The position numbers were made by a program, and so were the translations under genes. This document shows positions 1 to 64,000 of a stretch of DNA of 64,000 bases, piece after piece (within the stretch, counting starts at the first letter, position 1; each line of letters opens with the position of its first letter). Origin of the DNA: Bacteroidota bacterium (GTDB taxonomy: Bacteria; Bacteroidota; Bacteroidia; Flavobacteriales_D; Crocinitomicaceae); assembly GCA_016866255.1 (NCBI GenBank), contig VGMY01000005.1:1-64000 (forward strand), read 5' to 3'. The notes beneath the pieces were generated by a model that saw nothing but the letters and a program-made list of their open reading frames with translations, had not been told where the DNA came from and made no database searches.

Positions 1-96
1 ATCACAATTTTTGATAAAATTAACTTTTTGCGCCGTGTTAACGAAGCTTTTATCCGTTGGTTGCCATTAATTTTGTGTGAAATTACGCAGAACATT

Positions 97-112
97 TGCG
101 TGAATCCACGCA
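97..112. other. Hairpin downstream of accC
   Basis: A perfect 6-bp inverted repeat (TGCGTG, loop AATC, CACGCA) lies 8 bases beyond the accC stop codon. No T-run follows on the accC strand, so it is not a canonical intrinsic terminator. It may be an mRNA 3'-end structure. The rest of bases 1-119 shows no gene I can recognise. Confidence 0.3.
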
Positions 113-119
113 TTGAGAA

Positions 120-1457
120 TTACTTAATCTCAAAACCCTCCATGAATTTCGTTGTAAAATCACCTTCCATGAACTTTGGGTGGTGCATTAATTGTTGATG
201 AAAAGGAATGGTCGTTTTAATTCCAGCCACAATGTATTCATCCAGCGCGCGGCGCATTTTGAGGATTGCTTCTTCTCGCGTCTGCGCAACAACTATCAGT
301 TTGGAGATCATTGAATCGTAATTTGGAGGAATTGTATAACCTGCATAAACGTGTGTATCGATGCGCACCCCATGCCCTCCCGGTGAATGATAATCCGTGA
401 TTTTTCCAGGAGAAGGCCTGAAATCGTTGTAGGGGTCTTCTGCGTTAATTCGGCATTGGATCGCGTGCAAAATAGGCGTGTAATTCTTTCCTGAAATCTT
501 TTCGCCAGCCGCTAATTTAATTTGTTCTTTTACCAGGTCATAATTGATCACCTCTTCAGTAATGGTGTGTTCTACCTGAATACGGGTGTTCATTTCCATG
601 AAATAAAAGTCCCGGTTTTTGTCCACTAAAAACTCCACGGTCCCAACTCCTTCGTATCGAACGGCCTTTGCTGCTTTAATTGCCGCCTCTCCCATTTTTT
701 CGCGCAGTTCAGGCGTCATAAACGGAGAAGGGGTTTCTTCAACTAACTTTTGGTGCCTTCGTTGAATCGAACAATCCCTTTCCGATAAATGGCAGGCGTT
801 TCCGTATTGATCTCCTGCAATTTGAATTTCAATGTGGCGAGGTTCTTCGATGAACTTCTCCATATAAACCCCGTCGTTACCAAACGCGGCTCCGGCCTCT
901 TGTCGGGCAGAATCCCATGCGGATTGAAGGTCTTCTTCTTTCCAAACGATGCGCATTCCTTTTCCTCCTCCGCCAGCCGTGGCTTTAAGTATTACGGGGT
1001 ATTTGATGCGTTCAGCATTTATCTTTGCGTCTTCAATGTCTTTCAAAAGCCCTTCTGAACCAGGAATACAAGGGACCCCCGCTTTAATCATCGTGGCTTT
1101 TGCCGTTGCTTTATCCCCCATTGCGGCGATTTGTTCCGGTAGTGCCCCAATAAACTTGATCCCGTATTCTTGGCAAACGCGGGAAAACTTTTCGTTTTCA
1201 GAGAGAAAACCATACCCAGGGTGAATTGCGTCCGAGTTGGTGATTTCTGCAGCAGCGATAATGTTTGAAATGGACAAATACGACTTTGAACTTACGGCCG
1301 GACCTATGCATACTGCTTCGTCTGCAAAACGAACGGGCAAGGAGTCTTTATCCGCCGTGGAATACACCGCCACCGTTTTAATTCCCATTTCTTTACAGGT
1401 GCGGATTACACGCATGGCTATTTCGCCTCGATTCGCAATGAGTATTTTTTTAAACAT
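120..1457 (-). CDS. accC: Acetyl-CoA carboxylase, biotin carboxylase subunit
   Basis: This is the biotin carboxylase that uses ATP and bicarbonate to carboxylate the biotin on AccB, the first step of fatty-acid synthesis in the cytoplasm. The 445-residue length is normal for AccC. It starts [14 protein letters not shown], the family's N-terminal signature. The ATP-grasp glycine loop GGGGKGMRI is at residues 162-170, and the active-site stretch [10 protein letters not shown] follows near residue 290. It lies 10 bp downstream of accB, so the two are surely co-transcribed. It is the last gene of a minus-strand lipid-synthesis block. Confidence 0.97.
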
Positions 1458-1467
1458 GGTTCTCGTT

Positions 1468-1947
1468 TTAGGCCGGTTCTACCAAGAAAAGGGGTTGGTC
1501 GAATTCCACAGGAGTTGCGTCATCCACCAATACTTTTACAATTTTACCGCTCACTTCTGATTCGATTTCATTGAATAATTTCATAGCCTCAATGATGCAA
1601 ATTTTATCGCCTTTTTTAATTTCAGAGCCCACTTCCACGAAAGGAGCTTTGTCCGGGCCAGAGGAACGATAAAACGTTCCTATCATCGTGGATTTTACGG
1701 TTATAGTATTGGCGTTTTCCGCAACTATTTTGACCGGCTGTTCAACTTGACGGTCATTTTGGACAGAGGCTACAGGTTGGGCAACAACCGGAGCTGGAAT
1801 TGGCGCTGAGACCGGAGAATAGGTCATTGGAACGCCCATATTTGGCCCTTTGATGTTTATCTTAAATCCGTCTTTTTCAATTTCTACTTTACCTAAGCCA
1901 AGCTTTGATACTAATTTAATTAGTTCTTTTATTTCCTCGTTATTCAT
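1468..1947 (-). CDS. accB: Acetyl-CoA carboxylase biotin carboxyl carrier protein
   Basis: This 159-residue protein carries the biotin that shuttles carboxyl groups between AccC and the carboxyltransferase. Its C-terminal biotinyl domain (about residues 80-157) contains the EAMKL motif, with the biotinylated lysine at residue 123. The middle part (residues 40-65) is a Pro/Ala/Val-rich flexible linker, as in other AccB proteins. It sits 9 bp after fabH and 10 bp before accC, so supply of malonyl-CoA is coupled to the first condensing enzyme. Confidence 0.96.
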
Positions 1948-1956
1948 AGTTCAAAA

Positions 1957-2946
1957 TTAAGAATTATAGGCCCATTTCAAATATACCGCTCCCCATGTAA
2001 ATCCACCGCCGAAAGCGCTTAATATTATGTTGTCCCCTTTTTTTAATTGCTTTTCGTAATCCCACAGGCACAAGGGCAGGGTGGCCGCAGTTGTGTTACC
2101 GTATTTATGAATATTAATCATCACTTTATCTTTGGTAATACCCATTCTATCGGCCGTTGCGTCAATAATTCTAAGGTTGGCCTGATGTGGAACTAACCAT
2201 GCTATATCCTCTCCTTTTAATTTATTTTTTTCCATGATTTCGGCAGAAACTTCTGCCATGTTGGTTACTGCAAACTTAAAAACCTGTTTGCCTTCTTGTC
2301 GGATGTAATGCATACGATTTTCAACGGTTTCAACACTTGCGGGATTCATCGATCCCCCGCCTGGCTGAACCAAAAGCTCTCTGCCAGATCCATCACAACG
2401 CAAAATAAAATCCTGAACGCCAAGCCCTTCCTCATTGGGTTCAAGAAGAATTGCCCCACCCGCATCACCAAATAAAACACAAGTTGTTCTATCTGTGTAG
2501 TCCACTATCGATGTCATTTTATCGGCTCCAACCACAATAATCTTTTTATACCTTCCCGTTTCGATGAATTGTATCGCCGTAGACAAAGCGTAAAGAAATC
2601 CAGAACAAGCAGCGTTTAAATCAAAACTCCAGGCATTAATCATTCCAACCTTATCGCAGACAATATTTGCCGTGCTTGGGAAAAGGTAATCCGGCGTAAC
2701 CGTAGCCACAATAAGCAATTCGATGTCTAAAGGATTGGTATTTGTCTTTTTCAATAAGCCTTGAACGGCGCTTGATGCAAGATCAGAGGACGCCCCTTGA
2801 CGCAAAACTCTCCGTTCTTTAACGCCTGTCCGAGTGGTAATCCACTCATCCGACGTGTCAACAATTTTTGCCAAGTCATCATTACTCAGCACCTCATCTG
2901 GAACAAAACCGTTCACTCCCGTAATGGCGGCGCGTATTTTCATCAT
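1957..2946 (-). CDS. fabH: 3-oxoacyl-ACP synthase III (KAS III)
   Basis: FabH condenses a short acyl-CoA with malonyl-ACP to start fatty-acid synthesis. The 329-residue protein has the full Cys-His-Asn triad: C114 in NAACSG, H254 in HQAN and N284 in GNTT. Its start overlaps the plsX stop by 4 bp, which suggests translational coupling. The neighbours plsX, accB and accC all belong to lipid synthesis. There may be another fabH paralogue elsewhere in the genome, so this assigns the family rather than a unique role. Confidence 0.96.
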
Positions 2947-3884
2947 TCTTTTATTGCGTTAGTGATTCGATCGGCTAATCGATGAGAAGCTACTTGATAG
3001 GCGTGCATCAACATTGAATAAACCGCGTTTGCATTTGACGACCCGTGGCCAATAATTGCATTGCCTTTAATACCAAGTATTGGAGTTCCGCCGTAATTTT
3101 CATAATTGAACTGTTCAAAATAATCGTCCTTAATTCCTCGTTGTTTCAGCAAATTATAAAACCCTTCTGCTTGTTTTAAAATTATATTCCCCGTAAAACC
3201 ATCGCAAACAAGTACATCAACCTCGTTTAGGAATAATTCTCTTCCTTCGACGTTGCCCACGAAGTTTATATTTCGCAATTCCTTCAAAGCCTTAAAGGCT
3301 GCTTGAGAAACCAGGTTTCCTTTCGATTCTTCTTTACCAATATTTACCAAACCAATCTTGGGCGTCTCAATTCCAAGAATCGTTTGAGCGTAAACAGCGC
3401 CGAGCTCAGCAAACTGGACTAACACATCCACGCGGCAATCCGCATTGGAACCGACATCCAAAAGAACTGTTTGTTGGCCATTTATGCAGGGAATCAAAGT
3501 AGAAATGCACGGTCGAATTATCCCCGGCACCATGTTGAGTTTGTATATCGCGCCCACCATCATTGCGCCCGTATTTCCAGTACTGGCAAAAGCATCTATT
3601 TTACCCTCTTTTAAATAGTCCAATCCAATGGCCATACTCGAATGAGGCTTTTGCCTCAAAGCTTGTATAGGGTGATCGTCCATACTTATGCAATCGTTGC
3701 AATCAACCACTGTGAATTCAGAGGACTTAGCCCTCAATATTTCCAATTCATGAAGGATTTCATTTTTTTTACCAAAAAGATAAAGCGCTAGCCCCTCGCC
3801 CACGTTTTGGCGAATTTGTATGGCTGCCTCAAGATTTACCCTGGGGGCAAAATCTCCAGCGGAAACATCTAACCCGATTTTCAT
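2943..3884 (-). CDS. plsX: Phosphate acyltransferase PlsX
   Basis: PlsX converts acyl-ACP to acyl-phosphate, the donor for the first glycerol-3-phosphate acylation in phospholipid synthesis. The 313-residue protein begins [14 protein letters not shown], matching the PlsX N-terminus. It has the family stretches STGNTGAMM (about residues 99-107) and [11 protein letters not shown], and VCDGFTGNI near residue 228. It sits between rpmF and fabH, an order conserved in many bacteria, with a 6-bp gap to rpmF and a 4-bp overlap with fabH. Confidence 0.96.
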
Positions 3885-3890
3885 CGAAAA

Positions 3891-4088
3891 TTATTCTGTT
3901 TCTTCGGATTCTTTCTCAGCAACAACTTTCCCTTTGTAGTAAAGTTTTCCCTCGTGCCAGTGTGCGTGGTGAAATAAATGCGGCTGACCCGTTGTAGGGC
4001 AGGTAGCTACATTTGCTGCAACCGCTACTTTGTGGGTTCTTCTTTTATCTCTTCGCGTTGTTGATACGCGTCGTTTAGGATGTGCCAT
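3891..4088 (-). CDS. rpmF: Ribosomal protein bL32
   Basis: A 65-residue basic protein starting [19 protein letters not shown], the conserved bL32 N-terminus. It keeps only one cysteine (C30 in CPTTGQPH) instead of the paired CxxC knuckles of zinc-binding versions. The histidine-rich [15 protein letters not shown] stretch is typical of the Bacteroidota form. It sits between the DUF177 gene and plsX, the classic arrangement that links ribosome and membrane-lipid synthesis. Confidence 0.96.
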
Positions 4089-4107
4089 TTTTCTATTTAA
4101 TGTTAGG

Positions 4108-4647
4108 TTAATTATTCTTTTTTAATGCCTCCCAGCGGGGATCAGGGCTTGACCATTCGGGCGTTTGAAGTAATTTAATGATTTCCGGGTTACAGTCTTT
4201 TTCATCGTGCACAAATCGTGTTGGCAACGAAATAACCATGAGTTCAAAACAAGGCTGGAATAAATCCAGTTGAAAAGCATCTTTTGGCAAAACAACCAAG
4301 GTCTCGTCCAAAGAAGGCTCTTCTCCAAACTTGTATACCAAATCCATGTTTCCAGAAACTTCTACCTCCAACTCATCCCCGCATCGGTCACAAGCGGCCC
4401 TTAATTTACTATCTATGGACAGATTAAGCAGCAACATGCTTTCTTTTTTTTCTAATTTGGCGAAGGCTGTTCCTTTACCCGATAAAACTTCAAACGGTTG
4501 CAATTCTTCGAAGAAAAACGAGGTTAAAGGAATGTGCATTTCGTGAAACCCCATCTTGAGCCCTGAAAAAGGCCATAAAAAATCTTTTCTCCAATTCATT
4601 TCTTCAAAAACACCAGCAAAGTTATGGTAAATTATTTTATCCCCCAA
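4108..4647 (-). CDS. DUF177 (YceD-family) protein
   Basis: A 179-residue protein of the DUF177/YceD family, normally encoded just upstream of rpmF. In plants and E. coli this family has been linked to 23S rRNA metabolism. The family's central CDRCGDEL motif is present (about residues 94-101), and a second cysteine pair is not obvious. The position 19 bp before rpmF is the main support. Function here is inferred from the family and context. Confidence 0.85.
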
Positions 4648-4664
4648 GTTTGTGCCCTTTGTCG

Positions 4665-5723
4665 TTATTGTAGCTCTCGGGCTCCTGCGGAATATGGGAG
4701 AGGGTTTGAATTGCGAACACGGTAATTTTCCCTGTTTTTAAAAATATCCATCGCCAAATAAACGGCATTTCGTAATCCAGATTCATTGGCCTCGCCTTTG
4801 GTGGCCAAATCGAAAGCTGTTCCATGACCGGGAGATGTTCGAATCACAGAAAGACCTGCGGTGTAATTAACCCCTTCATCCTGGGCAATAGCCTTGAACC
4901 CCGTAAGTCCCTGGTCGTGATACATAGCTAAAACTGCGTCAAATTGAAAACACTGGGCCGATCCAAAAAATCCGTCAGCTGAATAGGGTCCGAAAGCCAG
5001 CATACCGGCATTTCTTGCTGCACTTATTGCAGGACTGATGATTTCAAGTTCTTCCTTTCCAATGTTCCCGGATTCCCCGGCGTGAGGGTTTAGTCCTAAA
5101 ACGGCGATTCGGGGTTTAACAACATTAAAATCTTTTTGCAATGCGGTTTCCAAGTTTTTTAATGCCAAAAATACCGCTTCCTTTGACAACAAATCGCTCA
5201 AACCGGCTAATGCAACATGGTTGGTAACGAGGGCAACGCGAAGTCGGTCCGAACATAAAACCATCAACGCTCCCTCTTCTTTGAAATGTTTTTGATAATA
5301 CTCGGTGTGTCCCACAAATTCAGGGTCCACTAACATGACTTGTGCTTTTGAAAGGGGAGCTGTCACAACCGCATCTAAAGCTCCTTTTTGAAGGTCTGCT
5401 CTTGTTGTTTCTAAGGCCCAAAGGGCGATCTCTGCTGTTGCTTTATTGGGCTTACCTAAGACATAAGGAACCGTGTTTTTGAAATTGATCACATTTGCTT
5501 TTCCAAGTTGCGCCTGTTGTGCCTGTTGAATAACATTGAAAGACAGCTCTTCCAATTGAAATTGTTTTCTAAGGTGATGAAACGTCTCGGCAGGACAATA
5601 AATGACGAGGTATGATTCGTGTAGAATTCTGGAATCCATGCAGAGCTTGTAAATAGTTTCCGGACCAATTCCTGCAATATCGCCGCAAGTAATTCCGATC
5701 TTTAACTTTTTTTCTTTATCCAT
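4665..5723 (-). CDS. pdxA: 4-hydroxythreonine-4-phosphate dehydrogenase
   Basis: PdxA oxidises 4-phosphohydroxy-L-threonine in the DXP-dependent pyridoxal phosphate pathway. The 352-residue protein has the family features KIGITCGDIAGIGPE at the N-terminus, VTAPLSKAQV and GHTEYYQ (about residues 121-145), and the metal-binding AMYHDQGLTGFK near residue 266. Its start overlaps the end of the aminopeptidase gene by 22 bp, and it lies 17 bp before the DUF177 gene. This pdxA-DUF177-rpmF order is common in Bacteroidota. Confidence 0.96.
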   Translation of the reverse strand: MDKEKKLKIGITCGDIAGIGPETIYKLCMDSRILHESYLVIYCPAETFHHLRKQFQLEELSFNVIQQAQQAQLGKANVINFKNTVPYVLGKPNKATAEIALWALETTRADLQKGALDAVVTAPLSKAQVMLVDPEFVGHTEYYQKHFKEEGALMVLCSDRLRVALVTNHVALAGLSDLLSKEAVFLALKNLETALQKDFNVVKPRIAVLGLNPHAGESGNIGKEELEIISPAISAARNAGMLAFGPYSADGFFGSAQCFQFDAVLAMYHDQGLTGFKAIAQDEGVNYTAGLSVIRTSPGHGTAFDLATKGEANESGLRNAVYLAMDIFKNRENYRVRNSNPLPYSAGARELQ

Positions 5724-7057
5724 TGGTGAAAGTTGGTTATAAATTCCAGCAGCAGCCGAACTCCAAATCCTGTACCCCCTTTAGGTAAATATCCGCTTTT
5801 TTGATCAAGCCAAGTGGGCCCGGCAACGTCTAAATGAATATAAGGTGCCTTCACAAAGGTCTCTAGAAACTTTCCAGCAGTAATCATCCCTGCGTCGGCA
5901 CCTCCTAAATTTTTAAGGTCGGCGATTTCCGATTTCATCGGCGCCAGGTAATCTTCCCAAAACGGGAATTCCACCAATCTTTCGTGCGTGTTAAAGCCCG
6001 CCTCCAACAAAGCATCCATTGTTTTTCGCGAGGCATTTCCCATGGCAATGGCCGCTTTTGTTCCGATAGCTCGCACCGCTGCTCCTGTTAACGTTGCGGC
6101 ACTGAGCACTAATAGCGGATTGAACTTGTCCGCATAGGAAAGAGCATCTGCCAAAATCATGCGTCCCTCGGCGTCGGTATTTAGGACTTCAACCGTAGAA
6201 TTGTTGTACATGGTGATGACGTCGCCTGGAGCGTAGGCGTTTTCCCCTGGCCGATTATCAGTTGCCGGTATCAATCCGATTACGTACACAGGAACTTCCA
6301 AAAGGCTTAACGCTTTAATAGCGCCAACGACCATAGCGGCACCGGCCATATCGCTTTTCATGGAGTCCATGGATCCCGGAGTTGGCTTTAAGCTCAACCC
6401 TCCGGTGTCGTACACCACCCCTTTACCAACTAAGACCAACGGCCGTTTGTTAACTGTTGTTGGAGGTTTATATTCTATAATGGTAAAAGTTGGGGGAGTT
6501 ATTGAACCGCTATTTACTGCTAATAACCCCCCCATTTTCATAGCTTTGATCTTGGCTTGATTCCAAATTTCAACGCGACATGATTGCTGCTGGCAAAAAT
6601 TTTTGATCTCGTTGGCAAACTGGACCGCATTGAGGTGAGAAACCGGAAGATTCACCATGTCGCGTGTCCAAAACACGGCATCTTGAAGTACATTTAAATA
6701 CTTAAGTTCAGCATCCGAAACCCTCTTTGGCACAATCACGGCATTTAATTTTCCTAACTCTCGGTCAGATATAAAACGATCGAATCGATAAGAAGCTAAA
6801 ATGAAGCCCTCTAAAAAATGCTTCGCCGAATGTTCAACATTCCAATGAACGGCATCCACCTCCATGCGAAGCAGCGAGTAGATTTCCGAGCCAATTATGC
6901 GCTGTTTTTCAGCGCTTAAAGATTGAAAATGACGGTTTAAACTAATCTCCCAATAATTGTTCTTGACATAATCCCAGTCCTTTTTTCCAGATTTTTTTGG
7001 GTCTGTAACGATACGGCACACTTCTTTTGATTTGGATGCCCTTAACAATTTTATCAT
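5702..7057 (-). CDS. Leucyl aminopeptidase family (M17) protein
   Basis: A two-metal cytosolic aminopeptidase of family M17 (PepA-like), 451 residues. The catalytic domain shows VGKGVVYDTGGLSLKP (about residues 212-227), KSDMAGAA and the signature NTDAEGRM, which supply the zinc ligands and active-site residues. The N-terminal 150 residues form the less conserved macro-like domain. It lies 15 bp after mutY and overlaps pdxA by 22 bp. A TATCTTTG element just before the start suggests that it also has its own promoter. Confidence 0.93.
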   Translation of the reverse strand: MIKLLRASKSKEVCRIVTDPKKSGKKDWDYVKNNYWEISLNRHFQSLSAEKQRIIGSEIYSLLRMEVDAVHWNVEHSAKHFLEGFILASYRFDRFISDRELGKLNAVIVPKRVSDAELKYLNVLQDAVFWTRDMVNLPVSHLNAVQFANEIKNFCQQQSCRVEIWNQAKIKAMKMGGLLAVNSGSITPPTFTIIEYKPPTTVNKRPLVLVGKGVVYDTGGLSLKPTPGSMDSMKSDMAGAAMVVGAIKALSLLEVPVYVIGLIPATDNRPGENAYAPGDVITMYNNSTVEVLNTDAEGRMILADALSYADKFNPLLVLSAATLTGAAVRAIGTKAAIAMGNASRKTMDALLEAGFNTHERLVEFPFWEDYLAPMKSEIADLKNLGGADAGMITAGKFLETFVKAPYIHLDVAGPTWLDQKSGYLPKGGTGFGVRLLLEFITNFHQWIKKKS

Positions 7058-7061
7058 GTTA

Positions 7062-7069
7062 CAAAGATA
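7062..7069 (-). promoter_or_regulatory. Candidate -7 element for the aminopeptidase-pdxA-accC block
   Basis: On the minus strand this reads TATCTTTG, a perfect match to the Bacteroidota -7 consensus TAnnTTTG. The start codon begins only 5 bases further on, so a transcript from here would be almost leaderless. No convincing -33 TTG is seen at the expected distance. Confidence 0.35.
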
Positions 7070-7072
7070 ATA

Positions 7073-8104
7073 TTAAATGAGGCGACTTATTTTATATTCC
7101 CAATGGGTTAATATTTTTGTTATTATGGCCGGAACAGGCGTTTGCTCCAAACGGTTAAGATCACGCCATACCATTCCCTTCGGTTTGATCGTCGACTTTA
7201 ACATGCGCGTATTAAAATGTATTTTTTGATGACTCAAAACATGAAGATCACGACACAGCATCAACGCACCTTGTTCTTGCATACGTTCAACTTCGCGGAC
7301 AAAAAGCTCTTCGTTTTCATACTCCGTAAATGGAAATAAAAATAGATTGCGCCAAATATTTCCCTGCGAAATCTTTACAAATCCAACTTTCTTGTTGGAG
7401 AGATGTAAGTCGAAAATTAAAAATCGATGTTTTGAATTTTTCTTCGAAATTTTCACAGGCCGCTCATGAAAATTCTTCAAGAAGTTAGCCTCACATCCAT
7501 ATTGTAAAGGGCACGACGAACAAATGGGGTTTCTTGGTTTACAAATGGTGGCTCCAAGGTCCATCAAGGCTTGATTAAAATCGCCCGGCCTGCTTTTAGA
7601 AATCCACTCCTTTGCGATCGAATTTATCCCTTTTCGCGCAGCATTTCCGGTAATCGGGTCGGCAATGTTGAAAACCCTTGATATTATTCGGTAGGCGTTG
7701 CCATCTATGGCGGGCACTACCTCGCCAAAAGCAATCGAGGCAATCGCAGCTGCCGTGTAAGGACCGATACCGGGAAGACTCATCAGCGAATCGTAGGTGT
7801 TGGGAAATGCATTCCCTCCACTTGCAATTATTTTTGCGGCTTCATGCAATTTGCGCGCTCTCGCATAGTATCCCAAACCTTGCCAAACAGCCAGTACGCT
7901 ATTTTCATCTGCCTCTGCCAGAGAATTAACGTTTGGAAAGGTCTTTAAAAATCGCAGGTAATAGGGCGTTCCCTGATCGACCCGCGTTTGTTGCAAAATC
8001 ACTTCGCTTATCCAAATAGAATAAGGAGAAGGGGCGTCTCTCCATGGCAAAATGCGCTTGTTTTCGTCATACCAACGTAAAATAGACTCCTGAAAACTAA
8101 GCAT
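7073..8104 (-). CDS. mutY: A/G-specific adenine glycosylase
   Basis: MutY removes adenine mispaired with 8-oxoguanine. The 343-residue protein has the helix-hairpin-helix LPGIGPYTAAAI, with the catalytic Asp in PAIDGNAYR about 20 residues later. It has a complete iron-sulfur cluster loop C-x6-C-x2-C-x5-C (CKPRNPICSSCPLQYGC, near residues 190-206). The C-terminal third corresponds to the NUDIX-like domain that recognises 8-oxoguanine. It is divergent from the HU gene across 112 bp that must hold both promoters. Confidence 0.96.
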   Translation of the reverse strand: MLSFQESILRWYDENKRILPWRDAPSPYSIWISEVILQQTRVDQGTPYYLRFLKTFPNVNSLAEADENSVLAVWQGLGYYARARKLHEAAKIIASGGNAFPNTYDSLMSLPGIGPYTAAAIASIAFGEVVPAIDGNAYRIISRVFNIADPITGNAARKGINSIAKEWISKSRPGDFNQALMDLGATICKPRNPICSSCPLQYGCEANFLKNFHERPVKISKKNSKHRFLIFDLHLSNKKVGFVKISQGNIWRNLFLFPFTEYENEELFVREVERMQEQGALMLCRDLHVLSHQKIHFNTRMLKSTIKPKGMVWRDLNRLEQTPVPAIITKILTHWEYKISRLI

Positions 8105-8162
8105 TTAGTATTTTTTTATCATGATTTTTATCCAAAATAGACTATTATGCAAGATTCTGTTC

Positions 8163-8170
8163 TATTTTTG
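8163..8170 (+). promoter_or_regulatory. Candidate -7 element for the HU gene
   Basis: TATTTTTG matches TAnnTTTG and lies 46 bases before the HU start codon. That leaves an A-rich leader without a Shine-Dalgarno sequence. No clear -33 TTG is visible upstream. Confidence 0.4.
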
Positions 8171-8216
8171 CCTCCGAAAATACAACTCTTCCAAGAATTA
8201 TTAACTAAAAAACATC

Positions 8217-8504
8217 ATGACAAAAGCAGATCTAATTCATAAAATTTCTAACGAAACTGGGCTTGAAAAAAATGAGGTTTCTAGGGTGATTGAATCCGTA
8301 ATGACTTCCATAAAATCATCCCTGGCAGAGGGAACTAACGTATATCTCCGGGGCTTTGGAAGCTTCATTGTCCGAACTAGAAAACAGAAGACCGGTCGCA
8401 ACATTACTCGAAATACCACCATCATTATCCCGGCGCACAACATACCGGCGTTTAAACCCGCAAAAGTATTTTTGGAACAAATCAAACACAAAGTAAAAGT
8501 ATAG
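8217..8504 (+). CDS. HU-family DNA-binding protein
   Basis: A 95-residue histone-like protein that bends and compacts DNA. It begins MTKADLIHKISNETGL and has the family core VYLRGFGSFIVRTRKQKTGRN (about residues 42-61), followed by the DNA-intercalating arm with IPAHNIPAFKPAK. Length and sequence fit HU/IHF throughout. It is transcribed away from mutY and is followed 97 bp later by the small ribosomal-protein-like gene. Confidence 0.95.
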   Translation: MTKADLIHKISNETGLEKNEVSRVIESVMTSIKSSLAEGTNVYLRGFGSFIVRTRKQKTGRNITRNTTIIIPAHNIPAFKPAKVFLEQIKHKVKV

Positions 8505-8601
8505 TCCTCTTTTTTATTTTCAATTTTTTCGCTTAATTTTACATGCCACTAAAAGAGATTTGAGTGATTAAACGGATTATCACATTTAAAATATACAAGG
8601 T

Positions 8602-8694
8602 ATGCCAAGCGGTAAAAAAAGAAAAAGACATAAAATGGCGACGCACAAGCGCAAGAAAAGGTTAAGAAAAAACCGCCATAAAAAGAAGAAATAA
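8602..8694 (+). CDS. 30-residue basic protein, mS38/bS22 (AURKAIP1/COX24) type
   Basis: An ATG-started frame of 30 codons encoding MPSGKKRKRHKMATHKRKKR followed by LRKNRHKKKK. About two thirds of the residues are Lys or Arg. The RHKMxxHKRKKRLRKNRHK pattern resembles the AURKAIP1/COX24 family (mitoribosomal mS38) and the small bacterial ribosomal protein bS22. Such mini-proteins are widespread in Bacteroidota, and it is probably a ribosome component. It lies between HU and rng, is too short for most gene finders, and the family assignment is from memory of the motif. Confidence 0.8.
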   Translation: MPSGKKRKRHKMATHKRKKRLRKNRHKKKK

Positions 8695-8755
8695 TCCATT
8701 AGGTTAATTAGGTTTAACGGCTGATTACATCCATAATTAGCCCCTTCTTTTACAC

Positions 8756-10309
8756 TTGAATTTAGAACTTATAGTTGATGTTCGGCCAAACGGTGTTTGG
8801 TTGGCATTGTTGCGTAGCGGCAAATTGATTGAATTGCACGAAGAGCGTGGCAGCACGGATTTCGTTGTAGGAGACATTTATCTTGGTAAAATTCGTCGCC
8901 TCTCCCCGAGTTTAAACGCGGCTTTTGTAGATGTTGGTTATGAGCGAGATGCCTTCCTTCATTATTTAGATCTCGGTCCTAAATTTGGGTCGTTGAATAA
9001 ATTTACCAAAGAGGCTATTCGCGGCAAGCAAAACTCCTCCTCTCTAAATTATTTTAAACCCGAACCGGAAATTAGCAAAGACGGTAAAATCAGTGACGTT
9101 GTCTCTTCAAGCCAATTTGTTCTGGTACAAGTCGCCAAGGAACCCATATCAACAAAAGGGCCGCGCCTGTCCTCAGAGGTCACATTAGCGGGCCGGTACA
9201 TTGTGCTTTCTCCTTTTTCCAATAAAGTTTCTGTATCCCAAAAAATTAAATCTCAAGACGAAAAGAAACGGTTGAAAGAAACCGTGGAAGGACTCCTGCC
9301 TAAAAACTTTGGTGCGATTATTCGGACTGTCGCCGAAAACAGGACTATCGCTGAATTAGAACAAGATTTAGCGCAACTCATGGAAAAATGGAATGTTGTC
9401 TTTAAAAATCTGAAAGGAAGCAACTCCCCGAAACGTATTCTTGGAGAAATCAATACCACCTCATCCATTTTACGCGATTTATTAAATGCCGACTTCTCCA
9501 ACATTCATGTAAACTCGAAAGAAACACAGGAAGAAATTTCGCTCTTCGTTGAAAAAATAGCGCCAGGAAAAAGTTCTATTGTGAAATATTACGACGGAAG
9601 AATTCCCATATTCGAACGCTATGGCATCAACAAACAGATCAAAGTTCTTTTTGGTAAAAAAGTTCCTATGCCCAGCGGCGGCTATCTCATTATCGAGCAT
9701 ACTGAAGCCATGCATGTCATTGATGTGAACAGCGGAAACAGGAAAGGTGCCGACGGTCAAGAATCTAACGCCTTAGCGACAAACATAGAGGCTGCAGAAG
9801 AAATAGCGAGGGTGTTACAGCTGCGCGATATGGGGGGAATCATTTGCATTGATTTTATTGATATGCATCAACGAGACAACAATCGTAAACTCTATGAAAA
9901 ACTTAAAGAGTTTATGAAAAACGACCGTGCCCGTCACAACATTATTCCTCCATCTAAATTTGGTGTTATAGAAATTACAAGGCAACGTGTTCGGGAAGTG
10001 ACAGAAATAGAAACCAATGAAACTTGCCCAACGTGTAATGGAACAGGAGAGATCCAGGCAAGCATTCTATTTGCGGAGGAAATAGAAAATAATATCGCGT
10101 ATTTATTGAAAGACAAAGGCGCCAAAGGCTTTTCTCTCCAATTGCACCCTTATTTAGCAGGTTATTTCAAGTCCGGTGGGTTTTTAACCTCTATCCAATG
10201 GAAATGGTTTTTCAAATTTAGGTATTGGATTTCTATTACCCCCAATACCTCCTTTCATTTGTTGCAATACTCTTTTATCGATAAAGCTCAAGAACCCATT
10301 GAATTATAA
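8756..10309 (+). CDS. rng: Ribonuclease G/E family endoribonuclease
   Basis: A 517-residue RNase G-like enzyme, which processes rRNA and degrades mRNA. The start is a TTG, because a stop codon in frame at 8738 rules out any upstream start and MNLELIVDV is the expected N-terminus. An S1 RNA-binding domain occupies about residues 35-150. The catalytic DVNSG (near residue 323) and the acidic IDFIDM near residue 370 are intact. The zinc-link motif CPTCNGTG follows near residue 424. It is coupled to recX by a TAATG stop/start overlap. Confidence 0.94.
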   Translation: MNLELIVDVRPNGVWLALLRSGKLIELHEERGSTDFVVGDIYLGKIRRLSPSLNAAFVDVGYERDAFLHYLDLGPKFGSLNKFTKEAIRGKQNSSSLNYFKPEPEISKDGKISDVVSSSQFVLVQVAKEPISTKGPRLSSEVTLAGRYIVLSPFSNKVSVSQKIKSQDEKKRLKETVEGLLPKNFGAIIRTVAENRTIAELEQDLAQLMEKWNVVFKNLKGSNSPKRILGEINTTSSILRDLLNADFSNIHVNSKETQEEISLFVEKIAPGKSSIVKYYDGRIPIFERYGINKQIKVLFGKKVPMPSGGYLIIEHTEAMHVIDVNSGNRKGADGQESNALATNIEAAEEIARVLQLRDMGGIICIDFIDMHQRDNNRKLYEKLKEFMKNDRARHNIIPPSKFGVIEITRQRVREVTEIETNETCPTCNGTGEIQASILFAEEIENNIAYLLKDKGAKGFSLQLHPYLAGYFKSGGFLTSIQWKWFFKFRYWISITPNTSFHLLQYSFIDKAQEPIEL

Positions 10310-10773
10310 TGCCCGCAAGAAACGATCTTCAAAAATGGGCCTTGGAAATGGAACGGTTCTGCGCCTACCAGGAGAGAAGCACCTATGAAATTGTGGTAAA
10401 ACTTAACAGAAAAAAAGTTGATAAGGAACACATCAACGATATTATTTCCCACCTTAAAGCAAATAATTTCTTGAACGAGCCTCGTTTTGTTGAGGCATAT
10501 GTGCGCGGTAAATGCAACATTAAAGGTTGGGGACCGCATAAAATTAAAGCGGGCCTCAAGGCTCACAAGATCTCCGAAGAACTTATCAAAAGTGGCCTTG
10601 GAAATCTCAAACTCACCGATCAAACCCAACTACTCAATGCTTGGCTTAATAAAAAAAGGGCCGCCCTAAGAAATGAACCTGAAGGACCCAAAAAAACGGC
10701 AAAAATTATTCGATTCTTACTTTCGAAAGGGTTTGAAATGCCGGCAATAATGGACCTTGTTAAAACTTCTTGA
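10309..10773 (+). CDS. recX: RecX-family regulatory protein
   Basis: A 154-residue RecX-type protein of three-helix repeats. In other bacteria RecX binds RecA filaments and modulates recombination. The segments [30 protein letters not shown] (about residues 56-70) and [14 protein letters not shown] match the family. It starts on the last base of the rng stop codon (TAATG) and its 3' end overlaps the convergent lysS gene by 14 bp. RecA itself is not in this window. Confidence 0.9.
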
Positions 10774-12448
10774 TGAACACCCCTTCCTCTTGCTTATAAA
10801 TGAGCACCAACTGGTTTTTGGATAAATGCTTTAAGCTCAGGTCCCATTGCTTATTGCTGCAATCCGCCTTTGTTCGTAATTCCGATAATGCCTGAGGGTT
10901 TTCTGAGCACATGTTCAGAATCAATTTATCCAGTTCTGATAACGAAACTGTTTTTTCGGGGCGCATCTGCGGAAAAAATAATACTTCTTGAATGGAATGG
11001 TTATTCGTTAACAACATTACCAAGCGGTCCATGCCTATTCCAATGCCCGATGTTGGTGGCATTCCATATTCAAGCGACCTTAAAAAATCTTGATCGATGA
11101 GCATTGCCTCATCGTCTCCCCTTTCAGTTAACCGAAGCTGTGCTTCGAAACGCTCTCTTTGATCGATAGGGTCATTTAACTCCGAATAGGAATTCGCAAT
11201 TTCTTTTCCGTCCACTATCAATTCAAAACGTTCCGTTAGCGAAGGATCTTCCCGATGGCGCTTACACAAGGGGGACATTTCAAGGGGATAGTCGGTAATA
11301 AAGGTTGGATTAATGTAATTTCCTTCGCATTTCTCGCTAAAAATTTCGTCAATTAATTTTCCCGCTCCCATGGATGGTTGAACTTCAATGTTCAGGTCGA
11401 TGCACATATCGCGCAATTGGTTTTCCGTTTTATCGGCGATATCAAATCCTGTGTTTTCTAAGATTGCCTGCCGCATAGTTACCCTCCTAAACGGTGCTTT
11501 AAAAGATATGATCTGGTCACCAACGAGCAGTTCGGTTTTTTCACAAACGCCCAAGACAATTTCTTGTAAAAGTTGTTCCGTAAATCCCATCATCCATCGA
11601 TAATCCTTGTACGCCACGTAAAGTTCCATCATCGTAAATTCAGGGTTGTGAGTTCGGTCCATTCCTTCATTTCTAAAGTCTTTGGCAAATTCAAAAACGC
11701 CATCAAATCCCCCTACAATAAGTCGTTTGAGGTATAATTCATTAGCAATTCGCAAGTAGAGCGGAATATCCAAGGCATTGTGATGGGTGATGAAGGGCCG
11801 TGCAGCGGCTCCTCCAGGAATTGCTTGTAATATCGGAGTTTCCACTTCCAAAAAACCCTGTCTTTCAAGCGCTTTACGCATAAGGGTAAATATCAAAGAG
11901 CGCTTGATAAACGTTTCTTTAACCTTCGGGTTAACTACCAAATCGACATACCGTTGTCGATAGCGTAATTCGGCATCGGTGAAGGCATCGTGGGTGTACC
12001 CTTCTGCGTCAATTTTGGGAAGAGGCAACGGTTTCAATGACTTGCTAAGCAGCTTAAAAGAAGCAACGTTCACGGATATTTCTCCTACTTGAGTTTTAAA
12101 CATTCTTCCGACAACACCAATAAAATCCCCAAGGTCCAGGAGTTTTTTAAAAACCTCGTTGTACAGCATTTTATCTTCACCAGGACAAAGCTCATCTCGG
12201 TTAAAATACAATTGAATTCTTCCGGAACTATCCTGAAGCTCCGCAAAAGAAGCCTTTCCCATAATTCGCTGGCTCATCATCCTTCCAGCTATTTGTACCT
12301 CCTGATTTTCTACGAACTCTTTTTTCAGCGTTTCTGCCAAATGGCTCACAAAAAATTCTTCAGCAGGATATGGCTCAACCCCCAGTTGTCGAATTTTTTC
12401 AAGGGTTTGGCGTCGTTGTTCTTCTTGTTCTGATAGTTCTTGGCTCAT
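10760..12448 (-). CDS. lysS: Lysyl-tRNA synthetase (class II)
   Basis: This enzyme charges tRNA-Lys. The 562-residue protein has the N-terminal OB-fold anticodon-binding domain (about residues 55-150). It is followed by the class II catalytic core with [17 protein letters not shown] (motif 2) and [11 protein letters not shown] (motif 3, near residue 476). About 60 residues follow the usual LysS end (from [10 protein letters not shown]), giving a helical extension that looks like a small winged-helix domain. Longer LysS proteins of this kind occur in Bacteroidota. Its 3' end overlaps recX. Confidence 0.97.
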
Positions 12449-12469
12449 ACTTTAGACAGTTAATCGTTA

Positions 12470-12477
12470 CAAAGATA
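12470..12477 (-). promoter_or_regulatory. Candidate -7 element for lysS
   Basis: On the minus strand this reads TATCTTTG, an exact TAnnTTTG match 21 bases before the lysS start codon. No clear -33 TTG was found. Confidence 0.4.
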
Positions 12478-12498
12478 GGGTACCCGAAGTTCTTTCAC

Positions 12499-13848
12499 TT
12501 AAAACAGCAACATTCCTATTGAAAAATAAATGAACAACCCTATTACATCGTTGAGCGTGGTAACAAATGGGCCAATTGCCAAAGCCGGATCGATTTTGTA
12601 GCGGTTTAAAATAAGGGGAAAAATGGTCCCAAAAACGGAAGCAAAAACAATGACCGTAAGCAGCGATAAACTTACCACTGTGGCCAATTTAACGGTTGAA
12701 AAAAACACCGCAATACCAAAAATTAATCCGGAAAGAATGACGCCATTCATTAAACCAACCGTGGCTTCTTTTCCTACCCGGGGTAAAAGCCGTTTGAAGG
12801 CAATGTCCCCTTTTGCGATCGCCTGAACTACAATGGCGGAAGACTGTACGCCGACATTTCCGCCCATAGCTGTTATTAAGGGAATGAAAAACGCAAGGGC
12901 AGGAAGTTGCGATAGGCCTCCTTCAAAATTTGAAATCACTTTGGCTCCAATGGTCCCTCCAATCATAGCTATCATAAGCCAGGGAAGACGCGAAAAACTT
13001 GACTTGATAATGGAAGAGGGTGAATCTGAATTTTCGCTAATCCCTGTGGCCATTTTAAAATCTTTATCTGCCTCCTCCTTGATGTAATCCACAACGTCGT
13101 CAAGGGTTATTCTACCCACTAATTTATTTTGATAATCCACAACGGGAATAGAAACCAAATCGTACTTTTCCATGATACGAGCAACCTCCTCTGCAGAATC
13201 ACTCGTTTTAACTTTAATGATGTTTTTGGATTGGTAAAGCTCCTCTATGGTTGTTTTTGTATTGGCAAAAATTAATCTTTTTAAGGACAAAACCCCCACC
13301 AAATGTCCGTATTCGTTCACCACGAAAATATTGTACACTTTTTCAACGTCTTCTGCTTGTTTGCGCAACTCCACAATGGTTCGTCTTACCGTCCATTCGA
13401 CATGTGCTTGAAAAAATTCTTTCTGCATTAGCCCCCCAGCGGAGTTGTCCTCGTAATTCAAAAGGTCGACGATGTCCTCGGCGGCATCGTCGTCTTTCAT
13501 TTCCGCGATTACCTGTTGAATTTGGTCCTTGGTAAGTTCTCCTAAAATATCTGCAGCATCATCGGAATCTAAATTTTCCAACTGATCAGCAATCTCCTTT
13601 GACGTAAGCGATGCGATGAATCGATCTCGAACCTCCTCGTCAAGTTCCATTAAAATCCCCGCCCGCAAATCCTCCTCCTCTACAAGAAAATAAACATATT
13701 TAGCTTCGTCGTTGGTTAGATTATCCAAGATTTCTGCAACATCGGCATAATGCAAATGCAAAACATGCTCCGTAAGCCACAGAGCATCGTCCTCGGAAAT
13801 TCGAGCACGGATTTCGTCAAGGAATTCTTTGGTTAAATCTGGGCTCAT
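12499..13848 (-). CDS. mgtE: Magnesium transporter MgtE
   Basis: A 449-residue magnesium channel. The cytosolic N domain (residues 1-130) is rich in Asp/Glu, for example LENLDSDDAADILGEL, and senses intracellular magnesium. Two CBS domains follow (about residues 135-260). The C-terminal third (about 285-449) has five membrane segments, including GGNVGVQSSAIVVQAIAKGD and the final ALAIGPFVTTLNDVIGL, both typical of the MgtE pore. It is 66 bp after the superoxide dismutase gene on the same strand. Confidence 0.95.
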   Translation of the reverse strand: MSPDLTKEFLDEIRARISEDDALWLTEHVLHLHYADVAEILDNLTNDEAKYVYFLVEEEDLRAGILMELDEEVRDRFIASLTSKEIADQLENLDSDDAADILGELTKDQIQQVIAEMKDDDAAEDIVDLLNYEDNSAGGLMQKEFFQAHVEWTVRRTIVELRKQAEDVEKVYNIFVVNEYGHLVGVLSLKRLIFANTKTTIEELYQSKNIIKVKTSDSAEEVARIMEKYDLVSIPVVDYQNKLVGRITLDDVVDYIKEEADKDFKMATGISENSDSPSSIIKSSFSRLPWLMIAMIGGTIGAKVISNFEGGLSQLPALAFFIPLITAMGGNVGVQSSAIVVQAIAKGDIAFKRLLPRVGKEATVGLMNGVILSGLIFGIAVFFSTVKLATVVSLSLLTVIVFASVFGTIFPLILNRYKIDPALAIGPFVTTLNDVIGLFIYFSIGMLLF

Positions 13849-13913
13849 GCTATTCTTTACGTAAAATCGCTGTAAAGGTTTATTTTATTTCGAAAAACCC
13901 TTAACCGTGTATG

Positions 13914-14675
13914 TTAAGACTTCTTTTTTCGTTTTTGTCTCGAAACCAGGCGGTCCAGCAGAGCCCTATTTGCCCGAGCCAATTGATACTTTTCGCCCAC
14001 GACTTTCCAATCTATTAAATCCCAAACGGCTTTTAAATAATCTGCTCGGCGGTTTTGATAATTGAGATAATATGCGTGTTCCCAAACATCAATTCCCAAG
14101 ATAGGAATTCCCGGATTTTCAACCACGGGCATAATGGGGTTGTCCTGGTTGGCTGTTGATACCACGGCTAAATTCATTTTCGGGGTAACCATCAACCATG
14201 CCCAGCCTGAACCAAAACGCGACATGGCTGCTTTGTTAAGTTCCTTTCTCAAAGAATCCATATTGCCAAATGCCGTGTTGATTTCCTTTAACAGTTCGTC
14301 ACATATTACTCCTTGCCTCGTTTTTGGAGCGAGAATTTCCCAAAATAAACTGTGATTGTAATGTCCCCCGGCATTATTTCGCAAGAAATCATTTTGAGAG
14401 GAAGTTACGGACAACAAAATCTCCTCTATGCCCCATGATTCGTAGGCCGTTCCTTCTATCGACTTATTCAGGTTATTAACATAAGCCTGGTGATGTTTTG
14501 TCAAATGAATTTCCATCGTTTGCGCGTCAATGTATGGCGCATAATCCGCGTAAGCATAGGGCAACTTGGGCAAAACAAAGGGTTGCGCAAAGTGAGTCCA
14601 CGACAAGGCTAAAAAAATGCTGAACACCGAAAAATAATAGCTCATCCTCTTTTTGTTCACTAAGGTACGAAACAT
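13914..14675 (-). CDS. Exported Fe/Mn superoxide dismutase
   Basis: An Fe/Mn-type superoxide dismutase of 253 residues, about 50 longer than cytosolic members. The N-terminus (MFRTLVNKKRMSYY followed by a hydrophobic stretch to residue 30) looks like a signal peptide ending at THFAQ. The mature domain begins PFVLPKLPYAYADYAPYID. Metal ligands are visible in HLTKHHQAYVNNLN, HYNHSLFW and DVWEHAYYLNYQNRR. The product is predicted to be periplasmic or extracellular, where it would remove superoxide outside the cytoplasm. An internal Met at residue 11 is an alternative start. Confidence 0.92.
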   Translation of the reverse strand: MFRTLVNKKRMSYYFSVFSIFLALSWTHFAQPFVLPKLPYAYADYAPYIDAQTMEIHLTKHHQAYVNNLNKSIEGTAYESWGIEEILLSVTSSQNDFLRNNAGGHYNHSLFWEILAPKTRQGVICDELLKEINTAFGNMDSLRKELNKAAMSRFGSGWAWLMVTPKMNLAVVSTANQDNPIMPVVENPGIPILGIDVWEHAYYLNYQNRRADYLKAVWDLIDWKVVGEKYQLARANRALLDRLVSRQKRKKKS

Positions 14676-14713
14676 CTCGGAGTCTTTACCTCAACGATTT
14701 GCCCGTTTTGTCG

Positions 14714-14721
14714 TATTTTTG
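14714..14721 (+). promoter_or_regulatory. Candidate -7 element for ileS
   Basis: TATTTTTG, a perfect TAnnTTTG match, lies 22 bases before the ileS start codon in the 68-bp region between the divergent SOD and ileS genes. Confidence 0.42.
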
Positions 14722-14743
14722 AAACATACTTTCATACACATAC

Positions 14744-17700
14744 ATGGATTTTCGGGAATACAAGGGTCTCCGGCTTAGCGCGATCAGTGAGGAAATAAAC
14801 GCGTATTGGGAGAAGAAAACCATATTTCAAAAATCCATTGAACAAAAAGGAGAAAAAGGGGACTTCATCTTTTACGAAGGCCCCCCTTCAGCCAACGGAA
14901 TTCCTGGAATACACCATGTTATGGGGAGAACGATCAAAGACGCTTTTTGCCGTTATAAAACCCTTAAAGGATTCCGGGTTAACCGCAAGGCGGGATGGGA
15001 CACGCACGGCTTGCCAGTAGAGCTTGGGGTTGAAAAAGAACTGGGAATCACCAAGGAAGATATCGGCACCAAAATTTCAGTAGAAGAATACAATGCGGCA
15101 TGCAAAAACGCCGTACTGCGTTACACGGATATTTGGAATCGTTTAACCAAAAATATGGGGTATTGGGTTGACATGAATGATCCGTATGTAACCTGCGAAA
15201 GTAAATACATGGAATCTGTGTGGTGGCTTCTAAGTGAACTCTTTAAAAAGGATTTATTATACAAAGGATACACCATTCAGCCCTATTCCCCAAAAGCGGG
15301 CACAGGGCTCTCTTCCCATGAGTTAAACCAACCTGGCTGCTATAAAACCGTTAAAGACACCTCTGTGGTGGCTCAATTTAAATGGAAAAAAGAGCAGAAG
15401 AATCCTTGGGATGAATACAAAGACAATCGCTTTTTTTTGGCTTGGACAACAACCCCTTGGACGCTGCCTTCAAATACAGCATTAACCGTCGGGCCCTCTA
15501 TCGATTATACCCTCATTAAAACGTTTAACCCCTATACCCACGAAGCCATTGAAGTGGTTTGCGCTACGGCATTGATTTCTTCCCTCTTTCAGAAAGGATT
15601 TCACGCAGTTTCCATCGAGGAGGAATTGGTGTTGGGCGAAAACCAAAAAACCCTTCCTTTCTTAATCTGTTCAAGTGTAAAGGGTCAAGAATTAGTAGGG
15701 CTTAAGTACGAGCAACTTTTACCATATTGCACCCCGTACGAAAGGGCCGAAGAAGCTTACCGGGTTATTAGCGGATCTTTCGTAACCACAGAGGATGGAA
15801 CGGGAATCGTCCACACGGCCCCAACTTTTGGTGCTGATGATGCGCGCGTGGCCCAAGATGCCGGAGTGCCGCCTATGTTGATATTAAACGAAAGCGGGCA
15901 GCCTGTTCCTTTGGTAGACCTACAAGGTAAATTCAGACCGGAAGTTGGTGATTTGGCAGGAAAATTTGTTAAAAATGAATACTACCCCGAAGAAGCAATT
16001 CCGGAAAAATCGGTAGACGTTGAAATTGCCATTCGCTTAAAAGAAAAAGGGCTTGCCTTTAAAGTAGAAAAATACGAACACACTTATCCGCACTGTTGGC
16101 GAACAGATAAGCCGGTATTATACTACCCTTTGGATTCCTGGTTTATTCGGGTGGCTGATTGTCGCGACAAACTGGTGGCCCTGAACAATACCGTTCAATG
16201 GAAACCCGAATCAACAGGTACGGGACGATTTGGAAAGTGGCTTGAAAATGCCAACGATTGGAACCTTTCTCGATCGCGATTTTGGGGGATTCCCCTTCCT
16301 ATTTGGAGCACGGAAAACGGAGACGAGCGGCGTTGCGTTGGTTCATTAGAGGAACTGTTTTCGGCGTGTGAAACATCGGTTAGCGCTGGATTCATGGCGG
16401 ACAACCCGCTGAGGGATTTTATAGTTGGTGATTTTTCCGACGCCAACTACCAGTCCGTTGATTTGCACAAACATAGAATGGATAAAATTACCTTGGTTTC
16501 TTCCACAGGTCAGCCCATGCGGCGAGAAGCCGATTTAATTGATGTTTGGTTTGACTCCGGTGCCATGCCTTTTGCACAATGGCATTACCCATTTGAAAAC
16601 AAAGCGTTTATCGATGATCAAACGCATTATCCGGCAGATTTTATTGCCGAAGGGGTTGATCAAACTCGAGGATGGTTTTATACGTTACACGCCATTTCTG
16701 CTTTAGTGTTCGATAAGGTGGCATACAAAACGGTGCTTTCCAATGGCCTGGTCCTCGACAAGGACGGACAAAAGATGTCTAAACGACTTGGAAATACGGT
16801 TAATCCGTTTGATATCCTATCCCAATACGGCCCGGATGCCCCACGATGGTATATGTTAACGAACGCCCAACCATGGGACAATTTAAAATTTGACATAGCC
16901 GGCATTCAAGAAACCCAGCGTAAATTTTTCGGAACACTCTATAATACCTATTCATTTTTTGCGCTATATGCTAATGTTGATTGTTTTGATGTCCATGCCC
17001 CGGAAGTTCCAGTAAACGAACGCCCAGAAATGGACCGATGGATATTGTCTCGCCTAAACACCTTGATTGAAGAAGTAGAATCCTCCTTTGAACAATACGA
17101 TGCGACAAATGCGGGAAGGCAAATTCAAGATTTTGTCTGCGATCAATTATCGAATTGGTATGTGCGCTTAGGTCGGCGGCGTTTCTGGAAAAACGAAAAT
17201 CCTGTCGACAAAATGGCGGCATACCAAACCCTACATACTTGCCTGAAAACCGTTAGTATTATATCCTCTCCCATTGCGCCGTTTTATATGGATCGGTTGT
17301 ATTTGGATTTAACACAAGGAAAAGAATTTGAATCTGTTCATCTCGCTCCTTTTCCGCCCATTAATCGGGATGCAATCAACGCAGCGTTAGAACAAGAAAT
17401 CGACCTCGCCCAACGCATAACATCCATGGTCTTGAGCTTACGGAAAAAAGAAAAAATACGGGTAAGACAACCGCTTGGCAGGATTTTAATACCCACCCTA
17501 TCAGAACCGTTAAAAACATACGTCAATCGCGTTGCGCCTTTAATTCAATCCGAAGTCAATGTTAAAGGAATTGAATGGTTGGATACCCATGCGCTAACCC
17601 AACAAATAAAACCCAATTTTAAAACCATCGGACCAAAATATGGGGCGTATATGAAGGGAATTGCGGCTTGGATTCACGCCTTAAACGCCGAAGAAATTGC

Positions 17701-18124
17701 GATGTTTGAGCAGCGTCAGGGGGCATCGTTCACCCTTGAAGGCCACGAGATAACGCTTAATTCAAACGATGTTGAAATAAGCACCAAAGATGTTCCCGGT
17801 TGGGTTGTTGCAACGGAAGGAATATTAACCGTTGCGCTTGATGTAACCATTACGCCCGCATTGGCGGCGGAGGGCATTGCCCGAGAAGTTGTCAATCGGA
17901 TTCAGAACGCAAGAAAAGAAGGAGGCTTTGAAGTAACCGACCGCATACACATAAAGTATGTTGCAAGCACCAATATTACCCAGGGGATTAAAACCCATCA
18001 CGCCTACATTAGTGAAGAGGTTCTTGCAGATACTTTAGAACTTCATAATGCTATAAACGATGGAATTCACGAAGAAATTGAAGCGCCCAATGACTTTATT
18101 TTTACCCTAACGAAATCAACATGA
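14744..18124 (+). CDS. ileS: Isoleucyl-tRNA synthetase
   Basis: A class I synthetase of 1126 residues that charges tRNA-Ile. The HIGH-type motif is GIHHVMGRT (about residues 53-61), and the KMSKS loop appears as KMSKRLGN near residue 678. The insertion between them is the editing (CP1) domain, with WTTTPWTLPSNTAL marking its start. The C-terminal part is the anticodon-binding domain. The longer form with the HHVM signature is common in Bacteroidota. Its stop overlaps the start of the following biotin-carrier gene by 4 bp (ATGA). Confidence 0.97.
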   Translation: MDFREYKGLRLSAISEEINAYWEKKTIFQKSIEQKGEKGDFIFYEGPPSANGIPGIHHVMGRTIKDAFCRYKTLKGFRVNRKAGWDTHGLPVELGVEKELGITKEDIGTKISVEEYNAACKNAVLRYTDIWNRLTKNMGYWVDMNDPYVTCESKYMESVWWLLSELFKKDLLYKGYTIQPYSPKAGTGLSSHELNQPGCYKTVKDTSVVAQFKWKKEQKNPWDEYKDNRFFLAWTTTPWTLPSNTALTVGPSIDYTLIKTFNPYTHEAIEVVCATALISSLFQKGFHAVSIEEELVLGENQKTLPFLICSSVKGQELVGLKYEQLLPYCTPYERAEEAYRVISGSFVTTEDGTGIVHTAPTFGADDARVAQDAGVPPMLILNESGQPVPLVDLQGKFRPEVGDLAGKFVKNEYYPEEAIPEKSVDVEIAIRLKEKGLAFKVEKYEHTYPHCWRTDKPVLYYPLDSWFIRVADCRDKLVALNNTVQWKPESTGTGRFGKWLENANDWNLSRSRFWGIPLPIWSTENGDERRCVGSLEELFSACETSVSAGFMADNPLRDFIVGDFSDANYQSVDLHKHRMDKITLVSSTGQPMRREADLIDVWFDSGAMPFAQWHYPFENKAFIDDQTHYPADFIAEGVDQTRGWFYTLHAISALVFDKVAYKTVLSNGLVLDKDGQKMSKRLGNTVNPFDILSQYGPDAPRWYMLTNAQPWDNLKFDIAGIQETQRKFFGTLYNTYSFFALYANVDCFDVHAPEVPVNERPEMDRWILSRLNTLIEEVESSFEQYDATNAGRQIQDFVCDQLSNWYVRLGRRRFWKNENPVDKMAAYQTLHTCLKTVSIISSPIAPFYMDRLYLDLTQGKEFESVHLAPFPPINRDAINAALEQEIDLAQRITSMVLSLRKKEKIRVRQPLGRILIPTLSEPLKTYVNRVAPLIQSEVNVKGIEWLDTHALTQQIKPNFKTIGPKYGAYMKGIAAWIHALNAEEIAMFEQRQGASFTLEGHEITLNSNDVEISTKDVPGWVVATEGILTVALDVTITPALAAEGIAREVVNRIQNARKEGGFEVTDRIHIKYVASTNITQGIKTHHAYISEEVLADTLELHNAINDGIHEEIEAPNDFIFTLTKST

Positions 18125-18579
18125 CTTGGATATTTGACCAACAAGAAACGACCACGGCGGAGGGGGCTTCCATCAAGTGGATTGATCAGCGGTTTTTCAC
18201 CTTGGAATTTGAAGGCACACAATTTCACGGAGAAATACTTTCTGATTTAAGCGAAGAACATCAACTGCTGCTTAAAATCAATCACCGAGTATTCCATATT
18301 CGCAAAAAACACGCATTGGATGAACTTATCCATCAATTAGGTATGGATAAACCAAAAATCCGGAAAATTAAAGTAGTCAATGCCCCCATGCCGGGAAGAA
18401 TCGTTAAACTTCTTGTTTCAATCGGAGATTGCGTTGATGCCGGAACCCCATTAGTATCTTTGGAGGCGATGAAAATGGAAAACACGCTGAAATCAAGCGG
18501 AACAGGCACCGTCAAGACCATTCATGTTTGTGCTGGGAGCGTTGTTGAAAAAGGCGCGTTACTTTTTGAATTTGAATAA
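18121..18579 (+). CDS. Orphan biotinyl-domain carrier protein
   Basis: A 152-residue protein whose C-terminal 75 residues form a biotinyl domain with EAMKMEN, the biotinylated lysine being K118. The N-terminal 75 residues resemble the linker part of acyl-CoA (propionyl-type) carboxylase carriers rather than AccB. No biotin carboxylase or carboxyltransferase gene adjoins it, so its partner enzyme must be encoded elsewhere. It is translationally coupled to ileS by an ATGA overlap. It is clearly distinct from accB at 1468-1947. Confidence 0.88.
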   Translation: MTWIFDQQETTTAEGASIKWIDQRFFTLEFEGTQFHGEILSDLSEEHQLLLKINHRVFHIRKKHALDELIHQLGMDKPKIRKIKVVNAPMPGRIVKLLVSIGDCVDAGTPLVSLEAMKMENTLKSSGTGTVKTIHVCAGSVVEKGALLFEFE

Positions 18580-18642
18580 AGCCACTTAACACACAATTAA
18601 TATTGCGGCGCTAAATTTCACAATGTTAGACCCTACAAGAAC

Positions 18643-20673
18643 ATGAAAACGATAAATCGCGAACTCAGTTGGCTCAGCTTTAATGCCCGAGTTTTACAAG
18701 AAGCCCGTGACGAAAGAGTGCCCTTAATAGAACGGTTTCGATTTCTGGGGATTTACTCCAATAACCTCGATGAGTTTTTCAGGGTTCGTGTAGCAGGGGT
18801 TCGACGCATGATCAACCTGAAACAAAAAAAGGTTTATGGGTATGACGGAACCGCCGAGGAGCTCTATAAAGACATCCGGAAAGTGGTTTTGCATCAGCAG
18901 GAGCTGTTCGAATCATGCTATTTACATTTGACACGACAACTCATCAATGAAGGGATTTATTTAGTAGATGAGCAAACTATAACCCCAAGTTTGGCTAAAC
19001 AAGTTTCCCAATATTTTAAGGAAACATTCAAGCACATGTTGTTCCCGATCATTCTCGATAAAAAATCAGCGTTTCCTGATTTACGAGACGACGCGATTTA
19101 TCTTGCGATAAAAATTCAAAAAAAAGGGTTCACAAACCGATACGCTATTCTGCAAATCCCACCCGGGAAAGCTCGGTTTCACGTAATGAATGACGGGAAA
19201 GATGCCTTTTTTATATTGGCTGACGACATCATACGGATCCATCTATCGAATATTTTTTCAATGGTTCCTTCGGACAAAATCAGCGCCTATACCTTTAAAT
19301 TTACCCGGGATGCTGAATTGGATTTAGACGATGATGTGACCGAATCCTACTCAGAAAAAATCGAGCGAAGTCTAAAAAAACGAAAAAAAGGAACCCCGGT
19401 CCGTTTTGTATACGATGAATTCATGCCGGATGATTTGCTTAGCTATTTACTCACGTGTTTGGGGCTGAAAAAAGCTGCCAATGCTATCCCTGGAGGACGA
19501 TATCACAACTTCAAAGATTTTTTACAGTTTCCAGATTTTAACCGCAAAGATTTGCTCTATGCTCCGCAACCCCCATATCCAAACGCCTTTTTAGAATCGG
19601 GTCATCAAATTCTGGAGTGCATGCAGGAACGCGATGTATTTTTACATTTTCCCTATCAAAAGTTCGATTACATCATTGATATCTTACGCGAAGCCGCCAT
19701 TGATCCGTTGGTTTCTGAAATCAAAATCAACGTATATCGTTTGGCGCCTGATTCACAAATAATGCGGGCTCTAATTGCCGCAATTTACAACAGAAAGCAA
19801 GTGGTGGTGGTCATGGAATTACAAGCCCGTTTTGATGAGGAAAATAACCTGCAATGGTCAAATCAACTTAAAGAACACGGGGCAAAAGTCATCTATGGTG
19901 CCCCAAACCTAAAAGTACACTCAAAACTCTTATATATTAAACGAAAAAACAAGGATAATGACCTTTCGGTTGCGTATATTGGAACCGGGAATTTTAATGA
20001 ACAAACCTCCCGTGTTTATACAGATTTCTCGTTACTTACCTCGGAAAAACGGTTGGTATCGGAAGTTTCTAAAGTGTTTAAACTGCTTGAAAACAATATG
20101 GAACGTGTTAGTTTTCGCCACTTAATGGTTTCTCCCATTAATTACCGAAGAAAAATTGGGCAACTCATAGATAAAGAAATTGCCTTGGCCAAGGCTAAAA
20201 AACCTGCTTTTATTCGCATCAAATTAAATAACCTCACCGATCGATTAATGATTGAAAAGTTAATTGAAGCGAGCGCGGCAGGTGTTCGTGTGGAGATGAT
20301 TGTTAGGGGCATCTGTTGTTTAAAAACCAATTTAAACAAAAATCCAAATTTAACCGTGATCAGCATTGTAGACCGGTATTTGGAACACGCCCGGTGCATG
20401 ATTTTTGGAAATGACGGGCATCCCTTATTTTACATTGGAAGCGCCGATTTAATGGAACGAAACCTGGATTTTCGCATTGAAGTTGCGGCTCCAATTTTTG
20501 ATCCTGCAATACAAGCAGAAATTACCGAAATTTTTGAATATCAATGGCGCGGGACGGTTAAATCTCGGTGGATCACGTCGGATATGAAAAATGAATACCG
20601 AAGAACAGAAGGCCCCCCCTTTCATGCGCAACGAAATTTATACGCTAAATATGCCCCTCAAGAGACGAGCTAA
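18643..20673 (+). CDS. ppk1: Polyphosphate kinase 1
   Basis: This enzyme makes polyphosphate from ATP. The 676-residue protein begins INRELSWLSFNARVLQEA, the PPK1 N-terminal signature. The first phospholipase-D-like domain holds the phosphohistidine site LKVHSKLLYI (near residue 426), with IGTGNFNE after it. The second domain contains RYLEHARCMIF and IGSADLMERN. Its 3' end overlaps the convergent glycosyltransferase gene by 4 bp. It starts 63 bp after the biotin-carrier gene and is probably separately controlled. Confidence 0.97.
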   Translation: MKTINRELSWLSFNARVLQEARDERVPLIERFRFLGIYSNNLDEFFRVRVAGVRRMINLKQKKVYGYDGTAEELYKDIRKVVLHQQELFESCYLHLTRQLINEGIYLVDEQTITPSLAKQVSQYFKETFKHMLFPIILDKKSAFPDLRDDAIYLAIKIQKKGFTNRYAILQIPPGKARFHVMNDGKDAFFILADDIIRIHLSNIFSMVPSDKISAYTFKFTRDAELDLDDDVTESYSEKIERSLKKRKKGTPVRFVYDEFMPDDLLSYLLTCLGLKKAANAIPGGRYHNFKDFLQFPDFNRKDLLYAPQPPYPNAFLESGHQILECMQERDVFLHFPYQKFDYIIDILREAAIDPLVSEIKINVYRLAPDSQIMRALIAAIYNRKQVVVVMELQARFDEENNLQWSNQLKEHGAKVIYGAPNLKVHSKLLYIKRKNKDNDLSVAYIGTGNFNEQTSRVYTDFSLLTSEKRLVSEVSKVFKLLENNMERVSFRHLMVSPINYRRKIGQLIDKEIALAKAKKPAFIRIKLNNLTDRLMIEKLIEASAAGVRVEMIVRGICCLKTNLNKNPNLTVISIVDRYLEHARCMIFGNDGHPLFYIGSADLMERNLDFRIEVAAPIFDPAIQAEITEIFEYQWRGTVKSRWITSDMKNEYRRTEGPPFHAQRNLYAKYAPQETS

Positions 20674-21683
20674 TCAATTACAGGAATTGCATCTCTTGGG
20701 TCTTGCGCAGCATCAAACACTCGGTCTACAGCAAGTTCCATTTGATCGGCCCAACGATACGCAACAGGGTTTTTTTCTAAACACCACAAAATGACTTGGG
20801 CTTTTGTGTTTTGGTCTAATTCATAAAGGACTTGAACGCCCAACTGTTTTAGAGCCTGTGCATTACAATGTTGTTCAAAGTGATTCGCATACGGAATCAC
20901 CAAAAGTTTCTTATTGAGGAACAAGGCCTCTGCGGGCAACTCAAACCCAGCCCCACAAATAACGCCGTTCGATGAAATTAAATCGGTTAAAAATCCTTCC
21001 GTTCCAAGGGGACAAAATTCAAGGTTATCAACGATTTCAACGTGCTTAATATCCTTGGAATAAATTTTAAACTTACCCGGCATTTGCTTAAAAAAAGCGT
21101 TTAAAAAATTCCGGTTGAAAGCCGTTAAGTAAACCAAGGTATGAGCACCTTGAACGGGCGTTGCACTGGAAATTTCCTGGCGAATTATTGGATAAAAAGT
21201 GTTTTCCGTAAATGCCTCAAAATGAAAACCTACACGTAATTTACTTGGACAGTAATTTCTTATAATCCATCGTCCAACGGGAAACCACAACGGAGTTTGC
21301 GGGCTGCCTTCGGCTCGTACCGCGGCTTGATGGCTCATTTCAATGCAGGTAACCCCTCTAAGTTTACAGGCCCATGCACTGACTGGTTCAAAGTCTGAAA
21401 TCACCAAGTCATAATCTTCAACGGGTAAGGCCATAACTTCCTTTAAAAACCGTAGGGGTTTAAGCCCTTTAATGGTTTTGAATATATCGATTCCACCCTT
21501 TGCTGAAGAAACAAAGGTTAAGCCGTAACACTGAAACTTTACGGGAGTAGGAAACGACAATTGTGATTGGTTACCGCTGATTAAAACATCTACCACACCG
21601 CGCTGACGCAAGGTGGGCAAAAGGGCAATTGCTCGGCTCAAATGGCCATTTCCAGTTCCTTGTATGGCATACAAAATTTTCAT
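20670..21683 (-). CDS. Glycosyltransferase, GT28/MurG-like fold
   Basis: A 337-residue protein starting MKILYAIQGTGNGHLSRAIA, the glycine-rich N-terminal loop of GT-B glycosyltransferases of the MurG/UGT type. Near residue 235 NGVICGAGFELPAEALFLNKKLLVIP is the donor-sugar-binding region typical of these enzymes. Sugar and acceptor cannot be told from sequence. It overlaps the upstream LpxH-like phosphoesterase gene by 4 bp, so the two proteins probably act in one envelope or glycolipid pathway. Confidence 0.8.
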   Translation of the reverse strand: MKILYAIQGTGNGHLSRAIALLPTLRQRGVVDVLISGNQSQLSFPTPVKFQCYGLTFVSSAKGGIDIFKTIKGLKPLRFLKEVMALPVEDYDLVISDFEPVSAWACKLRGVTCIEMSHQAAVRAEGSPQTPLWFPVGRWIIRNYCPSKLRVGFHFEAFTENTFYPIIRQEISSATPVQGAHTLVYLTAFNRNFLNAFFKQMPGKFKIYSKDIKHVEIVDNLEFCPLGTEGFLTDLISSNGVICGAGFELPAEALFLNKKLLVIPYANHFEQHCNAQALKQLGVQVLYELDQNTKAQVILWCLEKNPVAYRWADQMELAVDRVFDAAQDPRDAIPVID

Positions 21684-22504
21684 TGCATAGATTGTTCTTC
21701 AAGGATCATGGACAAATCAATATTAATGGGGTTCAATGCTGCTTCAGCATGAATCTCCTCAGTTTCATTGAATTGATAAATACTCCAAATGCCATCGACA
21801 TATTCCAATGCCGTATGATTTTCTACCCAATCTCCTGAATTTAGATAAGTTACCTCTTCTTTCCCTTCTGAATCTTTAAATACCTTTATGGCCGGTTGAT
21901 GAATATGCCCACACACCACATATTTGTATCCTTTTTCGCGCGCGATTTCTGCAACATTCTGTTCAAAATTATTGACATAAGCAATTACCCCTTTCACCTT
22001 GTCTTTGACACGCTTACTTATCGATACGCGCTCCTTGCCAAGTTTTAATAAAGTCCAATTGATTACCGTATTGATTAAAATCAACAAATCATACCCTTTC
22101 CCCCCTAACTTTGCAATCCACTTGGATTGTCGTACGGAATAATCAAAAACATCTCCGTGAAAAATCCAAGCCTTACCTGTTGGTAAATCCAATACTAACT
22201 TATTATCTAACGTAAGATTGCCTACATCAAACCCAGTAAACCGGCGAAGCGCCTCGTCGTGATTGCCAAGGATATAATGAACTTGGGTGCCACTGCTCAT
22301 AAGCCGAATTACTTCTCGAATGACTTTCAAATGCGACTCAGGGAAATACTTTTTGCTGAATTGCCAAATATCAATTATATCGCCATTGAGGACTAATATC
22401 TTTGGTTTTATTCGTTTCAAATACGATACCAATTCGGACGCGGCCGCCCCATAGGTGCCTAAGTGCACATCTGAAATTACCACTACTTCATGCGTATATT
22501 TCAC
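21680..22504 (-). CDS. LpxH-like metallophosphoesterase
   Basis: A 274-residue calcineurin-like phosphoesterase of the UDP-2,3-diacylglucosamine diphosphatase group. The metal-binding motifs are complete: SDVHLG (residues 11-16), NGDIIDIW, LGNHDEALR, HGDVFD and CGHIHQP. Such enzymes hydrolyse UDP-diacylglucosamine in lipid A synthesis, but many Bacteroidota paralogues have unknown substrates. The 4-bp overlap with a glycosyltransferase suggests a role in glycolipid or polysaccharide metabolism. It is not clear that this copy is the essential lipid A enzyme. Confidence 0.82.
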   Translation of the reverse strand: MKYTHEVVVISDVHLGTYGAAASELVSYLKRIKPKILVLNGDIIDIWQFSKKYFPESHLKVIREVIRLMSSGTQVHYILGNHDEALRRFTGFDVGNLTLDNKLVLDLPTGKAWIFHGDVFDYSVRQSKWIAKLGGKGYDLLILINTVINWTLLKLGKERVSISKRVKDKVKGVIAYVNNFEQNVAEIAREKGYKYVVCGHIHQPAIKVFKDSEGKEEVTYLNSGDWVENHTALEYVDGIWSIYQFNETEEIHAEAALNPINIDLSMILEEQSMQ

Positions 22505-22566
22505 ACATCAAAAGTGCTCATTAACATGATGTTACATGTTACGGGGTTGTTTTATTTTTGTTAAGT

Positions 22567-22983
22567 TCACTTAACCAGAATGTTGATTGATTTGTCTTTC
22601 AGGCAGGATATCTTTGCCTCTTGATAACTCGGCGCTGAAATCGTTGCTCGGGCATTGTTGGAAAACCCGTAACATTCGGTTGGCATCCCAAATAAGTTTC
22701 TATCGAGTTTCATGTTTTTATTGGCGTCATGATACACCGCTACAGCATAATATCCTTGTGTTAAATCACTAAAAGAAACGGTACAAACCCGGTCTTGGAT
22801 GTTCACGATTTTTCCAATTAACTGTTCTCCGTAGGTAGGAAAACTTTCGCTGGTATTGAATAAAGCGACAAATGCTTGACCTTTATTAGAATTAAAGCCT
22901 GTGACTCTGACCTTAAGGGTTAATGGCTCCCTTGCTAACAACCACGGTAAACAAACTAAGAATAACCATTTCATATAGAGCAA
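22567..22983 (-). CDS. DUF2141 exported protein
   Basis: A 138-residue protein with an N-terminal signal peptide (MKWLFLVCLPWLLA, the Met at residue 4 being the likelier start). It is followed by a DUF2141 domain. The family pattern is clear: KGQAFVALFNTSESFP, YYAVAVYHDANKNMKLDRNLFGMPTECYGFSNNA. The DANKNMKLD part resembles a calcium-binding loop. It is probably periplasmic or surface exposed, of unknown function. It is 62 bp upstream of the phosphoesterase gene on the same strand. Confidence 0.85.
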   Translation of the reverse strand: MLYMKWLFLVCLPWLLAREPLTLKVRVTGFNSNKGQAFVALFNTSESFPTYGEQLIGKIVNIQDRVCTVSFSDLTQGYYAVAVYHDANKNMKLDRNLFGMPTECYGFSNNARATISAPSYQEAKISCLKDKSINILVK

Positions 22984-23044
22984 ACACTTGTAGCTTGGAT
23001 AAAGTTCACCTCACATATCCTCAAGAAATGCGTACATTTATTTC

Positions 23045-24055
23045 ATGAAACATGTACTCGTTACGGGAGGTATAGGATATATAGGATCACATACGGTGGT
23101 TTCATTAGTTGAACAAGGCTTTCATCCGGTTGTTGTTGATGATTTACGCAACAGTTCTCCTACGATATTGACCGCAGTCGGCAAGTTATCCAACGATTTA
23201 TTTACGCACATTTCTGTTGATATTTGCGATTATAAGGCGTTAAAACGTGTTTTATCTCCCTTTTCCTTAGATGCTGTTATCCACTTTGCCGCCTATAAAT
23301 CGGTAAGAGAATCGTTCGACATTCCCTTGCATTACTATCAAAACAACCTAACAGGATTAATGAACGTTTTAGAGCTTTGTCAAACATTTAAGATTCGAAA
23401 ATTCGTGTTTTCCTCCTCGTGCACGGTTTACGGCTCGCCAAATGAGCGCCAAGTGTTCGAAAATACACCAAAACAACTGCCGGAATCTCCTTACGGATTT
23501 ACCAAATGGATGGGGGAGCAAATCCTAGCGGACTTCCATCGAAACCCCACGCCTTTTCAAACAATTTGTTTAAGGTATTTCAATCCGATTGGGGCACACC
23601 CAAGCGGTTTAATTGGTGAGCTTTCTGTTGGCATCCCCAACAACCTTGTGCCCTACATCACCCAAACTGCTGCAGGAATTCGCAAACATCTTACCATTTT
23701 TGGCAACAACTATCCTACTCCTGATGGAACCTGCATACGCGATTTCATTCATGTATGCGATGTGGCAGATGCGCACGTAAGCGCCTTAAAACACGTAGGA
23801 ACCAAGCCCTTGGAAGCGTTTAATATCGGAACGGGCAAAGGAACATCGGTGCTCGACCTGGTTCAAACGTTCATGGCGGTTTCCGGGCTTGATGTGCCTT
23901 ACAGATATGGAGAAAGAAGGTCGGGAGACGTTGCAGAAATCTTTGCAAACGTTGAAAAATCGAAACACGAACTTGGGTGGGAGGCTCAACGAACCTTGGA
24001 GCAAGCCCTTCGTGATGCTTGGAATTGGGAACAACGGCTTCAACAACATGATTGA
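23045..24055 (+). CDS. galE: UDP-glucose 4-epimerase
   Basis: A 336-residue extended SDR enzyme interconverting UDP-glucose and UDP-galactose. The NAD-binding loop is TGGIGYIGSHT (residues 7-17). The catalytic Ser is in FSSSCTVYGSPNE and the YxxxK pair in YGFTKWMGE (about residues 148-152). The ICLRYFNPIGAHPSG stretch is characteristic of GalE. It supplies sugars for surface glycans. Its end overlaps the tatD start by 8 bp. Confidence 0.94.
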   Translation: MKHVLVTGGIGYIGSHTVVSLVEQGFHPVVVDDLRNSSPTILTAVGKLSNDLFTHISVDICDYKALKRVLSPFSLDAVIHFAAYKSVRESFDIPLHYYQNNLTGLMNVLELCQTFKIRKFVFSSSCTVYGSPNERQVFENTPKQLPESPYGFTKWMGEQILADFHRNPTPFQTICLRYFNPIGAHPSGLIGELSVGIPNNLVPYITQTAAGIRKHLTIFGNNYPTPDGTCIRDFIHVCDVADAHVSALKHVGTKPLEAFNIGTGKGTSVLDLVQTFMAVSGLDVPYRYGERRSGDVAEIFANVEKSKHELGWEAQRTLEQALRDAWNWEQRLQQHD

Positions 24056-24827
24056 TACCCATTGCCATCTTTACGACGCTTCCTTTCAGGAGGATTTTTA
24101 CGAAGTTATTGCCCGAGCTAAAGCAAACGGGGTCGAAAAAATACTCTTACCCAACATTGATCAAACCTCTTGGAAACCTTTGAAAGAGGCCGTTAACAAC
24201 AGCAGTATTCCCTGTTACACCATGCTGGGTTTACACCCTTGTTACGTTCGGGAAAATTATGAACAAGACCTATCCTTTTTTCGTCAAGAGTTAGTCACGG
24301 GTCATCAAGAGCTGACTGCCATTGGAGAAATCGGCCTGGATTTATACTGGGATAAAACTTATTTAAGCGAACAAAAAACCGTCTTGAGACGACAACTCGA
24401 CTGGGCGCTTGAATTCAAATTGCCCGTTGCGCTGCATGTCCGAGAAGCTTTTGAGGAAATTTTTGGGGTTTTGACCGATTACAAAACATCTTCGCTCAAA
24501 GGCGTTTTCCACTGTTTTTCAGGTAGCGAAGCGCAGGCAAACTACATTATTAAACATCATCCTTCCTTTTTTTTTGGAATTGGCGGAGTAATCACCTATT
24601 CAAAGAGCGGTTTGTGTGACCTAGTCCAAATGTTGCCTCGTGATCGAATTCTCTTAGAGACCGATGCTCCTTATCTTGCCCCTTCTCCACATCGCGGAAA
24701 ACGAAACGAACCTGCGTTTTTAATCCCCGTAGCTCAAAAACTTGGCTCCGCGCTGAATATTTCTTTCCATGAAGTATGCCAATTAACAACAGCAAACGCC
24801 CAACAGTTGTTTAATTTCAACGTATAA
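24048..24827 (+). CDS. tatD: TatD-family DNase
   Basis: A metal-dependent deoxyribonuclease-like hydrolase, 259 residues, a normal length for the family. The start at 24048 gives MIDTHCHLYDASF with the metal ligands HxH directly at the N-terminus. The frame stays open further upstream into galE, but that extension has no family match. Other motifs are AIGEIGLDLYWD, HVREAFEE, VFHCFSG and LLETDAPYLAPSPHRGKRNEP. It starts within the last codons of galE and shares one base with ansA (TAATG), so the three genes are coupled. Confidence 0.94.
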   Translation: MIDTHCHLYDASFQEDFYEVIARAKANGVEKILLPNIDQTSWKPLKEAVNNSSIPCYTMLGLHPCYVRENYEQDLSFFRQELVTGHQELTAIGEIGLDLYWDKTYLSEQKTVLRRQLDWALEFKLPVALHVREAFEEIFGVLTDYKTSSLKGVFHCFSGSEAQANYIIKHHPSFFFGIGGVITYSKSGLCDLVQMLPRDRILLETDAPYLAPSPHRGKRNEPAFLIPVAQKLGSALNISFHEVCQLTTANAQQLFNFNV

Positions 24828-25849
24828 TGGTCATGAAATCCAACATTCTTCTTATTTACACCGGTGGAACCATCGGCATGATGGAAAATCCAAGTTCTGG
24901 AGAATTGGAACCGTTAAAATTTGAATATATCCACGAACAAATTCCTGAAATCCAACGCCTGGATATAGCGGTAATTCCTGTTAGCCTTTCGCAACCCTTA
25001 GATTCTTCACAAATGCACCCTTCACACTGGATCGAATTGGTTGAGATAATCCGCTTTCATTATACCCGGGTAGATGGGTTTGTTGTTTTACACGGCACCG
25101 ATACCCTAGCGTTTACCGCATCTGCTCTGAGCTTTATGATCCAAAATTTGCAAAAACCCATTATTCTCACGGGCTCACAATTGCCCGTTGGCGTATTGCG
25201 TTCAGATGGAAAAGAAAATCTTCTGGCTGCCTTGGAAATTGCTCATAAAAAAAACCACAAAAACCAGCCGCAACTAAGGGAGGTTGCCGTATTTTTTCAA
25301 TCCAAATTATTTCGGGGAAATCGTGTCTCAAAAATATCAACCAATCAATTTGACGCCTTTGCTTCGCCAAATCACCCCTTGCTTGGGTTTGCTGGAGTAG
25401 AAATTGAAATAGATCAAGTACACAGCTTGCCCTTTCCGCCCAAGAAGACCGTTTTTTATCCTAGACTCGCATTAAATATTGGCCTCATAAAACTCTACCC
25501 CGGAATGCACCTTCCTTCGTATTCTTCCGTATTCAACGTCTTAAATCATAGTGCTGTGGTGATTGAAGCCTTTGGTTCAGGAAATACTTCTAACGACCCT
25601 TCGTTCAGAGCCGTCATCTCCAAATACGTCAGAGAAGGAGGTGTTCTTGTAACCGTTTCCCAATGTACCAGCGGAAGTGTAATCCCCGGCAAATATGCAG
25701 CAGGGCAACTCTTGATGCAATTGGGCGCTTGGAATGGTAAAAATCTCACAACCGAAGCGGCCGTAACAAAACTTATGTGGCTATTCGGAAATCAAAGCAA
25801 GCCGACAAAAGCCCTGTTCGAAAAAACACTTTGCGGAGAGAGCGATTAA
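24827..25849 (+). CDS. ansA: Type I L-asparaginase
   Basis: A 340-residue cytoplasmic asparaginase that hydrolyses asparagine to aspartate and ammonia. Both catalytic threonine motifs are visible: IYTGGTIGM (about residues 10-18) and HGTDTLAFTASALS (about 88-101). The following lysine site GVLRSDGKENL is also intact. Starts at 24827 or at the Met two codons later are both possible. Its stop codon overlaps the convergent kup stop. Confidence 0.95.
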   Translation: MVMKSNILLIYTGGTIGMMENPSSGELEPLKFEYIHEQIPEIQRLDIAVIPVSLSQPLDSSQMHPSHWIELVEIIRFHYTRVDGFVVLHGTDTLAFTASALSFMIQNLQKPIILTGSQLPVGVLRSDGKENLLAALEIAHKKNHKNQPQLREVAVFFQSKLFRGNRVSKISTNQFDAFASPNHPLLGFAGVEIEIDQVHSLPFPPKKTVFYPRLALNIGLIKLYPGMHLPSYSSVFNVLNHSAVVIEAFGSGNTSNDPSFRAVISKYVREGGVLVTVSQCTSGSVIPGKYAAGQLLMQLGAWNGKNLTTEAAVTKLMWLFGNQSKPTKALFEKTLCGESD

Positions 25850-27813
25850 CGTCGCTTAGTTTTCGAGTAATCCTCATAGTCTTCAATAACCTCTTGGTCT
25901 ATTGCCGCTGTCACCGAAATAGGAATGTAATCCACCTCAACGTTTGTTTTGTCGAGTCCAAAGTCTTCTGCTGGCTTTAAGCCTGTCGATTTTACAAAAC
26001 GATAAACCCGAACGCACACTTGTTGAAAGGAGGTTAATTTATTGTCCGTGGAAATTCGAGAATTAAGGACAATAAACTTAAAATCAACGGGTATAGCTGC
26101 TTTGCGGACCGATTCAAAAACGCGCTCGTTTTTCAGCTCCCCTTTCTCTACCATTTTAAAATAAATTTTACGCATCATGTACTCTGTATGATGTTCCTCC
26201 TTAAATCCGTACTGGAGGATTACGTAATAACATTCGCGATCTATTAATTCATTTACCGAATAGTGTACGCCCCACGGTTCGTTCAGAATTTCGATGTGCA
26301 CAAACCAAATAATTCCTGCTTTTCTCGGTCGCTTACCAAAGAGTGAATGATAAACCGTTATGTCTAATTTGTCGTGAGATGGACTTCGGGTTGGGAAAAC
26401 CAAATTTGACGCTTCAAAATTAATCGTCGGATCTTTTCGAACGCTCTTGATCAAAGGAATAACCGCGGACATAGGCAGATACTCCGTAATGTTTTTTCGA
26501 AGTTGTCTTGCTTGGTAATATAAGAACAGCAAAGAAAAGAAGGTCGACGCTAAAATTAAGGTAAACCAACCTCCTGAAACAATTTTCCCAAGATTCGACA
26601 TGAGAAAAACCGCTTCAATGGATATAAAAACAAAAAATAAGACGCTGTAAATAAAACGATATTGGGGATTTCTCAAAAACAACAACAAGCCTAATAATAT
26701 CGAAGTCATAACCATATCAATGGTTATAGCAAGGCCATAGGTATGTTCCATCGAACTGGAGCGCTTAAATATGGCTATCACAAGCAAACAACCGAACATT
26801 AATACCCAATTGATAAAAGGAATATAAATTTGACCCTGGTGATCCGACGGGAATTTTACCTTTAAATTCGTCCATAATTTTAACTTAATTGCTTCGTTCA
26901 ACAGGGTAAATACGCCGGTTATAAGCGCTTGAGAAGCAATTATGGAGGCAGATGTCGCCAAAAAAACAGCAAAGATTAACTGGTTTTTGGGAACCATGCT
27001 GTAAAAAACGGTGGCGCCTTTGGGAAGGGAAAATCCTTCGGAAGTACAGAGGGCCGCCTGACCAAGGTAATGAAAAACAAGCACCGAAGCGATCAAGCCC
27101 CAACTTATTCGGATATTTCCTTTGCCACAATGGCCTAAATCGGAATACAGCGCTTCTGCACCAGTAGTACAGAGAAAAACGGCCCCTAAAGCCGCAAAAC
27201 CTCCCGGAACCTTGGCAACAAAATTAATGGCCTCCAAAGGATTAAAGGCGGCTAAAACAGCGGTGTTTTTGCCAATGTTAATGCATCCTAAATAGGCCAA
27301 ATAGCCGAACCAAAAAACCATAATAGGCCCAAACGCTTTTCCAATTATGCTGGTGCCAAATTGTTGAATGGAAAATAAAACGACAATAATTCCCACAACA
27401 ATTGGAATAATTGGAAGCCTTGGATTGATGTTGTTTATCCCTTCCACTGCCGAAGAAATGGTAATTGCCGGGGTAATAAATCCATCGGCTAGAAGGGTGG
27501 CACAACCAATAAGAGCGGGAATTACTATCCATTTTGCCTTCTTTTCTTTTAGCAAAGCATAAAGCGCAAAAATTCCTCCTTCTCCTTTGTTGTCTGCGTT
27601 CAGGGCAAAGTAGATGTATTTTATGGTTGCCAAGAGGATCAAGGTCCAAATAACACAGGATAACCCTCCAACAACGAAGTCCCGGCTCAAATGAGCCCCT
27701 TGCCCTGTTATTGCCTGAAAGACGTACAAAGGAGAGGTTCCAATATCCCCAAAAACAATGCCTATGGTAATCAGAATGCCAGCAAAAGAGATTTTGTGAT
27801 AAAAGCCTGACAT
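25846..27813 (-). CDS. kup: Kup-type potassium transporter
   Basis: A 655-residue potassium uptake protein. It begins with the Kup signature GIVFGDIGTSPLYVFQA (about residues 19-35) and ALYALLKEKKAKW follows. About twelve membrane segments fill residues 10-450. The roughly 200-residue C-terminal cytosolic domain includes TVYHSLFGKRPRKAGIIWFV and YVILQYGFKEEHHTEYMMR. It stands alone between the convergent ansA and the tRNA-Ser gene on the other side. Confidence 0.95.
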   Translation of the reverse strand: MSGFYHKISFAGILITIGIVFGDIGTSPLYVFQAITGQGAHLSRDFVVGGLSCVIWTLILLATIKYIYFALNADNKGEGGIFALYALLKEKKAKWIVIPALIGCATLLADGFITPAITISSAVEGINNINPRLPIIPIVVGIIVVLFSIQQFGTSIIGKAFGPIMVFWFGYLAYLGCINIGKNTAVLAAFNPLEAINFVAKVPGGFAALGAVFLCTTGAEALYSDLGHCGKGNIRISWGLIASVLVFHYLGQAALCTSEGFSLPKGATVFYSMVPKNQLIFAVFLATSASIIASQALITGVFTLLNEAIKLKLWTNLKVKFPSDHQGQIYIPFINWVLMFGCLLVIAIFKRSSSMEHTYGLAITIDMVMTSILLGLLLFLRNPQYRFIYSVLFFVFISIEAVFLMSNLGKIVSGGWFTLILASTFFSLLFLYYQARQLRKNITEYLPMSAVIPLIKSVRKDPTINFEASNLVFPTRSPSHDKLDITVYHSLFGKRPRKAGIIWFVHIEILNEPWGVHYSVNELIDRECYYVILQYGFKEEHHTEYMMRKIYFKMVEKGELKNERVFESVRKAAIPVDFKFIVLNSRISTDNKLTSFQQVCVRVYRFVKSTGLKPAEDFGLDKTNVEVDYIPISVTAAIDQEVIEDYEDYSKTKRR

Positions 27814-27893
27814 GAAATAAATTTTGCTAATTTATCGGAAATAGCGTTAGGAAAAACTTAAATTCTAAAATTTATATCAACTCCTTCCTTTCG

Positions 27894-27926
27894 TTTTGTT
27901 GGCCCGAAAAATTCAAATACCTTTAC
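27894..27926 (+). promoter_or_regulatory. Promoter of tRNA-Ser
   Basis: A -33 TTTTG (27894-27898) and a -7 TACCTTTA (27919-27926) are separated by 20 bases. The -7 element differs from TAnnTTTG only in its last base. Transcription would begin very close to the tRNA 5' end at 27935. Confidence 0.5.
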
Positions 27927-27934
27927 AGCCCGTT

Positions 27935-28022
27935 GGAGAGGTGTCCGAGTGGTTGAAGGAGCACGCCTGGAAAGTGTGTATACGCCAAAAGTGTATCGAG
28001 GGTTCGAATCCCTCTCTCTCCG
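27935..28022 (+). tRNA. tRNA-Ser(GGA)
   Basis: An 88-base type II tRNA. The acceptor GGAGAGG pairs with TCTCTCC (one G-T pair). The D arm is TCC-GGA. The anticodon stem CACGC/GTGTG encloses the loop CTGGAAA with anticodon GGA, which reads UCC and UCU. A long variable arm (TATAC/GTGTA) identifies serine, and the T arm is GAGGG-TTCGAAT-CCCTC. The discriminator G at 28022 is followed by a genome-encoded CCA at 28023-28025. Confidence 0.97.
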
Positions 28023-28037
28023 CCAAAACCATTAAAA

Positions 28038-28062
28038 AGCTAGCCGAAAGGCTGGCTTTTTT
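28038..28062 (+). terminator. Intrinsic terminator of tRNA-Ser
   Basis: An 8-bp stem (AGCTAGCC / GGCTGGCT, one G-T pair) closes a GAAA tetraloop and runs into six T residues. It begins 13 bases after the encoded CCA end. Confidence 0.8.
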
Positions 28063-28179
28063 GCTGTTAGAACGGTGGGAAAGCTGGCTTTAACAGCGGG
28101 AAAAAAGCAAAAAACCAAGGTTGCGACAACGGAGCAAGCGGGCTTTTTAATTGTTTTGGAACGAACCCCATCAAGGTTC

Positions 28180-28195
28180 ATGCGCTTTAGCGCAT
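28180..28195. repeat. Perfect palindromic hairpin
   Basis: ATGCGC, loop TTTA, GCGCAT. It lies between the two copies of the 38-base repeat. It has no adjacent T-run, so it is not a classical terminator. Confidence 0.6.
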
Positions 28196-28206
28196 AATCC
28201 CCAGCG

Positions 28207-28247
28207 AAAAAAAGAAAGCTTGCGACAACGGAGCAAGCGGGCTTTTT
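28207..28247. terminator. Bidirectional intrinsic terminator
   Basis: The stem GCTTGC (28218-28223) / GCAAGC (28233-28238) with a 9-base loop is followed on the plus strand by GGGCTTTTTAA. On the minus strand it is followed by a T-rich tract (complement of 28207-28217). It could stop both leftover tRNA transcription and the minus-strand hydrolase operon ending at 28343. Confidence 0.6.
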
Positions 28248-28342
28248 AATTGTTTTGAAAGCTGCTTCCTCTTAGTTTTACGAGCGTTAGCGAGTAATCA
28301 CCGAAGTGTAAAAAGCCAGATTTTGATGTCTTTGAGCTAACC

Positions 28343-29122
28343 CTATGGTTGGTTAACCAAGCCCCCCTTCACCACCTCTTCTGTGGCTTCCCAATGGGCC
28401 ATGTGGCCCGCGTTGGGAAGGATGATAATCTCTGGTGCCGCTTGGTCGGCTTGGGGCATTAAACGTTGTTGCAACTCCTCAACGCTCACCAAACGGTCGA
28501 GCGCTCCGTGCATGAACCGAACCATACTCGGGTTTTCCATAACCCACGACGTGTAATCCGTGCGTGTACGCATGGCCAAGGCCGCATAGGCTATCGCTTC
28601 CGAGGTCATCGCCTTCGCCTCCTGTTTCAGGGCTTCGATTTCCTTTTGAAAATCCTCAGGCCGCGCAAATAAGTTAGGAATGGCTTCATTAATAAAAAGT
28701 TCCTTGCCGCTAAAGGCAATTCGAGCCACCCGCAGGCGATCCGCTTGCTTGGCTTCAGTATCTGACCAACAATTGGAGTTTAACAAGGTGATATGGCTTG
28801 GCTTCGAGATACCCTTCGGGGTATTGGCCGCCAACTCCAAGGCCACATAGCCTCCCATGCTGTGCCCTACGATGCGGTATTGGGTTGGATTAATTTCCGA
28901 AATAACCCGTGCCACCTCATCGGCCATGAATTTCATGGATGGAACATCGCTTTGATCGGACAAGGGAGATTTTCCATGACCCGGAAGGTCAATAAGAACC
29001 ATGGTTCCAGGAATTTCATACAAGTTTAATGGTTCCCACATGGTGGAAGACTCCAAAAATCCATGCAAAAAAATGGTAACTGGTCCTTCGCCGAACCGTT
29101 CGTAATGCAAGCCCTTAGCCAC
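28343..29122 (-). CDS. Alpha/beta hydrolase
   Basis: A 259-residue alpha/beta-hydrolase. The oxyanion region is FLHGFLESS (about residues 18-26). The nucleophile elbow is VGHSMGGYVALEL (Ser near 98), and the catalytic His is in NAGHMAHWE near the C-terminus. The Asp acid is probably in the HGALDRLVS stretch. The substrate is unknown. It overlaps the upstream aminopeptidase P gene by 8 bp and is the last gene of its operon. Confidence 0.88.
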   Translation of the reverse strand: MAKGLHYERFGEGPVTIFLHGFLESSTMWEPLNLYEIPGTMVLIDLPGHGKSPLSDQSDVPSMKFMADEVARVISEINPTQYRIVGHSMGGYVALELAANTPKGISKPSHITLLNSNCWSDTEAKQADRLRVARIAFSGKELFINEAIPNLFARPEDFQKEIEALKQEAKAMTSEAIAYAALAMRTRTDYTSWVMENPSMVRFMHGALDRLVSVEELQQRLMPQADQAAPEIIILPNAGHMAHWEATEEVVKGGLVNQP

Positions 29123-30410
29123 GGTTCATCAACTCCTCGATTTCCGCTGCTTCTAAGGGAATGTTGCGCATCAAATTGTGTGGCACACCGTTCGCCTGAA
29201 CCACCACATCGTCTTCCAAACGAATGCCCAACCCTTCTTCGGGAATATAAATCCCCGGCTCCACCGTAAACACCATGTTGGCTTGAATGGGTTCGTGCCA
29301 TAGGCCTACATCGTGGGTATCTAAACCCAAGAAATGCGACGTTCCATGCATGAAATATTTCTTATACGCCGGCCATGCGGCATCTTGATTTTTGATGTCC
29401 TCCAGGGAAATCAATCCCAAGTTTACTAACTGCTCTTCCATTAGGGTGCCCACCTGCTTGTGGTATTCCGCCATGATGGTGCCAGGAACTAATAATTTCG
29501 CAGCTTCTTTTTTCACATGAAGCACCGCGTTGTACACCGCTTTTTGACGGGGGGTAAACCTTCCGTTCACGGGAATACAGCGCGTTAAATCTGAGGAGTA
29601 ATTGGCATACTCTGCCCCCACGTCCAAGAGGATCACGTCCCCATCTTGGCAGGACTGGTTGTTTTCAATGTAATGCAATACACAGGCGTTTTTACCCGAA
29701 GCAATGATCGGCGTATAGGCAAATCCTTGGGAACGGTTTCTTAAGAATTCATGCGCAAATTCCGCTTCAATTTCATATTCCCAAACCCCTGGTTTGACAA
29801 AATCCAATACGCGTCGAAATCCCTTCTCGGTAATATCGCAGGCCGTTTGCATTAAGGCCAGTTCTACGGATTCTTTGATCGATCGGATATTATGTAAAAT
29901 CGGCGCCGATTTATACACCTGATGGGCCGCGTAATCCGTTTTGACGTGCTTAATAAATCGGTCTTCACGGGTTTCAACTTCGGTTTTGGCCCTTAAGTGC
30001 TCGTTGGTGTTTAAATAAATTCCTTGTGCTTCGGCCATCAATTGCTTAAAAACGGTCGGAAATTGATTCAACCAGTACACGGTTTTTATTCCCGAAGTTT
30101 CAAAGGCTTTGGCCTTGGTAAGTTTCTCTCCTTCCCAAATCGCGATCGTTTCATTGGTTTCTCGTAAGAACAACACCTCCCGATGGGCGGGATTGCTGGC
30201 CGTTGGGAACAACACCAAAACAGACTCCTCTTGATCCACGCCAGACAAATAAAAAATATCGCGGTGCTGCTGAAAAGGCATGGTTCCATCCGCGCTGATG
30301 GGATAAATATCGTTGGAATTGAATACCGCCAACGTGTTTTTTTCCATGGAAGCCGTAAACTTCGCGCGGTTTCGGACAAAGAGCTCGCGGTCAATGAGGT
30401 GGTACTTCAT
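29115..30410 (-). CDS. Aminopeptidase P-family metallopeptidase (M24)
   Basis: A 431-residue Xaa-Pro aminopeptidase-like enzyme that removes N-terminal residues before proline. The N-terminal 150 residues form the AMP_N domain. The pita-bread catalytic domain shows all five metal ligands: LLDVGAEYANYSSDLTR (two Asp), HGTSHFLGLDTHD (His), VEPGIYIPEE (Glu) and RLEDDV (Glu). It lies 3 bp after a lipoprotein gene and overlaps the hydrolase gene by 8 bp, so all are in one operon. Confidence 0.93.
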   Translation of the reverse strand: MKYHLIDRELFVRNRAKFTASMEKNTLAVFNSNDIYPISADGTMPFQQHRDIFYLSGVDQEESVLVLFPTASNPAHREVLFLRETNETIAIWEGEKLTKAKAFETSGIKTVYWLNQFPTVFKQLMAEAQGIYLNTNEHLRAKTEVETREDRFIKHVKTDYAAHQVYKSAPILHNIRSIKESVELALMQTACDITEKGFRRVLDFVKPGVWEYEIEAEFAHEFLRNRSQGFAYTPIIASGKNACVLHYIENNQSCQDGDVILLDVGAEYANYSSDLTRCIPVNGRFTPRQKAVYNAVLHVKKEAAKLLVPGTIMAEYHKQVGTLMEEQLVNLGLISLEDIKNQDAAWPAYKKYFMHGTSHFLGLDTHDVGLWHEPIQANMVFTVEPGIYIPEEGLGIRLEDDVVVQANGVPHNLMRNIPLEAAEIEELMNRG

Positions 30411-30413
30411 GCC

Positions 30414-30851
30414 CTATTTAATTTTCGTAAAGCGAAGTTGGTGTACGTTAGAACCGGTTTGAAAAGAATACCAAAGTTCTTTTTTCGTAAGTTGGTTTAT
30501 AAAATAACTGGTATACATTACCGTTGCGGTCGGAGTAATTTGATAAGTGCTATCTGGAAATATTTTTAAAAACGTACGTTCAGCAGCAATATCATACCCC
30601 CCACCGCATGAATGATAAATTCCTGCATCATCAATGTAGTTTCTTGAAAAAGTGCCCCCCTCGTTAAACGTTTCTCGCAGATTAGTTACCAACAAGGTAT
30701 CCGAATAATCGAAACCGTTTAAATAATATTCCTGTAACTTCCAGGTTCCTCTGATATTATTTTTAGCCCCTATGCGATAACCCCCATCTGGATATTTTTT
30801 ACATCCCCAAAAAAGGCTTACAAGAACAACAACAACCAAGGAGATTCGCAT
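30414..30851 (-). CDS. Small predicted lipoprotein
   Basis: A 145-residue protein when started at MRISLVVVVLVSLFWGC. This start gives a hydrophobic signal ending in a lipobox-like LFWGC, with Cys at residue 17. The frame stays open further upstream, but that extension lies inside the neighbouring gene's 3' end and shows no signal. The mature part begins NNIRGTWKLQEYYLNG, recalling the start of lipocalin-like Bacteroidota lipoproteins. It is probably anchored in the membrane facing the periplasm. Function is unknown. Confidence 0.72.
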   Translation of the reverse strand: MRISLVVVVLVSLFWGCKKYPDGGYRIGAKNNIRGTWKLQEYYLNGFDYSDTLLVTNLRETFNEGGTFSRNYIDDAGIYHSCGGGYDIAAERTFLKIFPDSTYQITPTATVMYTSYFINQLTKKELWYSFQTGSNVHQLRFTKIK

Positions 30852-30888
30852 ACAGAGTATTTTTTGACAAAGTAACGAAATTTTTAAA

Positions 30889-31413
30889 TCATTGCCTTCG
30901 TTCCACGAACCAACTGGCATAAAGAACATAGTTTTTGCTAATCCGTTGGACCTCTCCGGCGAAAAGTTCCGGAGATAAGGATTTAACCTTTTTGGCAGGA
31001 ACCCCCGCATAAACACTCCAGGATTCAACCCGGGTTCCTTCTAAAAGCACTGCGCCCGCTGCAATGATACAATTGGACTCAATGTAACAGTGGTCCATGA
31101 CGATGGCCCCCATGCCGATCAACACTTCGTTTTCAACAGTACATCCGTGTACCAGCGCATGATGTCCAATGGAAACGGAGTTACCAATAATTAATGCCGT
31201 TTGCTCGTAGGTGCAATGCAACACGGCACCGTCCTGTATGTTAACTTGGTTGCCAATGCGAATGGAATTTACATCGCCCCGAACCACCGCATTGAACCAA
31301 ACGGAACAATCGTTTCCCATCGTTACATCTCCCACTACCGTGGCGTTTTCTGCCAAATAACAATTATCCCCAAACGAGGGCATATGGCCCCTGCACGCTT
31401 TAATTAATGCCAT
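30889..31413 (-). CDS. Gamma-carbonic-anhydrase-like hexapeptide protein
   Basis: A 174-residue left-handed beta-helix protein of the YrdA/CaiE/PaaY group. Hexapeptide repeats run from about residue 15 to 140. The metal-binding histidines are present in VLHCTYEQ and SIGHHALVHGC (near residues 71, 88 and 93). Some family members are active carbonic anhydrases and others are acyltransferase-like or inactive. It is separated by one base from the CysS-tail gene and by 37 bp from the lipoprotein gene. Confidence 0.88.
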   Translation of the reverse strand: MALIKACRGHMPSFGDNCYLAENATVVGDVTMGNDCSVWFNAVVRGDVNSIRIGNQVNIQDGAVLHCTYEQTALIIGNSVSIGHHALVHGCTVENEVLIGMGAIVMDHCYIESNCIIAAGAVLLEGTRVESWSVYAGVPAKKVKSLSPELFAGEVQRISKNYVLYASWFVERRQ

Positions 31414-31414
31414 A

Positions 31415-31612
31415 TTACGTCCATGTTGTTTCTTCTGTTTTGCCCTTAATGCGAATGCCCCTCTTAGGTAGCTCTATGCGTATAAGATCTGAAGTTTCCC
31501 AAATTTGTTGTTCTAGGGCTTTTTGACGCAAGGCCATAACCGCCTCCATTACCCCATCTAAGCGTTTGCTGCTTAACCTGTTATATATGTGCAAAAATTT
31601 GTCCGTTTTCAT
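31415..31612 (-). CDS. Free-standing cysteinyl-tRNA synthetase C-terminal tail-like protein
   Basis: A 65-residue protein (from MKTDKFLHIYNRL) whose second half resembles the last ~45 residues of CysS: VMALRQKALEQQIWETSDLI (residues 25-44) and a final GKTEETTWT. In CysS this helical hairpin contacts the tRNA anticodon side. No catalytic CysS domain adjoins it. A TACATTTG promoter element sits 17 bases before this start, which supports 31612 over a Met further upstream at 31684. It may be a retained fragment or a functional mini-protein. The assignment rests on motif recall. Confidence 0.6.
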   Translation of the reverse strand: MKTDKFLHIYNRLSSKRLDGVMEAVMALRQKALEQQIWETSDLIRIELPKRGIRIKGKTEETTWT

Positions 31613-31628
31613 CGAGCAAAGATTAAAA

Positions 31629-31636
31629 CAAATGTA
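31629..31636 (-). promoter_or_regulatory. Candidate -7 element for the CysS-tail operon
   Basis: On the minus strand this reads TACATTTG, an exact TAnnTTTG match, placed 17 bases before the start codon at 31612. It probably drives the five-gene minus-strand operon down to the alpha/beta hydrolase. Confidence 0.42.
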
Positions 31637-31694
31637 GGAAAAGGATGCATACCGTCGTTGGCTTGGGGCCGTCGAATTCATCAAAGAATATTCT

Positions 31695-31702
31695 TACTTT
31701 TG
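31695..31702 (+). promoter_or_regulatory. TAnnTTTG match overlapping the ispD start
   Basis: TACTTTTG ends three bases before the ispD ATG. If it is used, the transcript would be leaderless or nearly so. It could equally be a chance match. Confidence 0.25.
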
Positions 31703-31705
31703 AAC

Positions 31706-32374
31706 ATGAATCCTTGGACGTTAATTGTTCCCTCAGGAGGCATTGGCTCTCGCATGGCGACCGAGCGACCCAAACAATATTTGGAAATCGGACAACAGCC
31801 CATCATCCTCCATACACTAATGGCCCTAGACCTGTATTTCGATTCCCCACAGTTTATTGTTGCGCTGGAAACGCCCTGGATGGAATTCTTAACCGACCAC
31901 CTCGCGGGGTTGGATTTGCAACACCGTTGCCGGCTTGTTGAAGGGGGAAAAGAACGGTATAATTCGGTAAAAAATGCGCTACAGCACGTAACAACCCCCC
32001 TTGTTGGAGTCCATGACGCTGTTCGCCCCTTCGTTTCGCAAGAAACCGTGAACAGAATAAAAACTGCGATAACGACCAACGATGCCGTCATTCCCGTTGT
32101 TCCCCTACGCGACTCGCTTCGAAAGCGGTTTTCAGAGGCCAGCGTTGCTGTACAACGAAGCGAATTTATGAGTGTCCAAACGCCACAGTGCTTTCGTTCT
32201 AAGGTGCTTGAAAAGGCCTATCTGCTCGAATTTGACGCCTCAATTACCGACGATGCAAGTTTGGTAGAACGCGACGGAATAGCCATTTACAGCGTCCAAG
32301 GAAACGAGGAAAACATAAAAATTACTACCCCTTTGGATTTTATACTTGCCCAACACTTAATTTCCCAACGATGA
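31706..32374 (+). CDS. ispD: 2-C-methyl-D-erythritol 4-phosphate cytidylyltransferase
   Basis: IspD is the third enzyme of the non-mevalonate isoprenoid pathway and attaches CMP to methylerythritol phosphate. The 222-residue product starts MNPWTLIVPSGGIGSRMATE, with the nucleotide-binding GGxGxR and PKQ intact. The open frame continues upstream but lacks family similarity. Further motifs are VHDAVRPFVS and QTPQCFRSKVLEKAY. Its stop overlaps the following carboxypeptidase gene by 4 bp. ispG, of the same pathway, is at the right edge of the window. Confidence 0.95.
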   Translation: MNPWTLIVPSGGIGSRMATERPKQYLEIGQQPIILHTLMALDLYFDSPQFIVALETPWMEFLTDHLAGLDLQHRCRLVEGGKERYNSVKNALQHVTTPLVGVHDAVRPFVSQETVNRIKTAITTNDAVIPVVPLRDSLRKRFSEASVAVQRSEFMSVQTPQCFRSKVLEKAYLLEFDASITDDASLVERDGIAIYSVQGNEENIKITTPLDFILAQHLISQR

Positions 32375-33264
32375 TCATCCCACCTTACTTAAAAAAGGGA
32401 GATACTGTATACATCGTTGCTCCCGCAAAAGCTATTGATAACGAAAGCGTTGTTGTAACCCAAAAAACGTTGGAACGCTGGGGCCTTAATGTTCGTATAT
32501 CTCCCCATTGCCTCGGTCGTGATCACTATTTCTCAGGAACTGATGCCGCACGACTGGCGGATTTTCAATGGGGGCTGGACGCTCCTGAGGTTTCAGCTAT
32601 TATGTGTGCACGAGGAGGCTACGGATGCGTGCGCATCATTGAGCAGTTGTCTTGGGAAAGATTTCTACAGCATCCGAAATGGCTTATCGGATTCAGCGAT
32701 ATCACTTTATTTCATCACAAAACTCAGCAATTAGGCGTTCAAAGCATTCATGGAATCATGCCCTTAGGGTTTACCTCGGGAAGTAATTGTTCCAAATCAA
32801 CCCTTCAAAAGTCGCTCTTCGGGGATTCCTTTATTGTAAAAGGACCGAACAGTCCCCACAACATAAGCGGCGATGTTTCCGGACAGATCATCGGAGGAAA
32901 CATGACCTTGATATACAGTTTGTTAGGAACCCCGTTAACTTACCATTTCCAAGATAAAATTCTTTTCCTTGAAGATGTTGGAGAGCATATTTATAAAATA
33001 GATCGTATGTTATATGCTTTACGCATGTCGGGAGCCTTCCAAAAAATAAAAGGGTTAATTCTTGGTGGATTTACCGAAATGGAAGACACCGAAGTGCCGT
33101 TTGGAAAAACCTTGGAAGAACTAATTTTAGAACAAGTATCAAAACTGGATATTCCTGTTGCCTTTGGTTTTCCCATCGGGCACACCCAAGAAAACCAGGC
33201 CATTACACTGGGCAAAACTGTGCGCTTGACCGTTCAAAAAACAGGAGCAACCCTGTTTATCTAA
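32371..33264 (+). CDS. LD-carboxypeptidase (S66 family)
   Basis: A 297-residue serine peptidase of the S66/MccF/LdcA family, which trims tetrapeptides in peptidoglycan recycling. The N-terminal YIVAPAKAID and the nucleophile region MCARGGYGCVRIIEQL (about residues 75-90) match the family. The C-terminal His lies in PIGHTQENQAITLG, and the Glu of the triad is probably in FLEDVGEHIYKIDR. It is coupled to ispD by a 4-bp overlap. Confidence 0.92.
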   Translation: MIIPPYLKKGDTVYIVAPAKAIDNESVVVTQKTLERWGLNVRISPHCLGRDHYFSGTDAARLADFQWGLDAPEVSAIMCARGGYGCVRIIEQLSWERFLQHPKWLIGFSDITLFHHKTQQLGVQSIHGIMPLGFTSGSNCSKSTLQKSLFGDSFIVKGPNSPHNISGDVSGQIIGGNMTLIYSLLGTPLTYHFQDKILFLEDVGEHIYKIDRMLYALRMSGAFQKIKGLILGGFTEMEDTEVPFGKTLEELILEQVSKLDIPVAFGFPIGHTQENQAITLGKTVRLTVQKTGATLFI

Positions 33265-33287
33265 AATCATTCTAAATAAAAACGCTC

Positions 33288-33319
33288 TTGAAATTTAATT
33301 CTTGTTAGCCGTACCTTTG
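33288..33319 (+). promoter_or_regulatory. Promoter of the sdhCAB operon
   Basis: A -33 TTG (33288-33290) and a perfect -7 TACCTTTG (33312-33319) are separated by 21 bases. The sdhC ATG is 19 bases further downstream. This is one of the best promoter matches in the window. Confidence 0.6.
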
Positions 33320-33338
33320 TACCGGTAAAATTATCTAT

Positions 33339-34184
33339 ATGTCGATCAAAACTATTCTTAATTCCTCCATCGTAAAAAAAGTGTGGATGGCCCTAACGGG
33401 GTTGTTTCTGTGCACCTTTCTCGTAGGTCACCTGGCGGGGAACATGCAACTTGTCCTTAAAACAGGAGAAGAAGGGCGAAGGGCGTTTAACGAATACGCC
33501 TATTTTATGGCGCACAATCCTTTTATCAAGGTGCTTTCGTACGTGACGTATTTTTCGATCATTTTCCACGCGTTCCAGGGGTTTTACCTTACTTATCAAA
33601 ACAAAAAAGCTCGTCCTCAAGGCTATGCCTACAGCAAACCCGCAGCCAACAGTTCTCTGCCGTCGCGTTACATGGCAATTTTAGGCACCTTAGTTTTGGT
33701 TTTCATTGTCACCCACATGGCCAATTTTTGGTGGAAAGCGAAAATCAAAGAGGACATTCCTTTACACGCCTATACGGTCTCGATTCCTGGACCAATGGGG
33801 CAGATGCAAAAACAAGAATTTTACTACACCCACAACCTACAGTTGATTCCGAAAAACGATGAGATTACGGTAAAAAATAAAACCGATTTGTACATGAAAA
33901 GCGTCAACATCAAAGTTGCAGAAGGATACGTAGACCTTCATACCGTTGTCATGGATTTTTTCAGCCCAAAACAAAACGAACAGGCAATGTTTTACGTGCT
34001 CCTCTACGTTTTTTCGATGTGCGCTCTTGCCTTTCATTTATGGCACGGGTTCGCTTCCGGTTTTCAATCCCTGGGTCTTAATCATCGGCGATATACTCCG
34101 CTAATCCATAGCGCTGGTAAATTATTCGCAGTAATTGTTCCGGGAATGTTTGCGCTTATCACCATCTTAATTTATTTGAAATAA
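33339..34184 (+). CDS. sdhC: Succinate dehydrogenase cytochrome b subunit, enlarged
   Basis: The single membrane subunit of a Bacteroidota-type succinate dehydrogenase, which anchors the enzyme and carries heme b. It has 281 residues and five predicted membrane helices. Conserved histidines are in VGHLAGN, SIIFHAFQG, IVTHMANFWW and FHLWHGFASGFQSLGLNH. Compared with the usual ~220-230-residue form, about 65 extra residues (roughly 134-200) lie between the third and fourth helices. It begins the sdhCAB operon, 18 bp before sdhA. Confidence 0.93.
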   Translation: MSIKTILNSSIVKKVWMALTGLFLCTFLVGHLAGNMQLVLKTGEEGRRAFNEYAYFMAHNPFIKVLSYVTYFSIIFHAFQGFYLTYQNKKARPQGYAYSKPAANSSLPSRYMAILGTLVLVFIVTHMANFWWKAKIKEDIPLHAYTVSIPGPMGQMQKQEFYYTHNLQLIPKNDEITVKNKTDLYMKSVNIKVAEGYVDLHTVVMDFFSPKQNEQAMFYVLLYVFSMCALAFHLWHGFASGFQSLGLNHRRYTPLIHSAGKLFAVIVPGMFALITILIYLK

Positions 34185-34202
34185 CGATATAATCTCACCC
34201 CG

Positions 34203-36215
34203 ATGTCAAAATTAGACGCTCAAATCCCGGAAGGCCCCTTGGCTGAAAAGTGGACGAACCACAAAAACCAAATGAAACTTGTGGCCCCTAATAACCGTCC
34301 AAAAATCGACGTAATCGTCGTTGGAACTGGGTTGGCCGGAGCCTCCGCCGCAGCTTCCCTTGGGGAGATGGGGTACAACGTGAAAGCTTTTTGTTTCCAA
34401 GATTCGCCGCGTAGAGCACACTCCATTGCGGCACAAGGAGGCATCAACGCAGCAAAAAACTACCAAAACGATGGCGATTCTATATACCGTTTATTTTACG
34501 ACACCATTAAAGGCGGCGATTACCGATCCCGAGAAGCAAACGTCTACCGCTTAGCAGAAGTTTCCGGAAACATTATCGACCAATGCGTTGCCCAGGGCGT
34601 TCCGTTTGCGCGTGAATACGGCGGTTTACTGGACAACCGTTCCTTTGGCGGAACTCAAGTACAAAGGACCTTTTATGCTGCGGGCCAAACCGGACAGCAA
34701 CTTTTATTAGGCGCGTATTCCGCCCTGTCGCGTCAAATTGGATTAGGGAGGGTTTCCATGCACAGCCGTCATGAAATGATGGATTTAGTGGTTATTGATG
34801 GTAAAGCGAGAGGAATCATTGCGCGCAATTTAGTAAGCGGCGAAATTGAACGCCACAGTGCTCACGCAGTCGTTATCGCGTCAGGGGGTTATGGCAACGT
34901 ATACTTTCTCTCAACCAATGCCATGGGGAGCAACGTTTCTGCAGGCTGGAAAATTCACAAACGCGGTGCATACTTCGCTAACCCTTGCTTTGTACAAATC
35001 CACCCAACATGCATTCCCGTTCACGGGACAAATCAGTCAAAATTAACCCTGATGTCGGAATCCTTAAGAAACTCTGGCCGAATTTGGGTGCCCAGCAAAA
35101 AAGAAGACGCAGCAGCCATCCGTGAAGGCCAATTAAAACCCACACAGATCCCCGAAGAAGACCGCGATTATTTCTTGGAGCGCCGTTACCCTGCCTTCGG
35201 AAACCTGGTGCCAAGAGACGTTGCTTCGAGAGCGGCAAAAGAACGCTGCGACGCCGGACACGGAATAGAGGCAAACGATACCAACGAGGGCGTATACCTT
35301 GATTTTTCCTCTGAAATCCGAAGTAAAGGAAAACAAGCAGCCTACGCAAAAGGAGACCACCATCCATCCGAGGAAACCATTCTGGCATTAGGAAAAAAAT
35401 GGATTGAAGAAAAATATGGGAATCTTTTCGCGATGTATGAAAAAATAACCGATGAAAACCCGTACGAAATGCCCATGAAAATTTATCCCGCGGTTCACTA
35501 CACCATGGGGGGCGTTTGGGTAGATTACAACCTACAAAGTACGATTCCCGGTTGTTTTGTCAGCGGCGAAGCAAATTTTTCTGACCACGGAGCCAATCGA
35601 TTGGGGGCCTCGGCCCTCATGCAAGGTTTAGCTGACGGTTATTTTGTTTTGCCCTACACCCTTTCGAATTATTTAGCCGAGGAAATTCGCACGGGAAAAA
35701 TATCCACCGATGCTCCAGAATTTGAAGCCGCCGAACGAGAGGTTAAGGATCGAATACAGCTGTTTTTAAGCATAAACGGTACCCGTTCTGTGGATTCCTT
35801 CCACAAAAAATTAGGCCTGATTATGTGGAACAAAGTGGGCATGGGAAGAAATGAGGCCGGCTTAAAAGCCGCGATTGATGAAATTGGGCTACTTCGGGAA
35901 GAATTTTATCGCGACGTTCGAGTTCCAGGGGAAGCCCATGAATATAATCCAGAATTGGACAAAGCGCTTCGCGTGGCGGACTTATTGGAACTTGGCCAAC
36001 TCATGGCTGTAGATGCCTTGAATCGAAACGAATCTTGCGGCGGACATTTTCGTGAAGAATATCAGGATAAAGAGGGGGAAACCCTTCGAAACGATGAGCG
36101 TTTTAAAATGGTGGCCGCTTGGGAATACCGAGGGCCAGACTCCAATAAATCGGTTTTACACGAAGAAAAACTCGACTACGAATTCATCAAAATCGCAGCG
36201 CGCAACTACAAATAA
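34203..36215 (+). CDS. sdhA: Succinate dehydrogenase flavoprotein subunit
   Basis: The catalytic subunit oxidising succinate to fumarate in the TCA cycle. The 670-residue protein has the FAD-binding [20 protein letters not shown] (about residues 40-59). The covalent-flavin histidine is in [18 protein letters not shown]. The active-site region [14 protein letters not shown] is near residue 430. The C-terminal helical domain ends with the [21 protein letters not shown] type tail typical of Bacteroidota. It lies between sdhC and sdhB. Confidence 0.97.
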
Positions 36216-36223
36216 GAAAACTT

Positions 36224-36991
36224 ATGGCAACGAAATTCATCAACATTACCCTTAAAATTTGGAGGCAACAAAACAGCCAATCGAAAGGAAGCTTGGAAAC
36301 ATATACGCTCAACAAGGTGTCCACCGATAGTTCTTTCCTTGAGATGTTAGACCAGCTGAACGAACAGTTGATCAGTGACCAAAAATCTCCTGTTGCATTT
36401 GACCACGATTGTCGGGAAGGGATCTGTGGCATGTGTTCTTTGTACATCAACGGAAGAGCTCACGGACCCGCCACCGGTACAACCACCTGTCAACTCCACA
36501 TGCGTAAATTCAAGGACGGAGAAACCATTTACGTAGAGCCTTGGAGGTCCAAAGCTTTTCCCATTGTTAAAGACCTGGTTGTCGATCGCTCTGCTTTCGA
36601 TCGCATTCAACAAGCTGGAGGATTTATTTCTATTAACACTTCGGGTAAAACCATGGATGCAAATGCTATTCCTGTACCCAAACAAAATGCGGATAAGGCA
36701 TTTGAAGCCGCGGCATGTATTGGTTGTGGCGCCTGTGTGGCTGCGTGTAAAAACAGTTCTGCCATGCTATTTGTCGGCGCAAAAGTCTCCCAATATGCTT
36801 TGCTGCCTCAAGGAAAGGTGGAGGCACAAGAGCGGGCGCTCAACATGGTGCGCCAAATGGACGAGGAGGGATTTGGAAACTGCACCAATACCGGCGCCTG
36901 TGAAGTAGAATGTCCTAAAGGCATTTCCATTGAAAACATTGCTAGAATGAACCGCGAATTTCTCCTTGCAGCAAGCAAATCGAATAAGTGA
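36224..36991 (+). CDS. sdhB: Succinate dehydrogenase iron-sulfur subunit
   Basis: The 255-residue electron-transfer subunit. The [2Fe-2S] cluster ligands are in [16 protein letters not shown], with the fourth Cys in TTTCQLHM (about residues 65-95). The C-terminal domain has [17 protein letters not shown] (about 163-179) and [17 protein letters not shown], which bind the [4Fe-4S] and [3Fe-4S] clusters. It is 8 bp after sdhA and ends the operon. Confidence 0.97.
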
Positions 36992-37009
36992 GATTAGGCG
37001 AAATCAAAA

Positions 37010-37027
37010 AAAGAGCGAGGCCTCTTT
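37010..37027 (+). terminator. Possible terminator after sdhB
   Basis: An inverted repeat AAAGAG / CTCTTT with a 6-base loop lies 19 bases past the sdhB stop. It is followed by a C-run rather than T residues, so the case is weak. It sits between the convergent sdhB and the small membrane-protein gene. Confidence 0.3.
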
Positions 37028-37053
37028 CCCCCAGCCCAACAAGTTGAGTTTCG

Positions 37054-37284
37054 TTACTTTATTTGCTTGTTTTCGTCTTTGTACCAACCCTCAAATCCGC
37101 GGTCGCCTACCTCAGATGGAACATTGGCTTTTTTACTAAAATTATGCTGTACGTACATCCAATAAGCAAAACCGACAAATCCTGTTAGGAGCAACAAGTC
37201 ATTAAAATAATTCTGAATGACCTCAAAAAACACAAAGAGCACCGTGAAAAGGTCGCCTACAGCGTAAACAATGTCGGTCCACAT
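37054..37284 (-). CDS. Small membrane protein, possibly DUF6341-like
   Basis: A 76-residue protein with two hydrophobic stretches (about residues 8-25 and 28-48) and a charged C-terminal tail, KKANVPSEVGDRGFEGWYKD. The overall pattern recalls a small Flavobacteriia membrane family (DUF6341), whose function is unknown. That resemblance is only a suggestion. It is 42 bp downstream of rnc on the same strand. Confidence 0.65.
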   Translation of the reverse strand: MWTDIVYAVGDLFTVLFVFFEVIQNYFNDLLLLTGFVGFAYWMYVQHNFSKKANVPSEVGDRGFEGWYKDENKQIK

Positions 37285-37326
37285 ACCATAATTTTTTTAC
37301 AAAGTAAGTAAAAAAAAAGGATTCCG

Positions 37327-38046
37327 TTAAATTTCACCTAATAATTTCAAGGTTTCTCGGGCAGCTAATTGTTCTGCGTGTTTTTTCGAATTTCCTTGCG
37401 CCTTTCCATAAACATGGTCATTGATGGTTATTTGAACCGTATATTCCCATGCGCCGTGTATATGCCGCTCACTTTCGCTGACAAAATTAAATTTCAACCT
37501 CTTCTTTTGGCACCAAATTATTAGGCGCGACTTAAAATCCATCTCCTCCTCCAATAATTTATTTAAATCAACGTGCTTTCTTAAAACGTGATTTTGAATG
37601 CTTTTACGGGAAACGTCGAAACCGGCATCTAAAAAAATGGCCCCAATAAGCGCTTCAAAGGCATTTCCTTCCAATGTGGGTAAATTTACTTGTCGCGTCA
37701 CAACATATTTCAATTGAGAACGAATATTCATCCTTTCACCAATGTCTGCTAATGTTTTTCTATTCACGACTTTCGACTTTAATTTGGTCAAATACCCTTC
37801 GTCGTTTCCTGGAAACTTGGTGAAAAGCAGTTCCGCCACTACGGCGTCTAAAATGGCGTCGCCTAAAAACTCAAGGCGTTCATTGGTTTTTGATTCATCG
37901 TTTACATCCAGCGACCGATGGGTTAAAGCAATCCAAAAAAAATCTAAATTTTTTGGGCGGTAGCCAAAATTATCCATGATAAAACGTATCAGATTAAGTT
38001 CTTCTTTCGTACGTTTTTTGGGAATTAACCTTAACAAAATCGGCAA
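37327..38046 (-). CDS. rnc: Ribonuclease III
   Basis: A 239-residue double-strand-specific endoribonuclease that processes rRNA precursors and cleaves structured mRNA. The catalytic signature NERLEFLGDAILDAV is near residues 58-72, with the second acidic site in EALIGAIFLDAGF (near 130). A double-stranded RNA-binding domain follows from about residue 168 (DFKSRLIIWCQKK to HAEQLAARETLKLL). It begins immediately after the fabF stop codon. The acpP-fabF-rnc order is conserved across many bacteria. Confidence 0.95.
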   Translation of the reverse strand: MPILLRLIPKKRTKEELNLIRFIMDNFGYRPKNLDFFWIALTHRSLDVNDESKTNERLEFLGDAILDAVVAELLFTKFPGNDEGYLTKLKSKVVNRKTLADIGERMNIRSQLKYVVTRQVNLPTLEGNAFEALIGAIFLDAGFDVSRKSIQNHVLRKHVDLNKLLEEEMDFKSRLIIWCQKKRLKFNFVSESERHIHGAWEYTVQITINDHVYGKAQGNSKKHAEQLAARETLKLLGEI

Positions 38047-39300
38047 TTATGGGGCATACTTCTTAAAAATGACACTGGTATTGTGTCCCCCAAAGCCAAA
38101 GGTATTTGACATGGCAAAGTGCACTTCGCGCGACTGGGCCTTATTCAGCGTTAGATTTATTTTAGGATCAATCTCAGGATCCGGCGTAGTGTGGTTTATC
38201 GTTGGAGGAATAAGGTTGTGTCGAACAGCCATGATGCAGGCAATGGCCTCAACCGCTCCCGCAGCACCCAGTAAGTGACCTGTCATAGATTTGGTGGAGC
38301 TGATGTTGAGTTGGTACGTATGAGCCGCAAAAACTGTCTGAATAGCCTTAATCTCCGCTATATCTCCGAGTGGAGTCGAAGTGCCGTGAACGTTAATGTA
38401 ATCGATTTGCTGAGGATTAATTTCAGCATCTTCCAATGCTGCAGTCATGGTATTCCGTGCCCCAAGTCCCTCAGGATGTGGCGCCGTAATGTGATGTGCA
38501 TCACCCGACATTCCTCCTCCAACTATTTCTGCGTAAATCGTTGCCCCTCTTCGCTTAGCGTGTTCATGCTCTTCTAAAATTAATGCTCCCGCACCCTCGC
38601 CTAACACAAAGCCATCCCGATCCAAGTCAAAAGGCCGAGAGGCTGTCTCCGGAGACTCATTTCTTGTGGACAAAGCTTTCAAGGCATTAAACCCTCCCAT
38701 CCCCATCTCATTCACTGCTGCCTCCGAACCGCCGCTCACAATTGCATCTGCCTTCCCTAAACGAATTAAATTAAACGCATCGATTAACGCGTTATTGGAA
38801 GAAGCGCATGCCGAAACCGTGGCATAATTTGGACCGCGAAAACCGTATTTAATGGAAATATGCCCAGCAGCAATGTCCGCAATCATTTTCGGTATAAAAA
38901 ACGGATTAAATCGGGGAGTTCCATCGCCCTTGCCGAACTCCAGGGCTTCGTCCTGGAAGGTCTTAAGTCCGCCTATTCCCGACCCCCAAACGACCCCGAC
39001 TCGGTCTAAGTTAGGCGAACATTCTAATAATTGAGAATGCTCTACCGCCTCCATTACAGTAACCAGGGCGTATTGGGTAAATGGATCCAGTTTACGCGCC
39101 TCTTTTTTATCTAAAAATTGCCCAACATCGAAATTTTTAACCTCGCACGCGAAGTGCGTTTTAAATAAAGTTGCATCGAATTGTTGTATCATTGCGGCTC
39201 CGCTCTTCCCCTCAACAAGACTTTTCCAGTATTCCTGGACAGAATTGCCTATAGGAGTAAGTGCCCCTAACCCAGTTACAACGACGCGTTTTAACTGCAT
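38047..39300 (-). CDS. fabF: 3-oxoacyl-ACP synthase II (KAS II)
   Basis: FabF elongates acyl-ACP with malonyl-ACP. The 417-residue protein has the active-site Cys (C165 in TVSACASSNN) and the two catalytic histidines (H305 in VHGTSTP, H342 in TGHLLGAAG). These make the complete KAS I/II triad. It is 18 bp after acpP and directly abuts rnc. It works with AcpP, and with the initiation enzymes FabH and ACC encoded elsewhere in the window. Confidence 0.96.
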   Translation of the reverse strand: MQLKRVVVTGLGALTPIGNSVQEYWKSLVEGKSGAAMIQQFDATLFKTHFACEVKNFDVGQFLDKKEARKLDPFTQYALVTVMEAVEHSQLLECSPNLDRVGVVWGSGIGGLKTFQDEALEFGKGDGTPRFNPFFIPKMIADIAAGHISIKYGFRGPNYATVSACASSNNALIDAFNLIRLGKADAIVSGGSEAAVNEMGMGGFNALKALSTRNESPETASRPFDLDRDGFVLGEGAGALILEEHEHAKRRGATIYAEIVGGGMSGDAHHITAPHPEGLGARNTMTAALEDAEINPQQIDYINVHGTSTPLGDIAEIKAIQTVFAAHTYQLNISSTKSMTGHLLGAAGAVEAIACIMAVRHNLIPPTINHTTPDPEIDPKINLTLNKAQSREVHFAMSNTFGFGGHNTSVIFKKYAP

Positions 39301-39318
39301 TGGTTTATGAAAAAATGA

Positions 39319-39555
39319 CTACTTGGAATTTTCTTCTATGTAGGCAATAGCATCCCCTACCGTTTGGATGGTCTCTGCTTTATCGTCCGGAATGGAAATT
39401 CCAAACTGCTTTTCAAATTCCATGATCAATTCTACGGTATCCAAAGAGTCCGCGCCTAAATCATTGGTGAAACTTGCCGCATCGTTTACTTCGGTTTCTT
39501 CAACGTTCAATTTATCGACAATGATTGAGATTACTTTACTTCTGATTTCAGACAT
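39319..39555 (-). CDS. acpP: Acyl carrier protein
   Basis: A 78-residue acidic carrier that holds growing acyl chains on phosphopantetheine. The modified serine is S37 in [10 protein letters not shown]. Length, charge and the [15 protein letters not shown] helix are typical. It heads the acpP-fabF-rnc transcription unit and is divergent from purN. Confidence 0.97.
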
Positions 39556-39689
39556 CTTATTTGTTTTTAAAGGTTTAAGCCTGCAAAGAAAAAAACAAAC
39601 TCGATAAAATCAAAATAATTCGCTCTTTTTTATTCTTAAACCCGCAATATTCTGCCCTTCCAAACACTTGGAATAACTAATTTTATCGA

Positions 39690-40268
39690 ATGACCACTCC
39701 TATCGTCTTGGCTGTAATGTTATCTGGAAAAGGCAGTAATGCAAAAAACCTAATTCTGCGATCAATAGAAGAATCTGACCTTTTTATTGGGCTGATAGTC
39801 TCGACCCGGCCCAACGAAGAATTGGAACACTTTTGTCGCGATCGGAAAATCCCATTCAAATGTATCAGTCCCTGGGATTCTTTCCTTGCACTGCAATTTT
39901 TACAAGATCATGCAGTACATTACGTCATTCTTGCCGGATTCTTGAAAAAAATAACTCCCGAAATATTGCAGGCCTTTCCCAAAAGAATTCTCAACCTTCA
40001 TCCCTCCTTACTGCCAAAATACGGCGGAAAAGGCATGTTTGGAATCCATGTTCACCGCAAAGTATTGGAGAACCGTGAATCCGAAAGCGGTATTACCATA
40101 CATCTTGTTAACGAAGCCTACGACGAAGGAAAAATATTGGCTCAATTTTCGTGTTTTGTCTCCCCCGAAGACAGCGCAGAATCTTTGGAGAAAAAAATAC
40201 AACAATTAGAAATGGCGCACTTTCCCGAAGTTGTTTTTCGCTATTGCAAGGCTTCGTTTAAATGTTGA
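39690..40268 (+). CDS. purN: Phosphoribosylglycinamide formyltransferase
   Basis: PurN transfers a formyl group from 10-formyl-THF to GAR in purine synthesis. The 192-residue protein has the N-terminal MLSGKGSNAKNL phosphate loop. The catalytic region RILNLHPSLLPKYGGKGMFG (Asn and His) is near residues 91-110, and the Asp lies in HLVNEAYDEG. The length is normal. Its 3' end overlaps the convergent kynU gene by 28 bp. Confidence 0.94.
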   Translation: MTTPIVLAVMLSGKGSNAKNLILRSIEESDLFIGLIVSTRPNEELEHFCRDRKIPFKCISPWDSFLALQFLQDHAVHYVILAGFLKKITPEILQAFPKRILNLHPSLLPKYGGKGMFGIHVHRKVLENRESESGITIHLVNEAYDEGKILAQFSCFVSPEDSAESLEKKIQQLEMAHFPEVVFRYCKASFKC

Positions 40269-41515
40269 CCAAACCAAAACACTTCTTCAAAACGGTTATA
40301 CAACGGTACCGGTGCAACCCGTATAACGTTGGGTTCCCTCCAATCAGCAATAACCCCCAATGACGTTAAGCGCTTAAAACAATCCTCACCGCGGTCTAAC
40401 AACAAAATGGACAATTGAGAGCCCCGTTTTTTCGGGGATTTCGGAGTAATGATTTTAAGCCCAGCACCGTGAGGGTTGTTGTGCGAAACGTCGTTAATTA
40501 CATATTCCAAATAGGCCGTTAATAAATCCCTCTTATGGGCAATTCTATCCATCCCGGCATCGTCGAAAATTTCCAAAGATGCAAGATGAGCAGCCATTCC
40601 TAAAACAGGGGCATTGCTTAACTGCCAGCCCTCTGCTCCGGGTAAAGGATCAAAGCCCGGTTCCATGTGAAAGCGGGTTTCTTTGTTATGCCCCCACCAA
40701 CCTGCTAAACGAAATAAGTCTTTACGGTGTGCGTGACGCTCGTGCACAAAAAAACCCGAAACCCCTCCCGGAGAAGAATTCAAATATTTATATCCACACC
40801 AAGCAGCAAAATCCGGACCCCATTCATGGAGTGTTAAGGTAACATTTCCCGCGGCATGCGCCAAATCAAACCCCACTATGGCGCCTACTTCGTGGCCTTT
40901 TAGGGTGATTTGTTGCAAATCAAAATACTGGCCCGTATAATAATTGACTCCGCCCCACATAATCATCGCCAAATCATCGCCCAATTCCTCGATTTTAGCG
41001 TAGATATCTTCCTCACAAATGAGGTGTTCTCCTTGTCTTGGTCCGACATAAACTAAATCCGATAACGGCAATGAATGCATCGCAAGCTGACTTTCGAGCG
41101 CATATTGGTCGCTTGGAAATGTTTTTGCTTCGCACAAGATCTTCGTGCGCTTTCCTTGAGGCCGATAAAAGGAACTCATCAACAAGTGTAAATTGGTGGT
41201 TAAACTGTGGGTCGTGCATACCTCAATAGGTTTTGCTCCGACCAAACGCGCTGTTTTAACAGTAAGCGCTTCGTGGTAGGAATACCAAGGCCTTTTCGCT
41301 TGAAAATGCCCCTCCACTCCAAGGCGTGCCCAATCCTCTAGTTCTTCTAAAATATATTTACGGGCGCTTTTGGGCTGAAGCCCTAACGAATTTCCGGTGA
41401 AGTATACGGAATTTTCTTTGCCATACGTTGGGATTAAAAATGCATCTCTATAAGCCTTTAATGGATCCTTAGCATCTAATTGTCTTGCAAATTGTAGGCT
41501 GTTTTCAAAGTTCAT
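40241..41515 (-). CDS. kynU: Kynureninase
   Basis: A PLP enzyme cleaving kynurenine (to anthranilate) or 3-hydroxykynurenine (to 3-hydroxyanthranilate) plus alanine. The 424-residue protein has the PLP lysine at K243 (WCGYKYLNSSPGG). The substrate-binding YFTGNSLGLQP and the FDLAHAAGN Asp motif are also present. No other kynurenine-pathway gene adjoins it, so whether it serves tryptophan breakdown or NAD synthesis cannot be judged here. Confidence 0.94.
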   Translation of the reverse strand: MNFENSLQFARQLDAKDPLKAYRDAFLIPTYGKENSVYFTGNSLGLQPKSARKYILEELEDWARLGVEGHFQAKRPWYSYHEALTVKTARLVGAKPIEVCTTHSLTTNLHLLMSSFYRPQGKRTKILCEAKTFPSDQYALESQLAMHSLPLSDLVYVGPRQGEHLICEEDIYAKIEELGDDLAMIMWGGVNYYTGQYFDLQQITLKGHEVGAIVGFDLAHAAGNVTLTLHEWGPDFAAWCGYKYLNSSPGGVSGFFVHERHAHRKDLFRLAGWWGHNKETRFHMEPGFDPLPGAEGWQLSNAPVLGMAAHLASLEIFDDAGMDRIAHKRDLLTAYLEYVINDVSHNNPHGAGLKIITPKSPKKRGSQLSILLLDRGEDCFKRLTSLGVIADWREPNVIRVAPVPLYNRFEEVFWFGQHLNEALQ

Positions 41516-41530
41516 CCGTTTCTAATTTCG

Positions 41531-41538
41531 TATTTTTG
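41531..41538 (+). promoter_or_regulatory. Candidate -7 element for the hemL-carotenoid operon
   Basis: TATTTTTG, an exact TAnnTTTG match, lies 18 bases before the hemL start codon, between the divergent kynU and hemL genes. No clear -33 TTG is visible. Confidence 0.42.
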
Positions 41539-41556
41539 TGCCAAAGATAACGAACA

Positions 41557-42867
41557 ATGGGGCAATTAGGCCGATCTCAATCTGCGCGATATTATAAAGA
41601 AGCCTTAGGTCTTTTTCCAGGAGGTGTAAATTCCCCGGTTAGGGCCTTTAAAAGCGTAGGAGGCACCCCCTTATTTTTTAACCGCGGAAAAGGTTCGCGG
41701 GTTTGGGACGAAGATGGGAATGAGTTTCTTGATTTTTGCACTTCATGGGGACCATTAATTCACGGGCACGCTCATCCCTACGTTGAAGAAAAAATCATCA
41801 AAACCTTAAAAAACGGTTCGAGTTTCGGTGCTCCTACAAGGCTTGAAAATGAGCTCGCCATCTTGCTAAAAACCCACCTTTACCACGTAGAAAAATTCCG
41901 TTTTGTAAGTTCAGGAACGGAGGCGGTCATGTCTGCGTTGCGCTTAGCTCGCGGCTACACGAACAAACCCAAAATATTAAAATTTGAAGGGTGCTATCAC
42001 GGACATGTTGATTCGCTTCTGGTAAAGGCTGGGAGCGGATTGGTTACCTTGGGTACTTCATCCAGCGCCGGGGTTCCTAACTCCATTGTCCAAGAAACGC
42101 TTGTGCTTCCCTTAAATGACGCTGCTCTTTTAGAACAAGCCATCCAAACACATGCCCACGAACTGGCTGCAGTTATCATCGAACCCGTTCCTGCCAACAA
42201 CGGATTGTTATTGCAAGACCTTTCGTTTCTGCACCTGCTAAGAGGACTCTGTTGGAAACACAACGTTTTATTAATTTTCGACGAAGTCATTTCCGGGTTT
42301 CGCGTTGCTTTTGGCGGGGCTGTAGAACTCTATGGAATTGAACCGGATATCGTTACATATGGAAAAATCATGGGTGGCGGGCTTCCTGTGGGGGCCTATG
42401 GCGCTTCTCATAACATAATGTCCGCTGTTTCCCCAGACGGTCCTGTTTATCAAGCGGGAACGCTGTCCGGAAACCCCGTGGCCATGGCGGCGGGAATTGC
42501 GCAGTTAGAATTGTGTTTAGCCCCCGATTTCTACCAAGAAATGGAGGCAAAAACCAGGGGTTTTGTCGAACGAATTAATGCCTATGCCAAAGTGAAAGGA
42601 TACCCTTTTGAACTCGTTTCATTAGCCTCCGTCTTTTGGCTTTCCTTTCATGGAAAAAAATCCATCCATCGAGCTGATGAAATTGACCCCGATATGAGTG
42701 CTTTTAACCGACTGCACGATTACCTGCTCAATCATGGAATTTACTTGGGCCCAAGCGGATACGAAGTGGGATTCGTCTCTTCTGCGCATTCCGTTGATGA
42801 GCTAACCCATGCGGCACAAGTTTTTTGTCGTGGACTAGACCAACTTTATGCAGGAGCAGAGCAATAA
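41557..42867 (+). CDS. hemL: Glutamate-1-semialdehyde 2,1-aminomutase
   Basis: HemL makes 5-aminolevulinate for tetrapyrrole synthesis. The 436-residue PLP enzyme has PGGVNSPVRAF near the N-terminus, SSGTEAVMSALRLAR (about residues 118-132) and the PLP lysine K270 in TYGKIMGGGLP. Length and motifs are canonical. It heads a five-gene operon. Its last 20 bp overlap the following SDR gene, so heme supply and carotenoid tailoring appear to be transcribed together. Confidence 0.96.
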   Translation: MGQLGRSQSARYYKEALGLFPGGVNSPVRAFKSVGGTPLFFNRGKGSRVWDEDGNEFLDFCTSWGPLIHGHAHPYVEEKIIKTLKNGSSFGAPTRLENELAILLKTHLYHVEKFRFVSSGTEAVMSALRLARGYTNKPKILKFEGCYHGHVDSLLVKAGSGLVTLGTSSSAGVPNSIVQETLVLPLNDAALLEQAIQTHAHELAAVIIEPVPANNGLLLQDLSFLHLLRGLCWKHNVLLIFDEVISGFRVAFGGAVELYGIEPDIVTYGKIMGGGLPVGAYGASHNIMSAVSPDGPVYQAGTLSGNPVAMAAGIAQLELCLAPDFYQEMEAKTRGFVERINAYAKVKGYPFELVSLASVFWLSFHGKKSIHRADEIDPDMSAFNRLHDYLLNHGIYLGPSGYEVGFVSSAHSVDELTHAAQVFCRGLDQLYAGAEQ

Positions 42868-43867
42868 GCCTGTAGTTCTTGGAGGAACGGGGCTTGTGGG
42901 AAGTCATTTGCTGTATTTACTCGCCCAACGAGGTCCTGTAACGGCAACCGCAAGAAGTTTAAAAAACCATGCCTCCGTTGAAAAAGTTTTTCAATATTAC
43001 AATGCTGAAAGCGGCGCCCTTTGGTACCGAAACATCGAATGGGTAAATTTGGATATTTTAGATGTTGACGGAATCCAAGAAGTGGTTGCCAATGCTCAAG
43101 AGGTATACCACTGCGCGGCCCTTGTTTCCTTCCACCGCATTGATTTTTACCGTTGCATTGAATTCAACCGACAGGGAACGGCCAATGTGGTGAATGCATG
43201 CCTTCAGGTGCCTGGTCTTAAATTGTGTTATGTGAGCTCTACCGCCGCCTTAGGAAAGAACCCGGGAGGAATGATCGACGAAACCTGCCTTTGGAAAGCG
43301 ACCGATAAAAACAGCGGTTATTCGGTCTCTAAATTTGGGGCAGAAAAGGAGGTTTGGCGAGGCATTGAAGAGGGTTTGAACGCAGTAATTATCAACCCTT
43401 GTACCGTGATAGGTGCTGGAAAATGGGAAGAAGGATCTATGGAACTGTTCGGCGTTGCTCAAAAGGGCATGCCCTTTTACCCCAGCGGTGCCAACGCCAT
43501 TGTGGATGCGCGAGATGTTGCTGCTTCCATGTTTTTTTTAATGAAAAACCCTTACAGCGCTGAAAAATTCCTTTGTACGGGAAGTAATCAGGATTTTAAA
43601 ACATTGTTTACCCTCATCAGCCAAAAAATGGGAAAACGGGGCCCAAAAATATATGTCCCCTATTGGATTGCCTTGCCGATTTCCTACGCAATGGAAACCT
43701 GGTCATTGCTTCGAAAAAAACGACAAGGTATGACCATCGAATCAACGCGAGCGGCCTATTCCACAAGGATTTATAATCCAGCAAAATTAAAAAACCTGGT
43801 TCCTCAACCATTCTGCACCTTGGAAGAATCCATTGATAATGCCCTAAAAGGAAAGATTAAGCCATGA
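42848..43867 (+). CDS. NAD(P)-dependent SDR (epimerase/dehydratase-like)
   Basis: A 339-residue extended short-chain dehydrogenase. The nucleotide loop is LGGTGLVGSHLLYL (about residues 12-25). The catalytic Ser is in CYVSSTAALG and the YxxxK pair in YSVSKFGAEKE (near 158-162). It resembles dihydroflavonol reductase or hopanoid-associated SDRs more than GalE. Its place between hemL and the carotenoid genes suggests a role in carotenoid or lipid modification, but no substrate can be named. It overlaps hemL by 20 bp and the cruF-like gene by 4 bp. Confidence 0.85.
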   Translation: MQEQSNKPVVLGGTGLVGSHLLYLLAQRGPVTATARSLKNHASVEKVFQYYNAESGALWYRNIEWVNLDILDVDGIQEVVANAQEVYHCAALVSFHRIDFYRCIEFNRQGTANVVNACLQVPGLKLCYVSSTAALGKNPGGMIDETCLWKATDKNSGYSVSKFGAEKEVWRGIEEGLNAVIINPCTVIGAGKWEEGSMELFGVAQKGMPFYPSGANAIVDARDVAASMFFLMKNPYSAEKFLCTGSNQDFKTLFTLISQKMGKRGPKIYVPYWIALPISYAMETWSLLRKKRQGMTIESTRAAYSTRIYNPAKLKNLVPQPFCTLEESIDNALKGKIKP

Positions 43868-44481
43868 AAGAACGAACCGGAATTATTCTATTATTAATCC
43901 TCTATGGGGTAGGAATTACCTCGCTGATGGTTAACGACTTGCGGAGTGTCGTGCTTCCTTTAAGCCCCTACACCTTGTTGTTATCGTTTTTAATTTTAAT
44001 GACCTCCTTCCGATGGAAAAGTTCTTTGGTGTGGGTTGCTGTTTTAGTCTTTCTTGTAGGATTTACTGCAGAATGGCTTGGCGTTCACAAAGGCTGGTTG
44101 TTTGGTTCGTATTCTTATGGCTCCAATTTAGGTCCCAAAATAGCACGTGTTCCCATCATTATTGGGGTAAATTGGGCCATGCTTACGGTGGTAACCGGAG
44201 CTGTTGCGGCGGCATTTATAAAGCGTCCATGGGTCATTGTGGTGGTGGCCGCATTGCTTATGACAGGGCTTGATTATTTCATGGAACCGGTTGCCGTAGA
44301 AAACGAATATTGGTTTTGGAGGGGAGAAAAAATACCCTTGTACAATTACATTTGTTGGTTTTTGGTAGCCTTGTTGACACAGGGAATTAACGTAGGAATA
44401 TCCAAAACAAAAGCGAACAATACTACGTGGGTTTTGTTTTTTAGCTTGATTTTGTTTTTTGTAATTCAATTCTACTTTTAA
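43864..44481 (+). CDS. Carotenoid biosynthesis membrane protein (CruF/DUF422 family)
   Basis: A 205-residue integral membrane protein with about six helices, matching the carotenoid 1,2-hydratase-like CruF family. Its recognisable features are AEWLGVHKGWLFGSYSYG (about residues 75-92), PIIIGVNWAML and LDYFMEPVAVENEYWFW near residue 140. CruF members add water to the end of acyclic carotenoids such as gamma-carotene derivatives. It overlaps the SDR gene by 4 bp and is one base before the hydroxylase gene. Confidence 0.82.
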   Translation: MKERTGIILLLILYGVGITSLMVNDLRSVVLPLSPYTLLLSFLILMTSFRWKSSLVWVAVLVFLVGFTAEWLGVHKGWLFGSYSYGSNLGPKIARVPIIIGVNWAMLTVVTGAVAAAFIKRPWVIVVVAALLMTGLDYFMEPVAVENEYWFWRGEKIPLYNYICWFLVALLTQGINVGISKTKANNTTWVLFFSLILFFVIQFYF

Positions 44482-44482
44482 T

Positions 44483-44962
44483 ATGACTTGGTGGGGTCCT
44501 TTACTTTTAATTGCAACCTTTTTCGGAATGGAATTCATGGCGTGGTTTACCCATAAATTTATTATGCACGGTTTTATGTGGTATTTCCATCGAGACCACC
44601 ATCAGGTTGAGGCCGGTTTTTTTGAAAAAAACGATGTTTTTTTTCTGATTTATGCTATACCATCCTGGTTGGGAATTATGTTGGGGTTGATGTATGAATT
44701 TTATCCAACCGTATGGATGGGATTCGGTATTGCTTTGTACGGTATTGCCTATTTCCTCATCCATGACGTTTACATTCATCGCCGGTATAAATTTTTGCGC
44801 GATGTAGACCATCCCTATTTCTATGCTATTCGTAAAGCGCACAAGGTGCACCATAAGAACCAAGACAAAGAAGAAGGCGCTTGTTTCGGAATGTTGCTGG
44901 TTCCTCCTCAATTCTACCGCGACGCTAAAAAAGCATGGTTAGCGCAAAAAACCAAAACATGA
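44483..44962 (+). CDS. crtZ: Beta-carotene hydroxylase-like (CrtZ family)
   Basis: A 159-residue membrane di-iron hydroxylase of the fatty-acid hydroxylase/CrtZ family. All histidine boxes are present: HKFIMH (HX4H), HRDHH (HX2HH), HDVYIH and HKVHHK (HX2HH). CrtZ adds 3-hydroxyl groups to beta-rings. Its context between a CruF-like protein and a lycopene cyclase supports a carotenoid substrate. Its stop overlaps the cyclase start by 4 bp. Confidence 0.88.
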   Translation: MTWWGPLLLIATFFGMEFMAWFTHKFIMHGFMWYFHRDHHQVEAGFFEKNDVFFLIYAIPSWLGIMLGLMYEFYPTVWMGFGIALYGIAYFLIHDVYIHRRYKFLRDVDHPYFYAIRKAHKVHHKNQDKEEGACFGMLLVPPQFYRDAKKAWLAQKTKT

Positions 44963-45648
44963 GTTACTACGGGTACATTCTCCTATTTTCATTTTTGGGT
45001 CCTCTGTGCTTAAGTTTCGATAAAAAAGTAGCCTATTACAAACATGTTCCGCGGCTCATTCTACCAACAATACTGGTTTCTGGATTATTTATTGTCTGGG
45101 ATCAATGGTTCACTGAACGTGGAATTTGGGGTTTTAATCCAAAATATGTCGGGGGCCTTTACCTTGGTCGTCTTCCCTTGGAGGAAGTGTTGTTTTTTGT
45201 TGTGGTCCCCTACAATTGTTTATTCATCTATGAAGTTGTTGCCGCGTATTTTAAACCGGTAAATTCTCCTCCATTGAATAAAGGTTTCCTGCTTATGTTT
45301 ATTTTTTTTGGCGCAATCCTTTTATACCAGACTCCCGGAGGATGGTATCCCAGTACGGCTGTAACCTTGGCGCTGGTAACCAGCTTTGCGCTGCTCATTC
45401 GCCCCCCTTCTTGGCTAAGTCAATATATTATTGCCTACCTAATTTGTTTAATCCCATTTTTGGTGGTAAATGGGCTTCTAACCGGCGCTGCTACCAACAA
45501 TCCGGTGGTATGGTACAATGAATCGGAATTTTCAGGTTGGCGGATTTTAACCATTCCCGTGGAGGACCTCTATTATAATTTCGACCTGTTCATAGGGTTT
45601 ACCTTATTGTTTGAACTTCAAAAAAACCGTTTATCGTTTCGAAAGTAA
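44959..45648 (+). CDS. Lycopene cyclase, fused CrtYcd type
   Basis: A 229-residue membrane protein made of two tandem lycopene-cyclase domains, each with a PLEE/PVED-type motif: RLPLEEVLFFVVVPYN (first) and IPVEDLYYNFDLFIGF (second). This type forms beta-rings on lycopene. The start at 44959 (MSYYGYILLFSF) overlaps the crtZ stop as ATGA. An in-frame Met at 44935 would add eight polar residues. Its 3' end overlaps the convergent rfaE2-like gene by 18 bp. Confidence 0.9.
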   Translation: MSYYGYILLFSFLGPLCLSFDKKVAYYKHVPRLILPTILVSGLFIVWDQWFTERGIWGFNPKYVGGLYLGRLPLEEVLFFVVVPYNCLFIYEVVAAYFKPVNSPPLNKGFLLMFIFFGAILLYQTPGGWYPSTAVTLALVTSFALLIRPPSWLSQYIIAYLICLIPFLVVNGLLTGAATNNPVVWYNESEFSGWRILTIPVEDLYYNFDLFIGFTLLFELQKNRLSFRK

Positions 45649-46140
45649 GGACGTCGTCGAATAGCCCTCAACCAAGGGCAATGTTTGCACCTTTCCACCC
45701 CAAGCGCTTGCTTCGTGCTTGCCGACAATGTAGCGTTTATCCTTTCTGTCCAACACGTTTGCGTCGTAATCGGCACCTTTAACAATATAATCCGGTTTGA
45801 TGACCTCTATGAGTTGAAGGGGAGTGGGTTCGGAAAAAAGAACTACATGATCTACAAAGCCCAAAGACGCAATAACCAAAAGCCGCGCCATTTCTTCATT
45901 AACAGGACGATTGCCTTCTTTTCCCAGAGCGCGTACTGAAACATCATCATTGATGGCAACAAAAAGTTTGTTACCAAGGCTTGCCGCTTGAGCCAAATAC
46001 GTTACATGACCAAGGTGCAAAAGGTCGAAACACCCATTTGTAAAGACCACCTTTTCGCAAACCAGGCGATACGCCTCTGCGCGCTGAATTGCTTGGGACA
46101 CATTAATGATTTTCGAATGTACGTGTTCAAATCGTTTCAC
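45631..46140 (-). CDS. rfaE2: Heptose-1-phosphate adenylyltransferase-like protein
   Basis: A 169-residue nucleotidyltransferase of the RfaE C-terminal type, which activates heptose-1-phosphate to ADP-heptose for lipopolysaccharide. It contains the [13 protein letters not shown] motif (about residues 33-45), the GGxxDxLHxGH signature of cytidylyltransferase-like enzymes. The kinase domain (RfaE1) is not attached, as is usual in Bacteroidota. Its start overlaps the panD stop by 4 bp. Confidence 0.88.
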
Positions 46141-46490
46141 GGGATGAGCAGATTGGTCGATTCATTTGGAAAAATTAATCCCGGCTTAAACGTTTTTGCT
46201 GATTCAAAATCCATTGTTGCATAACTAATAATAATCACAACATCGCCCACCAAAGCTTTACGCGCTGCCGGACCATTCAAACAAATCGTACCTGAATCCT
46301 TTTCACCTCGAATAACATAGGTCTCTAAACGCTCTCCATTATTTACGTTGATTACCTGAACTTTCTCGCCCTCTAACATGTTTGCGGCTTCCATGAGCCT
46401 TTCATCAATTGTAATGCTGCCCATATAATGAAGGTTTGCCTCGGTAACAGTTACGCGGTGAATTTTAGATTTTAATACCTGAATTTGCAT
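46137..46490 (-). CDS. panD: Aspartate 1-decarboxylase
   Basis: PanD makes beta-alanine for pantothenate. The 117-residue precursor has the exact self-cleavage site G24-S25 (YMGSITID), where the serine becomes the catalytic pyruvoyl group. The [16 protein letters not shown] and LNGPAAR stretches are typical. It follows panC by 35 bp and overlaps rfaE2 by 4 bp. It has a good promoter of its own upstream. Confidence 0.96.
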
Positions 46491-46510
46491 GGGCCATCGC
46501 TTTTATTTCG

Positions 46511-46542
46511 CAAAAGTAAGAGAATTCACTCGGCAATCAAAA
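46511..46542 (-). promoter_or_regulatory. Promoter of panD-rfaE2
   Basis: On the minus strand a -33 TTTTG (46542-46538) and a -7 TACTTTTG (46518-46511) are separated by 19 bases. The -33 part lies inside the end of panC. The panD start codon follows 20 bases after the -7 element. Confidence 0.6.
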
Positions 46543-47371
46543 GCATATTATCAATTAACCGTACTTCCCCACAAAAAGCCGCTATGCATGCCACGGCTTG
46601 AGGTTGCTTTGACGTTAAAGGAATAAGGGTGGTTTTATCAACGATGTCAAGGTAATCCAAGACCAGGGCAGTTCCCTTCATTTGAGCTTTTGCCTGGGTT
46701 AACAGCTGGCTCAAAGGAACTTTGCTGTAGCCCTCTTTTACGAATCGTAAAATGCGAACCAATACTAAGGCCTCCTCTTTTTGCTCTAGGGTTAATCGAG
46801 AATTTCGGCTGCTTAATGCCAAGCCGTTCCTTGCTCGAACTGTTGGTACTTGAACAAGTTCGACCTTTAACTTGAGTTTGGAAATCATTTTTTGAACAAT
46901 TAACACTTGCTGAAAATCTTTTTGTCCAAAATAAGCTCTTGTGGGCATCACATGAAGAAACAGCGCGTGCACTACCTCAATCACTCCTTGAAAATGACCC
47001 GGTCTCGAAGCGCCTTCCAAACGTTTATCGAGCCCGTCTAATGAAAATTTCAGAGGCATAAATTCTTGAGAAAATAAGGCCCGGGTCCTGGGAAAATAAA
47101 TCACGTCGACTCCTTCGTTCTTTAAAGCCTTTATGTCTTGCTCTTCCGTGCGCGGATATTTCCTAAAATCTTCTTCGTTGTTGAATTGTCGGCTATTAAC
47201 ATAAACACTGACGACAGTAAAATCGTTTTCCTTTTTTGACTGACGAACAATGGCGAGATGCCCTTCATGTAAGGCCCCCATCGTCGGAACAAATCCTACG
47301 GTACAACCTTCAAATTGTACGTTCTTAATGATTTTTTGAAGCTTTGCAACGTCTCTTAAACAGCGGCTCAT
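46526..47371 (-). CDS. panC: Pantothenate synthetase
   Basis: PanC joins pantoate and beta-alanine with ATP. The 281-residue protein has FVPTMGALHEGHLAIV (about residues 25-40, the HxGH motif), GQKDFQQ (near 150) and LALSSRNSRL, the KMSKS-like loop. It is directly upstream of panD, so both consecutive pantothenate enzymes are together. It is divergent from the glycogen-synthase-like gene. Confidence 0.95.
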   Translation of the reverse strand: MSRCLRDVAKLQKIIKNVQFEGCTVGFVPTMGALHEGHLAIVRQSKKENDFTVVSVYVNSRQFNNEEDFRKYPRTEEQDIKALKNEGVDVIYFPRTRALFSQEFMPLKFSLDGLDKRLEGASRPGHFQGVIEVVHALFLHVMPTRAYFGQKDFQQVLIVQKMISKLKLKVELVQVPTVRARNGLALSSRNSRLTLEQKEEALVLVRILRFVKEGYSKVPLSQLLTQAKAQMKGTALVLDYLDIVDKTTLIPLTSKQPQAVACIAAFCGEVRLIDNMLLIAE

Positions 47372-47427
47372 TTTATGTTTTCTAAGAGTAAATCTATGAG
47401 TTTTTAGGAACTTACGTTGGATTTGCC

Positions 47428-47435
47428 TACCTTTG
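47428..47435 (+). promoter_or_regulatory. Candidate -7 element for the GT5-DUF4270-glmS unit
   Basis: TACCTTTG, an exact TAnnTTTG match, lies 29 bases before the start codon at 47465. No clear -33 TTG at the usual distance. Confidence 0.42.
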
Positions 47436-47464
47436 CAACCCTAAATATTTGAAACTAATATCTC

Positions 47465-48289
47465 ATGGAAAAAAAACGCGTATTATTTGTTTCACAAGAA
47501 ATCTCACCTTTTCTCACCAAATCCAACATAGCCAATACCAGCCTTAGAATTGCCCAATCAACGCAAGAGGAGGGTAAGGAAATTCGTGTGTTTACACCGC
47601 GTTATGGCTCAATTAATGAGCGCAGACACCAACTCCACGAAGTAATTCGTTTATCGGGCCTCAACATTTCCATTGATGACCAAGACCACCCCCTAATTAT
47701 CAAAGTTGCCTCGGTTGCTGCTGCAAAAATGCAGGTTTATTTTATTGACAACGACGACTTTTTCCGACGAAAAGACAGTCTTTCGAATGAAGACGGAGTC
47801 TCTTTCAAAGATAACGACGAGCGTTCTATTTTCTTTGTTCGTGGCGTCCTAGAAACGCTTAAAAAACTAGGTTGGCAGCCCGATGTAATTCATTGTCACG
47901 GCTGGTTTACCGGAATCATGGCGTTGTACATCAAACACTTTTATAAAAAAGATCCCCACTTTAAAGAAACCAAAATAGTTTACCACTTGTACAATGATTC
48001 CTTTACGGACATGTTGGATCTGCGATTGCCTCAAAAATTAGCCTTTGATGGGTTTCCTAAATCCGTAACGGATGCGATCAAAAAACCTGATTTTGAAACT
48101 TTTACCCAATTAATCCTTAACCACTGCGATGGTGCGACATTAGCTGAACCGCTGAATAATCCAAAACTAAAAAAAATCTATTCCGAGCTCAATATTCCCA
48201 AATTAGAATACATCGAAGAGGCTGATCAATCCAAAGCTTTCTCCGCTTTCTTTAACGGAATAATAGACGACACCTTAGTTGTTAAATAA
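47465..48289 (+). CDS. Glycogen/starch synthase N-terminal (GT5) domain protein
   Basis: A 274-residue protein corresponding only to the N-terminal Rossmann domain of glycogen/starch synthase. It has VLFVSQEISPFLTKSNIAN, RVFTPRYGSINERRHQLHEV, and DVIHCHGWFTGIMALYIKHF near residues 140-159. The C-terminal GT1 domain that binds ADP-glucose is absent. Short versions next to a DUF4270 gene are a common Bacteroidota arrangement, so this is probably the intact gene rather than a truncation. Catalytic activity is uncertain. Confidence 0.85.
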   Translation: MEKKRVLFVSQEISPFLTKSNIANTSLRIAQSTQEEGKEIRVFTPRYGSINERRHQLHEVIRLSGLNISIDDQDHPLIIKVASVAAAKMQVYFIDNDDFFRRKDSLSNEDGVSFKDNDERSIFFVRGVLETLKKLGWQPDVIHCHGWFTGIMALYIKHFYKKDPHFKETKIVYHLYNDSFTDMLDLRLPQKLAFDGFPKSVTDAIKKPDFETFTQLILNHCDGATLAEPLNNPKLKKIYSELNIPKLEYIEEADQSKAFSAFFNGIIDDTLVVK

Positions 48290-48298
48290 GTCAAAATC

Positions 48299-49573
48299 AT
48301 GCGTTGGCTAGTTGTCCTTTCGGTGCTTCTGGTTCTGTTTGCTTGCCAGAAAAAAAACAATACCCTAGGAAAAGACTTATTGAATTCCAACCTCTATTTA
48401 AACGGAATTACGGTCGACACTTTTTACCTTGCCTCTTCCATTATTATCGAAGACTCCATGGTTTCGGATAATGTGGCCAACGTTGTTTTAGGGCAATATA
48501 AAGACCCTGTTTTTGGGGATTTTAACGCTTCTTTTTATACCCAAATCCGCATAACCGGCATTAACCCGGACTTTGGAAATATTAACGAAATTATCGTCGA
48601 CTCCTTTATTTTGGGCTTAGAATATGCTGGGTACTATGGCGACTTTACCGCCCAAACTTTTGAGGTTTTTGAGCTTACCTCACCGATGTACAATGACTCT
48701 ACCTATTATTCCATAGACCATATTAGTCATGCTTCAACGTCCTTAGTTGACCCTAACAAAGCAAGCATATCCCCCGATCCATTAAATTTTACCATCATTG
48801 ATAACGACAGTGTTCAACCGCAATTAAGAATCTATTTGGATACATTACTCGCTCAACAGTTTATCACAAACGCCTCCAATGGAAGCGGTTTTTTTGCCTC
48901 GAACGAGGCGTTTCAAAACTATTTTAAAGGGTTGTATATAAGAACGAACAATCCCCCTTTGGCCAACGGAAAAGGCGGTGTTTTCTACTTCAACCTCAAC
49001 GATCCGGGAACCAAACTTACCATTTATTACCGGCAATCTGGAAACTCAAAAACCTATGATTTTCTCATGAATTCAATTTGCGCCGATTTCTCTCATGTTG
49101 ACATAAACCGCAGTAATACGCCCGTTGAAAACCTAAATAATAACTCTGCATCAGGGTTGAAAGAATTTTACGCCCAAGCCTTCGGCGTAAGAGCGAAAAT
49201 TGTCATTCCCGGGTTAAGCCAATTTACAAAAAATCAACTGATTCATCGAGCCGACCTACGCCTGCCCATTCAATACCAATTTGGGAACAAATATAAACCC
49301 GGATCTACGGTAACCCTTGCCACAAAAAAAACTTCAACAGCAAAAGGATATATCAACACCGGAGTCACCGCTTTATATTCTGAATCTCGCAAAGAATTTA
49401 GCGCAGATGTTAAACAATATGTTCAAGCGGTCATCAACCAGGACATCGAAAATACAGGGCTCATCGTTTCTCCCCAATTTTTCATCAATTCAGCGGAACG
49501 AATTATATTTAATGGTCAAAACACCATTAACAAAATGCGACCAAAAATAATTATTACCTACACTGATTTTTAA
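48299..49573 (+). CDS. DUF4270 lipoprotein
   Basis: A 424-residue lipoprotein of the Bacteroidota family DUF4270. The signal is MRWLVVLSVLLVLFAC, with the lipobox Cys at residue 16. The mature part is mainly beta-strand, with NTLGKDLLNSNLYLNGITVDT near the N-terminus and TVTLATKKTSTAKGYINT toward the end. It is probably outer-membrane anchored, with unknown function. It sits 9 bp after the GT5 gene and 2 bp before glmS, so cell-envelope synthesis is a reasonable guess. Confidence 0.85.
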   Translation: MRWLVVLSVLLVLFACQKKNNTLGKDLLNSNLYLNGITVDTFYLASSIIIEDSMVSDNVANVVLGQYKDPVFGDFNASFYTQIRITGINPDFGNINEIIVDSFILGLEYAGYYGDFTAQTFEVFELTSPMYNDSTYYSIDHISHASTSLVDPNKASISPDPLNFTIIDNDSVQPQLRIYLDTLLAQQFITNASNGSGFFASNEAFQNYFKGLYIRTNNPPLANGKGGVFYFNLNDPGTKLTIYYRQSGNSKTYDFLMNSICADFSHVDINRSNTPVENLNNNSASGLKEFYAQAFGVRAKIVIPGLSQFTKNQLIHRADLRLPIQYQFGNKYKPGSTVTLATKKTSTAKGYINTGVTALYSESRKEFSADVKQYVQAVINQDIENTGLIVSPQFFINSAERIIFNGQNTINKMRPKIIITYTDF

Positions 49574-49575
49574 TT

Positions 49576-51420
49576 ATGTGCGGAATCGTAGCCTACATTG
49601 GGCCTCAAGAAGCCTACCCCATTATCCTTAATGGCCTTAAACGCTTGGAATACCGAGGCTATGACTCAGCAGGCATCGCCTTGTTAACGGACGGAGAACT
49701 CAACATTTATAAAAAACAGGGTAAGGTTTCCAATTTAGAGGAACTAACCCGCGGTAAAAACATTAAGGGGTCGTCAGGAATAGGACATACGCGATGGGCA
49801 ACTCATGGCGAACCCAACGATACTAATGCCCATCCGCATTACACGGCTGATGGAAAATTAGCAATCATTCATAATGGAATCATTGAGAATTACGACTCCA
49901 TTAAAAAAGAGTTGATCAGTAAGGGGTATAATTTTCGCAGTGAGACCGATACGGAAGTGTTGGTTCATTTGGTAGACGACATCGAAAAGAAAGAAGGGGT
50001 GTGGTTTGGTGAAGCTTTACGAATTGCCCTAAACCATGTGGTGGGAGCCTATGCTATTGTGGCCATTTCCAGCGATTTTCCCGATCGCTTGGTCGTGGCG
50101 CGAAAAAGCAGTCCGCTGGTGGTGGGAATTGGAGGGGATGGAGAATATTTTTGCGCATCCGATGCTTCTCCAATCGTGGAATATACCAAAAAGGTGGTCT
50201 ACATGGAAGATGAAGAAATTGCTATTATCGATCGCAAAGAAGGCCTGAAATTATTCAACATTGGAGATCAACCAAAAACCCCCTACATCCAAAAACTGGA
50301 ACTTGAATTGGAGGCCTTGGAAAAGGGCGGCTATGAACACTTTATGCTTAAAGAGATCCATGAGCAACCCCGTTCCATTCAAGACTGTTTTCGAGGAAGA
50401 CTGAATGCTCAAAAAGGATTAATCTCCCTTGGGGGCATTCGCGACTACGAGCAAAAAATGATTCAGGCCAATCGCTTGATTATGGTCGCGTGCGGTACTT
50501 CTTGGCACGCCGGATTGGTGGGAGAATATTTAATCGAAGACCTGGCCCGAATTAATGTGGAAGTAGAATACGCAAGTGAATTTCGTTATCGTAATCCCAT
50601 CATCCATGAAAACGATGTGGTGATTGCTATTTCCCAATCCGGTGAAACAGCAGACACCCTGGCGGCCCTTGAACTCGCCAAAAGTAAGGGAGCAACAATC
50701 CTTGGCATCTGTAACGTAGTTGGATCTTCCATTTCACGCATTACGGATGCGGGTTCATACACCCATGCTGGGCCTGAAATTGGGGTGGCCTCAACCAAGG
50801 CATTTACCGCACAAGTTACGATACTCACCTTAATGGCGCTACAATTGGCGCATAAAAAAGGCACCATTAGCCAATCAAAATTTCACGAATTACTGGCAGA
50901 ACTGGAAGCCATTCCTGAAAAGGTCAAACGAATTTTAACCAATAACGACCACATTGAATCCATTGCAAGGGCATACAGGGACGCGGCTAACGCCTTGTAC
51001 CTTGGTCGCGGATCTTCCTTTCCCGTAGCCCTGGAAGGAGCCCTTAAACTAAAGGAGATTTCGTACATTCATGCTGAGGGTTATCCTGCGGCAGAAATGA
51101 AACACGGGCCCATTGCCTTAATCGACGAAAACATGCCGGTATTTGTGATTGCTACGCAAGGAACTTCTTATGAAAAAGTGGTTTCTAACATTCAAGAAGT
51201 GAAGGCTCGAAAAGGAAAAATCATCGCCATTGTAACCGAGGGCGATGTGCACGTAAAGGCCCTAGCCGACCATATCCTTGAAATTCCTGCGGCCGATGAG
51301 GTCTTAGTGCCCTTATTAGCAACGATTCCATTGCAATTGCTTTCCTATTTCATCGCTGTGATGCGCGGATGCAACGTGGACCAACCGAGAAATCTAGCGA
51401 AATCGGTGACGGTGGAGTAA
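49576..51420 (+). CDS. glmS: Glucosamine-fructose-6-phosphate aminotransferase
   Basis: GlmS makes glucosamine-6-phosphate for peptidoglycan and lipopolysaccharide. The 614-residue enzyme has the catalytic Cys2 (MCGIVAYIG) in its glutaminase domain, which includes GHTRWATHGEPNDTNAHPH. Two SIS domains follow, with ISQSGETADTLAAL (near residue 350) and LGRGSSFPVALEGALKLKE. The C-terminus ends PRNLAKSVTVE as expected. It follows the DUF4270 gene by 2 bp. Confidence 0.97.
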   Translation: MCGIVAYIGPQEAYPIILNGLKRLEYRGYDSAGIALLTDGELNIYKKQGKVSNLEELTRGKNIKGSSGIGHTRWATHGEPNDTNAHPHYTADGKLAIIHNGIIENYDSIKKELISKGYNFRSETDTEVLVHLVDDIEKKEGVWFGEALRIALNHVVGAYAIVAISSDFPDRLVVARKSSPLVVGIGGDGEYFCASDASPIVEYTKKVVYMEDEEIAIIDRKEGLKLFNIGDQPKTPYIQKLELELEALEKGGYEHFMLKEIHEQPRSIQDCFRGRLNAQKGLISLGGIRDYEQKMIQANRLIMVACGTSWHAGLVGEYLIEDLARINVEVEYASEFRYRNPIIHENDVVIAISQSGETADTLAALELAKSKGATILGICNVVGSSISRITDAGSYTHAGPEIGVASTKAFTAQVTILTLMALQLAHKKGTISQSKFHELLAELEAIPEKVKRILTNNDHIESIARAYRDAANALYLGRGSSFPVALEGALKLKEISYIHAEGYPAAEMKHGPIALIDENMPVFVIATQGTSYEKVVSNIQEVKARKGKIIAIVTEGDVHVKALADHILEIPAADEVLVPLLATIPLQLLSYFIAVMRGCNVDQPRNLAKSVTVE

Positions 51421-51433
51421 CTCGCGCCCTCCT

Positions 51434-52063
51434 CTAAAATTGTAGGGTAATCAAAAAAGCAATAATAAAGCCCGTAAACAGTTCCCAAAAGGTGTGCTTC
51501 TTTAAATACCATCGAGATCCTACCACTAAGCCTGAAACCATAAAAGCGATGGTTAACCACATTAAAGAGGGGTTGTGTTGTTCTTGGTAAAAAGTATATA
51601 GAAATCCCGTACAAATTCCGCAACCGCCTGCGTGCATGGAAATCTTAATGGAGGAGGTAATAATGGTAAAAACAGCTGTCACTAATAATCCTGCTAAAGG
51701 AAGCTTAATAAAAACATCCGGCAGGATTCCTTGAGGATCGCTCTGGTACATAAACCAAAGCAATAGGGCATTATATCCAAGCATGATGAACAAAGGCACC
51801 CTTCGTTCAACCCGCGATTCCATGTCGAGCGTAGTAATAACTTTAAAGCGGTACAATCCATAATAAGATAGGCCTGGAGCTATAAAACAAAAAATCACAA
51901 ATACCGACCACAACACCCATTTTATCTGCGCAGGAAGGTCATATGGACTTACCTGCGATAAATCAACGGGGCTTGAAGGACAAAACATCACTATTAACAG
52001 GGCATACAGCGGCATGAGCAAAGGCAAAAAAATCCAAGAAATTATATGGCTTAGCTTAAGCAT
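51434..52063 (-). CDS. PAP2-like integral membrane protein
   Basis: A 209-residue membrane protein with about six hydrophobic segments. KISMHAGGCG (about residues 142-151) and GSRWYLKKHTFWE (about 178-190) resemble the second and third phosphatase motifs of the PAP2 superfamily. The first motif is only weakly represented by DMESRVERRVP. It may be a lipid phosphatase or an inactive relative. It is 2 bp after rpoN on the same strand. Confidence 0.7.
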   Translation of the reverse strand: MLKLSHIISWIFLPLLMPLYALLIVMFCPSSPVDLSQVSPYDLPAQIKWVLWSVFVIFCFIAPGLSYYGLYRFKVITTLDMESRVERRVPLFIMLGYNALLLWFMYQSDPQGILPDVFIKLPLAGLLVTAVFTIITSSIKISMHAGGCGICTGFLYTFYQEQHNPSLMWLTIAFMVSGLVVGSRWYLKKHTFWELFTGFIIAFLITLQF

Positions 52064-52065
52064 CT

Positions 52066-53499
52066 CTACAATTTTTTTCTTAACCGAGCAACGGGAATGT
52101 TCAATTGTTCTCGATATTTCGCAACCGTCCTTCGAGCAATATTATATCCTTTTTCATTTAACAATCCCATCAATCCTTCATCGGGTATGGGTGTTTTCTT
52201 ATCCTCGTTTTCAATAGCTTCCATCAAAATTTGTTTAACCTCTCGTGAAGAAACCTCTTCTCCTGTATCCGTGGTCATCGCTTCGGAAAATAAGTTCTTC
52301 AATAAGTAAACCCCGTGGTTTGTTTGAACGTACTTGCTGTTTACAACGCGGGAAATCGTAGAAATATCCATTTGGACTCGGTCTGCGATATCTTTCAAAA
52401 TCATGGGTTTTAATTTGGTATTGTCTCCCGTGAGAAAAAAAGCTCGTTGATATTCCAAAATGGTGCTCATGGTAAGGTACAGCGTTTCATGCCGCTGTCT
52501 AATCGCATCAATAAATCCTTTGGCCGACTCTACCTTGTGTTTTACAAAAGTTAGGGCCTGTTTGTTGTTTTTCGAGGTCTTGGCCCCCTCCAAAAAGGCG
52601 CGCATTAAGGTTTGATATTCACGGCTAATTTTTAGATCGGGGGCATTTCTGGAATTTAAATTTAAATCAAAAACCCCATCTGTTTCATGAAGCACAAAAT
52701 CCGGTATAACCTGCTGGACTGCTTTTTCCCCTCCTTTCCCCGAGCCTCCAGGCTTTGGATTTAACTTTAATATCTCACTTACTACCCCCTTTAACTCCTC
52801 TTCATCTATTTTGAGTTTTTGAGCCATTCTATCATAATGTTTCTTCGTGAAGGGCTCAAAACACTCTTTTAAGGCTCTAACCACCAATTCCTTTAACCAG
52901 CTGCCGTCGTTACGTCGCTGTGCTTGAAGCATAAGGCACTCTTGTAAGGATCGGGCTCCTACGCCTGCGGGATCCAGCTCCTGAATTTGATACAAGACAT
53001 GTAAAACTTCCTGCTCTTCGACCCTAACATTATAATGAAACGCCAAATCGTCAACCAAGGCATCAACGGAACGGTTTAAATACCCCGACTCATCAAGATT
53101 TCCAACAATAACCTCAGCAATGGTTAAATCTTCTTCGCTAAGTTCGTTCCATTGCAATTGTTCCATTAAACGATCTTGAAACGAATAATCTCCCGAAATT
53201 GGTACGCTCCGCTCCTCTTCGTCCTTTGAGTAATTATTTATCTGGGTTTTATAATCCGTTGAATCTTCGTCGAAATATTCTGAAAAATCAAACGCTTCGT
53301 CGTTAGGGGTTGATTCTTCTGCCTCGAGCGATTCTTGGGTGTCGTCTTCCCCTTGTTCCAAAGCGGGATTTTCCTCTATTTCCTGTTTTATTCGTTGGTC
53401 AAGTTCTACAGAAGGTATTTGCAACAATTTCATAAGTTGAATTTGCTGCGGCGACAACCGAAGATCTTGTCGTTGGATAAATTGCTGCTTAAGTGCCAT
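52066..53499 (-). CDS. rpoN: RNA polymerase sigma-54 factor
   Basis: A 477-residue sigma-54. The start at 53499 gives MALKQQFIQRQDLRLSPQQI, the Gln-rich region I that contacts activators. The frame is open further upstream inside asnS, but that part has no family match. An acidic region II covers about residues 45-110. The C-terminus has the RpoN box ARRTVAKYRE, which recognises the -24 promoter element. It shares one base with the asnS stop (TGATG). No sigma-54 activator is encoded in this window. Confidence 0.95.
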   Translation of the reverse strand: MALKQQFIQRQDLRLSPQQIQLMKLLQIPSVELDQRIKQEIEENPALEQGEDDTQESLEAEESTPNDEAFDFSEYFDEDSTDYKTQINNYSKDEEERSVPISGDYSFQDRLMEQLQWNELSEEDLTIAEVIVGNLDESGYLNRSVDALVDDLAFHYNVRVEEQEVLHVLYQIQELDPAGVGARSLQECLMLQAQRRNDGSWLKELVVRALKECFEPFTKKHYDRMAQKLKIDEEELKGVVSEILKLNPKPGGSGKGGEKAVQQVIPDFVLHETDGVFDLNLNSRNAPDLKISREYQTLMRAFLEGAKTSKNNKQALTFVKHKVESAKGFIDAIRQRHETLYLTMSTILEYQRAFFLTGDNTKLKPMILKDIADRVQMDISTISRVVNSKYVQTNHGVYLLKNLFSEAMTTDTGEEVSSREVKQILMEAIENEDKKTPIPDEGLMGLLNEKGYNIARRTVAKYREQLNIPVARLRKKL

Positions 53500-54941
53500 C
53501 AGAAAGAAGCATTCAAAGGGGTTCTTGGAAAAGGAATCACATCCCGGATATTGGTCATTCCTGTGAGAAACATAATCATGCGCTCCAAACCTAATCCAAA
53601 TCCGGCATGGGGTGCGGTACCGATTTTTCGGGTTTCCAAATACCACCATAATTCTTTTTCTGAAATGCCGAAAGCAAGGCACTTTTGTTGCAACACCTCC
53701 AAGCGCTCTTCGCGTTGTGATCCCCCCACAATTTCTCCAATTCCAGGAAACAACACATCCATAGCGGCCACGGTGTTACCATCCTCATTGGCGCGCATGT
53801 AAAAGGCTTTGATTGCCGCTGGATAATCCCTTAAAATGACCGGACATTTGAATTCTTTTTCCACCAAATACCGTTCGTGCTCACTCTGTAAATCCATGCC
53901 CCAGACCACATCATACTTGAATTTCTTCTTTTTGTAATGATTGGAATTCTTCAACACCTCAATGGCTTCGGTGTAAGTTAGCCGCTTAAATGGATTGTCA
54001 ACGACAAATTGGATGCGTTCCAACAGCGACCACTCGTTGCGCTCGTGCTGAGGCTTCTGCGATTGTTCTTGCTGATCGCGGTCGTCCAAAAATCGCAGGT
54101 CTTCTTGGCAGTTTTCCAACACAAATCGGCAAATGCATTTTAAAAAATCCTCGGTCAAATCCATGTTAGCACGAAGGTCGTTAAAAGCAACTTCAGGCTC
54201 AATCATCCAAAACTCGGCTAAGTGACGGGATGTGTTGGAATTTTCCGCCCGAAAGGTTGGCCCAAAAGTATAAACTTTGCCGAGCGCCAATGCTGCGAGC
54301 TCAGCTTCTAATTGTCCGGAAACCGTCAAGTTTACCGGTTTCCCAAAGAAATCTTTGCCAAAATCAACCTTCCCGGCTGAATCAAGAGGTGGGTTTTTAG
54401 CATCTAAGGTTGTTACACGGAACATTTCTCCCGCTCCTTCAGCATCCGATCCGGTAACGATGGGGGTATTCAGGTAATAAAACCCGTTCGTATGAAAATA
54501 ATGATGAATTGCATAGGAAACCGCGTGGCGGATTCTAAATACCGCCCCAAAGGTGTTTGTTCTAAAACGGAAATGGGCTTGTTCTCTTAAAAAGTCCAAA
54601 CTGTGCCGTTTTGGTTGCATAACCGTTTTTTGAACATCCGCTGCCGCCGCAAGACCCAATACTTCAAACCGAAGCACCAAAAGTTCTATCGCTTGCCCTG
54701 TTCCGATAGATGTAACCACCTGCCCCTCCACGGCAACCGATGCGCCGGTGGTTAGTTTGCGCAACTCCTCTTCCGGAAAAACATTAAAATCAATAATTGC
54801 TTGAAGATTTCCTAACGTTGAACCATCATTAATTTGTAAAAAACGATTGCTTCTAAAGGCTCTAATCCACCCTTTAACCGTAATTGTTAATCCCGCATAT
54901 TTTGCACTATCGCACAATAAATCCTTGATTGTAATGCCCAT
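53499..54941 (-). CDS. asnS: Asparaginyl-tRNA synthetase
   Basis: A class II synthetase of 480 residues that charges tRNA-Asn. The N-terminal OB-fold (about residues 18-105) includes VKGWIRAFRSNRF. The catalytic core has FGPTFRAENSNTSRHLAEFW (motif 2) and GFGLGLERMIMFLTG (motif 3). The start at 54941 (MGITIKDLLC) is preferred over one at 54977, because a promoter element lies between them. Together with lysS and ileS it is the third synthetase in the window. Confidence 0.96.
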   Translation of the reverse strand: MGITIKDLLCDSAKYAGLTITVKGWIRAFRSNRFLQINDGSTLGNLQAIIDFNVFPEEELRKLTTGASVAVEGQVVTSIGTGQAIELLVLRFEVLGLAAAADVQKTVMQPKRHSLDFLREQAHFRFRTNTFGAVFRIRHAVSYAIHHYFHTNGFYYLNTPIVTGSDAEGAGEMFRVTTLDAKNPPLDSAGKVDFGKDFFGKPVNLTVSGQLEAELAALALGKVYTFGPTFRAENSNTSRHLAEFWMIEPEVAFNDLRANMDLTEDFLKCICRFVLENCQEDLRFLDDRDQQEQSQKPQHERNEWSLLERIQFVVDNPFKRLTYTEAIEVLKNSNHYKKKKFKYDVVWGMDLQSEHERYLVEKEFKCPVILRDYPAAIKAFYMRANEDGNTVAAMDVLFPGIGEIVGGSQREERLEVLQQKCLAFGISEKELWWYLETRKIGTAPHAGFGLGLERMIMFLTGMTNIRDVIPFPRTPLNASF

Positions 54942-54949
54942 AATAAGTA

Positions 54950-54979
54950 CAAAAATAGGTTTTTGTTGCAAAAGCAAAA
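54950..54979 (-). promoter_or_regulatory. Promoter of asnS-rpoN
   Basis: On the minus strand a TTTTG (54979-54975) is followed after 17 bases by TATTTTTG (54957-54950), an exact -7 match. The start codon at 54941 follows 8 bases later, giving a very short leader. The position argues against the longer N-terminus. Confidence 0.45.
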
Positions 54980-55134
54980 CTAATGAAAGCTCAACTTTAT
55001 TGCATATATTCGTATTTCAATTCTGCCACTGAACTTATTTGTAGCCGTACAGTCATTATTTTTAGCTAACAATTTCTTTTAATTGTTGTTATGTAAAGGT
55101 GTGGGCGCGAAAAACTAATTGAATTGCCAGCTTA

Positions 55135-57564
55135 ATGAAACGATTTTTACTGATTTTATCTGTCTTTTTTTCGGGCCAAATTTGTTATGCACAAAAATTT
55201 ATTGATCATTCGCCGCTTGTTCCTGCCAAAGACCGTTTAACCCCGCAAGAGGAGCAAGGCCGTTCGTGGACGGAGCAAGTCGAACAGCGCACCCTTTTCA
55301 CGAGTCATTTTAAAGACGAAAAAGGCAACACAAAAGGTGTTTTTAGCAAAAAACCCATACATTATTTCGATAAATTGGGAACCCTACAACCGATCCAACC
55401 CTTTTTACACAAAACACCAACCGGTTGGTCGGCAAATCAACAACCCTACCCCACTCACCTCAACAATGACGGAACCTACACCCTCAGTTTGGATCATCAA
55501 GGAACAACGATTTTATTGGGAAAAAACCGCAGTTACAACGGGGTACAAATGCCCCCTGTTCTGTTGGATGAATCGAAAGTAAGCCCAACGGGATGTCAAA
55601 TTGTTCAGGACAACTACACACAACAATTGATATTCATGGAGGATCGGGTTAAAAGCAACTTGCTCGTGAACTCTCCCGTGTCCTTAAACAATCCCAACTG
55701 TTTTATAATGACAGAAACCGTGGAACTTCCCGAGGGTTACGAATTCCGCTATGAACCCATGGAAACTATAGGTTTTGAGGATCTTATTATTCGCAACCCC
55801 AGAACTCCGATCTTCATCGATAACATGGTTTATGGATCCAATATATTAATTGTCCACAGCAGAACTCAACAGCCTTGTGGAAAAATTTTTGCCCCTTTTG
55901 CTTACGATGCCTCTATGGAATATAACCAATGTGCCATGAGTTTTGAAAAACTTGATGGGGGGAACAATTACCTGTTAAGCGTTGCCTTATCTGCTTCGTG
56001 GTTCAACGATGCGGAACGCATTTATCCAATAACCATAGACCCCCTAGTCGGCGGACCAACTGCCACGTGGGCCGGGGGCTACATGAATTCTTGTTTAACC
56101 CCCAATTATAATATCGATAGCCTTCAAGCGACGATCCCTGCGGGAGTTACGCCGACTGGCGTTTACATTACAGCAAGTTTTTACGCAGACCCGTGGTCGG
56201 GGGCAACCATGAGCCAGGGCGTTATGTATTTTAGCACAACTTGTGGCGTTTCTCAAACGTTTACCATTACAGGGCCGAACGCTCAATCTGCAGGCACCGC
56301 TTACTTGGATAGTTTTAATATGATGTCTCCTTTGGTGTGCTGTATTCCAGAATCTTGCAGCCCCACCAATTTTTATGTTCGCTTTCACCTTAGCCGATAT
56401 AGTTACGGAGGCGGTTGTAACATCACTTATATACGCTACGACCCTTTTACTACTTTATGGCCATTCCAAGTAGTGGTTTACGGAAGAACGCCCGAATCGT
56501 ATGGGTCGATGTGGTACGCAACGCAAACCCCACAATGTTCCAACGATTGTTCGGTGGAAGTTCGAGCCTATGCGCGATACGGAGTCGCTCCCTACACCTT
56601 TACTCACCCCTGGACTAATGCAACGGTTGTAACGGGAACCAACACAGGTTGTGGCGCGGGGTCAACCAATCACCTGTTCAACCTAACAATACCTAATTGT
56701 CCTATTTATTGCGACTCGACATACACCCTCTTGAACATTCCTCCTCCAGTCATTACCGATGCCTGTGGGGCGGTTATAACCAGCATTCCCTTCGAAACGC
56801 TTCCCATTAAACCCGCAACCAACATCGAATTGCAATACGATTCCATTGCTTGTTCTGGAAGCAACACCCAAGTCAGCCTATCCTCTTGTTTTAGCAATGG
56901 CACAGCCTATTATTATGGGGATAATGTCAGCGGTCAAGGCAACTTTGTGGTTAATGAAACCACCCTCAACGCCCCCAACATCCTCTCATTTAGCGCATAT
57001 GCTCAAGGGGATGGTTGCAATTCTGACACCACCACCTTTTCCATCACGGTTCACAGCAATCCTCAAGCTAATTACTCCGTTAATCCCTCTCCCGTTTTAG
57101 TGGGTGTTCCTATATTTTTTCAGGATCAAAGCGTCTCTCCTGCCTCCAACATTAGTCAATGGAATTGGGTTTATAATGACTCCTTGGTTTCCTTAAATAA
57201 CGCATGGAGTAATACGTTCCTCTATCCTTCCTCAAACCTTCTTTGCTTGGTAGTAGAGGACCTTGTTGGCTGTGTTGACTCCTTGTGCGAACCCCTGCTC
57301 ATTGTTCCTGCTGAGATCACGGCGCCCAATATAATAACCCCCAACAACGATCAACTAAACGATCGTCTTATCTTCAAAGATCTTGATTTTTATCCCGACA
57401 ATCAACTCCAGGTTTTTAACCGTTGGGGGAATCGGGTTTTCGAACAAAATAGCTATCAAAATACTTGGGAGGGGGATGACCTCACGGACGGTATTTATTT
57501 TTACATACTGACGCTAACAGAGAAAAACCAAACCTACAGCGGTTTCTTTCACCTTCAGCGCTAG
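55135..57564 (+). CDS. Large T9SS cargo protein with gliding-associated type B sorting domain
   Basis: An 809-residue exported protein. The signal peptide is MKRFLLILSVFFSGQICYA. The central 600 residues are beta-rich, cysteine-containing and unlike any family I recognise. A PKD-like domain lies about residues 650-730. The last ~75 residues (from NIITPNNDQLNDRL to the FHLQR end, with VFNRWGNRVFE) are the CHU_C/gliding-motility type B sorting domain. The protein is probably secreted through the outer membrane and attached to the surface or released. Confidence 0.88.
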   Translation: MKRFLLILSVFFSGQICYAQKFIDHSPLVPAKDRLTPQEEQGRSWTEQVEQRTLFTSHFKDEKGNTKGVFSKKPIHYFDKLGTLQPIQPFLHKTPTGWSANQQPYPTHLNNDGTYTLSLDHQGTTILLGKNRSYNGVQMPPVLLDESKVSPTGCQIVQDNYTQQLIFMEDRVKSNLLVNSPVSLNNPNCFIMTETVELPEGYEFRYEPMETIGFEDLIIRNPRTPIFIDNMVYGSNILIVHSRTQQPCGKIFAPFAYDASMEYNQCAMSFEKLDGGNNYLLSVALSASWFNDAERIYPITIDPLVGGPTATWAGGYMNSCLTPNYNIDSLQATIPAGVTPTGVYITASFYADPWSGATMSQGVMYFSTTCGVSQTFTITGPNAQSAGTAYLDSFNMMSPLVCCIPESCSPTNFYVRFHLSRYSYGGGCNITYIRYDPFTTLWPFQVVVYGRTPESYGSMWYATQTPQCSNDCSVEVRAYARYGVAPYTFTHPWTNATVVTGTNTGCGAGSTNHLFNLTIPNCPIYCDSTYTLLNIPPPVITDACGAVITSIPFETLPIKPATNIELQYDSIACSGSNTQVSLSSCFSNGTAYYYGDNVSGQGNFVVNETTLNAPNILSFSAYAQGDGCNSDTTTFSITVHSNPQANYSVNPSPVLVGVPIFFQDQSVSPASNISQWNWVYNDSLVSLNNAWSNTFLYPSSNLLCLVVEDLVGCVDSLCEPLLIVPAEITAPNIITPNNDQLNDRLIFKDLDFYPDNQLQVFNRWGNRVFEQNSYQNTWEGDDLTDGIYFYILTLTEKNQTYSGFFHLQR

Positions 57565-57595
57565 TTTTTAGGGAATTGCTTGTTAACTTTACCTA

Positions 57596-58159
57596 ATGAA
57601 ATTTCTGCTGGTTGGGCTCGGTAATCCTGGTGTTGAATATGAAAACACGCGCCACAATGTGGGATTCAGTGTCCTAGAAGCCCTGGCCAAAAAACATGAA
57701 GGGGCTTTCTCATTGAATCGCGGTGCGCATAGGGCGTCCATCAGATTTCGAGGCAAGTCCGTCATATTAATAAAGCCAACCACTTTTATGAATCTATCGG
57801 GTAAATCCGTAAACCACTGGCTCCAAAAAGAAGCTGTATGCCCAGAAAATTTATTAATTATTACCGATGATCTTGCCCTGCCTTTTGGTAAACTGAGGTT
57901 GAAAGCATCGGGATCCGATGGTGGCCACAATGGCTTAAAAAACATTGAATCCACGCTTCAAACGTCGCAATACGCTCGCTTGAGGTTTGGCATTGGGGGC
58001 AGCTTCCCCAAGGGCCAGCAATCAGAATATGTACTTGGGGCTTGGTCGGCAGAAGAGTTGGAAATGTTAGACGCGCGAATCGCGCGCGCTGTTGAAACGT
58101 GCGAAGCTTTTTGCACGCTTGGAGTGCAACTTGCCATGAGTCAATTCAACGGCACATAA
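57596..58159 (+). CDS. pth: Peptidyl-tRNA hydrolase
   Basis: Pth frees tRNA from prematurely released peptidyl-tRNA. The 187-residue protein has GLGNPGVEYENTRHNVGF (catalytic His near residue 20), KPTTFMNLSGKSV (near 60) and GSDGGHNGLKNIE (near 108). All are diagnostic of Pth. It lies between two large T9SS cargo genes and has no obvious link to them. Confidence 0.96.
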   Translation: MKFLLVGLGNPGVEYENTRHNVGFSVLEALAKKHEGAFSLNRGAHRASIRFRGKSVILIKPTTFMNLSGKSVNHWLQKEAVCPENLLIITDDLALPFGKLRLKASGSDGGHNGLKNIESTLQTSQYARLRFGIGGSFPKGQQSEYVLGAWSAEELEMLDARIARAVETCEAFCTLGVQLAMSQFNGT

Positions 58160-58182
58160 TCCTTAACCACCGTTCCTAGAAT

Positions 58183-60516
58183 CTACCATTTAAGGGTGCG
58201 TACGGTTTGAATAAACCCGTTGTGCTCTGCGTTGACAAAATAAACCCCTTGTGGAATATTAAGTTCCACGGTCCATGCTTCTTGATGCAATAAATCGGCT
58301 TGGTAAAGCAATTTTCCTGCGATATCGGTAATATTAACACTGCCGGTAAAAGGCTGATTAAACGATAAATTCATCGCATTCACGAAAGGATTTGGCGTTA
58401 CATTGAAAGATTGCAAGGAAAGTTCGTCAATTCCAATCGAGTTGATGGTTACACAATTCGAGGTGTCCGAACAACCGTTAGCATCCGTGCTTATCACCGC
58501 ATAGATGCCGTTTTGCGTCACCAATAACAACGAGCCGTTAGCCCCGGGAAGATTGGTTCCTGTAGTACAATTAATCCATTGATACATCAACCCAGTATTG
58601 CTAGAAACCAATTGCTGTCCGTTACTTGGATTGATGGAAACCGTGTTGTTCACTTGGTTTACGGTTAAGACCATAACTACAATGCTGTCACATCCTTGTG
58701 CATTGGTTAAGGTATCAGAATAGGTGCCGGCTTGGGTAAGGTAAGCTCCATTAAACAACACTTGTTCTCCTTGGCAAATGGACTGGTTTTGATTGATGGT
58801 TTCCCCCAAACAACTGATGTAAATAAAATCGGTATACAGCTCATTTCCTCCACCATTTACCTGTGCTTGAACCGTCGTGTAACCCACATTTCCATTCGAA
58901 AAAAAAGCGGGATTCGTGTTGGCAGAAATCGCATTTGCAGGAGTATTAAACGTCCAAAGCACGGTATTGGCGTTCATCGCTTGGGTTTGCATGGACGCAT
59001 TGCTGCACGTTGCATAACTGATGTGAATTTCCGGCTGTGCTTGTAAATTAAAGGTGTCGATTTGGGTTTGTAAGGTGTCTCCCGCGACCAAATAAACCGA
59101 CTGAGATATTCCGTTGGATCCATTACCTCCCTTTCCCCCTGCGCCTCCAGACCCTCCAGACCCTCCTGGCGCACCGTCACCAATTTCACTCGTACAAGAG
59201 GCCTGTATTGCCCCTCCATTTCCACCATTCCCTCCAACACCTCCATTACCCCCAATACCACCTGAGCCTGGAGTACCAGACTGAATGAAACAATCTACCA
59301 TGTTTCCACCTTGTCCGTTGACGTTAATGTAAATTCCAAAGGAGCTGCCGCCGCCATAACCGCCTGTTCCTCCTTGACCGCCCTGGCCTCCACCCCCTCC
59401 ACCGGCACCACCGTTTCCGGGTCCATTATCGCACAGAGCACATACTTGCCTTCCGCCGCCGCCGCCGCCGCCGCCGCCAGAACCTCCACAACCGTCGGCA
59501 CCATTCAGTGCTTGAGTTCCTGGTTCCCAAAATCCTGCTGCGTTGGTTCCCGCAGGGCCGTTGCCTCCGATAGCTCCGGCAGAACCCGCAACCCCGTTGG
59601 CTCCGTTCGTGCCATTTCCTCCCGGGTCTCCGTCATTTCCTTTATTTCCTCCTGCTCCTCCATTCGAACATGCCGAAGCTCCTCCTGCTCCACCGTTGCC
59701 TCCATTATTGGAAGTGCACTCATCCCCGCCGGCTCCACCGCCACCACCAGCACCACCATTTCTCCCTGTTCCTGCGGTTCCCGCAGAACCCGGATTCGTA
59801 GCATTGTTTTGTTGAGGACCACCAGCGCCACCAGCAACACCTCCGCCTCCTTGGCCTCCAACTCCTCCGTTACCGCCCGCGTTACCGCTGCTGAACGTAC
59901 ATGTACCACCATCACAACTTCCAGGGCCTCCTTGGGCGCCGTTCCCTCCATTTATACCGCTAAGGCCGGCTAAACCATTAAGGCCCGGACTCGCATTGCC
60001 GCTAAAAATTTGACATCTCACTATGTTATAAGCGCTGCAACTGTCCATGTAGATGCCGTAAACCGTTGTCCCAAAAGGCTGAGCTTGTGTTGGTGCTGCA
60101 GCATTATCTGTTTGTACGGTTAGATCCTGAAAACGAAACCCTGTTTTGTTCACTAATTCAATAGCGGATATTCTCGGCGCGTTAAGAGGGCCGGAAAGGT
60201 TGCTGTTCGTCCTGAAAATGGTGGTGGCTCCTGCAGCACTGGTTTTGGTCCATGATAAACTGTCAATAAATCCCCCTTCAATGGAAATGTTCTGACCATT
60301 TAGGCTTAAGGAACTATTAATAGTGTAAATTCCGGTTGCCATACGAATATGGCTGTTGTTCTGAGCCGTGGTAAAAGCCGTGGTAATATCCATGGGATCG
60401 TTCATGCTTCCGACCCCTGTAGGTATTCCCGTTGGGCTTACGTAAACAATATTGCACTGCGCTTTGGTATTCCAAACTAAAAAAACGACACAACTAACCA
60501 AGAATATTTTTTTCAT
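58183..60516 (-). CDS. T9SS cargo protein with long glycine-rich region
   Basis: A roughly 777-residue secreted protein. The start MKKIFLVSCVVFLVWNTKAQ gives a clean signal peptide, and in-frame Met codons at 60534 and 60546 are alternatives. The N-terminal 170 residues resemble a beta-helix (parallel repeat) start. Residues of about 180-470 are a low-complexity region of GG and GxGG repeats with scattered Asn, Ala and Cys. After it comes an adhesin-like beta region, and the C-terminal 85 residues (FNVTPNPFVNAMNLSF to the end) are a type A sorting domain. Confidence 0.85.
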   Translation of the reverse strand: MKKIFLVSCVVFLVWNTKAQCNIVYVSPTGIPTGVGSMNDPMDITTAFTTAQNNSHIRMATGIYTINSSLSLNGQNISIEGGFIDSLSWTKTSAAGATTIFRTNSNLSGPLNAPRISAIELVNKTGFRFQDLTVQTDNAAAPTQAQPFGTTVYGIYMDSCSAYNIVRCQIFSGNASPGLNGLAGLSGINGGNGAQGGPGSCDGGTCTFSSGNAGGNGGVGGQGGGGVAGGAGGPQQNNATNPGSAGTAGTGRNGGAGGGGGAGGDECTSNNGGNGGAGGASACSNGGAGGNKGNDGDPGGNGTNGANGVAGSAGAIGGNGPAGTNAAGFWEPGTQALNGADGCGGSGGGGGGGGGRQVCALCDNGPGNGGAGGGGGGQGGQGGTGGYGGGSSFGIYINVNGQGGNMVDCFIQSGTPGSGGIGGNGGVGGNGGNGGAIQASCTSEIGDGAPGGSGGSGGAGGKGGNGSNGISQSVYLVAGDTLQTQIDTFNLQAQPEIHISYATCSNASMQTQAMNANTVLWTFNTPANAISANTNPAFFSNGNVGYTTVQAQVNGGGNELYTDFIYISCLGETINQNQSICQGEQVLFNGAYLTQAGTYSDTLTNAQGCDSIVVMVLTVNQVNNTVSINPSNGQQLVSSNTGLMYQWINCTTGTNLPGANGSLLLVTQNGIYAVISTDANGCSDTSNCVTINSIGIDELSLQSFNVTPNPFVNAMNLSFNQPFTGSVNITDIAGKLLYQADLLHQEAWTVELNIPQGVYFVNAEHNGFIQTVRTLKW
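59110..59995 (-). repeat. Glycine-codon-rich low-complexity region
   Basis: Inside the T9SS gene, GGN-type codons and GGTGG-like short repeats recur for almost 900 bases. The stretch is visibly more GC-rich than its surroundings. It encodes the GG/GxGG region of the protein. The same repetition keeps several other reading frames open, which produces misleading shadow frames. Confidence 0.8.
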
Positions 60517-60636
60517 AGCTTGAAAACTTTTCATCGAAAATACCACTTTAAGCTGATTTATTTCACTTCAGTGATGGAGTAAAAGAAAATGCGTATCTTT
60601 TAGAATCGAAAACCGCTCTTTTTATAAACACTGAAC

Positions 60637-60804
60637 ATGAAACGTATTTTAACCAAATGGGATAAGTTTAAACTGGGGAAAAAACTGCATTATTTACAAA
60701 AACGCATACACCGGGCTGTAGAAAACGGATATCAAGAAAAAATTACTACTTACAGTCGCTATTTGCGCCACGTTCAGGAGAAATTAAAACACATTAAAGA
60801 GTAG
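60637..60804 (+). CDS. Small basic protein, 55 residues
   Basis: An ATG-started frame giving MKRILTKWDKFKLGKKLHYL and then QKRIHRAVENGYQEKITTYS up to a KHIKE end. It is basic and looks helical throughout, with no signal peptide and no family I recognise. It lies between the divergent T9SS gene and the convergent truB, whose 3' end it overlaps by 11 bp. A TATCTTTT sequence in the 90 bp upstream is a near match to the -7 consensus. It may be a real small gene. Confidence 0.55.
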   Translation: MKRILTKWDKFKLGKKLHYLQKRIHRAVENGYQEKITTYSRYLRHVQEKLKHIKE

Positions 60805-61492
60805 GGCTTTCCATGGATTTTATGATGTGTATCCAATCCTCAACGGATTTTCCTTCTTCAACACGGAACTCTCCAGATTGCGTCCTTTTAAGCGCAATCA
60901 ACGTAGCCCCCGAACCAAGACGTGCACCAAATTCCTGAGCAATAGCGCGAATGTACGTTCCCTTAGAACACGAAATTTCAAAATCAATTTCCGGAAATTG
61001 ATTTGCCTTGGTTATAAATTTCATAATGGTGATCGCGTGGGATTTTAATTCCATGTGTTTTCCTTCCCTCGCAAGAAGGTAAGCGCGTTTACCGTTAACT
61101 TGCTTGGCCGAATACAACGGAGCAATCTGATGCTGTTCTCCTAAAAAACTTTGACTAACCTCGTGCAGAGCTGATTCAGTAATGTGATCTGTCGGAAAAG
61201 TTGCGTTGTATTGGGTTTCTAAATCAAAAGACGGCGTTGTTTTTCCGAGAAGAAACGTTCCAGTATAGGTCTTATCTTGAGCCATGAAAACGTTCACCTT
61301 TTTGGTTTGTTTTCCGGTGCAAATTATTAAAAGACCCGTAGCCAAAGGATCAAGCGTTCCTGCATGACCGACTTTAATTTTCTTAACCTTTAACGCGCGC
61401 TTTAAATGCCAACGTAATTTATTAACCACATCAAAAGATGTCCAACCGTAGGGTTTGTCGACCAACATTACCGTTCCTTCTAAAAAATTCAT
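60794..61492 (-). CDS. truB: tRNA pseudouridine-55 synthase
   Basis: TruB makes pseudouridine 55 in the T loop of tRNAs. The 232-residue protein has the conserved VDKPYGWTSFDVVNKLR N-terminus and the catalytic GHAGTLDPLATGLL (Asp near residue 48). YSAKQVNGKRAYLLAREG follows near residue 120, and CSKGTYIRAIAQEFG near 170. It overlaps uppP by 4 bp. The ftsX-DUF3098-uppP-truB order is well known in Bacteroidota. Confidence 0.96.
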   Translation of the reverse strand: MNFLEGTVMLVDKPYGWTSFDVVNKLRWHLKRALKVKKIKVGHAGTLDPLATGLLIICTGKQTKKVNVFMAQDKTYTGTFLLGKTTPSFDLETQYNATFPTDHITESALHEVSQSFLGEQHQIAPLYSAKQVNGKRAYLLAREGKHMELKSHAITIMKFITKANQFPEIDFEISCSKGTYIRAIAQEFGARLGSGATLIALKRTQSGEFRVEEGKSVEDWIHIIKSMESPTL

Positions 61493-62358
61493 GGTAAATA
61501 AACGCTTGTTGTTGTTTGATCGGCTTTTCTAGATTTTAGGTCTGAGGGATAATTCAGAAAAATAAAAACCAAAATCAGCCCAACTACCATTCGATATATT
61601 CCCCAAATTTTAAATCCATAACGTTGTAAAAACCCAATAAACGTTTTAACTGCCAAGAAAGCAACTGCAAAAGAAGCTACATTGCCCAACAAAAAAATCA
61701 TCGTATTATGGTTTGAATCCAAAACCATTTCGTAACCCTTCATGACTTCTCCATGCACCTCCCAATTTTTTAACATCAACGAATAGAATGCAACCGAAGC
61801 CATGGTTGGTACAGCTAAAAAAAAACTAAATTCGGCCGCTGCTTTTCGGCTCAACCCCTGCTGCAACCCCCCAACAATTGAAGCCGCTGATCGGCTTACT
61901 CCAGGCATCATTGCTAAACATTGCCAAAAACCTATAAGGACTCCTTTCCGCAAGGAAATATCCTTATCAGAAGCGGGATTTTGATGCGAAAAGATGCGAT
62001 CTACGCACAATAAAATTGCTCCGCCAAGAATTAAAACAACCGCTACGATTAGGGGTTTTTCGAAAACAGCTTCAATTTTTTCATCGAACAATTTCCCCAA
62101 GACCAAGGCCGGAATTACCGAAAGAACTAATAACTTATAAAATGTCCAAGAAGATTGAATAAAAAACCGCTGTCGGTAAACCACCACAACAGCTAAAATA
62201 GCCCCGAATTGTATCGAAACCGTAAACATTTTTACGTAATCGGTGGGCGTAATTCCGAGCAAGTGTTCAGCAAACAACAGATGTGCCGTACTGGAGATAG
62301 GTAAAAACTCTGTCAAGCCTTCAACCAAAGCGAGGATCAACGCCTCTAAAACCGACAT
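61489..62358 (-). CDS. uppP: Undecaprenyl-diphosphatase
   Basis: This membrane phosphatase recycles the lipid carrier of cell-wall synthesis. The 289-residue protein has ALVEGLTEFLPISSTAHL (about residues 11-28) and MPGVSRSAASIVGGLQQGLS (about 150-169), the two UppP (BacA) signatures, plus about eight membrane segments. It lies one base downstream of the DUF3098 gene and overlaps truB by 4 bp. Confidence 0.96.
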   Translation of the reverse strand: MSVLEALILALVEGLTEFLPISSTAHLLFAEHLLGITPTDYVKMFTVSIQFGAILAVVVVYRQRFFIQSSWTFYKLLVLSVIPALVLGKLFDEKIEAVFEKPLIVAVVLILGGAILLCVDRIFSHQNPASDKDISLRKGVLIGFWQCLAMMPGVSRSAASIVGGLQQGLSRKAAAEFSFFLAVPTMASVAFYSLMLKNWEVHGEVMKGYEMVLDSNHNTMIFLLGNVASFAVAFLAVKTFIGFLQRYGFKIWGIYRMVVGLILVFIFLNYPSDLKSRKADQTTTSVYLP

Positions 62359-62359
62359 C

Positions 62360-62665
62360 TTACTTCTGTTTTTGGGACTTTGAACTCTTATCGGCCGCTT
62401 CGTCTTTCAATGGCTCGTTTCCAGAGTTTATGCTGGGTCTTTTTATCACCGAATAAAAAATGACCGCATAACCTATTGCTATGAGAAATGGCGCTACCGT
62501 AATTCGTACTGGACTAAATAAGGCCTCCTCGTCAAAGGAATTGGGATCATCAGAACCTCCGCCTATCATGAATACAAATCCCAAAACATTAATAAACAAT
62601 CCAATAAGGAGTATTCCGTAATTCTTAACATTAAAACCAAAATGGTCTATTTTACGCATAATCAA
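62360..62665 (-). CDS. DUF3098 membrane protein
   Basis: A 101-residue protein with two predicted membrane helices (about residues 16-34 and 55-70). The conserved GGGSDDPNSFDEEALFSPVR linker is the DUF3098 signature. The tail is Lys/Ser-rich. Members always sit between ftsX and uppP in Bacteroidota and may assist cell division or envelope synthesis, but this is unproved. It overlaps ftsX by 4 bp. Confidence 0.88.
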   Translation of the reverse strand: MIMRKIDHFGFNVKNYGILLIGLFINVLGFVFMIGGGSDDPNSFDEEALFSPVRITVAPFLIAIGYAVIFYSVIKRPSINSGNEPLKDEAADKSSKSQKQK

Positions 62666-63546
62666 TAGAGTTTATCAAGTTTTAACCGCAAATACTTGCT
62701 TAAGGCAAACCAAGTAGATGCGAAAGTAATGAAAACCCCCATAAACACCAATGAAGCGGTTAATAATAAAAGATTGAACAAAGAAAAGGTAATTTCTATG
62801 GTTTCCAAGGTATTGTTGAGGGCATAAAATACCGTTATTAACAATAGCAAGGCTAGAAAAGCAGATATAATTCCATTGATAACCGACTGTCGAAGGAAGG
62901 GATGACGTATAAACGCTCCGGTTGCTCCCACCAATTGCATCGTTTTAATTGTAAACCGCCGAGAATACAATTCCATGCGTATGGTATTGTTAATCATGGC
63001 TACAGCAATGACAATCAACAAGAAAGCAACGGTGAGAAAAACCAGCGCAAACTGTTTGAAACCAAGGTTAATGCGTTCTACCGAAGAACTGTCATAACTT
63101 ACCTCATCTACCATTTCAGGATATTTTTCAAGCAATTTTTTCTGAATCTTCTTTAACCCTGATTTCGTTGCATACGAAGCTGATGGGTTAAAACACAAAG
63201 AAGGTGGAAGGGGATTCTCCTCTTCAAACAATGCTTGAATATCCTTAGACCCCTCGGAGGTGAACTCTTCTATGGCTCTTTCTGCAGAAATAAACCAAAC
63301 CTTATTAATTTCCTTCCAAGGCCTCATTTGGGTTTCTATTTGTTTAATGTCGGCATCTTGAATATCTGATTTAAAAAAGATGTCGCACTGAATGTTTTCT
63401 TTCGCTTGTTTTTGTACTGAATTTAAAGCCATGGACCCGCTTAACACAATTCCTATCAGGAAAAGAACCAAGGAAATTCCGACTATCGTAGACACATAAC
63501 TGTTTCTAATGCCCCTATTGGTATACTTCTCTAATGTTTCCGACAT
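62662..63546 (-). CDS. ftsX: Cell-division ABC transporter permease FtsX
   Basis: A 294-residue FtsX-type membrane protein, which with FtsE couples division to peptidoglycan hydrolysis. The start at 63546 (MSETLEKYTNRGIRNSY) is preferred, because the frame upstream of it lacks any family sequence. There is one N-terminal helix, a periplasmic domain (about residues 45-155) and three C-terminal helices. TIKTMQLVGATGAFIRHPFL near residue 200 is the family motif. ftsE is not in the window. Confidence 0.93.
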   Translation of the reverse strand: MSETLEKYTNRGIRNSYVSTIVGISLVLFLIGIVLSGSMALNSVQKQAKENIQCDIFFKSDIQDADIKQIETQMRPWKEINKVWFISAERAIEEFTSEGSKDIQALFEEENPLPPSLCFNPSASYATKSGLKKIQKKLLEKYPEMVDEVSYDSSSVERINLGFKQFALVFLTVAFLLIVIAVAMINNTIRMELYSRRFTIKTMQLVGATGAFIRHPFLRQSVINGIISAFLALLLLITVFYALNNTLETIEITFSLFNLLLLTASLVFMGVFITFASTWFALSKYLRLKLDKLY

Positions 63547-63625
63547 AATGCGAAAATAATGAAAACCTAAAGATTGAATTGAACGCGACTTAGGATTAAT
63601 CCACGTTGGGTTGTTTATAGCCCTG

Positions 63626-64000
63626 CTACGGGTTGGGCTCAATCCAATCTCCGTGCGATTTTATAAGTTCTATCAATGCATCTACCGCATCCTCCGTATC
63701 GACATTTTTACGAACTACCTCTTTTTCCTTATACAAGGTAATCTTGCCAGGCCCCGAACCCACATATCCATAATCCGCATCTGCCATTTCACCCGGTCCA
63801 TTCACAATACACCCCATAATGCCAATTTTTAAACCTTTAAGATGGCTAGTACGAGACCGTATTTTCGCCGTGGTTTCTTGCAAATCAAAAAGCGTTCGCC
63901 CACAACTTGGACATGAAATATATTCCGTTTTCGAAATTCTTAACCGCGTCGCCTGCAGGACTCCAAATGCCACCTTATTTACCTCTGTTTTGGGTTGATT
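63626..64000 (-). CDS. ispG: 4-hydroxy-3-methylbut-2-enyl diphosphate synthase (C-terminal part)
   Basis: The 3' part of ispG/gcpE, cut by the window edge, with the 5' end beyond base 64000. The 124 visible residues contain the iron-sulfur ligands: [18 protein letters not shown] (two Cys) and [20 protein letters not shown] (third Cys). The Glu and Asn nearby are also intact. IspG acts near the end of the non-mevalonate isoprenoid pathway, whose ispD is at 31.7 kb. Confidence 0.95.

Follow-up and report, generated by a model that had tools for sequence, protein, structure and literature searches.

Five open reading frames were called on the forward strand between positions 41557 and 45648 of the window (the whole 64,000-nucleotide stretch analyzed here), in the order hemL, an SDR gene, cruF, a crtZ-like gene and crtYcd (Table 1). 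A first-pass annotation had described these genes as overlapping end to end; overlaps are present at the hemL/SDR, SDR/cruF and crtZ/crtYcd junctions (20, 4, and 28 nt, respectively), but cruF and crtZ are separated by a gap of 1 nt. From the sequence and the related locus L038, compared by eye, the true start of crtYcd is probably the ATG at 44959, which overlaps the crtZ stop, rather than the called start at 44935. The block is bounded by a divergent kynureninase gene 41 nt away on one side and a convergent hldE-type gene on the other, and likely constitutes a transcription unit. A promoter scan of the window with a two-box Bacteroidota pattern returned six matches against 4.1 expected, none of them ahead of hemL, and a tRNA was the sole match in an Rfam search. 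The 41-nt kynU-hemL gap contains one TAnnTTTG-like box, too weak for use.

Table 1. Genes of the five-gene block and its two flanks, in window positions
Gene	Product	Positions	Strand	Evidence and remarks
kynU	kynureninase	40241..41515	-	TIGR01814, 430.3 bits; divergent flank, outside the pathway; adjoins hemL in the genus loci read
hemL	glutamate-1-semialdehyde 2,1-aminomutase (heme/tetrapyrrole C5 pathway)	41557..42867	+	Aminotran_3; NF000818, 554.4 bits (cut-off 398)
SDR gene	extended SDR (DFR/3beta-HSD-like oxidoreductase)	42848..43867	+	PF01370 (Epimerase), 87.3 bits
cruF		43864..44481	+	PF04240 (Caroten_synth), 90 bits (cut-off 25); TIGR03460, 71.6 bits (equivalog cut-off 154.7)
crtZ-like	putative beta-ring 3-hydroxylase	44483..44962	+	conserved His pattern and gene position
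crtYcd	fused lycopene beta-cyclase	44935..45648	+	PF18916, 105.3 bits (cut-off 27); TIGR03462, 96.1 bits (cut-off 39.4)
hldE-like	hldE domain-II-like adenylyltransferase	45631..46140	-	TIGR02199, 157.5 bits (cut-off 181.5); convergent flank, next to crtYcd also in L038 and L141

The cruF, crtZ-like, and crtYcd genes are a saproxanthin-type tailoring set, with enzyme activities predicted accordingly. The carotenoid-tailoring operon proposed in the first-pass annotation is supported, CruF and CrtYcd being placed in their families by profile matches and CrtZ tentatively by its histidine pattern and position. Both the Lycopene_cyc and CarR_dom models match two stretches of CrtYcd. CruF falls below the NCBIfam equivalog cut-offs, which counts against the assignment. 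The CrtZ-like protein had no Pfam or NCBIfam match up to E = 1, a further point against; in an alignment of 40 rows (the window protein and 39 CrtZ-labelled ORFs from CruF loci), however, 10 of its 11 histidines are kept in at least 95% of rows, with a spacing that we take to resemble that of beta-carotene hydroxylases. The putative 1,2-hydratase CruF is encoded in 48 of 60 family genomes, and in the 47 other family loci cruF has crtZ nearby in 35, crtYcd in 37 and both together in 34, indicating that the order of the trio is not due to chance.

The remainder of the pathway lies elsewhere, so that in this genome it is split over three contigs. Neither crtB nor crtI was matched on the contig of the window, as the first-pass annotation had said of this region, but the search that it recommended located a crtI-crtB cluster on G000:C9 and crtD, for a predicted 1-hydroxycarotenoid 3,4-desaturase, at G000:C1:184603-186078. 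CrtI scores 723.2 bits against NF058655 (cut-off 640), and since this model carries the name ‘bifunctional phytoene desaturase/3,4-desaturase’, CrtI might share the CrtD step. CrtB passes PF00494 (142.6 bits) but lies below all of its NCBIfam cut-offs, the top NCBIfam model being HpnD, so its name leans on the adjoining crtI. CrtD scores 546.1 bits against NF042421 (cut-off 500) and was found in 46 of the 48 family genomes with CruF versus two of the 12 without (three if a fragment in G016 is counted), a co-occurrence across 60 genomes that is uncorrected for kinship. A CrtI-type gene adjoins cruF in 18 of the 47 other family loci. Addition of a 4-ketolase to a monocyclic saproxanthin-type pathway would lead to flexixanthin; no CrtW-like 4-ketolase was seen in this genome, whose two PF00487 matches (371 and 360 aa) resemble, by eye, a lipid desaturase and an AlkB-like hydroxylase, neither being CrtW-sized. 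At about 94% completeness of the genome, this negative does not prove absence.

The combination of CruF, a cyclase, and CrtZ was originally taken to fit a monocyclic hydroxylated carotenoid such as saproxanthin or myxol, and with crtB, crtI, and crtD now found the fit to a monocyclic hydroxylated product stands. Myxol would further require the 2'-hydroxylase CrtA-OH. CrtB and CrtI would make lycopene, CruF would hydrate C-1' at one end and CrtD would desaturate C-3',4'; CrtYcd would close a beta-ring on the opposite end, to which CrtZ would add a 3-hydroxyl. We consider it likely that the locus represents a saproxanthin-type trio placed behind two core genes, with saproxanthin or a close relative as product and with HemL and the SDR outside the pathway.

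Nonlabens spongiae genes expressed in E. coli provide a close functional comparison (PMC11855829). The main product of the cyclase together with CruF was 1'-hydroxy-gamma-carotene; 1'-hydroxytorulene arose when CrtD was present, and CrtZ turned deoxymyxol into myxol. The window genome likewise has a set of CrtB, CrtI, CruF, CrtD, and putative CrtZ, and two MAG loci (L043 and L044) share the order crtI-crtB-crtZ-CrtI-type-cruF with that system; unlike it, the window genome has its pathway on three contigs, a CrtYcd beside cruF and the trio behind hemL and SDR. The Nonlabens cyclase was compared with P. ananatis CrtY (26% identity) and is thus not evidently of the CrtYcd type. CruF accompanied by CrtYcd, CrtZ, and CrtD is also a feature of the system in PMC10784355, from which the window genome differs in having no CrtW-like gene that could be seen. 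It is conceivable, though improbable, that the operon yields beta,beta-carotenoids such as zeaxanthin and that CruF is marginal: in PMC11855829 the N. spongiae cyclase alone formed mainly beta-carotene in E. coli, and CrtZ of strain P99-3 is reported to hydroxylate bicyclic carotenoids. Against this, addition of CruF shifted the N. spongiae system to a mainly monocyclic product, CruF and CrtD co-occur among the family genomes, and the beta-carotene for retinal has a separate candidate gene here, the CrtY-Blh fusion described below.

The SDR, encoded in 58 of 60 genomes, belongs to the core gene set of the family. Its GxxGxxG motif and residues S131, Y158, and K162 are invariant in 10 aligned rows, and among proteins of solved structure its best sequence matches are a putative oxidoreductase (3wj7), cinnamoyl-CoA reductases and dihydroflavonol reductases. 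Assignment as the hopanoid-associated epimerase HpnA was rejected (TIGR03466, 126.1 bits against a cut-off of 367.65). A role as sphingolipid reductase is likewise unsupported, judged by the published descriptions of BT_0972 and CerR: the former is said to have a GxxxGxG motif (PMC9278070), where the SDR has GxxGxxG, and the latter to be NDUFA9-like (PMC11087976). The SDR had been listed among the tailoring genes with no step assigned, and a pigment step for it finds no support, since 11 of the 12 family genomes that lack CruF retain it, much as 47 of the 48 that have CruF do. Recruitment of the SDR to the operon as a true carotenoid enzyme, for example one oxidizing the 3-hydroxyl or another end-group alcohol, would agree with two observations: in the family sample, three genera (10 of the 48 CruF genomes, the window's included) have it ahead of cruF, and it never shares a locus with a cruF-adjacent CrtI-type gene (0/47). 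This seems unlikely given its retention where CruF is missing, and because a methylguanine-methyltransferase-like gene precedes it in nine of 16 chosen loci away from cruF; PF01035 was confirmed for one such gene, and one of the nine loci has a small ORF between the two.

HemL is the single match in its own genome at E <= 1e-60, falls narrowly below the cut-off of the equivalog TIGR00713 (513.7 against 527.3 bits) and occurs in 55 of 60 family genomes. In some relatives an ORF of about 107–120 aa lies between hemL and SDR; these ORFs were unmatched by a methyltransferase-like query, and the one tested (L127) had no Pfam match above cut-off. Co-regulation of heme or other tetrapyrrole supply with pigment, for instance against porphyrin photodamage, could give the hemL linkage a function, and several observations accord with it: among the 75 genus genomes that have both genes, 64 (64/64 where they share one contig) place hemL 1.0–1.6 kb upstream of cruF in the same orientation; a diverged HemL (45–47% identity) occupies the same place in nine genus genomes; and a HemL match was obtained for 46 of the 48 CruF-bearing family genomes and nine of the 12 others. 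We nevertheless regard such a function as doubtful. Within the family sample, hemL stands by cruF only in the four members of genus g1 (the window and three of the 47 loci), and the genus loci read also retain kynU, purN, fabF, and rnc upstream. The coupling to hemL, which the first-pass annotation had found unexpected, therefore has no supported metabolic meaning; conservation of linkage, on which that annotation had let its operon depend, holds inside the genus and, for hemL, fails outside it. In five genus loci, read in their upstream DNA too, hemL is missing ahead of SDR, which speaks against a functional hemL linkage, and in these the SDR still adjoins cruF, which speaks for a pigment role of the SDR and against the saproxanthin-type trio behind two unrelated core genes. 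We still prefer the latter: HemL and the SDR would be neighbours of the trio through genome history, probably having only a promoter in common with it. Conserved adjacency, as seen for hemL and SDR, does not on its own argue for a common pathway; presence and absence across the family separates the two. The pathway is thus ordinary and its arrangement a genus-level one.

The genome also encodes a CrtY-Blh fusion of a lycopene cyclase (PF05834-type CrtY) with a retinal-forming dioxygenase, the gene for which adjoins proteorhodopsin in five relatives but not in the window genome. A protist protein similarly unites Blh with a lycopene cyclase in a single chain; it combines four activities and has a CrtYc/d cyclase, in contrast to the bacterial protein with PF05834-type CrtY and Blh only. 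Passages of PMC10016063, PMC10675870, PMC2889829, PMC9418006, and PMC13043013 name no bacterial CrtY-Blh fusion, a partial survey that is no proof of novelty; the nearest counterparts in these passages are a protein of Thecamonas and a gene order in Roseobacter.

The pigment pathway is hereby completed on paper for this genome. Carotenoids have reportedly been found to bind rhodopsins (work attributed to Fujiwara et al., 2025). We tentatively suggest, as a possibility rather than an expectation, that lycopene is divided between CrtYcd, CruF, CrtD, and CrtZ, leading to a monocyclic hydroxylated pigment, and CrtY-Blh, leading to retinal for proteorhodopsin, with the pigment serving as helper chromophore of the rhodopsin. 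Such a split between pigment and retinal supply may exist in proteorhodopsin-bearing Bacteroidota, and is testable.

The five co-directional genes, lying on contig C5 (window C5:1-64000) of a source assembly of 2.34 Mb (50 contigs, approximately 94% complete), encode HemL, an extended SDR, a CruF-type protein, a CrtZ-like protein that gave no HMM match of any kind, and a fused CrtYcd cyclase. They had been described as overlapping end to end, which is accurate for overlaps of 20, 4, and 28 nt, but the remaining junction is a 1-nt gap. Seven named loci were located with CruF; the closest of them, L038 from a Flavobacteriales MAG (86% identity), has five genes and flanks identical in kind to those of the window.

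The crtB and crtI genes that the first-pass annotation noted as absent from the block are present together on another contig, C9, where the only PF00494 match in the genome has crtI beside it; CrtB scored below all NCBIfam cut-offs. Neighbors of this pair include a PTPS-like gene, an ECF sigma factor gene, and idi (identified by eye). The wider region also holds a cryptochrome/photolyase-like gene (likewise by eye), and the PTPS-like, sigma factor, and photolyase-like neighbors could point to regulation by light or stress. Contig C1 has another CrtI-type gene, whose score with the CrtD model is 546.1 bits, above the cut-off of 500. The genome contains two PF00487 proteins, neither of CrtW size. 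A CrtI-type gene adjoins cruF in 18 of the 47 other family CruF loci, one of which (L077) displays the complete string ECF-crtI-crtB-idi-crtD-cruF-crtZ-crtYcd. CrtD was found in 46/48 family genomes with CruF vs. 2/12 without (3/12 if a fragment in G016 is counted), these being raw counts that ignore kinship.

According to a study of Nonlabens spongiae, its cyclase alone yields mainly β-carotene in lycopene-making E. coli and, together with CruF, mainly 1'-hydroxy-γ-carotene; 1'-hydroxytorulene is formed when CrtD is present, and CrtZ converts deoxymyxol to myxol (PMC11855829). A single-chain CrtYcd is termed a monocyclase in another report (PMC2889829). Applying the logic of the N. spongiae enzymes to the genes found here, with activities assigned by analogy, the gene set predicts saproxanthin, in keeping with the earlier proposal of a monocyclic hydroxylated carotenoid.

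Not all cruF loci carry this cyclase. A PF05834-type stand-alone CrtY adjoins cruF in L064, L070, L071, L075, L076, and L094. At the first five loci neither CrtZ nor CrtYcd was observed, which suggests a cyclase swap; L094 comes from a genome with CrtZ-CrtYcd as well, where it is a second CruF locus.

In the 60-genome family sample, HemL was matched in 55 genomes (E <= 1e-60; 46/48 with CruF and 9/12 without), and hemL adjoins cruF only in four genus members, namely the window and 3/47 other loci. The conserved linkage expected of a carotenoid operon headed by hemL thus holds within the genus and is absent elsewhere in the family sample. Among 86 genus genomes, CruF was found in 77, HemL in 82, and both in 75; hemL lies 1.0–1.6 kb upstream of cruF on the same strand in 64 of these 75, which is every genus genome having the two genes on one contig (G095 is linked and has a second CruF without hemL). 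For the 11 remaining genomes, the upstream DNA lacks hemL in five, stops at or near a contig end in G061, G073, and G113, and in G065, G119, and G125 fell outside the upstream reading. The hemL-linked loci read in the genus keep kynU upstream, along with purN, fabF, and rnc where the contig extends that far, except that L039 and L143 show kynU alone of the four; ordinary synteny therefore suffices to explain the linkage.

HemL proteins only 45–47% identical to that of the window occur in twelve genus genomes, ten of them with CruF, and in nine occupy the equivalent place upstream of cruF, indicating either replacement in place or fast divergence. One that was scored reached 601.7 against TIGR00713 (cut-off 527.3), and the window's HemL falls narrowly under that cut-off. 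Some relatives carry a conserved small protein of about 107–120 aa between hemL and the SDR gene, which the window lacks.

The SDR was matched in 58/60 family genomes (E <= 1e-20; 51/51 of the good ones), as one match in 56 and with a second, weak match (26% identity) in G020 and G055. A pigment step for it is not supported, as it is retained in 11/12 family genomes without CruF. It adjoins cruF in 10/48 CruF genomes, window included; in 9 of 16 hand-picked loci where it lies away from cruF, a methylguanine-methyltransferase-like gene is found upstream. GxxGxxG, S131, Y158, and K162 are kept in 10/10 aligned members. Because of this distribution, its usual separation from cruF, and the kept motif residues, the SDR is most likely a core oxidoreductase of the family, although it adjoins cruF without upstream hemL in five genus loci (L135, L137, L138, L139, and L140). 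Neither hemL nor the SDR needs a pigment role.

Locations of features in the window, the source genome (G000), and related loci
Feature	Location	Remarks
Five-gene block	41557-45648	window
crtI-crtB region	L002:6961-12757	
CrtY-Blh fusion	C9	657 aa; lycopene cyclase (PF05834, 154.3 bits) at residues 16-370, then Blh dioxygenase domain (104.6 bits) at 421-648
Proteorhodopsin	L101:10010-10756 (G000:C15)	closest solved chains 9jov/9jou
Diverged HemL at hemL place	L127:6680-7939	also G064, G066, G078, G083, G094, G107, G108, G109
Small-protein ORF	L127:8040-8366	
Small-protein ORF	L128:5963-6286	
Small-protein ORF	L039:6601-6942	
Small-protein ORF	L142:7971-8315	

The source genome also encodes a proteorhodopsin and a CrtY-Blh fusion, whose Blh half exceeds the TIGR03753 cut-off and whose CrtY half is under the NCBIfam cyclase cut-offs. 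Judged by eye, the rhodopsin has a glycine at the position that two reports describe as permitting carotenoids to bind other rhodopsins (PMC12308411, PMC13043013). Both fusion halves were matched in 9/60 family genomes (cut at a contig end in G057, without a start in G021), eight of which are among the 13 rhodopsin genomes; no full match was obtained in rhodopsin genomes G002, G023, G031, G046, and G052. Fusion and rhodopsin genes adjoin in G012, G015, G017, G040, and G057 and lie on different contigs in G000, G022, and G053. The cyclase domains of eight fusions group together, separate from six stand-alone CrtY proteins (support 100/99, with one long branch flagged). No bacterial CrtY-Blh fusion was met in the part of the literature covered. 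There is an apparent split of labor between the pigment cyclase and the retinal-making fusion. Together with its distant partner genes, the block represents a pathway of a known kind, found here in a new genome and with a gene arrangement at the level of the genus.
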